NCBI GenBank assembly: GCA_021413735.1
Contig: JAIOPV010000148.1
Coordinates: 1-64,000, forward strand
Reading direction: 5' to 3'
From: Planctomycetota bacterium
Lineage (GTDB): Bacteria; Planctomycetota; Planctomycetia; Gemmatales; Gemmataceae
Length of the DNA stretch: 64,000 bases
The notes under the pieces were generated by a model, which worked only from the letters and a program-made list of their open reading frames with translations, made no database searches and had not been told where the DNA came from. The position numbers were made by a program, and so were the translations under genes. Numbering within the stretch: position 1 is the first letter of the stretch; the number at the start of each line of letters is the position of its first letter. Below are positions 1-64,000 of this stretch, piece by piece.

Positions 1-8
1 CCCGCCAG

Positions 9-860
9 GCTTCAATTCGGCCACGGCGTTGAGCCGTGGAGAACCCTGGGCCTGGTGGCTGTGGGGGTTGTTCGCGGTGAGCATGCTTCAATTCGGCCAC
101 GGCGTTGAGCCGTGGAGAACCACCGCTTGCGTGGACGGCTACAGCAGCACGGGTGCCGTGCTTCAATTCGGCCACGGCGTTGAGCCGTGGAGAACCGCGA
201 AGGGCCGCTACTCACAGACCGAGTAGCCGCGAGCTTCAATTCGGCCACGGCGTTGAGCCGTGGAGAACCGCCGTAGCGGTCCAGGCCCAGCCGCTTCCGC
301 AGTTGGCTTCAATTCGGCCACGGCGTTGAGCCGTGGAGAACCCCGCTCTCGTGAAGGACGGCTATGACGTGGAGCTTCATGCTTCAATTCGGCCACGGCG
401 TTGAGCCGTGGAGAACCGCGATCTCGATTCACGCGACATTCGCCGGGGCAACAAGCTTCAATTCGGCCACGGCGTTGAGCCGTGGAGAACCCCCGAGGAT
501 CTCACCCCACCAGTCGCCGCGTGCGTTGCTTCAATTCGGCCACGGCGTTGAGCCGTGGAGAACCCCATCCCTGTCTCTTCACTCAACCGCGTGTTGCTCG
601 CTTCAATTCGGCCACGGCGTTGAGCCGTGGAGAACCTGGGCGACGAACCGCGTGATGCCGGCTAGTACGGGCTGGCTTCAATTCGGCCACGGCGTTGAGC
701 CGTGGAGAACCTCCGGGCGGCGGGACAGTCGGGCCTCGACTTCGAGGTGCTTCAATTCGGCCACGGCGTTGAGCCGTGGAGAACCACGGCGAACCTTTAC
801 ATTCAGAAGGGCAACGTCGGCGTGCTTCAATTCGGCCACGGCGTTGAGCCGTGGAGAACC
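9..860 (-). CRISPR. CRISPR array, 12 identical 37-nt repeats with 11 spacers (type I-G)
   Basis: Twelve copies of a 37-nt repeat start at 9, 85, 160, 233, 306, 381, 455, 528, 600, 675, 749 and 824. I see no differences between copies. The repeat holds a 7-bp stem CCACGGC/GCCGTGG around GTTGA. Spacers are 35-39 nt and all differ. On the minus strand the repeat ends in GGCCGAATTGAAGC. An ATTGAARC 3' end is the usual crRNA 5' handle of related type I repeats, so I infer transcription on the minus strand, the same as the cas genes, with the leader to the right of 860. The array probably continues beyond the left edge, since eight bases that look like spacer precede the first repeat. No degenerate terminal repeat is visible at the right end, which fits a leader-proximal end there. 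Confidence 0.97.
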
Positions 861-8196
<7,336 letters not shown>

Positions 8197-8270
8197 GGGC
8201 AAGTCTCCGTGAGGGTCGCTCAATGAGGATTCGCATCAGGAGTCAGAGTCGCAGTTCGGACCTCTCTGCT

Positions 8271-8299
8271 ATGCTACTCATCCGTGATGGAAGAGTCAA
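8271..8299 (-). promoter_or_regulatory. putative promoter of csb1-csb2-cas3
   Basis: On the minus strand TTGACT (8294-8299) and TAGCAT (8271-8276) are separated by exactly 17 bp, reading toward csb1, with a start site expected near 8264. The 9-bp direct repeat GCTACTCAT occurs at 8273-8281, overlapping the -10 element, and again at 8316-8324. This could be an operator. A perfect palindrome (8329-8378) sits about 30 bp upstream of the -35. Confidence 0.55.
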
Positions 8300-8328
8300 A
8301 TTGTCTGTAGTTAACGCTACTCATAGCA

Positions 8329-8378
8329 ACAATACATACACCCCTCTCTCCAAAGCGAGAGAGGGGTGTATGTATTGT
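8329..8378. repeat. perfect 22-bp inverted repeat upstream of the csb1 promoter
   Basis: Two 22-nt arms (8329-8350 and 8357-8378) are perfectly complementary around the 6-nt loop CAAAGC. Neither side has a run of T after the arms, so a Rho-independent terminator is unlikely. Reading the left arm on the minus strand gives TTG followed by GAGAGAGGGGT. This matches the seed of the guide in the degenerate mini-CRISPR at 8875-8911, with TTG in the PAM position. The right arm on the plus strand holds the same seed but is preceded by AAGC. Confidence 0.9.
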
Positions 8379-8424
8379 CTTTAACGACACGAGCTTGACT
8401 AAAGGCGGCAAGAGGAGTACAAAC

Positions 8425-8464
8425 GAAAAAGCCGTGGAGCGTGCTGTAACACGTCCCACGGCTT
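8425..8464 (-). terminator. hairpin plus T-run, terminator-like, downstream of cas2
   Basis: On the minus strand AAGCCGTGG pairs with CCACGGCTT. There is a further CGTG/CACG inner stem, and the outer stem is followed directly by TTTTT. It lies downstream of cas2 and upstream of the csb1 promoter. This would separate adaptation genes (cas4-cas1, cas2) from interference genes (csb1, csb2, cas3). Confidence 0.6.
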
Positions 8465-8838
8465 CGTGAAGGGTTTTGAACGCAACCCTTCTCAACCGGT
8501 GAGCCTTGCGGCTCCCCTTCAACCACGAGATTACGCGGGGTTCCACCGGCTGTCAATGCGTTCAATCGCCAGCGTTGAGGTGGAATATGTCGAGTTCGCG
8601 TCAGCCTTTGGGGACGACCGCTCACACGGGTCAGCGGTGTCCGGAAAGTGGCGTCTGGGTTGTCGTTGGAATACCAACAACGACTGCCCCGATTGCTAAA
8701 CACAACGTCATGCCCCCATATGAGGGCAAAGCGGTCAGCTGGAAACTGATCCAGTACGCTTGATTGCTGTAACTCGTCGGAAGGCAGTGGCAACACCGCT
8801 GCCTTCCCCAACTGATCCACACGACAAGCGAATGTCCG
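8465..8838. other. non-coding, hairpin-rich stretch between cas2 and csb1
   Basis: I see no convincing protein here. Several short stems are present: GAGCC/GGCTC around TTGC (about 8500-8515), GTCGTTGG/CCAAC with a bulge (about 8661-8682), and a 12-bp stem GGAAGGCAGTGG/CCGCTGCCTTCC at 8779-8807. A structured RNA is possible. A 204-residue minus-strand frame crosses it but also crosses the repeats on either side. Confidence 0.4.
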
Positions 8839-8840
8839 GC

Positions 8841-8949
8841 AAGTCTCCGCGTTCAACCGCGGCCGAATTGAAGCGAGAGTGGGGTCTGTATAGTGGCGAT
8901 GTTTCATAGTGTTTTCTCCCGGTGGTGACACCGCGGCCTATCTCAGAGC
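8841..8949 (+). ncRNA. degenerate two-repeat mini-CRISPR with one 37-nt guide (CreA/CreR-like)
   Basis: The first degenerate repeat (8841-8874) keeps TCTCC and the full GGCCGAATTGAAGC 3' end of the array repeat. Its stem has changed on both sides (CCGCG/CGCGG) and so still pairs. The second (about 8912-8949) keeps TTCTCC, a stem (CGGTG/CACCG), GGCC and a terminal AGAGC, and it overlaps the 3' end of cas2. The interval 8875-8911 is 37 nt, within the array's spacer range. Orientation is plus, opposite to the cas genes. The guide seed (GAGAGTGGGGT) matches the palindrome upstream of csb1 with one seed mismatch, at position 6. Known analogues are the CreA and CreR RNAs, partly matching guides that steer type I effectors to repress a toxin or cas promoter. 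That role here is inference. No clear promoter was found. Confidence 0.75.
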
Positions 8950-9227
8950 ACCATCACCACATCGTTCTTGTCGTGTGCGTCAGTTGGGCGACCGATTGTC
9001 TCCATGCGTTGCAATCCTGCCTCGCTCAATGGCAAGAACAACACTTGATCTTCGTCTAGATTGATAATGTCGTACAATCGCTTTTGTAAACGTACAATGT
9101 CGGTTACGGACACACGAACCAAAAACACCGAAAGCTGTTTCCGGTAGCCAAAGTCCTCGCAGGTGCGGGCCACCTTTCGAAGTCGTTTCGGGTCCGAGAT
9201 GTCGTAGCACACCAAGTACGAATCCAT
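8943..9227 (-). CDS. cas2: Cas2, CRISPR adaptation endoribonuclease-fold protein
   Basis: This 94-residue protein has the typical Cas2 start MDSYLVCYDISDPKRLRKV, with the Asp at the end of beta-1 (CYDI), and the QLSVFLVRV beta strand. Cas2 dimers bridge two Cas1 dimers during spacer integration. It lies 250 nt downstream of cas4-cas1; that gap holds a dispersed repeat. The 3' end overlaps the second degenerate repeat of the plus-strand mini-CRISPR. Confidence 0.95.
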   Translation of the reverse strand: MDSYLVCYDISDPKRLRKVARTCEDFGYRKQLSVFLVRVSVTDIVRLQKRLYDIINLDEDQVLFLPLSEAGLQRMETIGRPTDAHDKNDVVMVL

Positions 9228-9310
9228 TGCGTCTTCCAGCCCATTGTTCTGATATTATTTCTTCTGGACGATAGTAATGATTCCAGGGCTGAAAGGTTGG
9301 CTCCGGAGGC

Positions 9311-9396
9311 GAATGTCTAAGTTCCGGGCCTGAAATCATGGTTCCGGGACTCTTTTGGATGATTCCGGACGTGGGGTGTGCATGTCGTCCGGAATC
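9311..9396. repeat. dispersed repeat, copy A (between cas4-cas1 and cas2)
   Basis: About 86 bp rich in GRTTCCGG motifs closely resembles 53637-53723. Both read GAATG...GTTCCGGG..CTGAAAT...GGTTCCGGG, then TTTTGGATGATTCCGG, then GTGGGGT.TGC.TGTCG.CCGGAA. It carries no gene. It could be a remnant transposon end with several transposase-binding repeats, or a MITE-like element. Its position interrupts the spacing between two adaptation genes. Confidence 0.75.
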
Positions 9397-9477
9397 ATGA
9401 CGAGGCAACGCCTCACGCTCGGTGGTTACTTCAGGTAATCGAGATCGCAGCGCCGCGCCGCGCACGACACCCTTTCT

Positions 9478-11187
9478 TCAACGTACCGTGAAACCCGTGT
9501 AACTCGGGATGCTCCCACGAACGTATGCCGCCAACATGCGTGCCTGCACTTCCAGCATTCGCGAATAGCTCATGCGATAACCGTAAACCGGGTGCGTGAT
9601 CTCCGTCGATTTCCGCTGTTCGTATGCCGCGAAGAACGCCTTTCGCCCCGCGTCGGTGAGTTGACACGAATCACGCCACGTCACGAAGTCGGCCTTCGTC
9701 ACGATCTCGTTGTTGATGAGCGTTAGTACCACGCTGTCAGCGATCACGGGACGGAACTCTTCACAGAGGTCGAGCGCGAGCGATGGCTTCCCGTGACGAC
9801 CCGCGTGGAAGAAGCCCTTATACGGATCGAACCCCACTGTGCAGACCGCCGAGAAGCAATCTTTCGCCAGCATCGTGTATGCGAAGGAGAGCAGCGCGTT
9901 CACTGGATCACGCGGCGGACGACGATTGCGTGTCGTGAAGTCGAAGCCTTTGCCGGTCGGCGGTTGCTTCAAGAAGCGCCCGAACTCGCCAAAGTACAGC
10001 GCTGCGCCTTGACCTTCGACGCCCAGCACCGACTCGATTGACGTGTGGCGGTCGAGTGTGCGAAGGAGATCGTACAGTCCGCGTGCGCCGTACTCCTTGC
10101 TCCCGCGTGTGTCGTCCTCGCGCAAGTTGCGCATCAGGAGAGTGCGCTGATTCGCGAGCTTCGCACGCACCACGGCTTTCGCGAGCTCCAGACACACGGC
10201 GGATTCGTTGAACTTCTTGAATTGCGATTCACGCAGTGAGACGTTCTTCGAGGGTGCCGGCACGAACGAGCCGATGAAACGCCCATGACCTGTGACGTAG
10301 GAAATCGGGATCTCGTTCTCGGCGAGCGTTTCGAGTGCTTGCGTGGACACCTGCACGTTCCCACAAACGACGACCTGCCGCACGGCGTGCATCGGCACGC
10401 GACTCGTTTCCTTGCCGTCCTTCTTGATGACGAGGTGCTCACTTCTCTTACCGACCGACGAACCAGGCTCCTGAAGGTACAGCACGGCACCGTCGTCGGA
10501 TTGCGGGATGACTTTCTTGAGTTCTGCGGGTTGCTTCGCGTCTTCGTTCGGGATGGGGTGGCCGATCTGGTAGAGCGTTTCTTCGGGGAGGCACACCGGC
10601 GCGAGGGAACAGCCAAAGCAGCGGTGACGCAACTCCGACGGCAGCGGCTCGGGTGGCGAATCGAGCACGCTGAGTTCCCGACATCGGCTGATTGCGGCGT
10701 GGGTCTTCTCACGCAGTTCAGATGTGAACTTCAGTTCGACGCGCTCCTTGCTGCCGGCGTGAAACTGGAATCCGTGCGACACGGGTTTGCCGAACGCTTC
10801 TTCCATGAGCATCGCTTGTGCGCACAGTTGAACCGCGTCGTTGTCCCAGACGGTGGGCTTGCCGTTGTCATCGTGTGGGGCCGAACCGTGCTTCGTTTCG
10901 ACGGGGTACTGCTCGCCGTTCTTCTCTTCGATGACATCGAGAATGCCAGTGATGCCGAGTGTGTCCGACGACAACGCAATCCCGCGACTGGTGGCGGTGC
11001 CGCGATCGTTGCGTGTCTTGTTCTTGAGGTCGGGATCGTCGACACGGCGATGATCGAACAACCCGCCTTCGACGTGCTGATTAACCGGCATGACGGCATC
11101 GACGTACTGGAGGTAGTACAGCCGTGGGCAGTACGTCACCTGATTCAAGGCGCGCACGGGGATCGGGTCCGTCGCAATCGCGGACAT
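9478..11187 (-). CDS. cas4-cas1: Cas4-Cas1 fusion, spacer acquisition integrase
   Basis: This 569-residue fusion is typical of type I-G. The Cas4 part (about 1-215) has the YCPRLYYLQY cysteine, a PD-(D/E)XK core (TGILDVIEEK... then VETKHG), and the cysteine cluster HRCFGCSLAPVC for an Fe-S cluster. The Cas1 part (about 225-569) has the expected metal-binding residues: Glu in LGVEGQGAALYF, His in GFFHAGRHGKPSLALDL, and the following acidic pair. Cas4 selects and trims PAM-containing prespacers and Cas1 with Cas2 integrates them. The ATG at 11187 has AAGGAG 6 nt upstream; an in-frame TTG two codons earlier is less likely. The nitrilase-like gene ends 31 nt upstream. Confidence 0.95.
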   Translation of the reverse strand: MSAIATDPIPVRALNQVTYCPRLYYLQYVDAVMPVNQHVEGGLFDHRRVDDPDLKNKTRNDRGTATSRGIALSSDTLGITGILDVIEEKNGEQYPVETKHGSAPHDDNGKPTVWDNDAVQLCAQAMLMEEAFGKPVSHGFQFHAGSKERVELKFTSELREKTHAAISRCRELSVLDSPPEPLPSELRHRCFGCSLAPVCLPEETLYQIGHPIPNEDAKQPAELKKVIPQSDDGAVLYLQEPGSSVGKRSEHLVIKKDGKETSRVPMHAVRQVVVCGNVQVSTQALETLAENEIPISYVTGHGRFIGSFVPAPSKNVSLRESQFKKFNESAVCLELAKAVVRAKLANQRTLLMRNLREDDTRGSKEYGARGLYDLLRTLDRHTSIESVLGVEGQGAALYFGEFGRFLKQPPTGKGFDFTTRNRRPPRDPVNALLSFAYTMLAKDCFSAVCTVGFDPYKGFFHAGRHGKPSLALDLCEEFRPVIADSVVLTLINNEIVTKADFVTWRDSCQLTDAGRKAFFAAYEQRKSTEITHPVYGYRMSYSRMLEVQARMLAAYVRGSIPSYTGFTVR

Positions 11188-11218
11188 GGGCAACTCCTTG
11201 GGTTAGGAACTGAAGACG

Positions 11219-11944
11219 TCAGATGGTGCGAATGCACCACGCGATCCAGAACTTGTCGTCACCGACCCATTCGCATTCGTTGAGCGGCACCGATTCGCGA
11301 ACGCCGTCGGCGCGAACGAAGTGCAAACTGCCTGCACTGTGCGGGGCAACGTGGTGCGTGTGAGCGACCACACACCTGCCGTTGTGTGCGATGTTCTCCA
11401 TTGCCTTCGTCACGCCCGTTCCCATGCTGTAGTGTCCGAGATCCACGGCTAAATTCAGGTTGAGAGTGGCGAACGATTCGCGTGCCCACCAACTGAAGAG
11501 TTCGCCGCAGATCAAGACGCCGACACGCGAACCCGCCACTGAAACGACGCGACCGAAACCGGGAACATCTTCGTAGGCTACGTCGGCAGCGTTCTTGCTC
11601 GTGCTGCTCGTTTGTCGCCACGAGCCACCAGACTCTGTACCGCAGATAAACCCGAAATACGGAAGTCGCGGTGAACGAGCGCCTTCGCCCTTGGTCGATT
11701 CCGGAAGATCAATGCCCGCTGCAATTGTGATCTTCGCTGCGTTTGCGATATCCGCGAGTTGAGCAACCGCGCCCGGTAACTCACGTTCTGTTCGCACTGT
11801 GAGATAGCCGCCCGGCAACTGCAACAAGTCCGCGTGCTTATCCGCAGCCACTTCGAGCAACTTGCGGAGAGCATCGAGTCGGGTGGCGTTGTGTTCAGGC
11901 TTGCGGAAGCCCGTTCCGGAAACGATCGTTTGAAGCAACCTCAT
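11219..11944 (-). CDS. nitrilase-superfamily fold protein with altered active site
   Basis: This 241-residue protein has the carbon-nitrogen hydrolase layout. The block ADLLQLPGGYL corresponds to the usual LPE.F strand, and GSRVGVLICGELFSWWARE corresponds to the nucleophile elbow (IC.D/E). The cysteine is kept. The catalytic Glu is replaced by Gly (LPGG), and no Lys is seen where the YRK motif is expected. It is therefore either a degenerate enzyme or a ligand-binding relative. The ATG at 11944 has GGAGAG 8 nt upstream. It sits between herA (124 nt upstream) and cas4-cas1 (31 nt downstream) on the same strand, so it may be transcribed with either. Function unknown; an NTase- or amide-related defence role would be speculation. 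Confidence 0.7.
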   Translation of the reverse strand: MRLLQTIVSGTGFRKPEHNATRLDALRKLLEVAADKHADLLQLPGGYLTVRTERELPGAVAQLADIANAAKITIAAGIDLPESTKGEGARSPRLPYFGFICGTESGGSWRQTSSTSKNAADVAYEDVPGFGRVVSVAGSRVGVLICGELFSWWARESFATLNLNLAVDLGHYSMGTGVTKAMENIAHNGRCVVAHTHHVAPHSAGSLHFVRADGVRESVPLNECEWVGDDKFWIAWCIRTI

Positions 11945-12068
11945 GGGCGATCTCTCCGAACTGTCTTGGCCCAAGTGGGCCAAACGTTACATCGCTTTCA
12001 GGAGATTGTTCCTCAGGCGATGTCGAAGTTCGACGGAACTCTGAGATTTTTGGAGGCGCCCGTTCACG

Positions 12069-13952
12069 TCAATCCACCATTCGCAGTTTCGCCTGACTCG
12101 GATCAATCGCCACAAGCAACGGTCTGGCAAAGTGCGGGAAACTCACCACCGCCTGACCCGGCGCCAGGTTCGGCAATCGATCCCACAACCCTTCATCGAC
12201 GCCGCCCACCGTGCGCTTCAACAGCGAGATCACGCCTGGATCGTTCAGTTTGTGAAGGATGAACGAGTTGCACAGTCCGAGAACCTGCTTCGGTAAGTGT
12301 GCTGGCAGTTGTGTCACGAAGCACAGCCCGAGCCAACGCTTTCGACCGCGTTTCGCAATGCGTGCCACCTGCTCGAACAACACCGGTGTGCGGCCGATGC
12401 GCTCGTCGCTCAGGAACTCGTGCGCTTCCTCAACCACGATCAACACCGGCGTCGGCAACGCTCCCTTCTGCTGCTCGAATCGTTCGTAAGCCTCGTCCTG
12501 CGTCTCCTGAATGCCACGCAAGATGTCCGCGATCACGAGATTGTTCAACTCCGAGAAGCCCGTGTCCGACAGATCGACCACCGACACACGACCAGGCTTG
12601 ATGAGGTCCGCGTAGTTCACCGGGCGTGTGCCGTCTTTTGTCTCGTCGAAGAACACCTTGAGCCGGTTCAGGCGACCGAGTCGACCCTGGAGCGCACGCC
12701 ACGAGATCGCGTTGCCGGGCGGGTTCGCTGCATTCATGCGCTTGTTGAGATGGTCGGTCGCACCGGGCAACTTCAACTCACGACACCACGGCTCGAAGGA
12801 TGGCGTTTCGTCGGCGTCATCATCAGCTGCTTTGCCGCGTTTCTTCTTGTCGCCCTTCGGCTCGGCACGCAGCGCACACGCACACACGATGTCGATGAGC
12901 AGCGGAACCGTCATGCGTGGATAACCGCGGTCGAACTCGTCGATCTCTAACGCGAGCCGTTCTTGTTCGGCATTGCCCTTCTGCGGGAAGATGTCGAGAT
13001 CGCGAAGCACTTCTCTCGCGATGTCGTAAGCCTTGAGGAACCGTTCTTGCTGCGCTTCGGTGAGTCCGAGAATCTCCATGACCGCATACGGCGAGAGCTT
13101 CGCGAACTGAAGCGAGAAGGGGCGCAAGTGCGGATGATTCGGGTTCGCCGTGCCGCGACCGATAAGGTGGTACACGCCCATCTGATTGGCCGGCACCCCA
13201 AGCGCGGAAAGTTGGAGTTTCCGCAACCCCGCGAGCATTCCCTTGTGGTCTGTCGGTTCGTGCAACGCGGTGTATTCTCCTTCGATATCAAGCACAACAA
13301 CCGCCATTCCCGCAGCACGGGCACGCGCGATCAACCCCGCAACAGTCGTCGATTTCCCGCCGCCGGTCGTGCCCAGAACAGCCGTGTGCCGGGGGAACAC
13401 CGACTTCAACTGCGATGGAACCGCAACTTCCACACCCGGGTGACCGACCGCCAAACCGAGTCGCACGTCGCCGCCACACTTCAGCACCCGCGCCGCTTCC
13501 GCATCATTCAACACCGTCACGGGGCTGTTCGGCAGCGGTCGCCAGCGCGGGGGCGTGAGCTCGCCGTTGTCCAACTCTTCGCCGAGAATCGTCACCTGAA
13601 TCCGACCGTGAAACGGCGGTAGATAGTCGGCGCGATGCGTGGCGACGGCCGTGAGGATGCCGGAATCGGCGCGAAGACCGTCGGGTTCCGCGAACGGTCC
13701 GGCGGTCACGACGCCGAGATAACTTCGCTTATCGGTGAGGCTGCGGATGCGCACGAGCGATTGCGCCGGTGCGTTCTGCAAGTAATCGCGACCAAGCAAC
13801 ACGGTCACGGTGAGATCGGAACTGCCGGGCAGGTCGAACATCGTGACGCCAACCGAGCCGTCACTTGAGGCTGGGTTTTTCGGCTCGCCAGCGAGTGCGA
13901 ACTCATTCGCGAGTTGCTGCGAGATGGTTGTGGTACCGTTGGTGTCGGGCAT
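12069..13952 (-). CDS. herA: HerA-type DNA translocase ATPase (DUF87)
   Basis: This 627-residue protein has an N-terminal HAS-barrel-like region, a Walker A at about residue 225 (LGTTGGGKST), VVVLDIEGEYT after it, and the HerA Walker B VLIVVEEAHEFL. RKRWLGLCFVTQLPAHLPKQVL follows, typical of HerA. HerA forms a hexameric ring that pumps DNA and works with NurA. The adjacent upstream gene encodes a NurA-like nuclease, which supports the pair. A lysine-rich loop (GDKKKRGKAADDDADE) is inserted in the middle. The ATG at 13952 has AAGGAA upstream; longer starts would run into the 50-nt gap and the nuclease gene. Confidence 0.9.
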   Translation of the reverse strand: MPDTNGTTTISQQLANEFALAGEPKNPASSDGSVGVTMFDLPGSSDLTVTVLLGRDYLQNAPAQSLVRIRSLTDKRSYLGVVTAGPFAEPDGLRADSGILTAVATHRADYLPPFHGRIQVTILGEELDNGELTPPRWRPLPNSPVTVLNDAEAARVLKCGGDVRLGLAVGHPGVEVAVPSQLKSVFPRHTAVLGTTGGGKSTTVAGLIARARAAGMAVVVLDIEGEYTALHEPTDHKGMLAGLRKLQLSALGVPANQMGVYHLIGRGTANPNHPHLRPFSLQFAKLSPYAVMEILGLTEAQQERFLKAYDIAREVLRDLDIFPQKGNAEQERLALEIDEFDRGYPRMTVPLLIDIVCACALRAEPKGDKKKRGKAADDDADETPSFEPWCRELKLPGATDHLNKRMNAANPPGNAISWRALQGRLGRLNRLKVFFDETKDGTRPVNYADLIKPGRVSVVDLSDTGFSELNNLVIADILRGIQETQDEAYERFEQQKGALPTPVLIVVEEAHEFLSDERIGRTPVLFEQVARIAKRGRKRWLGLCFVTQLPAHLPKQVLGLCNSFILHKLNDPGVISLLKRTVGGVDEGLWDRLPNLAPGQAVVSFPHFARPLLVAIDPSQAKLRMVD

Positions 13953-14001
13953 GGGAGTTCCTTGTGGTCCTGCGGTCCTGTTGGGACCGCCGCGACATTC
14001 G

Positions 14002-15300
<1,299 letters not shown>

Positions 15301-16032
15301 TCAGATTTTCGCAAACGCAGGCCAGATCTTTTGTGAGAAATCTTGCGGAAGCAGAATTGCGGCGTATTTCGCGGCCGAAAGGGGAGGGAGGCCGAACTTG
15401 GAGATGAGCTTGGCATTGAGCGAATCCCGGTCGGAAATGGGATCAGCAGCAACGGCAGCGAACGGGGCCAGCAACTCGAACGCGAGCCGGTCGGCGGCTT
15501 CTTCTGCTTCACGGGTCGCTGTTGTTTTCGGGCGACCCCGCTCATCGCGACTCAGCAGATGCGAGTGACAATCGACTGTCACTTCCCTCAGAATGCCAGC
15601 GAGTTGTTCGTCAGACGTAGGCGGTCGTTGTCCGTCGAAGATTTCCAGAACGCGCGGACCGAACCGCACGACCGCACGGCGTCGGGGTTGGTCGTAATCG
15701 CGAAGGAAGTGTGCCAACTCGTGCGCGATTGTGACTCGCTTCTCGGCTTCGTCGTCGTTCGCGTTCACCAGGATGTGGGCGGTTCCGAAGTGTGCCGCGA
15801 AACACCCGCTGAGTGGTCGGTCAGCGACTTCGGCGGGGAATGGGACACCTAACCTCGCGAGGAATGCGGCGGCTCGCGCGAGAGTGAGGTTGGGGAGTTC
15901 GTGGATTTGGATGTGTGTGAGCCAACGTAGCGAATCGCGCAGATCGCGTGGAAACGCCGGCGGTGCCTCCTCGACGGTCGCCCAGAACCGCGCAGCGAGT
16001 TCGATCACCCACACTGGCGGTCGCGAGTTCAC
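15301..16032 (-). CDS. ImmA/IrrE-family metallopeptidase
   Basis: This 243-residue protein contains the zinc-peptidase motif HELAH in RVTIAHELAHFLRDY at about 103-107, preceded by the substrate-strand block CFAAHFGTAHILVNAND, as in ImmA/IrrE proteins. A downstream EAEEAADRLAFELLAP helix matches the third zinc-ligand helix of the family. ImmA peptidases cut HTH repressors after DNA damage or phage signals. The GTG start at 16032 overlaps the preceding small gene by GTGA. Its natural substrate could be that HTH-like partner (inference). Confidence 0.88.
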   Translation of the reverse strand: MNSRPPVWVIELAARFWATVEEAPPAFPRDLRDSLRWLTHIQIHELPNLTLARAAAFLARLGVPFPAEVADRPLSGCFAAHFGTAHILVNANDDEAEKRVTIAHELAHFLRDYDQPRRRAVVRFGPRVLEIFDGQRPPTSDEQLAGILREVTVDCHSHLLSRDERGRPKTTATREAEEAADRLAFELLAPFAAVAADPISDRDSLNAKLISKFGLPPLSAAKYAAILLPQDFSQKIWPAFAKI

Positions 16033-16379
16033 GAGTCTTCCCGGTCACGTGCCGCTAGCACCACACCTGCCGAATCGGTCGGCGTGTTCTCGTGTCGGAG
16101 CGTTGCAAGTCCGTACTTCGACGCTTCAGCCAGTGCCCGCGAGTTCAACCCGAACTTCTGGGCAACGCACGTCACATCTTCGCGGAACCCTGCTGGGTCG
16201 GTCCGTGGTGCGCGACACAGGCGAATCGTCGCCAGCAACTCGACTTCGCAGCCAAGACGGACCGCGAGCGCTGCATCGTCGAGTTCATACACCCGTCTGT
16301 ATTCCGCGAGTCGGAACCCGAGGAAGAACGAATCTGTCGATGTTCTGCGAGCGATCCGTTCGAGTGGCGTGGCATTCAT
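16029..16379 (-). CDS. small HTH-like regulatory protein
   Basis: This 116-residue protein has a segment LDDAALAVRLGCEVELLATIRLCRAPR that looks like an XRE-type helix-turn-helix (A-L-A-x-R-L-G-C, then recognition helix), followed by DVTCVAQKFGLNSRALAEASK. It overlaps the sigma factor stop by ATGA, with GGAGG directly upstream, and overlaps the ImmA-like gene by GTGA. The three are thus a tightly coupled regulatory trio. It may be a repressor or anti-sigma-like partner cut by the peptidase; nothing in the sequence settles this. Confidence 0.65.
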   Translation of the reverse strand: MNATPLERIARRTSTDSFFLGFRLAEYRRVYELDDAALAVRLGCEVELLATIRLCRAPRTDPAGFREDVTCVAQKFGLNSRALAEASKYGLATLRHENTPTDSAGVVLAARDREDS

Positions 16380-16972
16380 TTGGCACCTCCAACAGCTCGC
16401 GTGAGCCGTTTCTTGATTCGGTCTTTCCATTGCTTCGCGAGCGTGGCGAGTTCGTTGGGCGAGACATCTGCCAACCCTGGGATTGTCGCAAAGGCTGCGG
16501 AGCTGCGATTGCCGCATCGCATCAGTTCGAGGACCGCGGATTCGGTGGGGTCAAACGCAGCGACCTCAGCAACGAGACGGGGATCGTCCCAACTTGGCGA
16601 GTCGTTCGGGGAATGGTTCCCGTGAGCGACCGGTTCCGCGACAAATTCGAGGGAGATGATTTTGGGATGTTGGTTGTCCTTTGCGAAGAGGCTCGCCATT
16701 TTTCTCCGCGCAACCATCCGCAAGAACGCATCGAGTTCGAGCCTGTTTGGGTCGTAACGGCTGGGCCGCTTCACAACCGCGAAGATGGCATCAGCGGCAG
16801 CTGTTTCGCACTGCTCGGGGTCAGCGAATCGGGATCGCCGTTCCAGATAGTGTGTGACCGGGTTGAGAAACGCACTGAAGATTTCTCCGGGTGCGGTTGC
16901 AACTCCGGAAACCAAGTCGGTCGCCATCCGACACGTTTCGGCTTCAGTTGGCCAAGTGGAAGATTGGGGCAT
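16376..16972 (-). CDS. ECF-like RNA polymerase sigma factor
   Basis: This 198-residue protein has a region-2-like stretch: DPEQCETAAADAIFAVVKRPSRYDPNR followed by LDAFLRMVARRKMASLF. This matches the helices of planctomycete ECF sigma factors (DAVQDAFL... then F..WL...ARN). The C-terminal half (LADVSPNELATLAKQWKDRIKKRLTRA) could be region 4. I chose the ATG at 16972 because GGAGGG lies 5-6 nt upstream. A longer frame to 17119 has no such site and translates to low-complexity residues. It heads the minus-strand cassette and could control it. A candidate promoter lies at about 17100-17132. Confidence 0.72.
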   Translation of the reverse strand: MPQSSTWPTEAETCRMATDLVSGVATAPGEIFSAFLNPVTHYLERRSRFADPEQCETAAADAIFAVVKRPSRYDPNRLELDAFLRMVARRKMASLFAKDNQHPKIISLEFVAEPVAHGNHSPNDSPSWDDPRLVAEVAAFDPTESAVLELMRCGNRSSAAFATIPGLADVSPNELATLAKQWKDRIKKRLTRAVGGAK

Positions 16973-17162
16973 GTTTTGCCCTCCATTTCTTCCACAGAAC
17001 GTATCGGGGACGACAAGGCGGCGCCGATGTCGGTTGCAACAAAACGAGTGCTTCTCGCCACCGTCGGGCACTCCACGCTTATTTCTGGTGTCGAACCGAT
17101 TCACATATGTTAGATTCATCTTCTTGAGTCAAACTATTTCGTACTAAGCATTGCTCGTCCCC
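16973..17162. promoter_or_regulatory. divergent promoter region between two nuclease-ATPase operons
   Basis: This 190-bp gap separates the sigma factor (minus) from the winged-helix-like gene (plus). Around 17095-17150 it is much richer in A and T than its surroundings. On the minus strand TTGACT lies near 17127-17132, with CATATG 17 bp downstream. On the plus strand TTGAGT overlaps the same spot. Both are weak candidates and the exact start sites are unknown. Confidence 0.4.
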
Positions 17163-18443
17163 ATGCCGAAGGTCAACGCGATTGCTGTTCTGGCCGACAA
17201 CCTCGTGACGGATTTGGCGACCAGTCGGGCGAGCAGTACCGACTACCCTATCTGCTTGGATCGCCTTTCCACCCGACTATTACCGCGTCCTGATCAGGAG
17301 GCCTTGCTGAAGGCGGTCGCGAATAAAAAGTTCACGTCGCGGGCTATCGTGGCTGTGAAGGGCCGCGCGGACGCCCCGGTCGCGCTGCGAGAACACCTCT
17401 CCGAGCTTGCCGCCAGCCCGCTGACATTGGAAGTGGCTCTCCGGGTAAAGGGGGAACAGGGTGCCCCGCCCTGGTTGCCAAAGCAACTCGCGGGGGCGGT
17501 TCACAAGGATCTCAAGGCAGGTTTTCTGAAGGCGATCAACGAGCGGGTCGAGCGAGGCGATCTTCCCGCTTTCGCCGTCGCGGTGAGCAAAGGGAAGACT
17601 GTTGTTCTCTACCACCGGGACCGTCCGCCGCCACCGCCTCCACCGTCGCCGTCGGTTCAAGACGCGGAACGGCTCGTCGATCTCATCCGTCGGCGGTGCC
17701 GACCGGGAGAGCCAGCACCTCTCATCACCGTGGCGGCCCTGGAAACAGAGGCCGGGTTGACGCCTGCGGCCTTCAAGAAGGCGGCGAAAGAGCCGACGTT
17801 CGCCGAGGCGGTGACGCAGGTGAAAGTGAAGCCGAACGACGTCCTTGTGACCCCGAACGGGACCGGGGACGAGTTCGGACGGTTCGTTACCGGGCCGCTG
17901 CTGACTCGGTTGCTCGCCGGCTGTGCCCGGACGAGTGCCCATGCGTTTCCGACAAAGGAACTTGTGGGGCAACTGGCGGACAAGGGGCGGCAGCAGCAGG
18001 TCGCGAGTCAGTTGAACCGTCACGATCTCGCAAGCGAATTGCCCACCGGTGTTGGGTGCGTGCTCCTCAGCGACGGCAAGGCCGGGGGTCAGAATGTGTT
18101 CTTCTCGCTCGAACACCTCCGGGCCGTGCGATCGGCAGCCTCACCGTCGGCAGAATCGACCCCACGAGTGACGGACGACTTCGCGACAGCGTTCGACGCC
18201 GCGTTCGCCCGTATCGACCGCGAGCGCGGGTCCAACAACTTCGTCAGCCTGGTGAACCTGCGGTCAGCCCTTCCGAGCGTGTCGCGGGAGACATTCGACG
18301 CCGGATTGCAACAACTTCGCCGCGAACGGCGGTACGTGCTCACCTCGGACGAGCGGTACGACGGACTGACCCCGGAGCAGCAGGCTGCTGCGATACGGGA
18401 AGAGGGCGAGTTCCTGCTCCACGTGTCCCGAGGCCGGCCATGA
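17163..18443 (+). CDS. unknown protein with C-terminal winged-helix-like domain, first gene of a three-gene operon
   Basis: The product has 426 residues. The N-terminal 150 residues are helical and unrecognised. A proline run (PPPPPPPSP, about 160) links to a middle part, and the last 90 residues (RGSNNFVSLVNLRSALPSVSRETFDAGLQQLRRERRYVLTSDERYDGLT) read like a winged-helix DNA-binding domain. The ATG at 17163 lacks a clear Shine-Dalgarno; an in-frame TTG lies 12 nt upstream. It overlaps the ATPase gene by ATGA. Its likely role is DNA or partner recognition for the two ATPases downstream (inference). I do not recognise a named family. Confidence 0.7.
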   Translation: MPKVNAIAVLADNLVTDLATSRASSTDYPICLDRLSTRLLPRPDQEALLKAVANKKFTSRAIVAVKGRADAPVALREHLSELAASPLTLEVALRVKGEQGAPPWLPKQLAGAVHKDLKAGFLKAINERVERGDLPAFAVAVSKGKTVVLYHRDRPPPPPPPSPSVQDAERLVDLIRRRCRPGEPAPLITVAALETEAGLTPAAFKKAAKEPTFAEAVTQVKVKPNDVLVTPNGTGDEFGRFVTGPLLTRLLAGCARTSAHAFPTKELVGQLADKGRQQQVASQLNRHDLASELPTGVGCVLLSDGKAGGQNVFFSLEHLRAVRSAASPSAESTPRVTDDFATAFDAAFARIDRERGSNNFVSLVNLRSALPSVSRETFDAGLQQLRRERRYVLTSDERYDGLTPEQQAAAIREEGEFLLHVSRGRP

Positions 18444-20626
18444 CTTCGCCTACCGCCCCGACCGCTACCTCAACCGGCAAGAAGTCCCGGCCGGTTGATG
18501 CGTTCCTGACCGCCCTCGCCCGGAGCAACCCGTTCAGTCACCACCGGGTGACCGCCACCGGGGCGCAGCCGATCGACGTGCCAAGCATTCACGACGCCGA
18601 GTTCCGCACCCTGATCTCGCTTGCTGAACGGGTATGCGATCAGGACGAGGCAGTTGGGGTGGTCGTCTGGGGCGAGTCCGGGTCGGGCAAGAGCAACCTG
18701 TTGCGCCGGCTCGCGGAGTGGGCCGCCGACGGGCGGGCCGTGTCGGTCAATTTCCTCGAACTCCAGGCAGCTCCTGACCGGCTTCACCGGGCCGTACTCA
18801 CCGCCGTCGTCAGCGCACTCACGAATGGTTTCGCACCTCCGTGGCACCGGACCCCGCTTTACCTGCTGCTGGAGGGGCTGATCCGCCCGGCGCTCCCGGT
18901 CGGAAAGCAAAAACTGTCGCCAGCCGACTTGGGCCGGGTGTTCCGGGATCAGATGACAGGTCCGGTCGCGGCGGCCGGAGCCACGCCGGTGGTTCGTTCG
19001 ACGGTCGAACTGTTACTCCGCTTCCTGACGGCGGCGTTGGCGGAGAAATCCCGCCGAGCGGATGGGAGTCCTGCCGACGCGATCATGCGGCGACTCAGTG
19101 GAGACGCTCTCGACGAGGAGGAGGCGAAGGCTGTCGGCGCGCGCGGGGCGGACGCTGTGAACCCACTCGATGCAGCCGACAGTACCCGTGTGCTCGCCCT
19201 CCTCGCGCAGGTGGCTCGCCTCAACCGCCGGCCGCTGATCCTTTGCTTCGACCAAATCAACAGTCTCCCACGGCAACAGATTGCCGACGTGTCCCGACTG
19301 CTCCACGAACTAAATGACCGCCTGCGGAATACCCTGCTGGTTCTCTCGGAGGTCCGCATCGAGTTGGTGAACCTGACGGAGACAGGTGTGATCTCTCAGG
19401 CGACGTGGGACCGGCTGGCGGCGAACAAGGTCGAAATGCCGCGTCTCACTGTCCCCGAAGGTCGCCGCATCCTCGAAGCTCGGCTGGAGCAATTCCTCAC
19501 GCATTTCGAGGGCGAAGAAGAGGTTAAACGGCATTACACCGAGGATCCGCTGTTCCCGCTTGGCGAGGCGTGGTTCGCGAACCGTTTCAGTGCTTCCGTC
19601 GATGTCCGTCCGCGACGGATGATTGACGCTGCTCGGGAGCGGTGGGATGAACTCCAGAAGTCGCTCGACGCGGCACCCGACAAGGGGAAGTGGCTCGAAC
19701 ATTGGCCGAACTTCAGCCGCGTCGATCTGCCGGTCAAGACGAGCGAGCAACTGATCGACGAGCAGGTCGAGAAGGCCATCGGCGGTCGGGTCGCTCGACA
19801 CGCGGCCGCTCCGAACGGTCTGCCGCCGAACGCCGACAACCTGTGCGGGCTGGTCGAGTCGCTGCTCGCCGCTGGCGGGTTTGGGCTGGCCGTCGGTCGG
19901 CCGAAACGCGGCTCGCCTTACGATCTGCTCGTCCGGTCCCCGAAATCCGGTGGCGGGGAGACGACCGCCGGCCTGGTCTTCCTGGCGACCGGCAGTTCAA
20001 ACAGCATCACCAGCGCTCTTGGCCGGTTGGCCGGAGACGCGAAGCGACCAGACCGGGTCATCCTCGTCACAGACCAACGGTTGCCACTCGCATTTGGCCG
20101 TGCCGCGAAGGCTCAGGGGCGCAACCACTACGCCGCCCTGGAAGCGACGGCCGGGTTTGAGCACGCCGAACTGCCGTTCGCCGAGTACGCTGCGCTGGAA
20201 GTCCTCGACACGGTCGGTCGGCAAGAGTCGGACTTGGAGATCAGCCCACCCGGCGGCACATCCCGGCCTCTCAAGCGGGACGAGGTAATCGCGTCGTATC
20301 GCCGTACAGGGCGGTTCACGAAACATCCCTTACTCGGCCGGTTCGTTGGGGTCACTCCGCCGACTGCGACGACGCTCACCGACGTCGAGGTCCGCACGTT
20401 CGTGGGCGGTCAAGTGGCGCTCACTGTCGGAACAGACACCCACGAACTGGCCCGGCAGTTCCTCAACGGACTCCCCGCCGACCGCCGCGCCGGGCTGGAC
20501 ACGGCCGCGTGCCGATCCCGGATTGAAGCAGTCGCAAAGACGATGGCCGAGGCTGGAGACATTACGATGACCCGCTTGGGCGACGGCTACTTCCTCCTCC
20601 CGAAGCGCCGGCCCGCTGCCGGCTGA
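18440..20626 (+). CDS. AAA/STAND-like P-loop ATPase of the three-gene operon
   Basis: The product has 728 residues. It has a Walker A GESGSGKSNL at about residue 75 and a Walker B LILCFDQIN at about residue 270, followed by an ORC/Cdc6-like sensor region (LRNTLLVLSEVRIELVN). The region after residue 470 (CGLVESLLAAGGFGLAVGRPKRGSPYDLLVRSP) is reminiscent of a restriction-like fold but lacks a clear motif. The last 200 residues end in a winged-helix-like TRLGDGYFLLPKR. It is coupled to the first gene by ATGA and precedes the nuclease-HerA gene by 22 nt. Such ATPases act as sensors or loaders in defence systems; that role here is inferred. A frame opening at 17696 would include a shadow of the preceding gene. 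Confidence 0.8.
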   Translation: MTSPTAPTATSTGKKSRPVDAFLTALARSNPFSHHRVTATGAQPIDVPSIHDAEFRTLISLAERVCDQDEAVGVVVWGESGSGKSNLLRRLAEWAADGRAVSVNFLELQAAPDRLHRAVLTAVVSALTNGFAPPWHRTPLYLLLEGLIRPALPVGKQKLSPADLGRVFRDQMTGPVAAAGATPVVRSTVELLLRFLTAALAEKSRRADGSPADAIMRRLSGDALDEEEAKAVGARGADAVNPLDAADSTRVLALLAQVARLNRRPLILCFDQINSLPRQQIADVSRLLHELNDRLRNTLLVLSEVRIELVNLTETGVISQATWDRLAANKVEMPRLTVPEGRRILEARLEQFLTHFEGEEEVKRHYTEDPLFPLGEAWFANRFSASVDVRPRRMIDAARERWDELQKSLDAAPDKGKWLEHWPNFSRVDLPVKTSEQLIDEQVEKAIGGRVARHAAAPNGLPPNADNLCGLVESLLAAGGFGLAVGRPKRGSPYDLLVRSPKSGGGETTAGLVFLATGSSNSITSALGRLAGDAKRPDRVILVTDQRLPLAFGRAAKAQGRNHYAALEATAGFEHAELPFAEYAALEVLDTVGRQESDLEISPPGGTSRPLKRDEVIASYRRTGRFTKHPLLGRFVGVTPPTATTLTDVEVRTFVGGQVALTVGTDTHELARQFLNGLPADRRAGLDTAACRSRIEAVAKTMAEAGDITMTRLGDGYFLLPKRRPAAG

Positions 20627-20648
20627 CTCCGGCCCGACTGGTGCCCCA

Positions 20649-22892
20649 ATGCCGCCTGTCCGCTTCAGCGTGTCGCAGGTCTGCGCGGCCGCCGCCTGCG
20701 CCCGCATCTTGTACTTCGACGCAGTCCACGCCCGGACCAATCTCCTGCCTCGACCGACCGTCACTCGAATCTGGCGGCCGGGCGACGACGTCACCGCTGC
20801 CGGGTCGCTGTTTCACGCCGCTGTGGACGCCTTCCACCGCGAACACCGCCGATTGTTCGCCACCCCACAGTTGACAGCTCTGCTCACCCCGATGCCGAGC
20901 CGGGATGCGCTCGCCGCAACACTCCTCCAAACCTTCTACTGGGAGTGTGTTGATCGCGACGCACTGGCCACCAAGGACGCGGAACAGCAGCGGGCGTTCA
21001 TGGGCGTGCTCCGCAACTACACCGGCGAGTTGGCCGATGTGCTGACCTATGCTCTCGGCCGTGGCCGTGAATCCTCCATCGTGTTGGATGAACTGTTCGC
21101 CGACACCCGTCGACGGGTAGATGTGACGTTCCCGGTCGGTCCCGCCGGGGAACCAGTCCACGTCACGGGGGTACTCGACTACGTGTTCCACGACTGGCGA
21201 ACGGGCCGCGATCGCATCCTCGACTACAAACTCCTTCCCCCAGCCGCTGCCGACAAGTTCCAGGTCGGTATCTACGCCCTGATGCACCACGTCCAGCACC
21301 GGACAGAGCCGTCGGCCGGAGTGCTCTATCTCCACCCGCGACGGGAACTCCACGAACTCTCCTGGGAGGAGGTTCGGGGTGGCCGAGCGACCGTGTTCAA
21401 TCTGCTCGCGTCGATGCGGGAGTGGGTCGGGTACGACGAAGTCGCGAAGACTGGGTTGAAGCCGCCAGGCTCCCCTGATGTCTGCTCGCGGTGCAAGTGG
21501 CGGCACGAGTGCGTGCGGCGGCTGGGACCCGTGGATGAGGGAGAGCGACTGACGCACTGGACGGACGCAGCCGCCGACCCGATTAGGCCCGAGGTTCGCT
21601 CGCCCAGCGACGAACCGGACCCACCGCCCTCACCGGAGCGGACACAAGGCGGCCTGTGGCTCGGGCACACCGACGCTGGAACACCTGCCGAAGTTCCGCT
21701 GACGGCGCTGCCCACGCACGTTGCCGTGGTCGGGGCAGCCGGGAGCGGGAAGACGTGGCTGGCGAAGGCGGTCGCCGAGGAAGCGGTGTTGGCCGGGGTC
21801 GCGGTGCTGGCGATAGACCCACAGGGTGATCTCGTCCAGTTCCTCCGCCCGGCCGACCCGACGAAACTGTCCCCCGCCGAGCGCGAGCGTGCGGCCCGGT
21901 TCACACAAACCGCTGCGGTGCGAGTGTTGACGCCCGGCACTGACCACGGAGAGCGAATCAGCCTGAATCCGCTGAAGTTGCCAACTGCCGGCGGGGCGGA
22001 TGTAGACGATCTGCTGGCGACCACCGCCGGCCACCTCGTCACGCTGGCGAAGGCGACCGGGGAAGTTGAGTCGCAGAAGACGTTCGTCTTCCAGTTGCTG
22101 CGGGCGCTGACCCGTGGCCCGGCCCGTGACCTGAGTTTGGGAGACATCGCGACCGCTCTCCGCGACCCAACCGCAGCCGGGCTGGACGACCCTGATCGGT
22201 TCGTGCGGAAGGCTGAGCGGGAGCGGCTGGCCCGGCAGTTGAACAACCTGGAGCATGGTCCGGCGGCCCGATTGTTCGTCGGCGGTCGTCAACTCGACCT
22301 GGGCTGGCTGGCGACCCCGCCGACACTTGGTCACGTGCCGCTCAACGTGGTCTACCTGAACGCCCTGGCGGACGACGCCGAGAAGCAGGGGTTCGTAGCG
22401 GCGCTGGCGGTGGAGGTGTATCGTTGGATGGTCGCGTCTGGGGGTTCGGCCGGGCGCCCGCGGCTGCTGTTCTACCTCGACGAAGCGCGTGACTATCTGC
22501 CGGCTGGAACGTCTCAGCCGCCGGCGAAGAAGCCGCTGTTGCGGTTGTTCGCCCAGGGGCGGAAATATGGGGTTGCGTGCTTGGTGTGTACTCAAAGCCC
22601 GCGGTCAGTGGACTACAACGTGTTTGGCAACTGCAGCACGAAACTGATCGGCCGGTTAGAGAGTGCCCAGGATGTGGACCGAGTGCGGGAGTGGTTCGCG
22701 CCACAGGGTCCACCGCCAGCGTGGGTGGCCGGACGGGTGGGAGCGGAGCGGGGGACGTTCGTCGGACGCTGGCCGGGCCAGCCGGGCGGAATCGATGGCG
22801 TGAGTTTCCGGAGCCGCAACCTGCTGACGGCACACGAGGGTGCGTGGTCACCCGAGCGGGTCGCCGAGGAAGTCGCCGCACGGAAAGTGTGA
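20649..22892 (+). CDS. Cas4-like PD-(D/E)XK nuclease fused to a HerA/VirB4-type ATPase
   Basis: The product has 747 residues. The N-terminal 300 residues look like a Cas4/RecB nuclease: FSVSQVCAAAACARILYFD (Cas4-like CPR..YL cysteine), GVLDYVFHDW... then ILDYKL (PD-(D/E)XK core), the QVGIYAL helix, and a CSRCKWRHEC cluster that can complete a four-cysteine Fe-S site. After a proline-rich linker the ATPase begins: GAAGSGKTWLAKA (Walker A, about 365), FYLDEARDYLP (Walker B), and LFAQGRKYGVACLVCTQSPRSVDY...GNCSTKLIGRL, typical of DUF87 HerA-like ATPases. This is HerA-NurA logic in one chain. It ends the operon. Confidence 0.88.
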   Translation: MPPVRFSVSQVCAAAACARILYFDAVHARTNLLPRPTVTRIWRPGDDVTAAGSLFHAAVDAFHREHRRLFATPQLTALLTPMPSRDALAATLLQTFYWECVDRDALATKDAEQQRAFMGVLRNYTGELADVLTYALGRGRESSIVLDELFADTRRRVDVTFPVGPAGEPVHVTGVLDYVFHDWRTGRDRILDYKLLPPAAADKFQVGIYALMHHVQHRTEPSAGVLYLHPRRELHELSWEEVRGGRATVFNLLASMREWVGYDEVAKTGLKPPGSPDVCSRCKWRHECVRRLGPVDEGERLTHWTDAAADPIRPEVRSPSDEPDPPPSPERTQGGLWLGHTDAGTPAEVPLTALPTHVAVVGAAGSGKTWLAKAVAEEAVLAGVAVLAIDPQGDLVQFLRPADPTKLSPAERERAARFTQTAAVRVLTPGTDHGERISLNPLKLPTAGGADVDDLLATTAGHLVTLAKATGEVESQKTFVFQLLRALTRGPARDLSLGDIATALRDPTAAGLDDPDRFVRKAERERLARQLNNLEHGPAARLFVGGRQLDLGWLATPPTLGHVPLNVVYLNALADDAEKQGFVAALAVEVYRWMVASGGSAGRPRLLFYLDEARDYLPAGTSQPPAKKPLLRLFAQGRKYGVACLVCTQSPRSVDYNVFGNCSTKLIGRLESAQDVDRVREWFAPQGPPPAWVAGRVGAERGTFVGRWPGQPGGIDGVSFRSRNLLTAHEGAWSPERVAEEVAARKV

Positions 22893-22960
22893 CAGTCGGT
22901 TCGCCCCGAGGCTGGCTTCACACGGATCCATTCGGAGACCAGCAACCAGCCTCGCGTTTG

Positions 22961-23215
22961 TTATGAACTTGGAGGTGCAATTGGGGTCCAGCGATGAAGC
23001 AGGAGCAGCACGAAGGCAACCCAGTGCCAATCAGCGAGGGTCGCAGGCAAACGCTCGTAATCCCTCGCCAGTCGGCGGAATCGACCCATCCAGCCGTATG
23101 AACGCTCGACCACATCGTCTGGGCAACAGCACGAATCCTTTCTTTTTCGACTTCGATTTGGGCTTCTTCGTGCGGTCAGGCTTGACCACCCCAACGTGAT
23201 CCCGTGGGCACCCGC
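22961..23215 (-). pseudogene. IS5-type transposase C-terminal remnant, frameshifted
   Basis: In one minus frame VKPDRTKKPKSKSKKKGFVLLPRR appears. It continues in another frame as VVERSYGWMGRFRRLARDYERL, which together match the conserved [23 protein letters not shown]..DYE end of IS5-family transposases. The junction (CGATGTGGTCGAG) lacks two bases needed for RRWVVER. No 5' part or terminal repeats were found, so this is a decayed fragment. Confidence 0.8.
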
Positions 23216-23216
23216 C

Positions 23217-23642
23217 TCAGCGACCGGTTGGTTCCGGTGTCTCTGGGGGAATAATGCGAATGTTCTCGACCCGGGCCGCCGTCATGTCACGATGTGCGTT
23301 GAAGGTCAACCCCTCGTCGAAGCCGAGGCAGTTGACGAGGCGTGCTGCGGCCTTCAGGCTGAATGCTTCGTGCGGGTGCATCACCCGGTCTTGGTGGGCG
23401 TCTGAGAAGTAGAGAAAGACCAACGTCTTCCGTCCTGAGCAGCGGAGACGCGAAAGAATTTCGCACGCGAGAAGGAGCCGAATGAGGGAATCAGCGGTTA
23501 GAAGGCGGTCGTGAACGGTGAACCCGTCCACGAGATAAGGAAGGTTGGAAATCTGAACCATAAGTTCGCCGACGGGGAAGGTGAACGACTTAGTTTCGTC
23601 CCGCTTACCCGCGTTGTGGATCTGGATCTCGGATGTCATCAC
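23217..23642 (-). pseudogene. PRPP-synthetase-like N-terminal half
   Basis: This 141-residue frame matches the N-terminal domain of ribose-phosphate pyrophosphokinase. It has FPVGE (compare FPNGE), LLLACEILSR, then YFSDAHQDRVMHPHEAFSLKAAARLVNCLGFD. This parallels the family's YFPYARQDR...GE.FSLK...IN.LGFD, and FNAHRDMT parallels DPHSDVT. The second domain with the PRPP-binding loop is absent: the frame ends shortly after residue 125. It is either a truncated gene or a standalone half. It lies next to the IS5 remnant, which favours truncation. Confidence 0.6.
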
Positions 23643-23855
23643 CCCTCTCGTTCACAGTCCCCTCGACGCAGGAGACGCGAGCTTGCGAGCGATGAGCGTC
23701 TGCTGCACGAAGTGGCCGGAATCGGGTGGGGAGAGTCGCTTGCATGGGGCGCAATGGCGTGACCCTGAAATTCGCGCAAGCGGAAAGGACGAGAGCGCTA
23801 TCCGGCAACCAGCAGGCAAGGCAGGGTCGGCAATTCGTGGCAAAGCACCAAGCAT

Positions 23856-24524
23856 TCAACGCTTCGAAGGCTCAGTGACCTTCTGAGGTTGCGAATCGTT
23901 CTTCTGAGTCGTGGCTGGCTGATCTGGGACAGGCGGCGCGGCGACTGGCTGAACTACGGGGAGCGGTGGTGGAGAAAGCACCGGGAAGTACCAAGTCGGC
24001 ACGAGCAAGAGCAGAAACATCCCGCTCACGACAAGCGGTACAGTGAAAAACAGCTTGTTCGCTCCTGCGTTCTCTTCCATCTCTTTCCGATACCTGTTCG
24101 TGGTCACGGCTCGAAAGGCGGTTGCGCCCAGGCACGGAGAGTTCTCGGGAGTCGAGCCCGTATCACCGCTTCGTTCTAATCCTTCGCCGATCTTTCGGTA
24201 GAGCTCAACGTAACTCCGTGACCGGCCACCGATCCCTGCCCATATATATCCCGCGACGGCACCCAGGAGGCAGAACAGAGACATCGCCAGTTTCCCGCCG
24301 AGCGTATCTGACCGGGTGGCAAGTTGCACCCATCCGGCCGCAAGGATGGCGGAAAAGACCAGGAAGGCGTTGAAACGGCTGACGGACGTGGCTTCCGACG
24401 CCCCAATGAGGGCGACGGTGGCGGCATACTTCTCTTTTTCGCCGACCTTGCCTCCCAACGCGGCAACCAAGGGGCTGCTCGTTTGTCCTTCCGCTGTCTC
24501 GTTTGGCACGACCTTACTCCTCAA
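23856..24524 (-). CDS. hypothetical membrane protein with proline-rich C terminus
   Basis: This 222-residue protein has three likely membrane segments: FNAFLVFSAILAAGWVQLAT (about 52-71), LAMSLFCLLGAVAGYIWAGIGG (about 79-100) and FFTVPLVVSGMFLLLLVPTWYF (about 160-181). A Pro/Gln-rich tail follows. No family was recognised. It stands alone among remnants, with no operon partner. Confidence 0.55.
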   Translation of the reverse strand: MRSKVVPNETAEGQTSSPLVAALGGKVGEKEKYAATVALIGASEATSVSRFNAFLVFSAILAAGWVQLATRSDTLGGKLAMSLFCLLGAVAGYIWAGIGGRSRSYVELYRKIGEGLERSGDTGSTPENSPCLGATAFRAVTTNRYRKEMEENAGANKLFFTVPLVVSGMFLLLLVPTWYFPVLSPPPLPVVQPVAAPPVPDQPATTQKNDSQPQKVTEPSKR

Positions 24525-25023
24525 GTATCTGACCCACTATCCGATGTTCGCTCCACGGAGCCGAGTCTTTATTGCATTTCACTCGGGGCGACACTGCAAC
24601 CAACATCGCGCGAAGGCCTAATAGCGCTCTCCCGAAGGCAGGAGGTGCGCAATGGAATGCTTCTGCTGTCGCCGTCGATCCGCCCCAACCCCACCACGAG
24701 AATGGTCCAGAAGTCGTAGTGAGCGTTCGTTCATGTCGTGAGCTGCCAGGGTCCGTCATCTTTAGGATTCTCACGTTGGCGGCTCGAATCTTCTCGCCAT
24801 CTTGGAATCATTCGACGATCGCGACGCGTCCGTTCATCAACCTTCGGCCGAAAACGCGGCGGTGTGCCCGACCGACGCAGGCAAGGATCGCAAGGGGAGC
24901 CGATGCTGGCCAGGTGGATCGGTGCACATACTACATCGAAGCACCGGGCCCGAGTCCACTTTCACATTCCGCATGGGAATAGGTGATGGAGAATCGGGTC
25001 CGCATCATGGCGGTGGACTTCCC
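24525..25023. other. intergenic region, nothing recognised
   Basis: About 500 bp lie between the membrane protein and the broken dehydrogenase. I see no gene, RNA or repeat that I can support. The frames present have no family features. Confidence 0.4.
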
Positions 25024-26068
25024 GTGAAGATCAACTCCTCTCGACTGCACGACCTCGCGGGTTCCATCTTTCACGCAGCTGGCTGTTCCGCGGGGGAAGC
25101 CGGCCGGCCACCTCGTCGAAGCCGACCTGATCGGCCACGATTCGCACGGCGTCATCCGCATCGGGCCCTACCTGCGCTGGCTGAAGGCAGGCCGGGTGCT
25201 CGCGGATCGCACCATTCAGATCGCGTTCGAGAACGAGGCCGTCGCGGTCGTCGATGGCCAGTTCGGGTTCGGGCAGACGGTCGGCGAACAGGCGATGGAC
25301 CTCGGCATCGCGAAGGCCGCGCGGCACGGCGTGGCAGTCGTCGCCCTGCGGAACGCCGGGCACCTCGGCCGGATCGGGGCATGGCCGAGCATGGCCACGC
25401 GGGCCGGGAAGGTGTCCGTCCACTTCGTCAACACGTCCGGGGCCGGCATCTTGGTCGCCCCGCACGGCGGCATCGACCGCCGCCTCTCGGCCAACCCCAT
25501 CGCGGTCGGAATCCCTCGCGCCGGTCAGTCGCCGATCGTTCTTGACATGTCAACCTGCACCATTGCCGAGGGGAAGATCCGCGTGGCGTTGAACCGCGGG
25601 GTTCCCGTGCCGGAGAACTGCATCATCGACGCGGGCGGCCGGCCGACCACCGACCCGAACGTGTTCTACGCGGACCCGCCCGGCGCGATCCTTCCCATCG
25701 CCGGTCACAAGGGGTACGGGCTGGCGGTGCTATGCGAGGTGTTCGCGGGGACTCTGACCGGCGGCGGGTGCAGCGACCCGGCGAACGCGGGCCGGCTCGC
25801 CAACGGGATGCTGTCGATCATCCTCGACCCCTCGGTTTTTCAATCCGATGCCACGTTCGCCGCCGAGATCGAGCGATTCATCGCGTGGGTGAAAAGCTCG
25901 CGCACCGTCTCCGACGCCAGCGAGGTTCTGATGCCGGGCGAGGTCGAGGACCGCACGAAGGTGGCCCGCCTCCGCGACGGGATAGACCTCGACGCTGCGA
26001 CATGGTCGCAGATCGTCGAGGCGGCCGCCTCGGTGGGAATTGCTGTGGAGGAATGCCGGCCCGAGTGA
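25024..26068 (+). pseudogene. malate/L-lactate dehydrogenase family (Ldh/YlbC-type), frameshifted
   Basis: The N terminus (GTG at 25024; KINSSRLHDLAGSIFHAAGCSAGEAG) reads in one frame. From about 25104 the conserved block GHLVEADLIGHDSHGVIRIGPYLRWLKAGRV continues in another frame through to 26068. The second frame has the hallmarks of the family: GDS HGV region, FGFGQTVGEQAMDLGIAKA, LRNAGHLGRIG, PIAGHKGYGLAVLCEVFAGTLTGG. A change of one base, or loss of about two, near 25103-25112 is needed to join them. Either the gene is broken or there is a sequence error. Enzymes of this family are NAD(P)-dependent 2-hydroxyacid oxidoreductases. Confidence 0.8.
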
Positions 26069-26520
26069 GGCTGGGCGCGACGCGAGGGCGAAGGTGGCGT
26101 CGGAAAGCGTGCCGGTGCTGTCGGCGAACGATTCTGCAGGATGTTCAGCGAGCGCTCGGCGAGCCTGATGTCTTGCCTGCGACGGTCACATCGACCGACG
26201 CATCGATCAGCAGGTGGAACCGAATCGACTGTTCGTTGCTGAAAGAAACGCCGCAGTGGCGACCGCCCCAATGCGCATCGATACGTTGGGAAGCCGCGGA
26301 TCACCACAGTCACACATCCTCCACTCTCGGTCCTCGGGTGACAACCACCACCGCTCATCCCGAACTTGATGGGACAGGGTTGGCTTCTGCAGAAGTGTAG
26401 CCCAGTGTAGTTAATTCCTCTCAACCCAACGTAAATCCCAGAGTCGGTCAAAAGCCCTGAAGGCGATTTCCGCATATTTTCAAGCTAATTCACGCTCTGG
26501 CAGTGCGAATATCGCTGCAC
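26069..26520. other. intergenic region next to a truncated gene, nothing recognised
   Basis: About 450 bp lie between the dehydrogenase end and the sulfatase stub. Several short frames cross it, with no recognisable domain. It is probably rearrangement debris. Confidence 0.35.
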
Positions 26521-26637
26521 TTAATCCCTATCGTCCGCGAGGATGACGACGATGTTTGGCTTGTCGGCTGCGCTGGCGGGAGCCGCGAACGCGAGCAAGA
26601 GTAGGGTAGCGAGAATGCGAATGCGTGGAGACAACAT
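26521..26637 (-). pseudogene. sulfatase N-terminal stub (signal peptide plus first strand)
   Basis: The ATG at 26637 opens a frame with a clear signal peptide (IRILATLLLLAFAAPASA) followed by ADKPNIVVILADD, the conserved first strand and metal-binding DD of the arylsulfatase family. The frame then reads RD and stops, where a full sulfatase continues for another 400-450 residues. Nothing sulfatase-like follows downstream. The break at about 26525 probably marks an insertion or deletion end point. Confidence 0.8.
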
Positions 26638-26705
26638 GGCAGCACCTTTGGAGAGTGTGCCCTATTTTGCAGGCGACTCCTCAAAGGTGCAACAGCCGTT
26701 TTCGG

Positions 26706-26900
26706 TCAATCGAAGGCAGGCGGCGGACCCGGTTCGGGTGGCGGTGCCTGCGGTGGATTCACCGGATACGGCACGGCGGGTTGCTCGGGTGCTGTGCCGG
26801 GTTGCGATGGAGTCACTTCCGACGGCATCGGTGGCGGTTTCGTCGGCTGCGGCGGAAGTGGCGAACCGAGTCCTGTTGGAGCTGTATTGCGAACACTCAT
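26706..26900 (-). CDS. small proline-rich protein downstream of the RND pump gene
   Basis: This 64-residue frame is rich in Pro (about one third) with SPLPPQPTKPPPMPSE and PPQAPPPEPGPPP. GGAG lies 7 nt before the ATG and it starts 45 nt after the pump's stop codon, so it could be the last gene of the efflux operon. There is no signal peptide or known family. It could also be non-coding. Confidence 0.4.
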   Translation of the reverse strand: MSVRNTAPTGLGSPLPPQPTKPPPMPSEVTPSQPGTAPEQPAVPYPVNPPQAPPPEPGPPPAFD

Positions 26901-26945
26901 GTAAGTTTCTCCGGTTGAAAGGCGACCGGAGGAAAGGGTTGCAAA

Positions 26946-29900
26946 TCACGTTCCGTGCGGGAAGTCCACCGTCGGCGGGACAGGATCAATCGTCGGCTTC
27001 GGAGGCAGATCCTTCGAGAGCTTCCCGATCATGTACGCGAATACTGGCGTCAGCACGACGCCGAAGAGCGTGACGCCAATCATGCCCGAAAAGACTGCGA
27101 TGCCCAGCGTCGCACGCATTTCGGAGCCAGCCCCAGAAGCCAGCACCAACGGTACGACACCCAGAATAAACGCAAGGCTCGTCATCACGATCGGCCGCAA
27201 TCGGGCGACGCTCGCATCGAGCACGGCTTCCCGTAGTTTCTCTCCCGCCGCACGCTTCTGATTCACGAACTCCACAATCAGAATCGCATTCTTCGCGGCA
27301 AGCCCGACCAGCACGACGAACCCGATCTGAACGAAGATGTTGATGTCGAGGCCGACCGCTCGGATTCCGACGATCGAGGACAGCACACACATCGGCATCA
27401 CGAGAATGATCGCCGCTGGCATGGCCCAACTCTCGTACATCGCCGACAGCACCAGATACACCAAGATCACTGCCCCGAGGAACGCGTAAATCGCCGCGTC
27501 CCCTTCGAGCAACTGCAGGAAGAACAGTTCCGTCCACTCGTAGGTCATCTGTTTCGGCAACGATTCCTTCGCGGCAGCGTTGATGATGCGAATACCGTCG
27601 CCAGAGCTGGTACCCGGCGCGAGGCTGCCGTTGATCGCAGCCGCCGGATACATGTTGTAACGCTGCACGAAGCCCGGCCCGCTTGAGTCGCGGATTGTCG
27701 CCACCGAACCGAGTGGCACCATCTGGCCCTTGTAGTTCTTCACCCGCAGATTGTTGACGTATTCCGCGTTCGACCGGAACGGTGCGTCGGCCTGCACTTT
27801 CACCTGCCAGGTTCGGCCCGAGAAGTTGAAGTCGTTCACGTATGCCCCGCCGAGATACGCCTGCAATGTGTCGAACACATCGGACACAGCGACACCCATC
27901 TGCAAGCATCGCACGCGGTCGATGTCGGCGTACAGTTGCGGAACCGCCGAACGGAACTGCGTGGATGCACTCGGGACGCCGGGCGATTTCATCGCTTGCA
28001 AAGACATCGCATTCGCTGCTTTTTGGAGTTCGTCGTAGCCCATGTCGCCGCGGTCCTGCACGATCACCTTGAAGCCGCCCGCCGACCCTAACCCATCCAC
28101 CGGCGGCGGTGGCAGCACCAGCACAGACGCGTCCTGAATCTCACGCTTGAGCTTGCTTTGCAGTCGAAACAGGATCGCGAATCCGTTCTGCTGGGGGTCG
28201 GCTTTCCGTTCGTCGAAATCCTTCAAGATGATGAAAATGCTCCCGTAGTTCGAGCCGTTCGTCCCGAGGAGCAGTGAGAAGCCGCCGATGCCGAGGGTGT
28301 GATCGACGCCCTTCTCTTCGCGGCACATTTTTTCCACGGTTGCCATGACATCGTTGGTGCGTTGGAGCGAAGCCGAGTCCGGCAACTGCATGCTCACGAC
28401 GAGATATCCCTTATCCTGAAACGGCACGAAGCCGATCGGCGTGCGAGTAAGCCCAAGGAATGTGAGCACGAGCAGCCCACCGTAGACAATCGCCACGAGC
28501 AGCGTGACTCGCAGCAAGCCCGAGATGAGCCGACCGTAGCCACGTGTGATGAGGTCGAAGCCTTTGTTGAACCACTTGAAGAACCACGCCAGCCCGTGAT
28601 TGATTCGCACCGCCGTGAACCAGCCCACAACCACGCCAGGAGCGAAGCACGCGACGTTCACCGCATATGCTTTCCAGCCCTCCGGGTGTCCGAATAGTGG
28701 GCTTAACAGCGACATCGTGAGCCAGCCGAGCAACGCACAGATACCCCACCACGGCAACGCTTCTGCTCCGTGACCGTGGCCCCCTTGCGCTGCTGCAATC
28801 TTGCCACGAGCCGCGAAAATCGCGACGGCTCGCGCCGGCGTCATGGTCATCGCGTTGACGGCCGAGATCATCATGGCCGCCGCGATCGTGATTGCGAATT
28901 GTTTGAAGAACTCGCCCGTGATACCCGGCAACAGAGCGCTCGGCAGGAACACCGAACTCAGCACGAGCGTGATGGCGATGATCGGCCCCGTCACTTCGTC
29001 CATCGCCTTTATTGTCGCGCTGCGGGGGTCGTAACCCTTCGCGATCCACGTCTCGATATTTTCCAGCACGACGATCGCATCATCGACCACGATGCCAATG
29101 GCGAGCACCAGCCCGAACATTGTGAGGTTGTTCAGGCTGAACCCAGCCAAGTACATGACCGCGAACGTGCCCGTGAGCGCGACTGGCACGTCGATCATCG
29201 GCAGAATCACGGCTCGCCAGTCTTGCAGGAACAGCAGCACGACGATGGCGACCAGGATGATTGCATCGCGGAGCGTGTTGAACACTTCCTCGACCGACTG
29301 CTTGATGAACGGCGTCGTGTCGTAGCGAACGGCGTAGTCGATTCCATCCGGGAACCGCTTCGATAAGTCCTTGATCTTCGCTTTGACGTTGTCGGCGGTT
29401 TCGAGTGCGTTCGAGCCAGGGAGTTGGTAGATCGCCAACCCGACTGCTGGTTTGCCATCGAGCGTGTTCTTCTGATCCATGCTTTTGGCGCCGAGTTCGA
29501 TCTTCGCGACTTCGTGAAGTCGAACCGCAGCGCCGAGGGTGCCGTCGTCCTTGGTTTGTCCGGCCTTCACGACGATCTGCCCGAATTCCTCGTCGGTTAT
29601 GAGTCGCCCTTGCGTCGTGACCGTGAGCTGCAATGCCTGCCCCGTGGGGGCTGGTTCCTGCCCGATTTGCCCGGCCGCGACTTGAATGTTCTGGGCCTTG
29701 ATGGCGTTCACCACGTCGTTCGTGGTCAGCTTGAAGGAGTTCATTTCGTCGGGGTCAAGCCAGACTCGCATGCTGTAGTCTTGCTGGCCGAGCAGGGTCA
29801 CGTCGCCAACGCCGTTGATGCGGGCGATTTCGTCGCGCAGTTGGATCGTGGCGTAATTGCTGAGATCGAGCTGCTTTGTGCCGTTTTCGCTGTACAAGCT

Positions 29901-30323
29901 GATGACGAGCAAAATGTTCGGCGACTTCTTCTTGATCGTGAGTCCCTGGCGCTGCACTTCCTGTGGCAACTGCGCCGTTGCGAGGTTCACGCGGTTCTGC
30001 ACGAGCACCTGCGACATATTCAAATCGGTGCCCAGGGCGAACGTGACCGTCAGGTTGTACGAGCCGTCGTTGCCGCTGGTGCTCGACATGTAGAGCATGT
30101 TCTCGACGCCGTTCACCTGCTGTTCGATTGGTGCCGCGACCGTGTCGGCGACGACCTTCGCGTTGGCCCCCGGATACGAAGCCGAGACCTGAACCGTCGG
30201 CGGCGTGATATCCGGGTACTGGGCGATGGGCAGCGTTGTCGCGGCGGCCAGCCCCGCCAACACGATGACAATCGAGATCACCCAGGCGAACACCGGGCGG
30301 TCGATGAAGAACCGAGCAAGCAT
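26946..30323 (-). CDS. RND (HAE1/AcrB-type) efflux pump inner-membrane subunit
   Basis: This 1,125-residue protein begins MLARFFIDRPVFAWVISIVIVLAG, as in AcrB/MexB. It has the RND blocks PDITPPTVQVSASYPGA, the membrane motif GIVVDDAIVVLENIE (proton-relay aspartates in TM4), TPIGFVPFQDKGYL, and GLAAKNAILIVEF in TM10. It is longer than AcrB (about 1,049) because of an insertion after TM5-6 (about 505-610), which is Gly/His-containing (GGHGHGAEALPWWG) and hydrophobic. It exports drugs or small molecules with the adaptor encoded just upstream. The ATG at 30323 has AAGGA upstream. A large inverted repeat separates it from the adaptor. Confidence 0.95.
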   Translation of the reverse strand: MLARFFIDRPVFAWVISIVIVLAGLAAATTLPIAQYPDITPPTVQVSASYPGANAKVVADTVAAPIEQQVNGVENMLYMSSTSGNDGSYNLTVTFALGTDLNMSQVLVQNRVNLATAQLPQEVQRQGLTIKKKSPNILLVISLYSENGTKQLDLSNYATIQLRDEIARINGVGDVTLLGQQDYSMRVWLDPDEMNSFKLTTNDVVNAIKAQNIQVAAGQIGQEPAPTGQALQLTVTTQGRLITDEEFGQIVVKAGQTKDDGTLGAAVRLHEVAKIELGAKSMDQKNTLDGKPAVGLAIYQLPGSNALETADNVKAKIKDLSKRFPDGIDYAVRYDTTPFIKQSVEEVFNTLRDAIILVAIVVLLFLQDWRAVILPMIDVPVALTGTFAVMYLAGFSLNNLTMFGLVLAIGIVVDDAIVVLENIETWIAKGYDPRSATIKAMDEVTGPIIAITLVLSSVFLPSALLPGITGEFFKQFAITIAAAMMISAVNAMTMTPARAVAIFAARGKIAAAQGGHGHGAEALPWWGICALLGWLTMSLLSPLFGHPEGWKAYAVNVACFAPGVVVGWFTAVRINHGLAWFFKWFNKGFDLITRGYGRLISGLLRVTLLVAIVYGGLLVLTFLGLTRTPIGFVPFQDKGYLVVSMQLPDSASLQRTNDVMATVEKMCREEKGVDHTLGIGGFSLLLGTNGSNYGSIFIILKDFDERKADPQQNGFAILFRLQSKLKREIQDASVLVLPPPPVDGLGSAGGFKVIVQDRGDMGYDELQKAANAMSLQAMKSPGVPSASTQFRSAVPQLYADIDRVRCLQMGVAVSDVFDTLQAYLGGAYVNDFNFSGRTWQVKVQADAPFRSNAEYVNNLRVKNYKGQMVPLGSVATIRDSSGPGFVQRYNMYPAAAINGSLAPGTSSGDGIRIINAAAKESLPKQMTYEWTELFFLQLLEGDAAIYAFLGAVILVYLVLSAMYESWAMPAAIILVMPMCVLSSIVGIRAVGLDINIFVQIGFVVLVGLAAKNAILIVEFVNQKRAAGEKLREAVLDASVARLRPIVMTSLAFILGVVPLVLASGAGSEMRATLGIAVFSGMIGVTLFGVVLTPVFAYMIGKLSKDLPPKPTIDPVPPTVDFPHGT

Positions 30324-30344
30324 CGGAATCCTTCGCAAAGCCGG

Positions 30345-30429
30345 GTCGTAAAGTCCGAACGTCGTAAAGTCGTAACGTCAAGACGAGGAGCCGCTGACGT
30401 TACGACTTCTGACGTTCGGACTTTACGAC
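30345..30429. repeat. 35/36-bp inverted repeat between adaptor and pump genes
   Basis: Arms 30345-30380 and 30395-30429 are nearly perfectly complementary around a 14-nt loop. The arms themselves contain the repeated unit GTCGTAAAGTC. The structure begins directly after the adaptor's stop codon. It could slow transcription or protect the adaptor mRNA end, changing the adaptor:pump ratio. No T-run follows, so a classical terminator is not certain. Confidence 0.85.
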
Positions 30430-31629
30430 TCACGGTGAGGGATAGTTGATCGTGCCTGGGTCGGTCTCGACGGGTTCGCCGGGTTGCACCCGCTGTACCC
30501 CGCGAATGATGACGCGATCGTCTTTCGTCAGTCCCGATTGAACGAGCCGTAATCCATTGCTGAGCGGCCCCAGCGTGACCGGCTTCGAGACCACCTTGTT
30601 TTCCGCGTTCACGACATACACGAATTTCTTGCTTTGTTCTGTTACCACGGCACTGTCCGGGATCAACAGCCCATTCTCAAGAGGCACCCCGAGCGGCACG
30701 CGACCACGCACGTATCGGTTCGGAATGAGCAAGCCGTCCGGATTCTGGAACACCGCACGAACTGCCAGGGTGCCCGTGTTCGGATTGAGTTGGTTACCCG
30801 CGAAGTCGATCTCGCCGTGACGGGTGTACTCGCTTTCGCCGAGCAACATGATGTCCACTTGCATCTTCCCGCCCTCTGCCGCGGGCTTCAATTTCTTCTC
30901 GTTGAACAGCCGCTGATAGAACGCGACCGTTTGGTCATCCACATCGAAGTACACATACATCGGGTCGGTTGAGACGATGGTGGTGAGGATGGTGCCTTGC
31001 GTCTCACCGCCAGTGATGACGTTGCCCTTCGTCTGAAGTGCTCGGTCAATTTTGCCGGTGATCGGGGCACACACCGTCGTCCAGTCCAGATTTTGCTGGG
31101 CCTTAATGATTGGCCCCTGGGCTGCGTCCAGATTTGCCTTCGCGACCTTCGTTTGGGCGATGTTCGCATCGTATTCTTGCTTGCTGGAGACGCCTTTGTC
31201 GAACGACAACTTCGCCCGCTCTTCGTCTTTTTGGGCCAGGTCGAGTTTAGCTTGGTAAACGGCGCGATCTCCGATCTTCTGCTTCAAATCCGCGTCGTAG
31301 GTCACCGGGTCGATCTTGAACAGCGGATCCCCCTTGTAGACCTCGCTGCCAAAGAGGTGGACCACGCCAATGACGGTCTGCCCTTCCTTGAACAGAACCT
31401 CTTTGATGAAGCCGCTGACGCGGGCCCGCACTTGAACGGACTCGGGGGCGATGATCGTTCCCGTGATGTCGGTGAAGAGAACGACGCGATCCGTCTTTGG
31501 GGTGGCGACGGTGACCTTGAGTAATCCAACATCGGGGCTGGGCTTGGGTCGCTTTGAGCAGCCGATGACAGTCGCGAGGCTCGCCACCAAAACGGCAAAC
31601 GTGGCGAGGAATGGCCGGCGTGGCTTCAC
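30430..31629 (-). CDS. RND efflux periplasmic adaptor (membrane fusion protein)
   Basis: This 399-residue lipoprotein of the AcrA/MexA type has a lipobox LATVIGC at residues 18-24. It has a beta-barrel/lipoyl start (VQVRARVSGFIKEVLFKEGQTV), a coiled-coil hairpin (YQAKLDLAQKDEERAKLSFDKGVSSKQEYDANIAQTKVAKANLDAAQG), a return lipoyl strand (TVCAPITGKIDRA), and a C-terminal membrane-proximal domain. It links the pump encoded downstream to an outer-membrane channel. No TolC-type gene is in this window. Confidence 0.93.
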   Translation of the reverse strand: MKPRRPFLATFAVLVASLATVIGCSKRPKPSPDVGLLKVTVATPKTDRVVLFTDITGTIIAPESVQVRARVSGFIKEVLFKEGQTVIGVVHLFGSEVYKGDPLFKIDPVTYDADLKQKIGDRAVYQAKLDLAQKDEERAKLSFDKGVSSKQEYDANIAQTKVAKANLDAAQGPIIKAQQNLDWTTVCAPITGKIDRALQTKGNVITGGETQGTILTTIVSTDPMYVYFDVDDQTVAFYQRLFNEKKLKPAAEGGKMQVDIMLLGESEYTRHGEIDFAGNQLNPNTGTLAVRAVFQNPDGLLIPNRYVRGRVPLGVPLENGLLIPDSAVVTEQSKKFVYVVNAENKVVSKPVTLGPLSNGLRLVQSGLTKDDRVIIRGVQRVQPGEPVETDPGTINYPSP

Positions 31630-31701
31630 AGTCGGTCCCGCTCGGGTAGAGTTGAAGGTCGCGAGGACAGGTTAGGCCACACCGCGAACGACGGCAACAG
31701 T

Positions 31702-32817
31702 TCACCCACGCTTCGCCATGCGTTTTAGCACTTCGATGCCGCGGTGCAGAGTTTCATCGGGGGCGGCATACGAGATGCGGAAGTGCGTGTCGCGCGAACT
31801 GAACACGCCGCCGGGAATGACGAGCATGTTGTGCTTGATGGCTTCCGTCGTGAACTCGGTGCCGGTGCCCCAAGGCGACTTTGGGAACAGGTAGAACGCC
31901 CCGCCGGGTACCTCAAACTCGTAATGGCCACGCAGACCATCCGCCAGCAGATCGCGTTTGCGTTTGTAGTCCGCGACGATTCCTGACACTTCAAAATCCG
32001 TCGCGGCAACGCCGGCCCATTGCACCATGCTCGGAGCGCACACGAACGTGAACTGCTGCATCTTCGCGATCTCTTGCATGAGTCGCTTCGGACCGTGTGC
32101 CCAGCCGAGCCGCCAGCCGGTCATGCCGTAAGTCTTGCCGAAGCCCTCAATGACGAGCACGTTCTCGCCGAAAGATGCGGGGCTGCTCGCCGGGCCATCG
32201 TATTGGAACGCCCGGTAAATCTCGTCGCTGATGACGAGGATGCCGCGTTCCTCTGCGAGCTTCACGATCGCTTTCTGTGCTTCCGCATCGACGACCGCAC
32301 CTGTCGGATTCGACGGCGTCGAAATCATGATCGCCTTGGTGCGTGGCGTGATTGCGGCCTTCACCTTGTCGGGATCGACCCCGAACTTCGGGTAGCTATC
32401 AACCGCGACCATCTTGCCGCCGGCGAGCGCGATCATGTTCGGATACGCGACGAAATACGGGTCGGGGGTGATGACCTCGTCGCCGGGGTTCACGACTGCG
32501 AGCAACGCCAGGAGCAAGCCGCCGCTGGTGCCACTGGTGACGACGACATCGCGTTCCTGCCCAGGGAACCGCGTGCGTGCGTCTGCGACCAACTTCTCGC
32601 GCAGTTGCGGGATGCCCTGTGTGATGACGTAGCCGTTGTGCCCCGCGTCGATGGCGTTCTTGGCAGCGGCCTTGATGGATTCGGGCACGTCGAAGTGTGG
32701 CTGCCCGATGCTGAGGTTCACGGGGTCTTTGAGCGACTTGCCCAGCTCGAAGATCTTGCGGATGCCGGAGATTTCGATGGCCTTGGTGCGATCGGCCAGC
32801 AGCGATTCGGGGAACAT
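31702..32817 (-). CDS. class I/II pyridoxal-phosphate aminotransferase
   Basis: This 371-residue protein has the fold I features in order: NLSIGQPHFDVPE, GHNGYVITQGIPQLRE, the PLP-phosphate binding TSGTSGGLLLAL, ISTPSNPTGAV, VISDEIYRAFQY, and the Schiff-base lysine in EGFGKTYGMTGWRLGWA. The Arg in HFRISYA would bind the substrate carboxylate. Its substrate (Asp, Ala or other) cannot be fixed from the sequence. It is monocistronic, flanked by the efflux adaptor and an inverted repeat. Confidence 0.93.
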   Translation of the reverse strand: MFPESLLADRTKAIEISGIRKIFELGKSLKDPVNLSIGQPHFDVPESIKAAAKNAIDAGHNGYVITQGIPQLREKLVADARTRFPGQERDVVVTSGTSGGLLLALLAVVNPGDEVITPDPYFVAYPNMIALAGGKMVAVDSYPKFGVDPDKVKAAITPRTKAIMISTPSNPTGAVVDAEAQKAIVKLAEERGILVISDEIYRAFQYDGPASSPASFGENVLVIEGFGKTYGMTGWRLGWAHGPKRLMQEIAKMQQFTFVCAPSMVQWAGVAATDFEVSGIVADYKRKRDLLADGLRGHYEFEVPGGAFYLFPKSPWGTGTEFTTEAIKHNMLVIPGGVFSSRDTHFRISYAAPDETLHRGIEVLKRMAKRG

Positions 32818-32830
32818 GGCAACAACCCAG

Positions 32831-32928
32831 AGGATTCACCGCAGAGGACGCAGAGAACGCGGAGTTAGAGACAGACTATGAATTCTGCTTTCTCTCTGCG
32901 TCCTCTGCATTCTCTGCGGTGAATCCTC
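32831..32928. repeat. imperfect inverted repeat with CGCAGAG units
   Basis: The left arm (32831-32862) and right arm (32890-32928) both hold AGGATTCACCGCAGAG followed by GCAGAG-type repeats, in opposite orientation. It lies between the aminotransferase start and the DUF3754 stop. Sequences of this kind are common dispersed repeats in bacterial genomes. Confidence 0.75.
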
Positions 32929-32933
32929 TTCAA

Positions 32934-34151
32934 TCAGTCTGAGTGCGCGTAGCGCTTCCACAACTGATCGAGTTGCGCCTGAGCTGCCGTGATCGGAACC
33001 GCCTTGAATCGCCCATCCGTTTCCGTCGCGATGCCAGCCTTGACCAGCTTGTTCATCGCGTCGCCGATCTCGAAGTCGATTTCCAGCTTCAACCGCCGTT
33101 CCAGATCAAGCTCGATGTAATCGTCGATTTCCTGGGATGTCCAGCCTTGATCGCCCGCGTATCGCCACAGATAGAAGTACGCCAGCAGCACCTCGCGAAC
33201 TTCCTGCTCCTCGGTTTCATCCAGCAAACGGAACATCACGCCGCCGTTGCTGTCGAGGTTCTGGTAGTAGAGGCTCTGTGTCAGTTGCAGTGTGTACGTC
33301 TGCCGCGACACCTGGAAGCTGTACCACGTCTTGTAACCGTAGCCACCGATCAGCACGATCGGGCCATACAACGCCATGATGCTGCCACTGAGGATGCCGA
33401 CGCCAATCGTCGAAAGGCTATCCCACAACTTCCAGGCCACGTAGCCCACGGTGCTGGTGATCGACCCGCCGAGTTTCAACCGATCCAGGCGAGGCATCTT
33501 GATCCGACCGCCGGGCAACAGCATCTCGATATCGACCTGCGGAATGTCCTTGAACAGCTTGAGGAACACGCTGTTGAGGTCCGCTTCTGGCCCGAGGCGT
33601 TTGTGCTCCTTCTGCTTGAAGATGACAGCAACACGGGCGAACGTCGGCACCTTCACTTCGGACTTCTTCCACCAGAAAATCGGGTGTTTGTGGGTGCGCT
33701 TGCCGAAGCCTTTGCCGCGATAGAACACCTCGACCTTGTCGAAGGCGTCCCACGGGATGTCCATGTCGATGCCCCATTCGCTGGCCCCCGCCATGACCTG
33801 TTCCATCTCGTCGCGGCTAAGCCTGACGTAGTTCGCCCGTTCCATGAGATGAGTGAACGTCTGGAACAGTTTGCCGAGAACGATTGCGCGTTCTTCGGGT
33901 TTCGGTGGCGTCAACGGCTTCGGGTCGGCGTCTGGGTCGAACGCCGCGTAGGTCTCTTTGAGTTGCCGAATCTCGGCCTGGTATGTGGCGTGAACGTGTC
34001 CGAAGACGCTGCGTGCGAACTGCTTGAACGTGATCTGTTCGTCGGGCGTGAGTGCCTGGGTGTGGAGCGGCCCGGTATCCTGGCAGAGATAGTTCACCAG
34101 ATCCGCAGCCCGGATCGGGATGAAGTGTTCGCGGTCGAGGAATTCGGACAT
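32934..34151 (-). CDS. DUF3754 (TMEM143-like) membrane protein
   Basis: This 405-residue protein begins [21 protein letters not shown] and contains [13 protein letters not shown] followed by a [23 protein letters not shown] strand and [29 protein letters not shown]. These are the conserved blocks of DUF3754 / TMEM143 proteins. Two membrane segments follow (about 240-275: [11 protein letters not shown]..., [25 protein letters not shown]). The C-terminal 100 residues are charged and helical. The function of the family is unknown. Confidence 0.85.
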
Positions 34152-34260
34152 CGTTAGCGCCGCCTGCGGTTGGGGAACGCAACCCTGCTGGGATAACTAT
34201 AGTTCGAAGGCGGCGAGGGGCGATTTTGCCGAATGCGAACGAATCGAATTCTGTCTCACT

Positions 34261-35709
34261 TCAGAAGGGCAAGTTGTCTAGGACAGTCAGGCGTTTGCCA
34301 AGAGGGGAGGCGGCAAAGGTGTGGGCCGAATCATTGAGTGGGTTGTCGGCGAGACGCAGCACGAGCAAACCGGGAAGGTGCTCCGATTCGCCCAGAACCT
34401 TCGCTGCAATGGTTCCCAAACCATTCTGACTCAGGTCCACGTCCATCAAGGAGTGCGACGCCGCCGACCCGGCCAGTAGCGCGGCTCCTTCATCGTGGAG
34501 GTCGTTGTTTCGCATGTGAAGCGTGTGAAGCGCCTTCGGCTTCCGGCTCAGGAGGTTGCCCAGCCCAGCAGGCCCGAAGTGATTGTGACCGATGTCCAGT
34601 ATCCGCAAGCCGTCGAGGAAGGACGCTTTCTTCGCAAACAGACGGGCACCGGTCAGGCTGATCTCGCAACGGTCAAGCCGCAGCGACTTCAGTTCGCGGA
34701 GACAAGGGACGAGCGCGACATACTCCGCACCGACATCCTTCAAGACGTTCTCACCAAGGTCGAGCGTCTCCAACTGCAATCCCTTCGCGGCGGTGTCGAA
34801 CTCGGCCATCGACTGACCATCGAGCCGACACGTCCGCACCGACAACTCCTTCAGCGAACTTGCGTACTTCGAGCGAAGCAAAGCCTGCAAGCCAACACGC
34901 CCGACATCGTTGCCGGAGAGGTTCAGCGAACGCACGGTTGCCAGCCCCGGCCAGCTAGCCAGAGCCTCCATGCCGGGCGAACGCACGAGCGGGTCTTCGC
35001 TGTATCGCTCCGACACGCCACGCCCCGAGAGGTCGAGCTCTTCCAGCGAGATCAGGGACGACGCCCGTGTCAGCACGAGGATACCAGCGTGCCCCAGATT
35101 ACTGCTCGACGGCATTCGCAACGATTTCAATTTCGACAAGTGCGGCGACGCGACGAGGCGACGCAACCCTTGCTCCCACAGCCCGCGAGCCGTCAGGCAA
35201 CGGAGAGTCGCGAGTTGCGGTGAATCTGCCAGCCAGCCGATTTCTTCTTCGCTGCTGGCACGCCCCGTGAGCGTCAGTTCGCGTAACTCAGCGATCGGAG
35301 GAACGTCCCGGCGACCCTCACGACGACGCGGCCAGCGAACGGTTACAGCCTCGACGGGGGCGACCGCTCGGCAAGCGTGGGCGTTGGCTCGCATCGCCTC
35401 GAAGTCGGTGAACGACACCTCCGCGACGATACCGCGACGGAACCCTTCCCATCTCGCCCCTTCGACAGCCGGCAACTCTGCCAGCCAACTCTCCCCGTAC
35501 TGCTTCAGCAGTTGCTGCTCGCGGAGACGCAACCGCACCTGTGCGGCGTCCCAACTCGGCAGGCGTGCCCGTTCGACCTGCACGCGGATGAACTCGCCGC
35601 GATCTTCCTGGCCGTTCTCCGTCAGCCAGTCGGCATAGACGAGTCGCGGCGTGTCTTCGTCGATGTTTGCAACGATGTCATCAAGGAAGCACTTGGCCAT
35701 TCCGCTCAT
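34261..35709 (-). CDS. TIGR02996 domain plus leucine-rich-repeat protein
   Basis: This 482-residue protein starts with a TIGR02996 domain (FLDDIVANIDEDTPRLVYADWLTENGQEDRGEFIRVQ, residues 7-43). That domain is highly expanded in Gemmata and its relatives. The rest (about 130-470) is ribonuclease-inhibitor-type LRRs (L.SL.L..N..G..G...L), with repeats such as LETLDLGENVLKDVGAEYVA and LRILDIGHNHFGPAGLGNLL. There is no signal peptide, so it is probably cytosolic and binds proteins. It overlaps the preceding AbiEii-like gene by ATGA, which suggests a coupled pair. Confidence 0.92.
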   Translation of the reverse strand: MSGMAKCFLDDIVANIDEDTPRLVYADWLTENGQEDRGEFIRVQVERARLPSWDAAQVRLRLREQQLLKQYGESWLAELPAVEGARWEGFRRGIVAEVSFTDFEAMRANAHACRAVAPVEAVTVRWPRRREGRRDVPPIAELRELTLTGRASSEEEIGWLADSPQLATLRCLTARGLWEQGLRRLVASPHLSKLKSLRMPSSSNLGHAGILVLTRASSLISLEELDLSGRGVSERYSEDPLVRSPGMEALASWPGLATVRSLNLSGNDVGRVGLQALLRSKYASSLKELSVRTCRLDGQSMAEFDTAAKGLQLETLDLGENVLKDVGAEYVALVPCLRELKSLRLDRCEISLTGARLFAKKASFLDGLRILDIGHNHFGPAGLGNLLSRKPKALHTLHMRNNDLHDEGAALLAGSAASHSLMDVDLSQNGLGTIAAKVLGESEHLPGLLVLRLADNPLNDSAHTFAASPLGKRLTVLDNLPF

Positions 35710-36509
35710 GGCAAATCCTCCAGAACAGAGGCGAGACGCCTCGCAACCTCTTCAGCGACACTCACCAGATCGGGTGGCACGTCCTTCCCTTGCGACGCAT
35801 TCACGAAGTCGAGCCAACGGGCCGAAGCAAACTTCCGATCCCACCAAGAGGACGGGCCGAACAATGTTCGCGCATCGGCCTCAGTGCCGCCGACGTCCGC
35901 CAGATACGTTGTGATCGCCCCACGCAAATCGACGGCATCCATCGGCACATGAGCCAGGAGCAGGCGGATGTCGTTCAGGTCTTTCGGTCGCCAGCCCAAC
36001 ATGCCTCGGTGCCACAGCGCCTGGATTTTGTGCCCGACGACTGCCTCGGGTCGGCACATCCACAGATTCGCCGACTCGCCACACGCCGTGGGGAGTGTGC
36101 TGAACACCGCAGCGGGTCGCGGCATTGGGCCGAAGGTGATATCGACGTGGAAGTCGATCTCGATTCCGTTGGCGACGCCAGTGGTGAAGACACGCACGCC
36201 GGGGTTGCCCGATTCCAGCCAGATTCCCTCGGGCCGCGTGGCATCGGTGTCGAAGGTCACCCCGTCGGTCACGGCGTTGTCGGCGAACACGGGAAGAAAG
36301 CGACGAGTTGCTTCTTCGATATCGAAGGGGAACGTCGCCACGAGGTCGAGATCCTCGGCAGGCCGCACGAGGGGTTGGAACCAGTGCCGCATGAGCATTC
36401 CGCCCCGCAGGATGAACTCGCGGGCATCGGGTCGTCGGGCGAGGCGCAGGAGAACCCCTTCAAGCAGACGGTGACGGATCGCGTCCGGAGTGGTCGCCTC
36501 GATCTTCAT
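35706..36509 (-). CDS. AbiEii/AbiGii-type nucleotidyltransferase
   Basis: This 267-residue protein carries the DUF1814 nucleotidyltransferase signature. It has FILRGGMLMRHWFQPLVRPAEDLDLV (the Gly-Gly helix and the DxD metal motif as DLD), EIDFHVDITFG as a third acidic strand, VVGHKIQALWHRG, and RPKDLNDIRLLL. AbiEii toxins are GTP- or tRNA-directed NTases of type IV toxin-antitoxin systems. A usual AbiEi antitoxin is not adjacent; instead the coupled downstream gene is a TIGR02996-LRR protein. It could be a toxin with an unusual partner or a domesticated NTase. Confidence 0.85.
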   Translation of the reverse strand: MKIEATTPDAIRHRLLEGVLLRLARRPDAREFILRGGMLMRHWFQPLVRPAEDLDLVATFPFDIEEATRRFLPVFADNAVTDGVTFDTDATRPEGIWLESGNPGVRVFTTGVANGIEIDFHVDITFGPMPRPAAVFSTLPTACGESANLWMCRPEAVVGHKIQALWHRGMLGWRPKDLNDIRLLLAHVPMDAVDLRGAITTYLADVGGTEADARTLFGPSSWWDRKFASARWLDFVNASQGKDVPPDLVSVAEEVARRLASVLEDLP

Positions 36510-36610
36510 GCCGGAAAGTTTAACCGCGGGGTTTGGAGCGTGCCAGCTACGCAGCTTGAAATGGATCAGCCCGACGCGAGAATGTCCCCAACGTCAGCGA
36601 GGAGGTAGAT

Positions 36611-37546
36611 ATGCAACTCGCACTGTTTCCTGAGTCCAACTTCACGCGGCACAAGAGCCAGCAGGACGCCTCGGTGAACTGGGATCGGCCCGCAGACGTG
36701 GGACGTCTCGAAGCCCGTTACGTCCGTCGTTGCGCGGACTACTTCGTGGTCTACATCTCATCGCAGACCGGTTGCGTCCAGGGTTGCCGCATGTGCCACC
36801 TCACGGCCACCGGGCAGACACGCCTCCGCGACGCGACCTTCGACGAGATGATCGAACAAGCTCAGATCGTGCTGGACTACTACCGTCATCAGGCCGAGCC
36901 GGCACGCACGGTCCACTTCAATTTCATGGCAAGGGGCGAGCCGCTGGCCAACCAAGCATTGGTCGCCGACGCCGACGGTCTTCTTGGAGAGCTGTCGCGG
37001 TTGGCCGTCGCTCTGAGCCTGCGACCGCGATATCTGATCTCGACCATCTACCCGAAGGAGTTGGGCGATCGGCCGCTGGAAGACATCTTCGTCACACATC
37101 AGCCCGACCTGCATTACTCCATCTACAGCATGAGCGATCGATTCCGACGTCGCTGGTTGCCGAAGGCGGTGCCGGCCGAGGTCGCGTTGGATCGGCTCAC
37201 GGCATGGCAACGGAACACCCAGAAGATCATCACGTTGCACCATGCGTACATCGCCGGGGAGAACGACAGCGAGGGCGACGTGCATGCGATTTGTGACGCT
37301 CTCGAAGAACGCGGGCTGTCGGTTTACATCAACATCGTGCGATACAATCCACACGATCCGTCACGGCACGGCGTCGAACCGCCGGAAGAAGTCGTCATGC
37401 GGAACGCAGCGATCTACCGCGAACGGTTGCCGAACGCACGGGTCGGAGTGATACCGCGGGTTGGGTTTGATGTGGCCGCGTCGTGTGGGATGTTCTTCGG
37501 CTCCGACGGCCCGGTCTCGAACGTGGTCCCGCTTGGGACGGCTTAA
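36611..37546 (+). CDS. RlmN/Cfr-like radical SAM enzyme lacking the N-terminal domain
   Basis: This 311-residue protein has a CVQGCRMC cluster motif (CxxxCxxC, about residues 57-64) and FNFMARGEPLAN (the GEP SAM-binding motif). PRVGFDVAASCGMFFG near the end matches the RlmN D.DAACGQL motif that contains the mobile catalytic cysteine. RlmN and Cfr methylate C2 or C8 of adenosine in 23S rRNA/tRNA by a two-cysteine mechanism, and both cysteines appear present. RlmN is usually about 350-380 residues; here the N-terminal accessory domain is cut to about 40 residues. GGAGG precedes the ATG. It is divergent from the AbiEii-like gene. Confidence 0.82.
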   Translation: MQLALFPESNFTRHKSQQDASVNWDRPADVGRLEARYVRRCADYFVVYISSQTGCVQGCRMCHLTATGQTRLRDATFDEMIEQAQIVLDYYRHQAEPARTVHFNFMARGEPLANQALVADADGLLGELSRLAVALSLRPRYLISTIYPKELGDRPLEDIFVTHQPDLHYSIYSMSDRFRRRWLPKAVPAEVALDRLTAWQRNTQKIITLHHAYIAGENDSEGDVHAICDALEERGLSVYINIVRYNPHDPSRHGVEPPEEVVMRNAAIYRERLPNARVGVIPRVGFDVAASCGMFFGSDGPVSNVVPLGTA

Positions 37547-37585
37547 AGTGGTAGCTGGCTTCTCGACGACTCAACGCAGCCCATT

Positions 37586-37649
37586 TGTCCGAGTCCGAGC
37601 GCCAAGCGAGGGACAAGCTAAACCCTCGCTTGGCGCTCGGGCTCGGACA
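37586..37649. terminator. 27-bp inverted repeat between convergent genes
   Basis: Arms 37586-37612 and 37623-37649 pair with one mismatch around a 10-nt loop (ACAAGCTAAA). It lies between the ends of a plus-strand gene and a minus-strand gene, as a bidirectional terminator would. It lacks a clear T-run. Confidence 0.6.
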
Positions 37650-37665
37650 TACTGAAAATTCTGCA

Positions 37666-40600
37666 TCACGGGGGAAGTGGCCGATCGCTGAGCAGATACG
37701 CGATCACGTCTCGCAGTTCCTGCGGCGTCTTCACCAAACCGGCTGGCATCGGTGATTGCGCGACCGGCTTGCGATCCTCGATCTCCGCCAACTTCACGAC
37801 AACCCGCGTTGTGTCCGGCAGGAGAAGTTCAATCTCCGACGCCGCTTCGCGAACCACAAGCCCGATCACGACGCGGCCGTCGGCAGTGGTTACTCGCGTT
37901 CCCCGGAATTCAGCCGCGACGACGCGATCCGGCAACAACACCGACTCGGCAACGTGAGCCGCAGTGAACCGCTTTCCGGACTCCGCGAGACTTGGAGCGC
38001 CGCCGCCGGGTTGGTCCGCCGTGACGGCGTGACACTTCGCACAGCCGAGCGTGCCGAACAGTTTCCGCCCCTGAACCGGGTCGCCCTTCTTGAACTCTGT
38101 CGCCCAATCGACTGCGAGAAACTCCGCTGGCACAGCCGCACCCTTCGCGGCTTTCAACCGTTCGGCGAGTGTCGCTCCGTCTGACTTCTCGGGCAGTTCG
38201 ATCGACGGGGCGGTCTTCGCTCGAACCGCGAGGTTGAGCGCCGACGCACCGGATACGCGAACCAGCAGATCGTTCCCGCCGGGTTGCAGGTCGAGCACGA
38301 ACGCTCCGCCTTCCGCAGTCACCGGCCGCCCGTTGTGCCAAACGCGAACCGGGCCGCCGTCCGCGTTGAACAGAGCCGTCTGTCGGTCGCGGCCCTGCAC
38401 CCTGAAGAAGAAGTAGCCCTGCCCGGAGGATGGTACGTTGCCCTTCTCGGCGACCATTTCAGTCCAAGCGAGCTTCGCCGTGCCTGCTGCATGCGTCGCG
38501 GTCAAGTCAATGAGGCCGTTCTCGATGGGGTGCTTATCCGCGATCTCGGGGAACGGACCGATTCGCCAGACCTTCGACACGACGACCGGCGGCAGATCCT
38601 TCAGCCCGCGAGTTTTCGCTTCGAGGCGAACCCTGGCGATCACCGGCTCGGCACGCACATCTCGCAGCAACCCGAGGAAGAACGCCGCCTGATTCCGCAC
38701 GGGGTCGGTTTCGTCTTCGAGCGCTTTCAACAGCAGTTGGAAGAGGCGTTCTTCGTCGGCAGTCGGCTTGACCGCAGCCCATTTCTGAGCGGTCGTGTAG
38801 CTGCCAACCGGCCCAAGCGCTGCGAGTGCAATCGGCTCATTGGCGTCTGCGAAACGGAGCTTCGTGCTGAAGAATGCGGAATCGTTCGGGAAGTGGAGTT
38901 TCACTCCGGTCGGTGCGGCTGCGTGCGGAGGCGGAAGCGTCAAGCGACTGCCGACCGCGAGGACACCCGCGAGCTTCGTCGGTGAGTCGGCGGCGGTCGT
39001 GAGCTTCGCGAGTTCGTCGGCGCTCGCACGACGAGCGAGGAGAGTGACAGCGGCTTGTCGCAGCACGAGATCGGAGCCGCCGGCGAGCTTCGCGACTGCA
39101 TCGACGGGCACGGCAGCGTCCGTTTCGAGGAAGTGCGCCAACCCCGCGAGGCGAACGGTAGCAGACGAATCCGCGAGTGCGTCGGCGAACAATTTCGCTG
39201 GCGGCTTCAGGTTCGGGAACGCCGTGAGTGCTCGCAGAGCGTGAAGGCGAAGCGTCGGTTTCGCAGCATCCGCAGCGAGCGCTGCGAGCAAGTCGGCAGC
39301 TTCATTACCAGCAGCGGCAGCGAGCCAGGGCAAGTGTGCGGCGGCTGCATCGGTGTCTTTCGCTAACTTCAACCGACGCAGCGAATCGGCAAGCACGGCT
39401 CCATCGCGACGAAGAATCTCACCGTGGGCACGTCGCCGCATGTCCCACGAATCCGATGCGAGCGCAGCCCACAGTTGCTCGGCGTCGGCGGTCGTTTCAT
39501 CGAACAGTTTCACCGAATCGGCATCGGCCAGCGTGAGAACGCTAAGGTCGCTTGGGCACTTCGGAGTGACGACATTACCGGTGAGATAAAGGCTCGTCAC
39601 GAACACGCGGCCACTTCCATCCACCGTGATGCCGGTTGGCCGGGCGTTGTTGCTGCCCTGTGCGAAGACGTGTTCCGTTGCGGTGAAGCTCGCACCGTTC
39701 GGCGTGAGCGGGTAGCGAGTGACGGCCGAGCGATCCCACCGGCACATCAGCAGGTTGCCGCGAAGGCTGGCGTTCGTGGGTTCGTCGAACATGGCGAGAT
39801 CGCACGGCACCCCGCGACCGAGCGACCCGTGGATGCAGTCGATCAAATCCGAGCGGTCCGGCGTCTTGCGGGCCATCCAGCCGCGAGGCCAGCCGAAATG
39901 AGCCTGTGGCGTGACGTGCAGCAGCTTCGCCGGGGCATAGCGATCGGCCATGCTCTCGTGGTCGTTGTCGTTTGTGAACAGATTCCAGTTGCGGTCGAAC
40001 GCAAGCCCGACCGGCCCCCGCAAACCGCCCGCCACGACTCGCAGGTTCGAGCCATCGGGCCGCACGCGCAGCACAGCGCCCGCCCCAGTGTAGGTGAATT
40101 TCTCGCCAGTCGGTCCGGCGAACAGAGTCCAACAGCCGTGGTGGTCGGGGCGTTGCCAGTCGCCGTAGCCGAGCAGTGGGTCGCCGTGGTCGAGGTAGAG
40201 GTCGCCCTCCGGCCCCCACGCGAGGCAGTGGAAGCTGACGTGATAATCGAGCGGCACGCCCCACAGAATTCGCTTCGGCGCGAGGCCATCTGTCTTCACG
40301 CGACCGCCGGGGACGAGATACAGCCCGTGTGCCGCGAGCACGTACAGATCGTCGCCACGGAATTCGAGGCCGATCACGATGGAGTCCGGCGGAAGACGCA
40401 GCAACTCTCGCCGCTTGAAGCTGGCCCCATCCGGGTCGAACCGAAACACCTTCTCGCGACCGCCGACGAACACGCGGCCGGTGCCGTCGACCTTCACCGC
40501 CATGTACGCTTCATCCGGCGAGCGGTCGATCAGCGTCGCCTTCCATTTCAGGTCGGCGGGAGTCAGATTCGGACCGAGCGGAATGGTCAGTGACACCGGG

Positions 40601-42099
40601 GTGTCACTGGCCGCTGGCTTCGCGGGGTTCTTGAGCTTCGACGTGTCAGCCGCTTCGGTTCCGGGCTTCGCTAACTCCCAACGTCCAACCGTGGTATCGT
40701 CGGCGGTCAGTGGGTCATCGACTTTTGCTGGCTCGCGGACACCCTGGGAAAGCCGCACTTTCGTCACGCGGCCATCGCAGCCGATGCCACCTTCAACGAG
40801 CCGACCAAACGCGAGACCGCCAGCAACACCAGCCTTCCCAGCCGGCTTGGCGTCCGCCAACGCGACCTCCTTGCCGTCCACGAACAGCCGCACTTTCTCA
40901 GCCTCGAGAATCATGCCCACTGCGTGCGGCTTTCCATCGCAGATGTTCGCCGTTGAGTTCACATGATCGGGTTTGCGGCCGGGAAGGTACGCCGTGAAGT
41001 GCCCCGACTCCGGCATCGTGAACAGTTCCCAGTGATCGCCGGATGCCTTCGTGTCGGATGCGATCAGGATGTTGTACCCGCCCTTTCCCGTCAGGGCCGC
41101 GACGCATTCGACTGTCAGTGGCGGCGTGCGGTACTCCTTCTTTCCTTCTGCGACCCAGCCAGCCGTCGGTGTCGTTGTGGGTGCAGCAGACGCTTTGTAA
41201 GTCTTCGGGGTTGGCTTCGGGCCTGGCTCCTTGCCGCTGAGTTGCGGGAGCAGCCAGTTGAAGCCGTCGAGGTTGTCTTTCAAGCGTTCCTCAGCGTCGT
41301 CGGACGTGTGCCCGAGAATACCAACGGGACCGGTCCAACCGCTGTCCGCGAGCAACTTCATGAGCTTGAGGTCTTCGCTGCCCTGGCCCAGCGGGATGAT
41401 CTTCTTGCCCTTGCGTTCGCCGTCCGGGATCATGCCGTTCAGGTTGAACGCGAGCAGGTGCGGCTTCATCTTCTTGAGCAGTTCCGGCAACCGGTCGAGG
41501 TGGTCGTGGCCGTGGTGAAGGTTGTACACGATGCCGACGTTCTTCAGTTTCAGTTCTTCGATAATGGCGACCTGATTCTCGGGTTCCCCGAACCAGCCGC
41601 CGTGGTTGTACAGCGCGACGGTGCAGCCGATCTTCGCCGCTTCGTCGGCGATTGGCTTGATGGCCTTCGCGTGATCCTGCACCTTCTTCGCCTGCTCCTC
41701 GGGAGTCTTCGCCGCTCCGCCGCCGTTCATCGTGACCCAAAGTTGCGTCTTGATTTCGTGCTTCTTCAACGCTTCGAGCAAGACCTTCGCGTCGGCGTTC
41801 AGACCGCCAGGGAACCACACGGCCGTCAGCTCGATGCCTTCCTTTTTGAGTGCCGCAATCTCTCTGTCGAGGGTCGGCAAATGCTCAGCCCGCCAGTCGT
41901 AGGCGAACTTCTTGAAGCCGAGTTTCTTCATCATCGCGGCACGGTCCTCGGGCGACCGCTTCTTCGCGTCGAACGGAACGATGCACCACGCGACGAGGTT
42001 ATCCTGGGCGTAGATCGCGGGCGGTTTCGGATCAGCAGCGGGCACGCGACTCGCACCCGTGAAGGCGACGATCGCAACGAGCAGGGCGAAGCGAGTCAC
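37666..42099 (-). CDS. large secreted fusion: TIM barrel, LamG, beta-propeller, HEAT and cytochrome c domains
   Basis: The product has 1,477 residues with a signal peptide. In order: a sugar-phosphate-isomerase/TIM-barrel part (about 30-290, with YNLHHGHDHLDRLPELL and YNHGGWFGEP); a concanavalin/LamG-like part (about 320-490); a PQQ/sorbosone-dehydrogenase-like propeller typical of planctomycete membrane-bound dehydrogenases (about 520-880, with ITVDGSGRVFVTSLY); HEAT-like repeats (about 890-1130); and a C-terminal PVC-type heme domain with GTLGCAKCHAV (CxxCH at about 1354). It probably binds and oxidises carbohydrates in the periplasm (inference). The GTG start at 42099 overlaps the GntR gene by GTGA. 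Confidence 0.85.
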   Translation of the reverse strand: MTRFALLVAIVAFTGASRVPAADPKPPAIYAQDNLVAWCIVPFDAKKRSPEDRAAMMKKLGFKKFAYDWRAEHLPTLDREIAALKKEGIELTAVWFPGGLNADAKVLLEALKKHEIKTQLWVTMNGGGAAKTPEEQAKKVQDHAKAIKPIADEAAKIGCTVALYNHGGWFGEPENQVAIIEELKLKNVGIVYNLHHGHDHLDRLPELLKKMKPHLLAFNLNGMIPDGERKGKKIIPLGQGSEDLKLMKLLADSGWTGPVGILGHTSDDAEERLKDNLDGFNWLLPQLSGKEPGPKPTPKTYKASAAPTTTPTAGWVAEGKKEYRTPPLTVECVAALTGKGGYNILIASDTKASGDHWELFTMPESGHFTAYLPGRKPDHVNSTANICDGKPHAVGMILEAEKVRLFVDGKEVALADAKPAGKAGVAGGLAFGRLVEGGIGCDGRVTKVRLSQGVREPAKVDDPLTADDTTVGRWELAKPGTEAADTSKLKNPAKPAASDTPVSLTIPLGPNLTPADLKWKATLIDRSPDEAYMAVKVDGTGRVFVGGREKVFRFDPDGASFKRRELLRLPPDSIVIGLEFRGDDLYVLAAHGLYLVPGGRVKTDGLAPKRILWGVPLDYHVSFHCLAWGPEGDLYLDHGDPLLGYGDWQRPDHHGCWTLFAGPTGEKFTYTGAGAVLRVRPDGSNLRVVAGGLRGPVGLAFDRNWNLFTNDNDHESMADRYAPAKLLHVTPQAHFGWPRGWMARKTPDRSDLIDCIHGSLGRGVPCDLAMFDEPTNASLRGNLLMCRWDRSAVTRYPLTPNGASFTATEHVFAQGSNNARPTGITVDGSGRVFVTSLYLTGNVVTPKCPSDLSVLTLADADSVKLFDETTADAEQLWAALASDSWDMRRRAHGEILRRDGAVLADSLRRLKLAKDTDAAAAHLPWLAAAAGNEAADLLAALAADAAKPTLRLHALRALTAFPNLKPPAKLFADALADSSATVRLAGLAHFLETDAAVPVDAVAKLAGGSDLVLRQAAVTLLARRASADELAKLTTAADSPTKLAGVLAVGSRLTLPPPHAAAPTGVKLHFPNDSAFFSTKLRFADANEPIALAALGPVGSYTTAQKWAAVKPTADEERLFQLLLKALEDETDPVRNQAAFFLGLLRDVRAEPVIARVRLEAKTRGLKDLPPVVVSKVWRIGPFPEIADKHPIENGLIDLTATHAAGTAKLAWTEMVAEKGNVPSSGQGYFFFRVQGRDRQTALFNADGGPVRVWHNGRPVTAEGGAFVLDLQPGGNDLLVRVSGASALNLAVRAKTAPSIELPEKSDGATLAERLKAAKGAAVPAEFLAVDWATEFKKGDPVQGRKLFGTLGCAKCHAVTADQPGGGAPSLAESGKRFTAAHVAESVLLPDRVVAAEFRGTRVTTADGRVVIGLVVREAASEIELLLPDTTRVVVKLAEIEDRKPVAQSPMPAGLVKTPQELRDVIAYLLSDRPLPP

Positions 42100-42785
42100 G
42101 AGTGCGTCTCCGGTGTGGGGTAGAGTTCAGCGAGGACGACACGCTTTCGGATCGCGATGTGATCGGCCATTGCGGCACGAGCAGCGACGGGATCGCGAGC
42201 GGCCAGCGCGGCAAGGATTCGCTGGTGCTCGGCGAGAGCGTCCGAGAGGTTTTCTTTCCGACCGGTGCTGCGGCAGAACGCACGGACCAGCATGCGGTAC
42301 TGACGCACTTGCTCGCACAGTCGGCTGTTCCCGGATGCGGCCGCGAGGATGTCGTGGAACCGGATGTCGAAGTCGATCGCTCGTTCAGCCCACGATCCAG
42401 TACGCGAGCCAGCCGCGAGCTTGTCGGCCTCCGCGACGAGCGCTTCCAGTTGCTCGGGATTCAGACGCGTGGCGGCACGAGCAGCGGCCTCGGACTCGAG
42501 CAGTTCCCGCATTTCGTAGAGTTCGCGAACCTCATCGCGGTCAAACTTCGCGACACGGGGTTGCTTCCCGGCTGGTCGGTCGATCAATCCGACCGCAGCA
42601 AGTTTCTGGACTGCGTGAGCAACCGGCGTGCGGCTGATCCCGAGGTCGGCGGCCAGCGATACCTCGCTAACTTCCTCGCCGGCGGGGATGCGGCCGGAGA
42701 GGATTGCATCGAGAATCGCTTCATATGCGGTGTCGGCCAGCGACGTGCGGGTCACCGGGCGAACACGGGGGACTGAGCCAGACAT
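42096..42785 (-). CDS. GntR-family (FadR/FCD subfamily) transcriptional regulator
   Basis: This 229-residue protein has an N-terminal winged helix (LADTAYEAILDAILSGRIPAGEEVSEVSLAADLGISRTPVAHAVQKLAAVGLI) and an all-helical FCD effector domain (YEMRELLESEAAARAA, FDIRFHDILAAASGN, HQRILAALAARDPVAARAAMADHI). The FCD domain binds a metal or an organic acid. It is co-transcribed by overlap with the giant sugar/heme protein and could regulate it in response to a carbohydrate-derived ligand. Confidence 0.93.
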   Translation of the reverse strand: MSGSVPRVRPVTRTSLADTAYEAILDAILSGRIPAGEEVSEVSLAADLGISRTPVAHAVQKLAAVGLIDRPAGKQPRVAKFDRDEVRELYEMRELLESEAAARAATRLNPEQLEALVAEADKLAAGSRTGSWAERAIDFDIRFHDILAAASGNSRLCEQVRQYRMLVRAFCRSTGRKENLSDALAEHQRILAALAARDPVAARAAMADHIAIRKRVVLAELYPTPETHS

Positions 42786-42797
42786 AAATATCCTCGT

Positions 42798-43733
42798 TTA
42801 CCAGGCGCTCGCGACTTCGCCACCACTCGGCGTCAGAGCGGACCACCACGTTGAGGGCAACACACTTGAGGGAACAGAACGGATGCTTCCATCCGCGAGA
42901 CTCACCATCATCCCGCTGTCGTGCGGCGTCTGCGCGACAGCCCAATCACACACCGTGTCGTAAGGATCGGGCTTCACCTGGAACATCGCCGAGTTGCCGA
43001 CCTTCCCCAACGCCGGACCCCAACCCGAAAGCCCCTGAGAGGTGTAGCCCGTCGTTCCGGCCCGGTTGCCGTAAGCAACCATCGGCATGTACTTCACGAT
43101 GTAGTTGCCGTGAACCCAGATGTTACCGTGCGGCGTGCCCGCAATCGCACTCATGCCGCACATGCCGTACTTCTCCGTGTACAGAACCGTGTTCGATGTC
43201 CCATCTGAGAACGAGTTGGTCAGCGTTGCTTTGCCATCCATGTTGTTGAGGTTGTCGCCCGCGTCGGGGTTGCCGAAGACCTGATAGTTCGCCGCGTAGT
43301 GACCAACCGCCCACCACGGATCCTTGTACATGCCATTGGCGGCCACTGTCGCGGAGGGGCACAGGAACGTGCGAATCACCGTCGAAGCCGCGAGGCTGCC
43401 GATGCCCTTGCCGCCGGCCTGTGCGTAGAGGCTGCCCTCTTCGATGTACGGGAGCACCGCGAAGAACACCGTCGAGTTATTCGCAGACGCGGCTGCGGTG
43501 TGGTCGGTTCCGCTGCCAACGTACATCGGCGGGAACCGGCCGTTGGAGTCGTGGTAGTTGTGCGTGGCCAGCGCAATTTGCTTGAGGTTGTTGGTACATT
43601 TGAGCCGCGCGGCGGCAGCACGCACCTTTTGAACTGCAGGAAGCAATAGACCAATCAGGATTGCAATAATCGCGATCACGACGAGAAGTTCAATCAGCGT
43701 GAAGCCCATTCGATGAAGTCGCACTCGGCACAT
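42798..43733 (-). CDS. DUF1559 prepilin-like protein
   Basis: This 311-residue protein has a type II pseudopilin leader and helix, [26 protein letters not shown], with cleavage expected before the Phe after Gly. DUF1559 follows: [27 protein letters not shown], and a C-terminal [13 protein letters not shown] block. The family is hugely expanded in planctomycetes, and its cell-surface role is unknown. The ATG at 43733 has AGGAGG 6 nt upstream; longer starts do not. Confidence 0.95.
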
Positions 43734-43956
43734 GGCGTCCTCCTGCTGGATGATGGGCAGCGGTCGGATGAAATGTATTCTGCATGCAGCATGCTCCACG
43801 CGGCAGATCTTAGACGGCTCTAGTTGGGGTGTCAAGAGGCTGGCAAAGTGTTTGGATGCGTCAGAGCGTTAGCTCAGTCGGCCCCTTGACCGAGAGCGAG
43901 CGTGACCGGAAACTGATGCGGTGCCAACACCGTCACCGCTCTCAAGAGACTCCGCG

Positions 43957-46035
43957 ATGCGATTCCTTGCCCTGATCGTCGTGGGCGTCTCGACACAACT
44001 GGTAGCCGCACAGCCGAAGCCGCACGAGCCAGTGAAACCGACGATCACGAACATCAGCCACCAACCCGTGCAGCCGAAGCCGGACGTGCCGGTGTTGGTC
44101 ACCGCCCGACTGCTCGACGGCACAACCAAGGCCGTGCTGAAGTTGCAGGCCGTCGCCCCGGGCAAGTACGTTCGCAAGGCCGACGCCGAGTACGCGAAGG
44201 ACTGGACCGACCTGCCGATGCGAGACGACGGCAAGGAAGGCGACGAGAAGGCCGGCGACGGCATCTACAGCGTTCGCGTTCCCGCGACTTTCCAAAAGCA
44301 TCGCTGGTTACTCCGCTATCGGATTGCTGCCACCGATGCCGTGGGCAAGGCCGTGCTGGCACCGTTCGCCGATGACACCTGCCCCAACTTCGCGTGGTGG
44401 TGCGACTCTGGCCCGGCGGCATGGACTGGCTCTCGCGAACCCGGCAAAGCTCCGCCCGTCGTGTATCCGTCGGCGTTCCTTGGCACGCTTCAATCCATGC
44501 ACCTGCTGGCCAAAGCCGAGGACGTCGCCAAAAGTCAGTGGGATCCTGGCGCACACAAGCAGAAGCAGCAAGGAACGCTCGTGTACCGCGGCGTGGTGTA
44601 CGACCACATCCAGTACAGCAATCGCGGGCAGGGTAGCGCTCACATCGCTGGCAAGAACAAATGGGGGATGAAGTTCAATCACGGCCACGACGTGCCGCTT
44701 GTCGATCACGACGGCGTGCCATTCCCGGCCGCGTGCGACCGCCTCAACCTGAACCCCGGCGGGTCAACGCCATACCTTCCGGTGCATCGCGGCATCTCAG
44801 GCCTCGACGAAGTGCTCTCGATGCGAGCATACCGGCTCGCTGGCGTCCCGAGCGTGCCGGTGACATGGGTTCAGTGGCGTGTGGTGACCGGTGCCGAAGA
44901 AGTGTCGGCGAAGGATCAGTACGAGGGCGACCTGTGGGGGCTGTATGTGGTGCTCGGCGACATGGAACCGAAGCTGCTCTCCGACAAGAAGCTGGGCGAC
45001 GGGCTGACGGTCAGCGCTCAGAGTGGGATCAAGCACACGCCCAAGGGAATGGCCGAAGCGCCGAAGGAGTGGGAGAAGTTCCTCGGCGGAATGCGATCCG
45101 GGCCCAAAGAAGCGTGGTGGCGGCAGAACCTCGACCTGCCGGCGTACTACAGTTTCCACGCGATGAACCGGCTTCTTGCCAACGTCGATCTGCGACCAGA
45201 CGGCAACCACGGGTACTATCGCCATCCCGACGGCCGTTGGGCACCGATCCCGTGGGACAACGACATGATCTTCGTCCCCCGACACCACCAGCCGGGCTAC
45301 ATCGAGGCGATCGGCTGCCTTCAACAACCGGCCATCGCACTGGAGTACCGCAACCGGGCACGAGAGATCCTCGACCTGTTCGCAGCCGACGACAGTGATC
45401 GTGGCGGGCAAATCGGTCAACTGACGGCGGATCTCGGCGCAGCGCTGACGCCGAAGGGATACGCGGTTGACTGGCCGCGACTCGACGAGGCACGATGGAA
45501 CTTCCACCCGCGGATCAACCCGAAGGGCGGTTACTTCGTGAATCCAACTCAGGGTGGCTACTTCGGTGGGCAGTTCAAGCGGACGCTGGCGACCGCCGAC
45601 TTCGCAGGCTTCCAAAAGTACATCGTGGACTTCTGCACCGACTCGCGACCGATGAAGAACTACGCTCCGAATGATGGCGACCAGCGTGGCTACGGCTGGG
45701 GCTACCTGAACCACGAAGCCAAGGACGACAAAATTCCAGCGACGCCCACGGTGGAACGGCCCGGCGGTAAACTGCGGTTCGAGGCATCGGCGTTTGCTTC
45801 AGCTGCCGGACACAAAGCAGCAGCGCTGGAATGGCGGGTTGGGCGGGTGGGTCAACGAGGCTTGTACGAACTCAGCGACCACTGGCGAAGTGCTGTCGAA
45901 GCAGGTCGCGCGATTGACATTCCAGCCGAGGTGTTGAAGGAACCGGGTGAGTACCGTGTTCGAGCACGCTGGCGTGATGACAGCGGACGCTGCGGCCACT
46001 GGAGTGCGCCGGTTATCATCATCAGTGCGTGGTAA
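43957..46035 (+). CDS. secreted CotH-kinase-like protein
   Basis: This 692-residue protein has a signal peptide (MRFLALIVVGVSTQLVAA). After an Ig-like part (about 25-125), a CotH-type domain spans about 165-520. It has the block KWGMKFNHGHDVP, DRLNLNPGGSTPY, LGDMEPKLL, and WAPIPWDNDMIFVP. This is close to the CotH W...L.WD.D metal motif. CotH proteins are atypical kinases that phosphorylate coat proteins in Bacillus. The start at 43957 was taken for its signal peptide; an upstream in-frame ATG adds 12 residues. Confidence 0.75.
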   Translation: MRFLALIVVGVSTQLVAAQPKPHEPVKPTITNISHQPVQPKPDVPVLVTARLLDGTTKAVLKLQAVAPGKYVRKADAEYAKDWTDLPMRDDGKEGDEKAGDGIYSVRVPATFQKHRWLLRYRIAATDAVGKAVLAPFADDTCPNFAWWCDSGPAAWTGSREPGKAPPVVYPSAFLGTLQSMHLLAKAEDVAKSQWDPGAHKQKQQGTLVYRGVVYDHIQYSNRGQGSAHIAGKNKWGMKFNHGHDVPLVDHDGVPFPAACDRLNLNPGGSTPYLPVHRGISGLDEVLSMRAYRLAGVPSVPVTWVQWRVVTGAEEVSAKDQYEGDLWGLYVVLGDMEPKLLSDKKLGDGLTVSAQSGIKHTPKGMAEAPKEWEKFLGGMRSGPKEAWWRQNLDLPAYYSFHAMNRLLANVDLRPDGNHGYYRHPDGRWAPIPWDNDMIFVPRHHQPGYIEAIGCLQQPAIALEYRNRAREILDLFAADDSDRGGQIGQLTADLGAALTPKGYAVDWPRLDEARWNFHPRINPKGGYFVNPTQGGYFGGQFKRTLATADFAGFQKYIVDFCTDSRPMKNYAPNDGDQRGYGWGYLNHEAKDDKIPATPTVERPGGKLRFEASAFASAAGHKAAALEWRVGRVGQRGLYELSDHWRSAVEAGRAIDIPAEVLKEPGEYRVRARWRDDSGRCGHWSAPVIIISAW

Positions 46036-46181
46036 CCGGCACGCTGGTCGAAACTCAGCTCACAGCAGCGTCGCGACTCAGAGCGTGCCACCGCGGCTCA
46101 CGCTGGGTCTGTATCTTGCGGGCGACGATGCGGTTGATCAGATTTTCGCGGTTCTGACGATAACCGTCCGTCTGTTCAGGT

Positions 46182-46262
46182 GGCCAAGGTGGGACTTGAA
46201 CCCACACACTTATTAGGTGCTCGATTTTGAGTCGAGTGCGTCTGCCATTCCGCCACTTGGCC
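46182..46262 (-). tRNA. tRNA-Leu (anticodon CAA)
   Basis: On the minus strand the acceptor GGCCAAG pairs with CTTGGCC. The anticodon stem CTCGA/TCGAG encloses CTCAAAA, giving anticodon CAA. There is a short variable arm and a T arm with GTTCAAGTC. CCA is not encoded. Confidence 0.93.
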
Positions 46263-46310
46263 AATCAACCCAGAATAGACCCTCACCCCGCAAGCGGCAA
46301 GACGGATTGC

Positions 46311-47585
46311 TCATCCCTGCAAGCCAAATAGCTTCCTCAGAGCTTCGCGGAGGGTGCCGCTGTGACCCGTGCGGCTCGCCTCCTGCAACGCCGCAATCGG
46401 GCCGTGCAGCAACTTGCTCTGAAATAGACGAAACGCACCCTCGATGTGCTCCAGTTCCGCTGGCGTCAGTTTACCCTTCATCTTCGCCAGCAACGGCAAC
46501 ACCATCGACTCCCGTATCCGGTCCACCTCGACCGTGAGTTGACTGATTACCGGACCGTCCTTGCGGCGGTTCCAGTCGTGAACGAACTTCGTCACTTCGC
46601 CCGTCACGATGGCATCGGCCGCGGGAATGTGCTTCCGACGCTCGGCGGCAGCCTCATCCGCGACGCGGTTCAGATCGTCCACGTTGTACACGAATACACG
46701 ATCGCGATCGTCCAGCCGCGGGTCGAAATCGCGCGGCACCGCAAGGTCGAACACAGCGAGCATTCTGTTGCCACGTCGCGGACGCACCTTTGCGTCGAAC
46801 CAGCGGCGTTCCACGATTGGCTTCGGCGCTCCGGTTGTGCTCAACACAATGTCGGCTTGCACGAGAGCGTCGTCGAGTTGCTCCCACGGGATGAGTTGCC
46901 CGCCGTACTCAGCAGCAGCCGTCGCTGCACGCTCAGGGCTGCGGTTCGTGACCAGTACGCGAGCGGGGTGCAGTTCGCGAATGTGATTCAGCGCGAGCCG
47001 ACCCATTTCGCCGGCACCGATCACAAGCACCGTCTTGTCCGTGAATGTGTCGAAGATCGGTCGCAGGTAGTCCACGGCAGCGCTTGAAACGGAAGCGTGG
47101 CCGTCGGTGATTTTCGTCTCGGTTCGCACTCGCCGCGAGACACGGGTTGCCGCCGGGAACAGCGCGTTCAGCAGCGGGCCGGTCGCCTCGGCTTTCTGTG
47201 CCGCGTCGTAGGCTTCCTTCACCTGTCCGGCGATTTGCGTTTCGCCGATCACAACGCTATCGAGGCCGGAGGTCACGCGGAAGAGGTGCCGCACGGCGTC
47301 GGCGTCGGCGTGTTCGTAGAGATGCTTGCGAATCTCGTCGGGCGAGACTCCGTGAACTTCACCCAGGAACTCCGCGATGAGCGGCGAATGCACGGGAGCG
47401 TCTTCCTCGGTGCGTGCGAGGTACAACTCGACGCGGTTGCAAGTGCCCAGCACCACTGCCTCGGTTCCGTAGCGTGCTGGTAACTCGGTGAGGGCACGAG
47501 CCAGCTTCGTGGCATCGAACGCCAGCTTTTCACGGAGTTCGACGCTTGCCGATTCGACATTGCAGCCGATTGCCCGGAGGTTCAC
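46311..47585 (-). CDS. hemA: glutamyl-tRNA reductase (HemA)
   Basis: This 424-residue enzyme makes glutamate-1-semialdehyde, the first step of C5 heme synthesis. It has the catalytic-cysteine block VVLGTCNRVELYLA (about 48), GLDSVVIGETQIAGQVKEAY, the VSRRVRTETKITDGHASVSSAAVDY region, and a NADPH-binding VLVIGAGEMGRLALNHI. A GTG at 47585 is preceded by GGGAGG and overlaps the stop of the upstream CcsA/HemX-like gene by GTGA, so I chose it over longer starts. Confidence 0.95.
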   Translation of the reverse strand: MNLRAIGCNVESASVELREKLAFDATKLARALTELPARYGTEAVVLGTCNRVELYLARTEEDAPVHSPLIAEFLGEVHGVSPDEIRKHLYEHADADAVRHLFRVTSGLDSVVIGETQIAGQVKEAYDAAQKAEATGPLLNALFPAATRVSRRVRTETKITDGHASVSSAAVDYLRPIFDTFTDKTVLVIGAGEMGRLALNHIRELHPARVLVTNRSPERAATAAAEYGGQLIPWEQLDDALVQADIVLSTTGAPKPIVERRWFDAKVRPRRGNRMLAVFDLAVPRDFDPRLDDRDRVFVYNVDDLNRVADEAAAERRKHIPAADAIVTGEVTKFVHDWNRRKDGPVISQLTVEVDRIRESMVLPLLAKMKGKLTPAELEHIEGAFRLFQSKLLHGPIAALQEASRTGHSGTLREALRKLFGLQG

Positions 47586-48415
47586 TGTGAGCCTCCCGTG
47601 GCAAATGGGTGGGCAGTGCCGAGAGCAATGAGCATTAGTCCGAACGCGACGATGGAGAGCATCGCGAGCCGTCGCGGCGGCACGCTCGTTCCGTACCGCA
47701 GATACGTCAGCACGAGGAACACGACCCACAGCCCCGCGGTTGTGAGAACTTTCGGTGACAACCAGTTGTCACTGAGCGAGTGATCGTGTCGCAGGAGAAG
47801 CGTGCCGACGAGCAACCCGACGGTGAGCAGCGGGAACGACCTGGCCACCGCATGGCGGTTCATCGCTTCAAGCTTTTCGAGGCTTAGCAGCGGCACGACC
47901 TGTCCGGGGTTCACCCTGTTTCGCAGTCGGCGAGCCTGAACCAGATACATGACGCTCGCCACGAATCCGACGCTGATGCCGATCGCGGCGAACAGGATGA
48001 GGAAGCCGTGAATGGCCCCCCAGAAGCGGTCGCCGCTGGCCCACGTCGGAAAGTCAAAACCGGCACTCGTGGTTTCGGGACGCGACAGGGCATGCGACAA
48101 CGCGACGAGCAGAATGACGACCGGCAGCACGAACACGGCCCACGCTTGTTTCGCGTGCTGGATGGTGCCGTGGAGATAGAAGCACGCCAGCACCCACGAA
48201 AGCAGGAGCATCGACCCCGACGGCGTGGCGGGGTCGGTCTTGTGAACGAGGATGTAGAAGGTATGCGCGGCGAGTCCGAGGACGCCGAATGCGAGTCCGG
48301 TCGCTCGCCAGGCGGCTGCTGGCCGCGCAAGGCGACCGAGTTCGAGCAGCAGCGCGACGAGGTAGCTGAGGCCGAAGCAGGCGTGGTAGATGCCTTGCAG
48401 GAGAAAGACCGTCAT
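47582..48415 (-). CDS. CcsA/HemX-like cytochrome c assembly protein
   Basis: This 277-residue protein has about eight membrane segments, starting LLQGIYHACFGLSYLVALLLELG, then GLAFGVLGLAAHTFYILVH, SMLLLSWVLACFYLHGTI, and AIHGFLILFAAIGISVGFVASVMYLVQA. It is translationally coupled to hemA, as HemX/CcsA genes often are. It presumably helps heme handling or cytochrome maturation. The WWD heme-binding motif of CcsA is not obvious. Confidence 0.8.
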   Translation of the reverse strand: MTVFLLQGIYHACFGLSYLVALLLELGRLARPAAAWRATGLAFGVLGLAAHTFYILVHKTDPATPSGSMLLLSWVLACFYLHGTIQHAKQAWAVFVLPVVILLVALSHALSRPETTSAGFDFPTWASGDRFWGAIHGFLILFAAIGISVGFVASVMYLVQARRLRNRVNPGQVVPLLSLEKLEAMNRHAVARSFPLLTVGLLVGTLLLRHDHSLSDNWLSPKVLTTAGLWVVFLVLTYLRYGTSVPPRRLAMLSIVAFGLMLIALGTAHPFATGGSQ

Positions 48416-48489
48416 CGTGCGGTGAGCCTCGCGGGGGCGGTTCAGGCATTATACTTCGTGTGGCGGCTCTGACTCGCCCGGAGAACGCA

Positions 48490-49128
48490 ATGACCGAAAC
48501 AGAATGGCTGGACTGGGAAGAACCGGACCAAATGTTGCGGTATCTTTGGCCTCGTCTCTCCCATCGCAAGCTCCGATTCTTCATCATCGAGATGTACTCA
48601 CCGTCTTGCGGGATCGGTAACAACGAATCCGGAACGCAGCCGTGGCCAAAATTGGACGAGGTCTTGGCCGAAATGCGATCTTGGGCGGATAGCAGTACCG
48701 CGATGGCCGACGTTCCGAGGAGCAACCCAGCGTGGTGGTTCTTATCGAAGCTTGAAGCGTACACAGCACGTTATCGCGAGTTCGCACCGTCTGACTGGGA
48801 TTCCGAGTGGCTCTGTGCCTATCGATTCTTGAAGGCACCCGTCGGCCGCACTCGATTAATGAAACGGCGAATGGGCCGACCGCTTGCCGAGATCGCAGGC
48901 AATCCATTTCGGCCAGCGGCGTTTGATCCACAATGGCAATCCTCCACGGCAGTGGCCATTGCCCAGGGTATTTACGAGTCACGCGACTTCTCAGCGATGC
49001 CGATTCTCGCGGATGCCCTCCAAGATGCCGGCTGCGACAACGACGACATCCTCACGCATTGTCGCGACGAAACCCTCACGCACGTTCGCGGTTGCTGGGT
49101 CGTCGATCTCGTGCTGGGGAAGTCGTGA
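48490..49128 (+). CDS. planctomycete 'TETEWL' family protein of unknown function
   Basis: This 212-residue protein starts MTETEWLDWEEPDQMLRYLWPRLSHRKLRFF and ends GNPFRPAAFDPQWQSSTAVAIAQGIYESRDFSAMPILADALQDAGCDNDDILTHCRDETLTHVRGCWVVDLVLGK. These ends are typical of a family repeated many times in Gemmata genomes. No catalytic motif is visible. It is divergent from the ccsA-hemA unit. Confidence 0.8.
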   Translation: MTETEWLDWEEPDQMLRYLWPRLSHRKLRFFIIEMYSPSCGIGNNESGTQPWPKLDEVLAEMRSWADSSTAMADVPRSNPAWWFLSKLEAYTARYREFAPSDWDSEWLCAYRFLKAPVGRTRLMKRRMGRPLAEIAGNPFRPAAFDPQWQSSTAVAIAQGIYESRDFSAMPILADALQDAGCDNDDILTHCRDETLTHVRGCWVVDLVLGKS

Positions 49129-49198
49129 GCGTCGAGGCGTAAGACCGACGGTGTTCGCGTAGAAGAATCAACCGTCGGCCTGACGGCTCGACGCTCAC
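49125..49198. repeat. 28-bp inverted repeat starting at a stop codon
   Basis: Arms 49125-49152 and 49171-49198 pair with few mismatches (GTGAGCGTCGAG.CG..., CCGACGGT). The structure begins at the stop codon of the preceding gene and ends 25 nt before recO. It may be a terminator or a dispersed intergenic repeat. Confidence 0.7.
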
Positions 49199-49222
49199 AA
49201 AGTTGTCTGGAACGAGGTTCGC

Positions 49223-49975
49223 ATGGCCGCTGAACAAGCTCTCGCACTCGTCGTTCGCGGAACCGACTGGAGCGAAACCAGCCGCATCACCACGCTCTTC
49301 ACGCTCGAGTTCGGCAAGATTCGCGCTCTCGCCAAGGGCGGTCGTCGCATCAAATCCAACTTCGATTGCGCCTTCGACCTCCTCACCGTTTGCCGCGTCG
49401 TGTTCATCCGAAAATCTGGCGGCCTCGATCTCCTCACCGAAGCTCGCATGGAAGAACGCTTCCCCATTCTTCGCGAAAAACTCCCCGCACTCTACGCAGG
49501 TTACTACATCGCCGAACTCCTCTCCGACGGCACACAGGATTACGACCCACACCCGGAACTCTTCGAGGCTGCTCTGCGAACTCTGCGGGAACTGGGCAAC
49601 GACACCGACCCACGCGATGCCGCCACAACATTCGAGCTTGTCTGGCTCCGCGAACTCGGATATAGCCCGCGACTCGATGCGTGTGCAACGTGCGGGGGCG
49701 AAGTGATGCCGGAGAACACCGCAAGAGCGGTGTTCAGCCCGTCGGCGGGAGGGGCGTTATGCCCAGCCTGCGGACCGGCTGCTCCGGATCGAAGATGGCT
49801 GTCACCGGCTGGGCTTGCTGCCCTTCGCGATCTGACAGCCGCGACGGAGAGTGACACACCGGTGTCACTGAAATTGCCAGCAGGCGTTCGGGGGGAACTC
49901 CGGCCGCTTCTCGGGCAAACCGTCAGCTTCGTGCTCGGACGTCGTCCACGTTTGCTGGGATATGTAGACGGGTGA
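49223..49975 (+). CDS. recO: RecO recombination mediator
   Basis: This 250-residue protein has an OB-fold start (ALVVRGTDWSETSRITTLFTLEFGKIRALAKGGRR) and an alpha-helical middle part. A zinc motif CATCGGEV...CPACG follows at about 154-178, as in RecO. RecO loads RecA with RecR during gap repair. It is followed 20 nt later by a TPR lipoprotein gene, so co-transcription is likely. Confidence 0.93.
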   Translation: MAAEQALALVVRGTDWSETSRITTLFTLEFGKIRALAKGGRRIKSNFDCAFDLLTVCRVVFIRKSGGLDLLTEARMEERFPILREKLPALYAGYYIAELLSDGTQDYDPHPELFEAALRTLRELGNDTDPRDAATTFELVWLRELGYSPRLDACATCGGEVMPENTARAVFSPSAGGALCPACGPAAPDRRWLSPAGLAALRDLTAATESDTPVSLKLPAGVRGELRPLLGQTVSFVLGRRPRLLGYVDG

Positions 49976-49995
49976 ACGGGTAGGGGGTTCGCAAG

Positions 49996-51246
49996 ATGGC
50001 GAGTTCAGCCGAAACGACGTTCCGAGCGACACGACAGTGGCTTGTCGTGGCCTTCGCGGCGTTCGCTTTGCTCGCCCCAGGATGCAAAGCTTGGTCGAGC
50101 TTCAAAGAGCGGTCGAAGACCATTTCGACGACGTTCTTCGAGACCGGCTACGAAGACCCCAAAGTCCCAGAGAAGATGACCGAGGCGCAGGCGCTTTATG
50201 CCGAGGGCAAATACGAAAAGGCGTTGAAAGCGTTCCGCGAGGTCGCCGACAATACCCAGAACCCGGCAGGCACTGCCGAAACCGCTCGCTTCATGATGGC
50301 GGAATGTCGCTACGCTCGCGGGCAGTATCCCGAAGCCGTGGACACCTACCACAAGTTGCTGAACGACTTCCCAACCGGAGCGCATCGCCGTGAATCGTGC
50401 GCTCGCATGTTCGAGATTTGCGATTACTGGCTCGACGACTTCCGTGCGGAACTGACGCGGCGTTCGGGTGAAGAAGGCGTGTTGCGCTGGCACCCCGAAT
50501 GGAAGAACCCGCTCGACAAGACGCGGCCGTTGGTTGGTCAAGAGGGGCGAACGCTCGAAGCACTCGACCACATCTGGACACACGATATGACCGGCCCCAC
50601 GGCCGACAAAGCGCTGTTCTGGTGCGGGTACGTGAACTACGTGCGAGGCAACTTCCAGGAAGCCGACCACTTCTTCAGCACGTTGGTTGAGATGCACAAG
50701 GAAAGCCCGCTGCGACCGCAGGCGATGTCGTATGCGATTCAGGCGAAGAACAACGCGACCGGCGGTGCGGAATACGACGGCCGCAAGTGTGCCGAGGCGT
50801 TGCAACTTGTGTACGTCGCCGAGGCCACGCTGCCAGAACTGACGCAGGTTCCGGAGATGGCCGACAAGCTGACGCGAGCGAAATTCGCGATCCGCTATCA
50901 GCAGGCCGAGAAGGATTTCCGCATGGCCGAGTATTACGAGCGAACGGGGCATCCGGGGTCGGCCGTGTTCTATTACGAACTCGTGCGTCGTCGTTACGCG
51001 GCCACGCGGTACGCAGAGTTGGCGACCGATCGCAAGGAGCATCTGGTTGCTCTGATGAAGGAAGGCAAGCCTGCTCCGGGTCGCGATCCGTTCGCCATCG
51101 TGCAAGCGAAGTGGAAGGAAGTGTTCGGCAAGCCGTCAACGTTGCCGGCAACGGCCGACGAAGCCGAGAAGAAGGAGCCTGTGCTGCCCGCCGCGGGGAC
51201 AATGCCGGTACAGCTTCCGGCAGGTGCGGTTCAGACGGGACCGTGA
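49996..51246 (+). CDS. BamD-like TPR lipoprotein
   Basis: This 416-residue protein has a signal peptide with lipobox (LLAPGC at about 30-35). TPR-like pairs follow: KMTEAQALYAEGKYEKALKAFREVADN, FMMAECRYARGQYPEAVDTYHKLLNDFP, and a later GYVNYVRGNFQEADHFFSTLV. The C-terminal half includes DFRMAEYYERTGHPGSAVFYYELVRRRYAATRYAE, which resembles BamD's last TPRs. It is probably part of outer-membrane protein assembly (family resemblance plus an LptE-like neighbour). Confidence 0.75.
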   Translation: MASSAETTFRATRQWLVVAFAAFALLAPGCKAWSSFKERSKTISTTFFETGYEDPKVPEKMTEAQALYAEGKYEKALKAFREVADNTQNPAGTAETARFMMAECRYARGQYPEAVDTYHKLLNDFPTGAHRRESCARMFEICDYWLDDFRAELTRRSGEEGVLRWHPEWKNPLDKTRPLVGQEGRTLEALDHIWTHDMTGPTADKALFWCGYVNYVRGNFQEADHFFSTLVEMHKESPLRPQAMSYAIQAKNNATGGAEYDGRKCAEALQLVYVAEATLPELTQVPEMADKLTRAKFAIRYQQAEKDFRMAEYYERTGHPGSAVFYYELVRRRYAATRYAELATDRKEHLVALMKEGKPAPGRDPFAIVQAKWKEVFGKPSTLPATADEAEKKEPVLPAAGTMPVQLPAGAVQTGP

Positions 51247-51270
51247 GCGAAGTGAGAGAAGACAGAATTA

Positions 51271-51413
51271 GCCGCACGATCGAAACCCGATCAAGACACG
51301 ATCAAACCCAAAGTAAGACCGAGTGCTGAAAAGCTTGGTTCGTTGTCGTTCAAAAGGAATTCTCCTGGTTTTGGTCTGATCGTGTCTTTCATCTGTCTCT
51401 GATCGTGCGGCGA
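51271..51413. repeat. imperfect inverted repeat with GATCGTG units
   Basis: The left arm (51271-51312) carries GCCGCACGATC, GACACGATCAAACC and AAA. The right arm (51369-51413) carries the complement in reverse order. It lies between the two lipoprotein genes and could be a terminator for the first. Confidence 0.65.
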
Positions 51414-51449
51414 TTTTGCCTTGGTTTTAATGCGGGACGGAAGGAACCA

Positions 51450-52103
51450 ATGCCAGCACTCTCGCGCCGCCGGTTTCTGGGACTCGCCGCACTCACGCCA
51501 TTCGGCGGATTGCTCGGCTGCAAAGGCACTCCGACCTTCCTCGGCTACCAACTCGGCGCCGACGCCCTCTACGATTGCAACATCAAGACGGTCTACGTTC
51601 CCACTTTCGTGAACCGTGCCTTTCAGACGAATCCGTATCGCGGATTCGAGAACGACATCACGAAAGCAGTGATCGACGAGATCGGCAAAACGACCTCATT
51701 CCGTGTCACGTCGAACCCTGACAAGGCCGACACCGAGTTGATTGGTGTCGTCGTGCAGATTTACAAGAACGTCAACAACCGAACGCAGCAGAACTTGCTT
51801 CGCGAAGGCGAACTTGTCGTGAACGTGGATGTCGTTTGGCGTGACTTGCGAGACGGAACGATTCTGTCGAATCAGAAGAACATCAAGCCGGGAGCAGTGG
51901 ACCCGCACGCTCCGCCGATCCCGTTCGATCCGTCGATTGAGCCGGTGCCGCTGGCAGCAGACCCGGCGAAACCGACACCGACGCGAATCACAGGCTGGGG
52001 TCGCTTCTTGCCGGAACTTGGTGAAACGAACGCATCGGCGATGAACAAAGTTCAGAACCGCATCGCCGTGCAGATCGTTTCGATGATGGAAAAGAAGTGG
52101 TAG
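51450..52103 (+). CDS. LptE-like LPS-assembly lipoprotein
   Basis: This 217-residue protein has an RRRFLGLAAL signal with a twin-Arg-like start and a lipobox (GGLLGC). YQLGADALYDCNIKTVYVPTFVNRAFQTNPYRGFENDITKAVIDEI and FRVTSNPDKADTELIGVVVQI follow, as in the LptE (DUF4136-like) family, then a late NKVQNRIAVQIVSMMEKKW helix. LptE plugs the LptD barrel. The call rests on the family pattern and the BamD-like neighbour. Confidence 0.75.
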   Translation: MPALSRRRFLGLAALTPFGGLLGCKGTPTFLGYQLGADALYDCNIKTVYVPTFVNRAFQTNPYRGFENDITKAVIDEIGKTTSFRVTSNPDKADTELIGVVVQIYKNVNNRTQQNLLREGELVVNVDVVWRDLRDGTILSNQKNIKPGAVDPHAPPIPFDPSIEPVPLAADPAKPTPTRITGWGRFLPELGETNASAMNKVQNRIAVQIVSMMEKKW

Positions 52104-52162
52104 GTTCGAGAGAAGCCAGGGCCGCCACGGAGGGGCCGCCCTCTGTGGCGGCCCACAATCGC

Positions 52163-52756
52163 TCACACCAGCGAAACGCGTCGGTACATATCGTCCACAA
52201 CCCAGTGGAACGCGGTCAGGTGAATCGACTCGACGATGCCCATATCGTCGAGCGGAACGTGCAGGTTGTGATTCGCCAGTCCGCGAAGTTTCCCGCCGCC
52301 AAAGCCCGTGCAACCGAACGTCGTGACGTTGTGCGCGTTCGCCCACTCAACCGCTCGCAGGATGTTCGGGCTATTCCCGCTGCCGCTGATGGCGATGAGC
52401 AAATCGCCCGGCGACGCAAGGTTCTTGAGCTGTTCGAGGAACACGCGGTCGAACCCTTCGTCGTTGCCCCAGGCGAGAATGTACGGCGAATTGTCCGTGA
52501 GGCTCAGAACCTTCAGACGCTTCTTGCTGTCGTCGTCGAAGAACTTCCGGTGGAGGCTACCTTTGCCGAGGTCTTCGCAGAGGTGCGAGGCGTTCGAGCC
52601 GCTGCCGCCGTTGCCGATGATGAAAACGAATCGACCCGCGACGTATCGCTCGTGGATGAGGTCGGCGAGCTTCTGGATTTCCTGAGGGTCGATGCGCCCG
52701 AGTTCCGCGGAAACACGGTCGAGGAACGCACGGGGATTCATCGTACTGCCAATCAT
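52163..52756 (-). CDS. gmhA: sedoheptulose-7-phosphate isomerase (GmhA-like SIS protein)
   Basis: This 197-residue SIS-domain protein has FIIGNGGSGSNASHLCEDLGKG, SLTDNSPYILAWGNDEGFDRVF, DLLIAISGSGNSPNILRAVEWA, and a C-terminal ESIHLTAFHWVVDDMY. GmhA starts ADP-heptose synthesis for LPS. GAGG precedes the ATG at 52756. It could also be a close SIS paralogue such as DiaA, but the ASHLCEDLGK and ESIHL blocks favour GmhA. Confidence 0.85.
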   Translation of the reverse strand: MIGSTMNPRAFLDRVSAELGRIDPQEIQKLADLIHERYVAGRFVFIIGNGGSGSNASHLCEDLGKGSLHRKFFDDDSKKRLKVLSLTDNSPYILAWGNDEGFDRVFLEQLKNLASPGDLLIAISGSGNSPNILRAVEWANAHNVTTFGCTGFGGGKLRGLANHNLHVPLDDMGIVESIHLTAFHWVVDDMYRRVSLV

Positions 52757-52771
52757 TTCAAGCCTCGAAGT

Positions 52772-53179
52772 TCAATAGGGCAGGAGAACGGTCAATCCGG
52801 GTACAGTGGCAAAGCGGTTCGGGTTGAGCGCGTATAGAGGTAACTTATGTTCGATCGCGGTCGCGGCGACGATGGCATCGTCCGCGGTCAACCCGCACGG
52901 CGGCGTCAGTCGGTGAACGATTCGGTAAGCACGTTGGGAGATCCGAGCCGTTACGGAATAGCTGATTGCCGCATAGAAGAACCAATCCAAACTCACCAGT
53001 TCCGCCGGGTTTAAACAGTTGCAGATCAAAGCGATCGCCGAGAGTTCGCTGAATTCGGGGTCGCCAAGCAATCGGATGGCTGTCAGGAAGTCGAGCGAGT
53101 TCGGCTCGCCTGTGCGATACGCCAACAAAATCGGCGTGTCGATTAGCCCGCGGCTAATCGTTGGTGGGCTGGCTTCCAT
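52772..53179 (-). CDS. PIN-domain toxin (VapC-like)
   Basis: This 135-residue protein has GLIDTPILLAYR with the first PIN aspartate, and LTADDAIVAATAIEHKLPLYALNPNRFATVPGLTVL with the third-acid helix and the C-terminal strand. The second acid, usually Glu in a SxxTxxEL block, is not evident (ELSAIALICNCLN). It overlaps the upstream antitoxin-like gene by 37 nt. A later start (after 53179) is possible. Confidence 0.75.
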   Translation of the reverse strand: MEASPPTISRGLIDTPILLAYRTGEPNSLDFLTAIRLLGDPEFSELSAIALICNCLNPAELVSLDWFFYAAISYSVTARISQRAYRIVHRLTPPCGLTADDAIVAATAIEHKLPLYALNPNRFATVPGLTVLLPY

Positions 53180-53430
53180 TGGTCTCCATATTTTCTGACC
53201 AGCTTGGCCTCGAACTCAGGCCACTCGCTGTAGCTCCGTTTTTTGGTGATAAACGCGGTGAGTTCCGCGAACTCCTCGTCCGTGATCTTGAGGCGTGGAC
53301 CGATAGGTCGCGGGTCATCGTCTGGATCGTAATGCATTACGGTGACAACCGTGCCGTCGGGCAAGTCCAGCGGAGTTGCGAGAACCACTTGCCCATTCTT
53401 CACGACGCCCTGAAGCCAAAACTCTTGCAT
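53143..53430 (-). CDS. antitoxin-like partner of the PIN protein
   Basis: This 95-residue protein starts QEFWLQGVVKNGQVVLATPLDLPDGTVVTVMHYDPDDD. This is the beta-strand pattern of small antitoxin/AbrB-like relatives (G..VNG.VVL..PLDLPDG..V.V). KPIG-like and helical regions follow and would bind the toxin. The ATG at 53430 was chosen over a 30-residue-longer frame that has no typical start features. It overlaps the toxin gene by 37 nt. Confidence 0.7.
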   Translation of the reverse strand: MQEFWLQGVVKNGQVVLATPLDLPDGTVVTVMHYDPDDDPRPIGPRLKITDEEFAELTAFITKKRSYSEWPEFEAKLVRKYGDQWKPAHQRLAAG

Positions 53431-53636
53431 GTCTCGCTCCTCCGTTTGCGGCTCGCAAGCGTAATCGCCTCTTGCAATCAGAACCACCCCAAGCGGTTTT
53501 GGATTCCTCCAAATCGGCAAAATTGTTGCTGTAAGTTCATCAGGTTTGTCGGTGATTGCCGCAAGGGAATTGCCGTGACTGAGATGCGTGCAAACCGTGA
53601 ATAGCGGGCGATGCTCTGATGAACTTTCTTCCGGAC

Positions 53637-53723
53637 GAATGGAATGGTTCCGGGTCTGAAATGCTGGTTCCGGGCGTGTTTTGGATGATTCCGGGTGTGG
53701 GGTATGCGTGTCGGCCGGAACCG
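53637..53723. repeat. dispersed repeat, copy B
   Basis: This copy shares GGTTCCGGG..TGAAAT, then TTTTGGATGATTCCGG, then GTGGGGTATGCGTGTCGGCCGGAA with copy A at 9311-9396, with only scattered differences. It lies before the MBOAT gene. Confidence 0.75.
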
Positions 53724-53824
53724 TTTGCGCACTTCGTTATACCGCTCAACGGCTGGGGTTGATCCCATTTACCCCCTCTGGCATAGTCAGCCCGATTCCT
53801 GGTCAACCACGGACGGTTCCGGCC

Positions 53825-55369
53825 ATGCCATTGACATTGCTCGCAGATGCCCAATCGCCGATCACCGCAGAGGCCACAGCCCTGCAATCGGCTCCGCAAT
53901 ACTTCCAGTGGCTGCATAGCTGGTTGCCTGCGCCATTCTTCCACACACAAGCATTCCTGCTGTTCTTTGCTGCGGTGTTCTGTCTGTACTGGATGATCCC
54001 GCGACGCTGGCAGATGACTCGCATTTGCGTTCTCGTGGTCGCGAGCTTCCACTTCTACGCAGCGTGGAGTTACGAACTCGCGTTCCTTGTGCTGGGCACC
54101 ACGTTCGCCGACTACCTCTTCGGTCGAACGATGAACCTGATCGAAGGCAAACGCTGGCGGTTCGCGGTGATGCTCACCAGCATCACCATGAACCTCGGCA
54201 TTCTGTGCTACTTCAAGTATCGCGGTTTCTTCCTGAACGAACTGTTCGACGGCCTCACACGCCTCGGGTACCACCCCGGCTATCAAAAGCTCGATCCGCT
54301 GTCGCTGTTCATCCCGTTTGGCATCAGCTTCTACACGTTCGAGGCGATCAGTTACGCGGTCGATGTGTACAAGCGAAAGATTCCCGCCGAGAAGAGTCTG
54401 CCGCGGTTCCTGCTGTTCATTCTGTTCTTCCCGCACCTGGTCGCGGGACCGATTGTTCGCGCTGGCGACTTCCTCCGACAGACGCATCGCCCGAAGCGAT
54501 GGAACTGGCTGCGTGCCCAGGTTGGCGTGCAGTTGTTCCTGATGGGTGCGTTCAAGAAGATGGCGATTGCCGACCGCATGGCACAGTTCTGCGACCCGGT
54601 GATCTCGAACCCGGAAGCTTACGGCACTGGCACCTGCTGGCTCGCGGTGTTGGCCTACGCGATTCGCATCTACTGCGACTTCTCGGGTTACTCCGACATG
54701 GCTCTCGGTCTGGCTCATCTGCTCGGCTACAAGCTGACGAACAACTTCGCGATGCCGTACTCGTCGATGAACGTGACCGAATTCTGGCGACGCTGGCACA
54801 TCTCGCTCTCGTCGTGGCTCCGCGATTACGTGTTCATCCCGCTGGGTGGAAGTCGGGGCAGTCGGTTGTTCACGTATCGCAACCTGATGCTAACGATGAT
54901 CCTCGGCGGGTTGTGGCACGGTGCCGCGTGGGGGTACATTCTGTGGGGCGTCGCTCACGGCCTGATGCTCGTGATCCACAAGCAATTCAAGGACTTCTGC
55001 GAAGTTCGTCCGCGGCTCGATGCAGTGTTCAGCTCGAAGGTTGGCACGCTCTGGCGGGTGTCGTTCACGTTCTTCTGCGTGAGCCTGTGCTGGGTGCTAT
55101 TCCAGCCTGATCTGTCGAAGGCACTGCAGATGTACGGGCAACTGTTCTCGGTCCACAAGGGGCTGGCGCTACCGCTGGCGAACAAGAGTCTGTGGGTGCT
55201 GGCCATCTTCGTGCTGTTCTGTCATGTGTTGGTGCGGTCGGGTGCGTGGGCGAAGATTTACGCTCGTCTGCCGGCTCCGGTACTGGGAACGGGCTACGCG
55301 GTGTGCCTGTGTACCGCGATGCTGCTCGCTCCGGACGCTGGCACCACCTTCATCTACTTCACGTTCTAA
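53825..55369 (+). CDS. MBOAT-family O-acyltransferase (AlgI-like)
   Basis: This 514-residue membrane protein has about ten transmembrane segments. It has the conserved MBOAT blocks FIPFGISFYTFEAISYAVDVY, FFPHLVAGPIVRAGDFL, YCDFSGYSDMALGLAHLLGY, NVTEFWRRWHISLSSWLRDYVFIPLGG, and the catalytic-His block MILGGLWHGAAWGYILWG. AlgI-like proteins pass acyl groups across the membrane for polysaccharide O-acetylation. The next four genes encode SGNH-like proteins, the usual partners. The ATG at 53825 is preferred over an ATG 48 codons earlier that lies inside copy B of the dispersed repeat. Confidence 0.93.
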   Translation: MPLTLLADAQSPITAEATALQSAPQYFQWLHSWLPAPFFHTQAFLLFFAAVFCLYWMIPRRWQMTRICVLVVASFHFYAAWSYELAFLVLGTTFADYLFGRTMNLIEGKRWRFAVMLTSITMNLGILCYFKYRGFFLNELFDGLTRLGYHPGYQKLDPLSLFIPFGISFYTFEAISYAVDVYKRKIPAEKSLPRFLLFILFFPHLVAGPIVRAGDFLRQTHRPKRWNWLRAQVGVQLFLMGAFKKMAIADRMAQFCDPVISNPEAYGTGTCWLAVLAYAIRIYCDFSGYSDMALGLAHLLGYKLTNNFAMPYSSMNVTEFWRRWHISLSSWLRDYVFIPLGGSRGSRLFTYRNLMLTMILGGLWHGAAWGYILWGVAHGLMLVIHKQFKDFCEVRPRLDAVFSSKVGTLWRVSFTFFCVSLCWVLFQPDLSKALQMYGQLFSVHKGLALPLANKSLWVLAIFVLFCHVLVRSGAWAKIYARLPAPVLGTGYAVCLCTAMLLAPDAGTTFIYFTF

Positions 55370-55385
55370 CGCGGGCTGACCGACT

Positions 55386-56495
55386 GTGAACGTGAGTCTT
55401 GCAACACTCCGAACTCTGGGCAGGGTGGCGATCTTCCGATCGCCACCCGCGTTGAACCACCTCTCCACAAGAAGCCATGCGAAGACAGCCGTTCTCGCTG
55501 GCATCACGATCGCAATCCTCGCACACCTTGGGCTGAGCGCTGCCGCCGAAGTCAGCTTCATGATTCGCGATCCTCTCTACGGAGATTTAGAGGCGAAACT
55601 GACGGCAGTTGAATGCGATCGACCCAAAGGAACGCCGGTCGTCGTGCTGCTCGGGACTTCGCGAGCGGGCACAGGCTTCGACGCTCAACGGATCAGCGGG
55701 CCGGTGGCGGCGTTCAACTTTGGGGTGCCCGGCGGCGGACCGATCATCCATCAGATTTACCTGCGGCGTCTGCTTGCTGCGGGACACCGACCAAACCTGT
55801 TGCTTCTGGAACTGCTGCCGACATCGGTTGGCGATCTTAAAACCGGACCGCCCGAAGCTCCGCTGCTGAACGGGGCACGGTTCGTTCACTCCGAGATTGC
55901 ACTGCTCGCGGAATATGGCCTGCCGGAGAATCGCCTGCGCGAGCAGTGGCGTGAAACGGTCAACACGCCGTGGCTCGGTCTGCGGTATCAACTCCTCGGG
56001 CGAGTTGCACCAACTGCTCTGCCATGGCATCGACGACACGACGAAGGTCGCACGTCCGACGCCCACGGTTGGCATCGGCTCATGGAAGAAGCGTTCAACC
56101 CCGAGATGCTCATCGACGGTGCCGCCCGCACTCGCCGCGAGTACGCCGACAACCTCGCGAACCTGCGTCCTGGCGGCTCAGCGGGGCTGGCGCTCCGCGA
56201 TACTTTGGTGCTTGCCCGCGATCACGGCATCCCTGTGCGATTACTGTTGATGCCCGAAGCAAGTTGGTTCCGCGAAATGTCGCCACCGGAAGTCGCCGCA
56301 CGATTTAATGGGTGGGTTCGCGATCTCGTTCAGGAAGTTGGTTGCCCGCTGACTGATGCTCGCCAGTGGATTCCGGATTCCGGCTTCGCCGACGGACACC
56401 ACTTGCTTCCCGGCGGTGCCGCTGCGTTCACGGATCGCCTCACGAATGAAGTCATCGCTCCACACCTTGCGACCACAACCGGAGTGAAGCCGTGA
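55386..56495 (+). CDS. SGNH/AlgJ-like secreted protein 1 of 4
   Basis: This 369-residue protein has an N-terminal anchor (AVLAGITIAILAHLGLSAAAE). It has VVVLLGTSRAGTGFD (block I, in the GxSR position), FNFGVPGGGPIIHQIYLRRLLAAGHRP, and a C-terminal DGHHLLPGGAAAF (Asp-x-x-His, block V). This is the layout of AlgX/AlgJ/DltD-like O-acetylation proteins. A GTG start is 16 nt after the MBOAT stop. It overlaps the next gene by GTGA. Confidence 0.75.
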   Translation: MNVSLATLRTLGRVAIFRSPPALNHLSTRSHAKTAVLAGITIAILAHLGLSAAAEVSFMIRDPLYGDLEAKLTAVECDRPKGTPVVVLLGTSRAGTGFDAQRISGPVAAFNFGVPGGGPIIHQIYLRRLLAAGHRPNLLLLELLPTSVGDLKTGPPEAPLLNGARFVHSEIALLAEYGLPENRLREQWRETVNTPWLGLRYQLLGRVAPTALPWHRRHDEGRTSDAHGWHRLMEEAFNPEMLIDGAARTRREYADNLANLRPGGSAGLALRDTLVLARDHGIPVRLLLMPEASWFREMSPPEVAARFNGWVRDLVQEVGCPLTDARQWIPDSGFADGHHLLPGGAAAFTDRLTNEVIAPHLATTTGVKP

Positions 56496-57652
56496 CGCTC
56501 GTCGGCACAATCCGAATCAACCTCGCACGCCTCTTCCGCCCTTCTGCCGCAGGCGGGAAGAGTACACGTTCGATCACCGTCCGCAGTCAGCGTTTGCCGA
56601 GCCGTCGCAAGGGGCGAGCGACTGTGTTCTCGTTTGTTGCTGCGCTGCTGGCGATCCATGCCCTGATGTTCGTGGTGTCGGCCGATGCGAGAGTTCGCGA
56701 TCCCGAGTACGGTCGGCGAGCGGCTTCGCTGCGTGAACGCATCGCGGAGAATCCTGGGCGTCCCGTGACTGTCGTTCTCGGAAGTTCGCGGGTTGCGATG
56801 GGCATTCGACCGACCGCTTGGGAAGATGTGCGGCCTGCGGATGCGACCCATCCCGACCCGCTGATCTTCAACATGGGTCTCATCGGCAGCGGTCCCGTGA
56901 TGGAACTGATGACGCTCCGCCGGCTGTATGCGGACGGGTTTCGGCCAGACGTCGTGCTGCTCGAATTCTGGCCGCCATTCCTCCATCAAGAGGGCGTGTG
57001 GACTGAGACGAACCGCATCGCCACGGATCGGCTCATCGAGCGCGACCGGCAGATTGTTCGCGAATACTTTCCCGATCCCGAGCGAGTCGAACGGGATATG
57101 GATTGGCGACGACGCAACCCGATCTTCGCGAATCGTGAGCGGTTGCTCGTGCAAATTCTCTCGCGGTGGCTGCTCCCCGAGAAACGCACCGACTGGCTGT
57201 GGGACGATCTCGATACGTGGGGTTGGAAACCCGGCAACGACATGGAACACGGTTTGAGTTCGATGCGATCCGACGCACACGCACGCTGTGCGGAAATCTA
57301 CAAGCCGCTGTTTGCGACGCACAAGATCTCGCCCATCGCGGAGCAAGCGTGTCGCGAGTCGGTCGCACTCGCACGACAGCACGGCGCGACCGTCGGCTTT
57401 GTGTTCCTTCCTGAGTCGAGCGAGTTCCGTCAGCTCTATTCCCCGGAGTTGAACCAAGTCGTGCGTGCTTACCTCGACCGCTTGTGCAGCGAACTCGACA
57501 TACCCGTGATCGACAGCCGCGAATGGGTCGACGACGGGTTCATCGTCGACGGCTTCCACCTGTCGCGAGTAGGCGCTGCCGAGTACACGCGAAAGCTCGG
57601 GCCTTCTGTTGCCGCGACATTTCCGAAGGCTCGCGAACGGGGGAAGCCGTGA
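56492..57652 (+). CDS. SGNH/AlgJ-like secreted protein 2 of 4
   Basis: This 386-residue protein has a membrane anchor (VFSFVAALLAIHALMFVVSA). DPEYGRRAASLRERI, VTVVLGSSRVAMGIRP, FNMGLIGSGPVMELMTLRRL, FRPDVVLLEFWPPF and a C-terminal DGFHLSRVGAAEYTRKL follow, the same plan as its neighbours. The GTG start and GTGA overlaps at both ends tie it to the other copies. The central region differs greatly between copies, which suggests different substrates or roles. Confidence 0.75.
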   Translation: MTLVGTIRINLARLFRPSAAGGKSTRSITVRSQRLPSRRKGRATVFSFVAALLAIHALMFVVSADARVRDPEYGRRAASLRERIAENPGRPVTVVLGSSRVAMGIRPTAWEDVRPADATHPDPLIFNMGLIGSGPVMELMTLRRLYADGFRPDVVLLEFWPPFLHQEGVWTETNRIATDRLIERDRQIVREYFPDPERVERDMDWRRRNPIFANRERLLVQILSRWLLPEKRTDWLWDDLDTWGWKPGNDMEHGLSSMRSDAHARCAEIYKPLFATHKISPIAEQACRESVALARQHGATVGFVFLPESSEFRQLYSPELNQVVRAYLDRLCSELDIPVIDSREWVDDGFIVDGFHLSRVGAAEYTRKLGPSVAATFPKARERGKP

Positions 57653-58710
57653 CCGTCGCGACACTGGAACCAGTTGAACTGGCGAGCAGGCGAATACCAA
57701 CTCGCCGACCAAAACACGTCCCGAATCGACGACAATCCGCACGATCGGCGCTTATCTCCGGGCTACTCGCGTTTCTCGTCGCAACTGTCGCATTGAGTCT
57801 CGCCCTCGAAACGGTTCGCCCCGAATGGCGAGAACCCGAGTTCGGTCACCGCTTGGCGTTGCTTCAGCAAAAGCAGCCGCGCGTATTCGTGATCGGCACA
57901 TCTCGAACGCAGAACGCGATCGCTCCGCATGTCATGTCGGGATCGGTGCGAGTGTTCAACTTCGGGCAATCGGCTGCGACGCCGCTCAAAGAATTACTGA
58001 CCCTCCAACGGCTCCTCGATGCAGGTGTGCGGCCAACGGCGGTGGTGGTCGAGTTGTTTCCGCCAGCCCTCGCCGTGAACGGAACCGATGAGACAGAACT
58101 GCGTGATCGTGCGGCGCGATTGTCGGCCACTGACCTGCAACACCTCAGCGCCGACGGGGCGTTTTGGCAGCGGTGGCTTGCGGCACGCGCCGCACCGTGG
58201 CACGCGCAACGACAGGTGATGATGAGCCATTGGGCTGCGCGATGGCAGCCGTGGGAAGAACGCATCGACTTCCAGTGGACGACACTGGACGCGGGCGGAT
58301 TTCAACCAGTCGCAGAAGTCACTTCGGAACGACGAGCCGCGCTCACGGCACTCGCTCATCGAGAGTGGAAAGATGCGTTCACCGGCTTCCACGCGGGTAA
58401 GTCGTCGGTGCGTGCCGTGCGTGAGTTCGTCGCGCTTTGCCGAGCGAATGCGATTCCCGTGGCGTTCGTGATTCCGCCAATCTCGCCCGCGTTCCGGGCC
58501 AAATTTGCTCTAGGCGTTTTGACATCGGCCGAAAGTTTCCTGCTCAGGATGTCGAATGAACTAGAGGTTCGCGTATTTCCGGCGCTGACCGACATGACAG
58601 AAGACGAGTTCATCGACGGACACCACATGCTGAAGCACGGAGCGGAGCGATATAGCCGATGGCTCGCCCACACGCACATAAATCCCTGGGTCGAGGTTGG
58701 TTGGCCGTGA
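57649..58710 (+). CDS. SGNH/AlgJ-like secreted protein 3 of 4
   Basis: This 353-residue protein has an anchor (SALISGLLAFLVATVALSLALE). RPEWREPEFGHRLALLQ, VFVIGTSRTQNAIAP, FNFGQSAATPLKELLTLQRLLDAGVRPTAVVVELFPP, and a terminal DGHHMLKHGAERYSRWLAHTHINPW follow. The last block is almost the same as in copy 4 (DGYHMLKPGAERYSRWLADTHIKPW). These two are therefore the closest pair. Overlaps are GTGA on both sides. Confidence 0.75.
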   Translation: MTVATLEPVELASRRIPTRRPKHVPNRRQSARSALISGLLAFLVATVALSLALETVRPEWREPEFGHRLALLQQKQPRVFVIGTSRTQNAIAPHVMSGSVRVFNFGQSAATPLKELLTLQRLLDAGVRPTAVVVELFPPALAVNGTDETELRDRAARLSATDLQHLSADGAFWQRWLAARAAPWHAQRQVMMSHWAARWQPWEERIDFQWTTLDAGGFQPVAEVTSERRAALTALAHREWKDAFTGFHAGKSSVRAVREFVALCRANAIPVAFVIPPISPAFRAKFALGVLTSAESFLLRMSNELEVRVFPALTDMTEDEFIDGHHMLKHGAERYSRWLAHTHINPWVEVGWP

Positions 58711-59837
58711 TCTCGGATCGGCTGACGCTGCTGAAGTTTGCCTTCGCCAGAACACCTCGCTCTCGCATTTCTCGCAGCTCCAACTCCAATCGCAGTCGAT
58801 CAGCGAAACGCTCGCTCGCTTGGGGTTTCATTGCGTTCGTCAGTTTCTCTCTCGGGTTTGCCTGGGTGCTCGATGACGTTCGCCCCGAATGGCGTGATCC
58901 TGAGTATGGACATCGGCTGAACCAGATTCGTGACTGGAAAGCGAAATCGCCGCAGCGTCCACTGCTGCTCATTGTTGGATCATCGCGCATACAGATGGGC
59001 ATCTACCCCAAAGCGATGGACTTCGCGGACGAGCCAGGTTCACCTGTGCCTTACAATCTGGGGTATCGCGGCGCACCGCCATCAGGCTCCGCACTTCATG
59101 TGCTGCGCATGATCGACGCCGGGCACATCCCCGGTGCGGTTCTGTTTGAATTCTGCCCGGTTGCGCTCATGGCCGGTGGACAGCCGAAGATATTGCCGGA
59201 CCTCTGGCCAGGGCGGCTGTCTTACAGCGATATGTCACGGATACGCAAACTCGGCACGAGCGCAGATGGGGTTCCCGGTCCTGTCGGAAGTCGAACGGAA
59301 TGGGCAAGAACACTGGTCCCCTGGACGACTTGCCGCTTCACGCTGTTGAGTCACTGGCAACCAGATTGGATACCCCCGAACCGGCTCACGAACCTGAAGA
59401 GCGAACGGCTCGACGAGTTCGGGTTCCACTCTTGTCCGTGGGGCACGCCAACCCCCGAACAGCGGCGCACGTCGCTTCAGATCACACGAGACATCTACGC
59501 CGGCTTGCACAGCGCGACTCAGATCGACCCAGTGACCGACGCGGTGTTGAAGGTTCTGGTCGCTCGGTGTCAGGAGTTGGGGATCAAGTTCGCGTTCATC
59601 CGGATTCCCGAGTCGCCAGCGTTTCGGAGTTGGGCCACGCCAGCGAACGTTGCAGCCGGAAACGCCTACGCCGAGCAAATCACCAAGAAGCTGGGGGTCC
59701 CACTCTTCCCGGCGCTCGATAGCCTTGAAGAGACGGACTTCATTGATGGGTACCACATGCTGAAGCCAGGAGCAGAACGCTACAGTCGCTGGCTCGCCGA
59801 CACTCACATCAAGCCCTGGCTCGCGGGTTCACGTTAA
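58707..59837 (+). CDS. SGNH/AlgJ-like secreted protein 4 of 4
   Basis: This 376-residue protein has an anchor (SLAWGFIAFVSFSLGFAWVLDD). RPEWRDPEYGHRLNQIRDW, LLIVGSSRIQMGIYPK, YNLGYRGAPPSGSALHVLRMI and DGYHMLKPGAERYSRWLADTHIKPW follow. The GTG start overlaps gene 3 by GTGA. It ends just before a large inverted repeat, which probably marks the end of the acyltransferase operon. Confidence 0.75.
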   Translation: MISDRLTLLKFAFARTPRSRISRSSNSNRSRSAKRSLAWGFIAFVSFSLGFAWVLDDVRPEWRDPEYGHRLNQIRDWKAKSPQRPLLLIVGSSRIQMGIYPKAMDFADEPGSPVPYNLGYRGAPPSGSALHVLRMIDAGHIPGAVLFEFCPVALMAGGQPKILPDLWPGRLSYSDMSRIRKLGTSADGVPGPVGSRTEWARTLVPWTTCRFTLLSHWQPDWIPPNRLTNLKSERLDEFGFHSCPWGTPTPEQRRTSLQITRDIYAGLHSATQIDPVTDAVLKVLVARCQELGIKFAFIRIPESPAFRSWATPANVAAGNAYAEQITKKLGVPLFPALDSLEETDFIDGYHMLKPGAERYSRWLADTHIKPWLAGSR

Positions 59838-59898
59838 GGTATACGCCGCTTGCGGCGTAGCGCTCCGGGTTCGCGCTACGCCGCAAGCGGCGAATACC
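59838..59898. terminator. 26-bp inverted repeat at the end of the acyltransferase operon
   Basis: Arms 59838-59863 and 59873-59898 pair with one mismatch around a 9-nt loop. The stem is CGCCGCTTGCGGCG-rich. It starts about 1 nt after the last SGNH gene. It fits a terminator or a dispersed intergenic repeat. Confidence 0.65.
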
Positions 59899-60034
59899 GG
59901 AGACTCCATTCGCGTCTGTTCCAAATCACCAAGTCAGCAAAATGGTTGAACCGCCCCAATATGTGGTGGTACACTGACTTTTCCTACCGGCTCGCAATCT
60001 CGGATCCGTCGCCTCTCCACCTGGGTTCGCATCC

Positions 60035-61492
60035 ATGCTGATTCGCGTTTCGTTGTTCGCTCTGCTCACCGTCGGGTTCGCGGGTTCTGCCGCAGCCGAC
60101 GAGCCTGCAAAGGTGAGCTATTACAAGGATGTACGCCCCATCTTCCAGCAACACTGCAACGGCTGTCATCAGCCCGCGAAGCCGATGGGCGGCTTCGTGA
60201 TGACTTCGCACGCTGACTTGTTCAAAGCTGGCGAACGCGGCAAGGCTGGCGTTGTCGCCGGGAAGCCAGCCGCAAGTTATCTCATCGCGCAAGTGGCAGT
60301 TCACGAGAACGGCAAAGCCGAGATGCCGCGTGGCCGTGACCCGCTGAACGTGATTCAGATCAAGACGCTCACGGACTGGATCACGCAGGGTGCGATCGAC
60401 GATACGCCTGCCAGCGCAAAGGCCGTGGCGGTCGATGCCGCGAACCCACCGCAGTATTCGGCGCCGCCGGTTATCACGTCGCTGACGTACTCGCCGGATG
60501 GCAAGACGCTCGCAGTGGCGGGCTACCACGAAGTGCTGCTCTACGATGCGGAGAAGTATGCCCTTCGCGCTCGGCTTATCGGTATTTCCGAGCGAGTCCA
60601 GTCCGTTGCTTACTCGGTCGATGGCAAGAAACTCGCGGCGGTCGGTGGCGCTCCGGGTCGTTTCGGCGAAGCGCAAATCTGGAACCCGGAGACGGAGAAA
60701 CTGCTCGTCTCGGCACCGGTGAGCTTCGACACGCTGTATGGCGTGAGTTGGTCGCCCGACGGTAAGGCGATCGGCTTCGGCTGCGCCGACAACACCGTTC
60801 GCGCGATCGACTCGGTCAGCGGCAAGCAGATCCTTCAGATGGGCACGCACTCTGATTGGGTGCTGGGCACCGCGTTCGCCCAGGATGGTTTGCATCTCGT
60901 TTCGGTTGGTCGCGACATGAGCATGAAACTGACGGAGGTGGCGACGCAGCGGTTCGTGGATAACGTCACGAGCATCACGCCCGGAGCGTTGAAGGGCGGA
61001 CTGATGGCGGTGGATCGCCGCCCGATGAAAGAAAAGAAAATGCAGCAGGTGCCAGCCGACACGCCCGGCGCGAAGCCGAACGTCTACGACGAACTCATCA
61101 TTGCCGGGTCGGACGGCAAGCCGCACCTCTACAAGATGCACCGCGAGAAGAAGCGAGAGATTGGCGACGACTCGAACAAGATTCGCGATTACGAACCGAT
61201 GCCTGGGCGTATCTCGGCTGCGGCATTCAACGCCGACGGCTCGAAGTTCGCCGCCGTGAGCAGCCTTGATGGCAAGGGCGAAGTTCGCGTGTACGTCACC
61301 GACACCGGCGCGAAGGTCGTGTGCGAAAAAGTGACCGGTCCCGTCTACGCGGTCGCGTGGCACCCAGACGGCAAGTTGATCGCGTCGGCAGGCTTCGATG
61401 GCACCGTGTGGCTTCACGATCCCGCAACCGGCAAGCTCGTGAACAGTTTCGTCGTGATGCCGAAGGCAACCGCAAAGAGCGGGGCACAGTGA
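60035..61492 (+). CDS. planctomycete cytochrome (PSD1-type) plus WD40 repeat protein
   Basis: This 485-residue protein has a signal peptide (LIRVSLFALLTVGFAGSAAA). SYYKDVRPIFQQHCNGCHQPAKPMGGFVMTSHADL (the CxxCH planctomycete cytochrome domain, about 30-130) follows, and then at least five WD40-like repeats (SLTYSPDGKTLAVAGY, GVSWSPDGKAIGFGCADNTVRA, AVAWHPDGKLIASAGFDGTVWLHD). It is a periplasmic redox/scaffold protein. It probably works with the DUF1549/DUF1553 protein that follows; these two are commonly paired in planctomycetes. Confidence 0.9.
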   Translation: MLIRVSLFALLTVGFAGSAAADEPAKVSYYKDVRPIFQQHCNGCHQPAKPMGGFVMTSHADLFKAGERGKAGVVAGKPAASYLIAQVAVHENGKAEMPRGRDPLNVIQIKTLTDWITQGAIDDTPASAKAVAVDAANPPQYSAPPVITSLTYSPDGKTLAVAGYHEVLLYDAEKYALRARLIGISERVQSVAYSVDGKKLAAVGGAPGRFGEAQIWNPETEKLLVSAPVSFDTLYGVSWSPDGKAIGFGCADNTVRAIDSVSGKQILQMGTHSDWVLGTAFAQDGLHLVSVGRDMSMKLTEVATQRFVDNVTSITPGALKGGLMAVDRRPMKEKKMQQVPADTPGAKPNVYDELIIAGSDGKPHLYKMHREKKREIGDDSNKIRDYEPMPGRISAAAFNADGSKFAAVSSLDGKGEVRVYVTDTGAKVVCEKVTGPVYAVAWHPDGKLIASAGFDGTVWLHDPATGKLVNSFVVMPKATAKSGAQ

Positions 61493-61735
61493 ATTGTCGC
61501 ACCCCTTCAGGGTGCATTCGGTGTGGGCACCAGAACCCAGGGCGTTGCCCTGGGCTAAGTTGTCCCACCCCCTTCGGGGTGAAAACTGAAGGCATCGTCG
61601 GTGCGATCGTTGTTGTGACCGAACTGCTCGCTTCTTCACCCCGAATGGGGTGGGACAACTTAGCCCAGGGCAACGCCCTGGGTTGCTCACCGGAATGAAT
61701 TTGCACCCTGAAGGGGTGCGACAATACCCGCGAGA
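61493..61735. repeat. long inverted repeat with nested GC-rich hairpins
   Basis: The left arm (about 61493-61581) and right arm (about 61634-61735) are complementary over most of their length (ATTGTCGCACCCCTTCAGGG, and CCCAGGGCGTTGCCCTGGGCTAA). The AGGGCGTTGCCCT unit forms its own hairpin in each arm. It lies between the WD40-cytochrome and DUF1549 genes and is typical of dispersed planctomycete intergenic repeats. Confidence 0.8.
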
Positions 61736-61743
61736 CTTTCTCC

Positions 61744-64000
61744 ATGACGCTTCACCGATATCTCATTGCCGGCGCTCTCCTCTTCGCGTGCGGCGTGCCA
61801 TCGTTCGCACAAGAAAAGCTCCCCGACGGAACGAAAGTCGCCAAGCTCGACGTGCGACCCACGCAGATCGACCTCAACGGTCCGTTCGCGTATTCGCAAC
61901 TCATCGTTACCGCCACGCTCAATAACGGCGAAACGATGGACGCGACACGCATCGCCACGATCACCACCAAGCCTGGCCTCGCGACACAAACGAACGGCCT
62001 CTTCCGACCAGTTGCCGACGGCAAGGATGACATCGCGGTGTCACTCGATGGACAATCCGTGAAGGTGCCGTTGAACGTGACGGGGTTCGCGGGCCAGAAG
62101 CCTGTCAGTTTCGTGACCGATGTGCAGCCGGCACTGTCGAAACTCGGCTGCAACGCCGGAACATGCCACGGAGCGCAAGCCGGCAAGAACGGCTTCAAGC
62201 TCTCGCTTCGCGGTTACGACTCCATCTACGATTTCCGTGCGCTCACCGACGATCTCGAAGGTCGCCGCTTCAACCGGGCCGCTCCCGAAAAGAGCCTCAT
62301 GCTGATGAAGCCCGCCGGTGCAGTGCCGCATCAGGGTGGCGTCGTCATGCAGGCTGGCGACCCGAACTACGAACTGATTCGCCGCTGGATCGCACAGGGC
62401 GTGAAGCTCGACCTCGACGCCGTGCGGGTCGCCAGCATCGAAGTGTTCCCCAAGAACCCGATCGTCTCGCGGTTGCTCCAGAAGCAGCAATTCGCAGTGC
62501 TCGCGACGTACACCGATGGCCGCGTCCGCGACGTGACCGCCGAAACGTTCCTCGATAGCAGCAACACCGAAGTCGCTACCGCCGACAAGACTGGCCTCGT
62601 GACCGCGTTGCGTCGTGGCGAATCGACCATGCTCGCTCGCTACGAAGGTGCGTATGCCGCGAGTACCGTCGTTGTGATGGGCGACCGCACGGGGTTCACC
62701 TGGGAACCGCGACCGGTCCAGAACTACATCGACGAACTCGTTGACGCGAAACTTCAGAAGGTGAAGGTGCAGGCCAGCCCGCTTGCGAACGACTCGGAGT
62801 TCATTCGCCGCGTGTATCTGGACCTCACTGGATTGCCGCCGTCGGCCGAGGAAGTGCGGGCATTCATCGACGACAAAAGGGACACGAAACTCAAACGAGA
62901 TGAACTCATCGACAAGCTCGTCGGCTCCGATGCGTTCGTCGAACACTGGACGAACAAGTGGGCGGATCTGCTGCAAGTGAACAGCAAGTTCCTCGGCGGT
63001 GGCGGTGCCGGGGCGTTCCGCAAGTGGATTCGCGACCGCGTGGCCGAGAACACGCCATACGACAAGTTCGCCTACGATATCCTGACCGCGAGCGGCTCCA
63101 ACATGGCGAACCCGCCCGCGTCGTATTACAAGGTGCTTCGCACAGCCGACGCCGCGATGGAAAACACCACGCAGTTGTTCCTCGCCGTGCGGTTCAACTG
63201 CAACAAGTGCCACGATCACCCGTTCGAGAAGTGGACGCAGGACCAATACTACAGCCTCGCGTCGTTCTTCGCGCAGGTGACACGAGCCGAAGACCCCAAA
63301 TACAAGGGGCAGCGAATCGGTGGTACCGCTGTTGAAGGCGCGTTGCCATTGGTCGAAGTGGTGACCGACGCCAAAGCGGGCGAGATCACGCACGTTCGCA
63401 CCAACGAAGTGGCGAAGCCGAAGTTTCCGTACACCATCGCGGCTCAGGTGCCAGCAACCGAACTGCGTCGCGTGCAGGCGGCCAAGTGGATCACGTCCGC
63501 GGAGAACCCGTACTTCGCGAAGAGCTACGTGAACCGGCTGTGGGGTTATCTCCTTGGCGTTGGCATCATCGAACCGCTCGACGACATTCGCGCCGGCAAC
63601 CCTGCGACAAACCCCGCGCTGCTCGACAAGCTCACCGAAGAGTTCGTGAAGTCGAAGTTCGACGTGCGAGCCACGATCAAGTCGATCTGCAAGAGTCGCA
63701 CATATCAACTTTCGATCGCGACGAACAAATGGAACAAGGACGACGACATCAACTACTCGCACGCCTTCGCTCGCCGCCTGCCTGCCGAAGTGCTGTTCGA
63801 CACGATCCACAAAGCGACGGGTTCGATCAGTCGTCTCCCAGGCTTGCCTGCGGGTGCTCGTGCCGCCCAGCTCGTGGATAGCAACGTCGAACTGCCGGGC
63901 GGCTTCCTCGATCTGCTCGGTAAGCCGGTCCGCGAGAGCGCTTGCGAGTGCGAACGAACCGGTGGTCTGAACCTCGGGCCGATTCTGGCGATGGTCAACG
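61744..64000 (+). CDS. DUF1549/DUF1553 domain protein (partial, runs off the window)
   Basis: 752 codons are visible, starting with a signal peptide (RYLIAGALLFACGVPSFAQ). A bacterial Ig-like part follows, then LGCNAGTCHGAQAGKNGFKLSLRGYD, a heme-like CxxxxCH found in this family. DUF1549 (ELVDAKLQK... FIRRVYLDLTGLPPSAEEVRAF) and CNKCHDHPFEKWTQDQYYSLASFF follow. DUF1553 begins at about residue 590 (SYVNRLWGYLLGVGIIEPLDDIRAGNPATNP). These proteins are planctomycete-specific, periplasmic, and of unknown electron-transfer function. The 3' end lies outside the window. Confidence 0.93.
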   Translation, partial: MTLHRYLIAGALLFACGVPSFAQEKLPDGTKVAKLDVRPTQIDLNGPFAYSQLIVTATLNNGETMDATRIATITTKPGLATQTNGLFRPVADGKDDIAVSLDGQSVKVPLNVTGFAGQKPVSFVTDVQPALSKLGCNAGTCHGAQAGKNGFKLSLRGYDSIYDFRALTDDLEGRRFNRAAPEKSLMLMKPAGAVPHQGGVVMQAGDPNYELIRRWIAQGVKLDLDAVRVASIEVFPKNPIVSRLLQKQQFAVLATYTDGRVRDVTAETFLDSSNTEVATADKTGLVTALRRGESTMLARYEGAYAASTVVVMGDRTGFTWEPRPVQNYIDELVDAKLQKVKVQASPLANDSEFIRRVYLDLTGLPPSAEEVRAFIDDKRDTKLKRDELIDKLVGSDAFVEHWTNKWADLLQVNSKFLGGGGAGAFRKWIRDRVAENTPYDKFAYDILTASGSNMANPPASYYKVLRTADAAMENTTQLFLAVRFNCNKCHDHPFEKWTQDQYYSLASFFAQVTRAEDPKYKGQRIGGTAVEGALPLVEVVTDAKAGEITHVRTNEVAKPKFPYTIAAQVPATELRRVQAAKWITSAENPYFAKSYVNRLWGYLLGVGIIEPLDDIRAGNPATNPALLDKLTEEFVKSKFDVRATIKSICKSRTYQLSIATNKWNKDDDINYSHAFARRLPAEVLFDTIHKATGSISRLPGLPAGARAAQLVDSNVELPGGFLDLLGKPVRESACECERTGGLNLGPILAMVN

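What the first reader, a model, noticed from the sequence alone, without database searches (positions are those of the whole stretch)
17163..22892. Three-gene operon: winged-helix-like protein, AAA ATPase, and Cas4-like nuclease fused to HerA ATPase
Tight coupling (4-nt overlap and 22-nt gap) and a divergent promoter shared with the HerA-NurA cassette suggest a second, self-contained defence module. The fused Cas4-like nuclease with both metal-site and Fe-S cysteines and a HerA-type motor in one protein is unusual. Two independent translocase-nuclease systems back to back, next to CRISPR, argue for a dense defence island.
Basis: partly seen in the sequence, partly recalled or inferred. Interest (0 to 1): 0.8.

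Follow-up and report, generated by a model that had tools for sequence, protein, structure and literature searches.

The report
Three-gene DNA-loader, motor and nuclease module
A tightly packed set of three genes, found together in scattered bacteria of three phyla, appears to build a machine that recognises DNA, loads a ring motor on it and cuts it, most likely to destroy invading DNA; in related sets the ring motor has been swapped for other kinds.

Summary
In detail: A (426 aa), B (728 aa) and C (747 aa) at 17163-22892, with a 4-nt overlap and a 22-nt gap; C is an intact Fe-S PD-(D/E)XK nuclease fused to a HerA motor. Of 15 loci with a window-type C, 13 hold A-B-C in order; in the other two the contig ends inside the module. 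Hosts are Planctomycetota, Myxococcota and a Chromatiales MAG; distribution is patchy (6 of 59 genomes, own included). Models show A as tandem winged helices and B as an ORC/Cdc6-type ATPase with an alpha/beta domain lacking a catalytic motif and a winged-helix-like end. This is the layout of 'HerA/FtsK capture' systems predicted in 2024 (PMC10853773), so a variant of a predicted kind. Not named in that paper's main text: a Cas4/AddB-type nuclease on the motor, and RuvB. B as bait found sister modules with the same nuclease type on another HerA, on FtsK, or (one genome) on RuvB. Likely mechanism (inferred): A and B recognise DNA and load the ring; the motor pumps and the nuclease cuts. Certain defence neighbours occur at 2 of 12 loci, so 'dense defence island' is only partly supported. 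No activity has been shown.

The parts
17163..18443 (+). Gene A, 426 aa: tandem winged-helix protein (about five units: roughly 6-75, 80-159, 160-234, 237-315, 335-426; the first and fourth by order of helices and strands only); most variable subunit, proposed recognition/specificity subunit
   Evidence: ORF; model mean pLDDT 86.7, pTM 0.42; Foldseek best hit TFIIIC TauB (E 3.8e-5, TM 0.19), human RPC62 at rank 13; VIA: MepR Z 8.4, rmsd 3.2 over 160-234; KAT6A WH Z 7.8, rmsd 2.9 over 81-159; ORC1 WH Z 7.5, rmsd 3.2 over 335-426; variable N-terminal and constant C-terminal part
18440..20626 (+). Gene B, 728 aa: ORC/Cdc6-type AAA+ ATPase (about 24-428; Walker A K84, Walker B D271-Q272), then an alpha/beta domain of restriction-endonuclease-like order without ExK (465-578), then a winged-helix-like C-terminus (648-721); proposed DNA-dependent ring loader
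   Evidence: AAA_16 E 2.2e-11; model mean pLDDT 80.7, pTM 0.52; VIA: Drosophila Cdc6 7jgr_G Z 15.3, rmsd 3.6, 251 aligned; archaeal Cdc6 1fnn Z 14.3, rmsd 3.8, 238 aligned; RdrA Z 14.7; TnsC Z 13.4; no ExK in 11 of 11
20649..21560 (+). Gene C, N-terminal part (about residues 1-304): Cas4/AddB-type Fe-S PD-(D/E)XK nuclease (H56, D177, D192-Y193-K194, Q205, Y209; Cys 17, 279, 282, 288)
   Evidence: PF12705 E 5.9e-12; residues conserved in 11 of 11, D192 in 10; H, D, (D/E)-x-K and Q also kept in sister modules with other motors
21624..22892 (+). Gene C, C-terminal part (about residues 326-747): HerA-type DNA-translocase ATPase (K368, D611-E612, Q649, R669)
   Evidence: PF01935 E 2.9e-8 and PF05872 E 5.3e-8; PADLOC HerA models down to 8.8e-15; phmmer to solved HerA chains, best E 3.5e-8; residues invariant in 11 of 11
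16973..17162 (.). Probable divergent intergenic region between gene A and the sigma-like gene of the HerA cassette (43 bp if that gene starts at 17119)
   Evidence: start-codon comparison with the C218 copy; no promoter found

Best explanation
The three genes encode one DNA-destroying machine of the loader-motor-nuclease kind, most likely an accessory defence against foreign DNA. Protein A, a string of winged helices with a variable N-terminal part, recognises the target DNA. Protein B, an ORC/Cdc6-type AAA+ ATPase, works with A on duplex DNA and loads or licenses the ring motor, as ORC/Cdc6 loads MCM. Protein C assembles as a HerA hexamer carrying up to six Fe-S PD-(D/E)XK nucleases, pumps duplex DNA and cuts it. 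Shown by sequence or model: the domains, intact active sites, co-conservation in one gene order, motor exchange, patchy spread. Inferred: assembly, loading, translocation, cutting, and the defence role. How self is spared is unknown; no methylase belongs to the module.
For: A-B-C order in 13 of 15 window-type loci, contig ends in the other 2, including one found by B alone (L100). Nuclease, Fe-S and Walker residues conserved in 11 of 11. B is ORC/Cdc6-type (Z 15.3 and 14.3). A is tandem winged helix. With B as bait, 7 of 11 planctomycete genomes (own included) have a nuclease-motor gene directly downstream and a 242-426-aa gene upstream; the motor is HerA (window; another HerA in G081), FtsK (G195, G275, G354, G373) or RuvB (G374). 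All are translocases thought to encircle duplex DNA (recalled knowledge), which suits a ring loader. Patchy: C in 6 of 59 genomes and 4 of 19 of the genus, own included. Between two Gemmata species A is 84% identical, B 97%, C 96%; A's differences are 13, 24, 15, 9, 4 and 0 per 70 residues from N to C terminus. The layout equals a class predicted to be anti-invader (PMC10853773).
Against: No experiment; the published class is itself a prediction. Certain defence neighbours at only 2 of 12 loci. No self/non-self marker in the module. A's variation is not extreme against a control: the gene upstream of the two Gemmata modules has dN/dS 0.16 and 92% identity, A 0.20 and 84%, and over the more distant loci A is only slightly less conserved than B (24-32% against 26-34%). 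The identification of B's middle domain rests on strand order alone; a profile search found nothing. Complex formation was not modelled. In 2 of 11 genomes a B-like gene stands without a recognised nuclease-motor gene.
Confidence: 0.6

Rival explanations
1. A DNA-repair machine: HerA plus an AddB/Cas4-type Fe-S nuclease resects broken ends, like HerA-NurA or AddAB, with B as a damage-specific loader.
For: The nuclease has the Cas4/AddB set of motifs and cysteines; HerA-NurA is tied to end resection in archaea (PMC9960219 and PMC12977600, abstract openings seen).
Against: Present in only 6 of 59 genomes and full length in 1 of 392 phylum genomes (own genome; 2 candidates scored per genome); motor exchange is unusual for a housekeeping repair enzyme; A's variable front part fits recognition better than repair.
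Confidence: 0.17
2. A maintenance, replication or transposition module of a mobile element: the ORC/Cdc6- or TnsC-like ATPase and HerA serve the element's own DNA.
For: B resembles TnsC (Z 13.4) as well as Cdc6; some matches of A are RepE replication initiators; PMC10853773 calls these neighbourhoods mobile; L079 and L080 share the 5' flank, and their alignment ends 25 and 9 bp past the end of C.
Against: I saw no integrase, transposase, relaxase or primase among the flanking proteins whose first 160 residues I read or in the family matches, which cover part of the flanks; no relative in the viral contigs or phages; plasmids only partial HerA matches, 3 records.
Confidence: 0.13
3. The triad and the divergent HerA cassette form one composite system with the type I-G CRISPR-Cas genes.
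For: Adjacent and divergent in the window; the second copy of the Cas4/1-HerA cassette in this genome also sits beside a module with an AAA-HerA fusion, on a contig that holds a CRISPR-like array.
Against: Neither the cassette nor Cas4/1 is found in the stretches held of the 11 genome contigs triad loci, and no array in those of the 14 other triad loci; the module beside the second copy differs and lies on the cassette's strand.
Confidence: 0.07

Closest known systems
ORC/CDC6-associated HerA/FtsK 'capture' systems (predicted; PMC10853773, section 22 read in full, other passages)
   Same: ORC/CDC6 AAA+ ATPase with a domain inserted before a C-terminal wHTH, a HerA/FtsK motor, an active REase-type nuclease, and in a subset an extra rapidly evolving multi-wHTH gene; motors taken from different sources
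   Different: Here the nuclease is Cas4/AddB-like with an Fe-S cysteine set and is fused to the motor; one sister uses RuvB. The main text has 0 occurrences of Cas4, RecB, PDDEXK, Fe-S and RuvB; Figure 7 and the supplements could not be seen, so overlap with one of its two REase families is possible
DndFGH / SspFGH-type systems
   Same: Multi-wHTH subunit, P-loop protein and a nuclease-HerA/FtsK polypeptide; an FtsK sister (L069) matches the SspH C-terminus (E 6.9e-56)
   Different: DndH/SspH models are about 1560-1770 aa; DndF is a kinase-like P-loop protein in the paper; B here is ORC/Cdc6-type
DUF4297-HerA (PMC11291478, abstract and outline read)
   Same: Nuclease-HerA assembly against phage, active on dsDNA; a working precedent for the mechanism
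   Different: Two separate proteins with another nuclease; the abstract names no ORC-like ATPase or multi-winged-helix protein
HerA-NurA
   Same: HerA ring coupled to a nuclease
   Different: Here the nuclease is fused and of the Cas4/AddB type; no NurA match
BREX-related capture (BRC) systems (PMC12839542, passages read)
   Same: HerA/FtsK, ORC/Cdc6 ATPase and wHTH proteins together
   Different: No PglZ, DUF6079, GNAT or TGT match in A, B or C

Membership tests
ORC/CDC6 + HerA/FtsK capture system | ORC/CDC6-family AAA+ ATPase | tested here: met
   Cdc6/ORC top the VIA list, Z 15.3 (rmsd 3.6, 251 aligned) and 14.3; Foldseek top hits Orc1/ORC
ORC/CDC6 + HerA/FtsK capture system | Inactive REase domain inserted between AAA+ core and C-terminal wHTH | tested here: inconclusive
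   A domain of order helix-strand-strand-helix-strand-helix-strand lies at 465-578 and lacks ExK in 11 of 11, followed by a wHTH-like end; profile search against solved structures gave no REase (10 of 11 rows); the domain was not folded alone
ORC/CDC6 + HerA/FtsK capture system | HerA/FtsK motor | tested here: met
ORC/CDC6 + HerA/FtsK capture system | Active REase of one of two stated families | tested here: inconclusive
   An intact PD-(D/E)XK site is present; whether it is one of the paper's two families cannot be seen from the main text
ORC/CDC6 + HerA/FtsK capture system | Extra rapidly evolving gene with 2-4 wHTH domains (a subset of operons) | tested here: met
   Tandem winged helices, about five by my count; A is the least conserved of the three
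ORC/CDC6 + HerA/FtsK capture system | Multi-wHTH related to DndG/SspB/FokI | tested here: inconclusive
   None of them among the 50 listed rows of Foldseek or VIA, which does not exclude it
ORC/CDC6 + HerA/FtsK capture system | Motor belongs to the paper's HerA/FtsK clades 2, 4 or 5 | not tested
   no reference tree at hand
Cas4 | Reaches the curated Cas4 model cut-off | tested here: not met
   TIGR00372 25.6 bits against 65
Cas4 | RecB-type site plus one N-terminal and three C-terminal cysteines | tested here: met
   arrangement as described in PMC3466216 (passages); also shared by AddB
Cas4 | Lies in CRISPR loci | tested here: not met
   True for the window only: Cas4/1 not found in the 11 genome-contig loci, and no CRISPR-like array in the stretches held (3.0-22.4 kb) of the 14 other triad loci (the window is the positive control)
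HerA-NurA | NurA partner | tested here: not met
   no NurA match for A, B or C
DndFGH | DndF, DndG and large DndH | tested here: not met
   no Dnd model matched A, B or C at E up to 1
MADS | Methylase and other mad genes beside a mad8-like ATPase | tested here: not met
   mad8 matches C (2.7e-17), and mad3 matches B at 1.5e-3, but both also match ABC-type ATPases elsewhere; no methylase in the triad

The most novel reading that the evidence does not exclude
An interchangeable-motor restriction platform: a constant core (recognition subunit A, ORC/Cdc6-type loader B, PD-(D/E)XK nuclease) is tethered to whichever duplex-DNA ring motor is at hand: HerA, FtsK or RuvB. The N-terminal part of A is exchanged by recombination like the target-recognition part of a type I specificity subunit, so DNA degradation is aimed by protein recognition and ring loading, with no methylation mark.
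Probability: 0.3. Interest if true: 0.78.

Novelty: new variant of a known kind. Interest (0 to 1): 0.6.

Why it matters
If it works as inferred, bacteria use the logic of replication origins (ORC/Cdc6 loading a hexameric ring) to load a destroying machine on foreign DNA. The swap of HerA, FtsK and RuvB behind the same kind of nuclease suggests that ring loading and pumping, not a particular motor, is the essential step, and it gives clean comparative material to test that. The module is about 5.7 kb, without a methylase of its own, and self-contained, so it is easy to clone. It also names Planctomycetota, Myxococcota and a Chromatiales MAG as places where a predicted class can be tested.

Tried and rejected
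Defence-island reading: flanking genes of 11 loci other than the window were scanned with PADLOC: 55 of the 73 flank genes called in the first 10 loci (8 loci, those of L008 and L009 dropped, as were short or overlapping calls; one L015 gene was given with a shortened start) and 10 chosen genes from L068, L079 and L100. Apparent hits that fell away: MzaA in L100 is a sigma-70 factor and mad3 in L068 an ABC transporter by Pfam; mad3 in L010 and L013 belongs to proteins I read as ABC ATPases. PDC-S01 in L012 (E 5.3e-111) is about 8.6 kb from C and was not counted as a certain defence gene.

RuvB form: a phylum search with the PD-(D/E)XK-RuvB protein gave 2 of 392 genomes; only G374 has the nuclease-RuvB fusion, the other (G244) matches over RuvB alone. 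G374 also keeps a 344-aa RuvB elsewhere. The claim rests on one genome.

The phylum search with C gave 99 of 392 genomes at E<=1e-20, but full length only in the window's own genome; in the loci looked at (L020-L048) the others are HerA domains near the N-terminus of other proteins, or (L045, L046) near the C-terminus of longer ones, without the nuclease. One further hit (G081) matched over the nuclease and is the sister module L065. In some searches only the best 2-5 candidates per genome were scored, so the counts are lower bounds.

Empty-site test: the upstream gene of the Gemmata modules has several paralogues, so no clean empty site was read. Viral, phage and plasmid searches found no full-length relative.

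Trees of A, B and C (13 rows each) share well-supported groups (four Gemmataceae; L009+L016; L006+L079) and show no starred conflict, but deeper forks are weak.

Literature: 10 searches ran. 'HerA' with 'Cas4-like nuclease' gave 0 papers (104); 'FtsK capture' gave 1 (70); RuvB + fused + nuclease + antiphage + ORC gave 0 (98). 'HerA', 'Cas4-like' and 'defence' gave 1 (32) and 'Cas4', 'HerA', 'fused' gave 10 (69), of which I read passages of one only. Iyer et al. 2004, recalled as describing HerA-nuclease fusions, is not held, so such fusions may be in print there.

The control lowers the odds of the novel reading from 0.33 to 0.30; other odds stand.
Full report
What is there. A and B overlap by 4 nt, B and C are 22 nt apart. 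C carries a PD-(D/E)XK nuclease domain (PF12705, E 5.9e-12) and a HerA motor (PF01935, E 2.9e-8). B carries an AAA_16 domain. A matches nothing in four libraries.

Is the triad real? A pattern-based scan of genomes of 84,980 species with C, which reaches close relatives only, gave 11 loci, 45-83% identical. B lies directly upstream in 10 of the 11, and A before it; L014 begins inside C. Two further genomes reached through C (L068, L079) and one reached through B alone (L100) have the same order. With the window there are 15 loci: 13 with A, B and C, one (L008) where the contig ends inside A, one (L014, apparently the same contig as L087) where it ends inside C. In L009 and L011 A starts at the contig edge. 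By mechanical ORF starts, 16 of the 20 junctions lie between -4 and +19 nt; the other four are overlaps of 8, 19, 56 and 982 nt, the larger two probably from ORFs called too far upstream. The hosts are Gemmata, Zavarzinella, planctomycete MAGs, two Polyangiaceae MAGs, another genome of their phylum, and a Chromatiales MAG.

Active sites. Over 11 aligned C proteins the nuclease residues H56, D177, Y193-K194, Q205 and Y209, the four cysteines 17, 279, 282 and 288, the Walker A K368 and Walker B D611-E612 are invariant; residue 192 is D in ten and E in one. L100, added later, has C in place of Y209. The cysteine pattern is that of Cas4 and AddB as described in PMC3466216 (passages read). By model score it is not Cas4 proper (25.6 bits, cut-off 65).

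What A and B are. The AlphaFold2 model of A (pLDDT 86.7, pTM 0.42) is a row of about five winged helices; Foldseek and VIA match single or multiple winged-helix proteins, with low whole-model TM-scores and Z 8.4 at best, so this shows fold only. The model of B (pLDDT 80.7) has an AAA+ part whose best solved matches are Cdc6 and ORC subunits (7jgr_G Z 15.3, rmsd 3.6, 251 residues; 1fnn Z 14.3), with RdrA (Z 14.7) and TnsC (Z 13.4) also in the list. It is followed by an alpha/beta domain (465-578) whose order of helices and strands suits a restriction-endonuclease fold but which has no ExK in any of 11 sequences, and by a winged-helix-like end (648-721). A profile search of that middle domain found no solved relative, so calling it an inactive REase is an inference.

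Spread. C is in 6 of 59 genomes and 4 of 19 in the genus, own genome included; one of these (G396) is a half gene at a contig end. In an even sample of the phylum only 1 of 392, the own genome, has the full-length protein. B-like genes are in 11 of 392 and in 2 of 188 genomes of the phylum of L012, the query's own genome included each time. This is the patchy spread of an accessory module. Apart from three plasmid records that match only the HerA half, nothing turned up in plasmids, phages or viral contigs.

Motor exchange. I looked beside the 11 B-like genes of the phylum sample. Seven have a nuclease-motor gene downstream and a 242-426-aa gene upstream in A's place (in G354 0.4 kb away): G000 (the window, HerA); G081 (PD-(D/E)XK E 2.8e-16 with another HerA: Pfam HerA_C 18.9 bits, below its cut-off of 22, PADLOC HerA E 8.6e-7); G195, G275, G354 and G373 (PD-(D/E)XK with FtsK/SpoIIIE, three of them with an FtsK-alpha match); G374 (PD-(D/E)XK E 1.2e-6 with RuvB, RuvB_C E 5.6e-12). 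Two (G102, G282) are on contigs of about 3.5 kb, too short to tell. In two (G044, G050) I recognised no such gene. A second B in G444 is followed by an FtsK protein with the same nuclease motifs by eye, though no PDDEXK_1 match. In the 14 proteins aligned, the residues H, D, (D/E)-x-K and Q are kept in every form and Y in all but L100; the four cysteines are found only in the HerA forms. The A-place proteins of the sisters are unproven winged helices: of the six scanned, only L071's shows weak HTH matches, below cut-offs.

A second solution in the same genome. Contig C218 carries a CRISPR-like array, another Cas4/1 (90% identical) and another copy of the HerA cassette (92% over 631 of 675 residues of its HerA), followed not by this triad but by a 1076-aa protein that joins a B-like AAA+ (E 8.1e-13) to HerA, a 341-aa protein and a 446-aa protein with a DUF559-type nuclease end (E 3.8e-6). 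There the nuclease is a separate gene. It supports the idea of parts that are combined in different ways.

A varies most. Between two Gemmata species with the module at the same 5' neighbours, A is 84% identical, B 97%, C 96%. Along A the differences per 70 residues are 13, 24, 15, 9, 4, 0; dS is 0.30, 1.60, 0.71, 0.36, 0.35, 0.06. High dS as well as dN in the front part suggests replacement by recombination, not only fast drift. Against this: the windows are short, the curve is uneven, it is one pair of genomes, and the control gene upstream is itself at 92% identity, dS 0.33 and dN/dS 0.16 (A: 0.44 and 0.20). Over the distant loci A is only slightly less conserved than B.

Neighbourhood. The window lies by a type I-G CRISPR-Cas locus: 12 repeat copies, Cas3g, Csb2, Csb1/Cas7g and Cas4g/1g. 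Of the other 11 loci with flanks scanned, only L015 has certain defence genes (type I methylase and specificity subunits, PDC-S05); L012 has a PADLOC candidate 8.6 kb away. No CRISPR-like array lies in the stretches held of the 14 other triad loci. Hence 'defence island' is right for this window but not a property of the module.

Mechanism. Every motor found behind the nuclease is thought to act as a ring on duplex DNA; ORC/Cdc6 is the textbook ring loader (both recalled). A is a DNA-binding string with a variable part. The simplest reading is that A and B mark a DNA and load the ring, and the ring pumps it past the fused nucleases. DUF4297-HerA shows that a nuclease-HerA assembly can cut dsDNA and stop phage (PMC11291478, abstract). 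Steps shown: domains, active sites, co-inheritance, motor exchange. Steps inferred: complex, loading, pumping, cutting, target. The main rivals are an end-resection repair machine and a mobile-element maintenance module.

Comparison with what is known. PMC10853773 (section 22 read in full, other passages) predicts 'HerA/FtsK capture' systems with an ORC/CDC6 ATPase, an inactive REase inserted before a C-terminal wHTH, an active REase, a HerA/FtsK and in a subset a gene of 2-4 wHTH domains. The module fits this layout. New against its main text are the Cas4/AddB-like Fe-S nuclease fused to the motor, the RuvB form and the uneven variation of A. PMC12839542 (passages) describes a HerA-centred BREX relative with other parts. 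Figure 7 and the supplements could not be seen, so I file it as a new variant of a predicted kind.

Noticed in passing
L086 (G244:C405) 1792-3225, with 713-1795 and 3235-4614: A DndE-RuvB fusion (DndE model E 3.3e-6 over residues 16-117, RuvB E 2e-31 over 262-471, both below curated cut-offs) between DndC (E 1.5e-132) and DndD (E 3.3e-76): RuvB captured in a phosphorothioation operon.
   Followed up: partly
L017 (G000:C218:8000-27000), 8614-14203: A different three-gene module in the same genome: 446-aa protein with DUF559-type nuclease end, 341-aa protein, 1076-aa AAA+-HerA fusion, beside a second Cas4/1 and HerA cassette on a contig with a CRISPR-like array.
   Followed up: partly
window 12069-17119: A five-gene cassette (sigma-like, 162-aa, M78/IrrE-like peptidase, 414-aa protein of no known family, HerA) that occurs twice in this genome; the 414-aa protein has no NurA or other match.
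   Followed up: partly
L020-L044: A group of planctomycete proteins of about 600-870 aa with a HerA domain close to that of C near their N-terminus and a C-terminal part I did not identify, E 4e-56 to 7e-70.
   Followed up: no
G166:C180 15772-16995 (+) and 47684-48907 (-): Two such HerA genes with the same score in opposite orientation about 32 kb apart, possibly a long inverted repeat or an assembly artefact.
   Followed up: no
L079 and L080, gene A: Uneven synonymous divergence along gene A between two Gemmata species (dS 1.6 at residues 71-140, 0.06 at 351-420), as if its front part had been replaced by recombination.
   Followed up: partly
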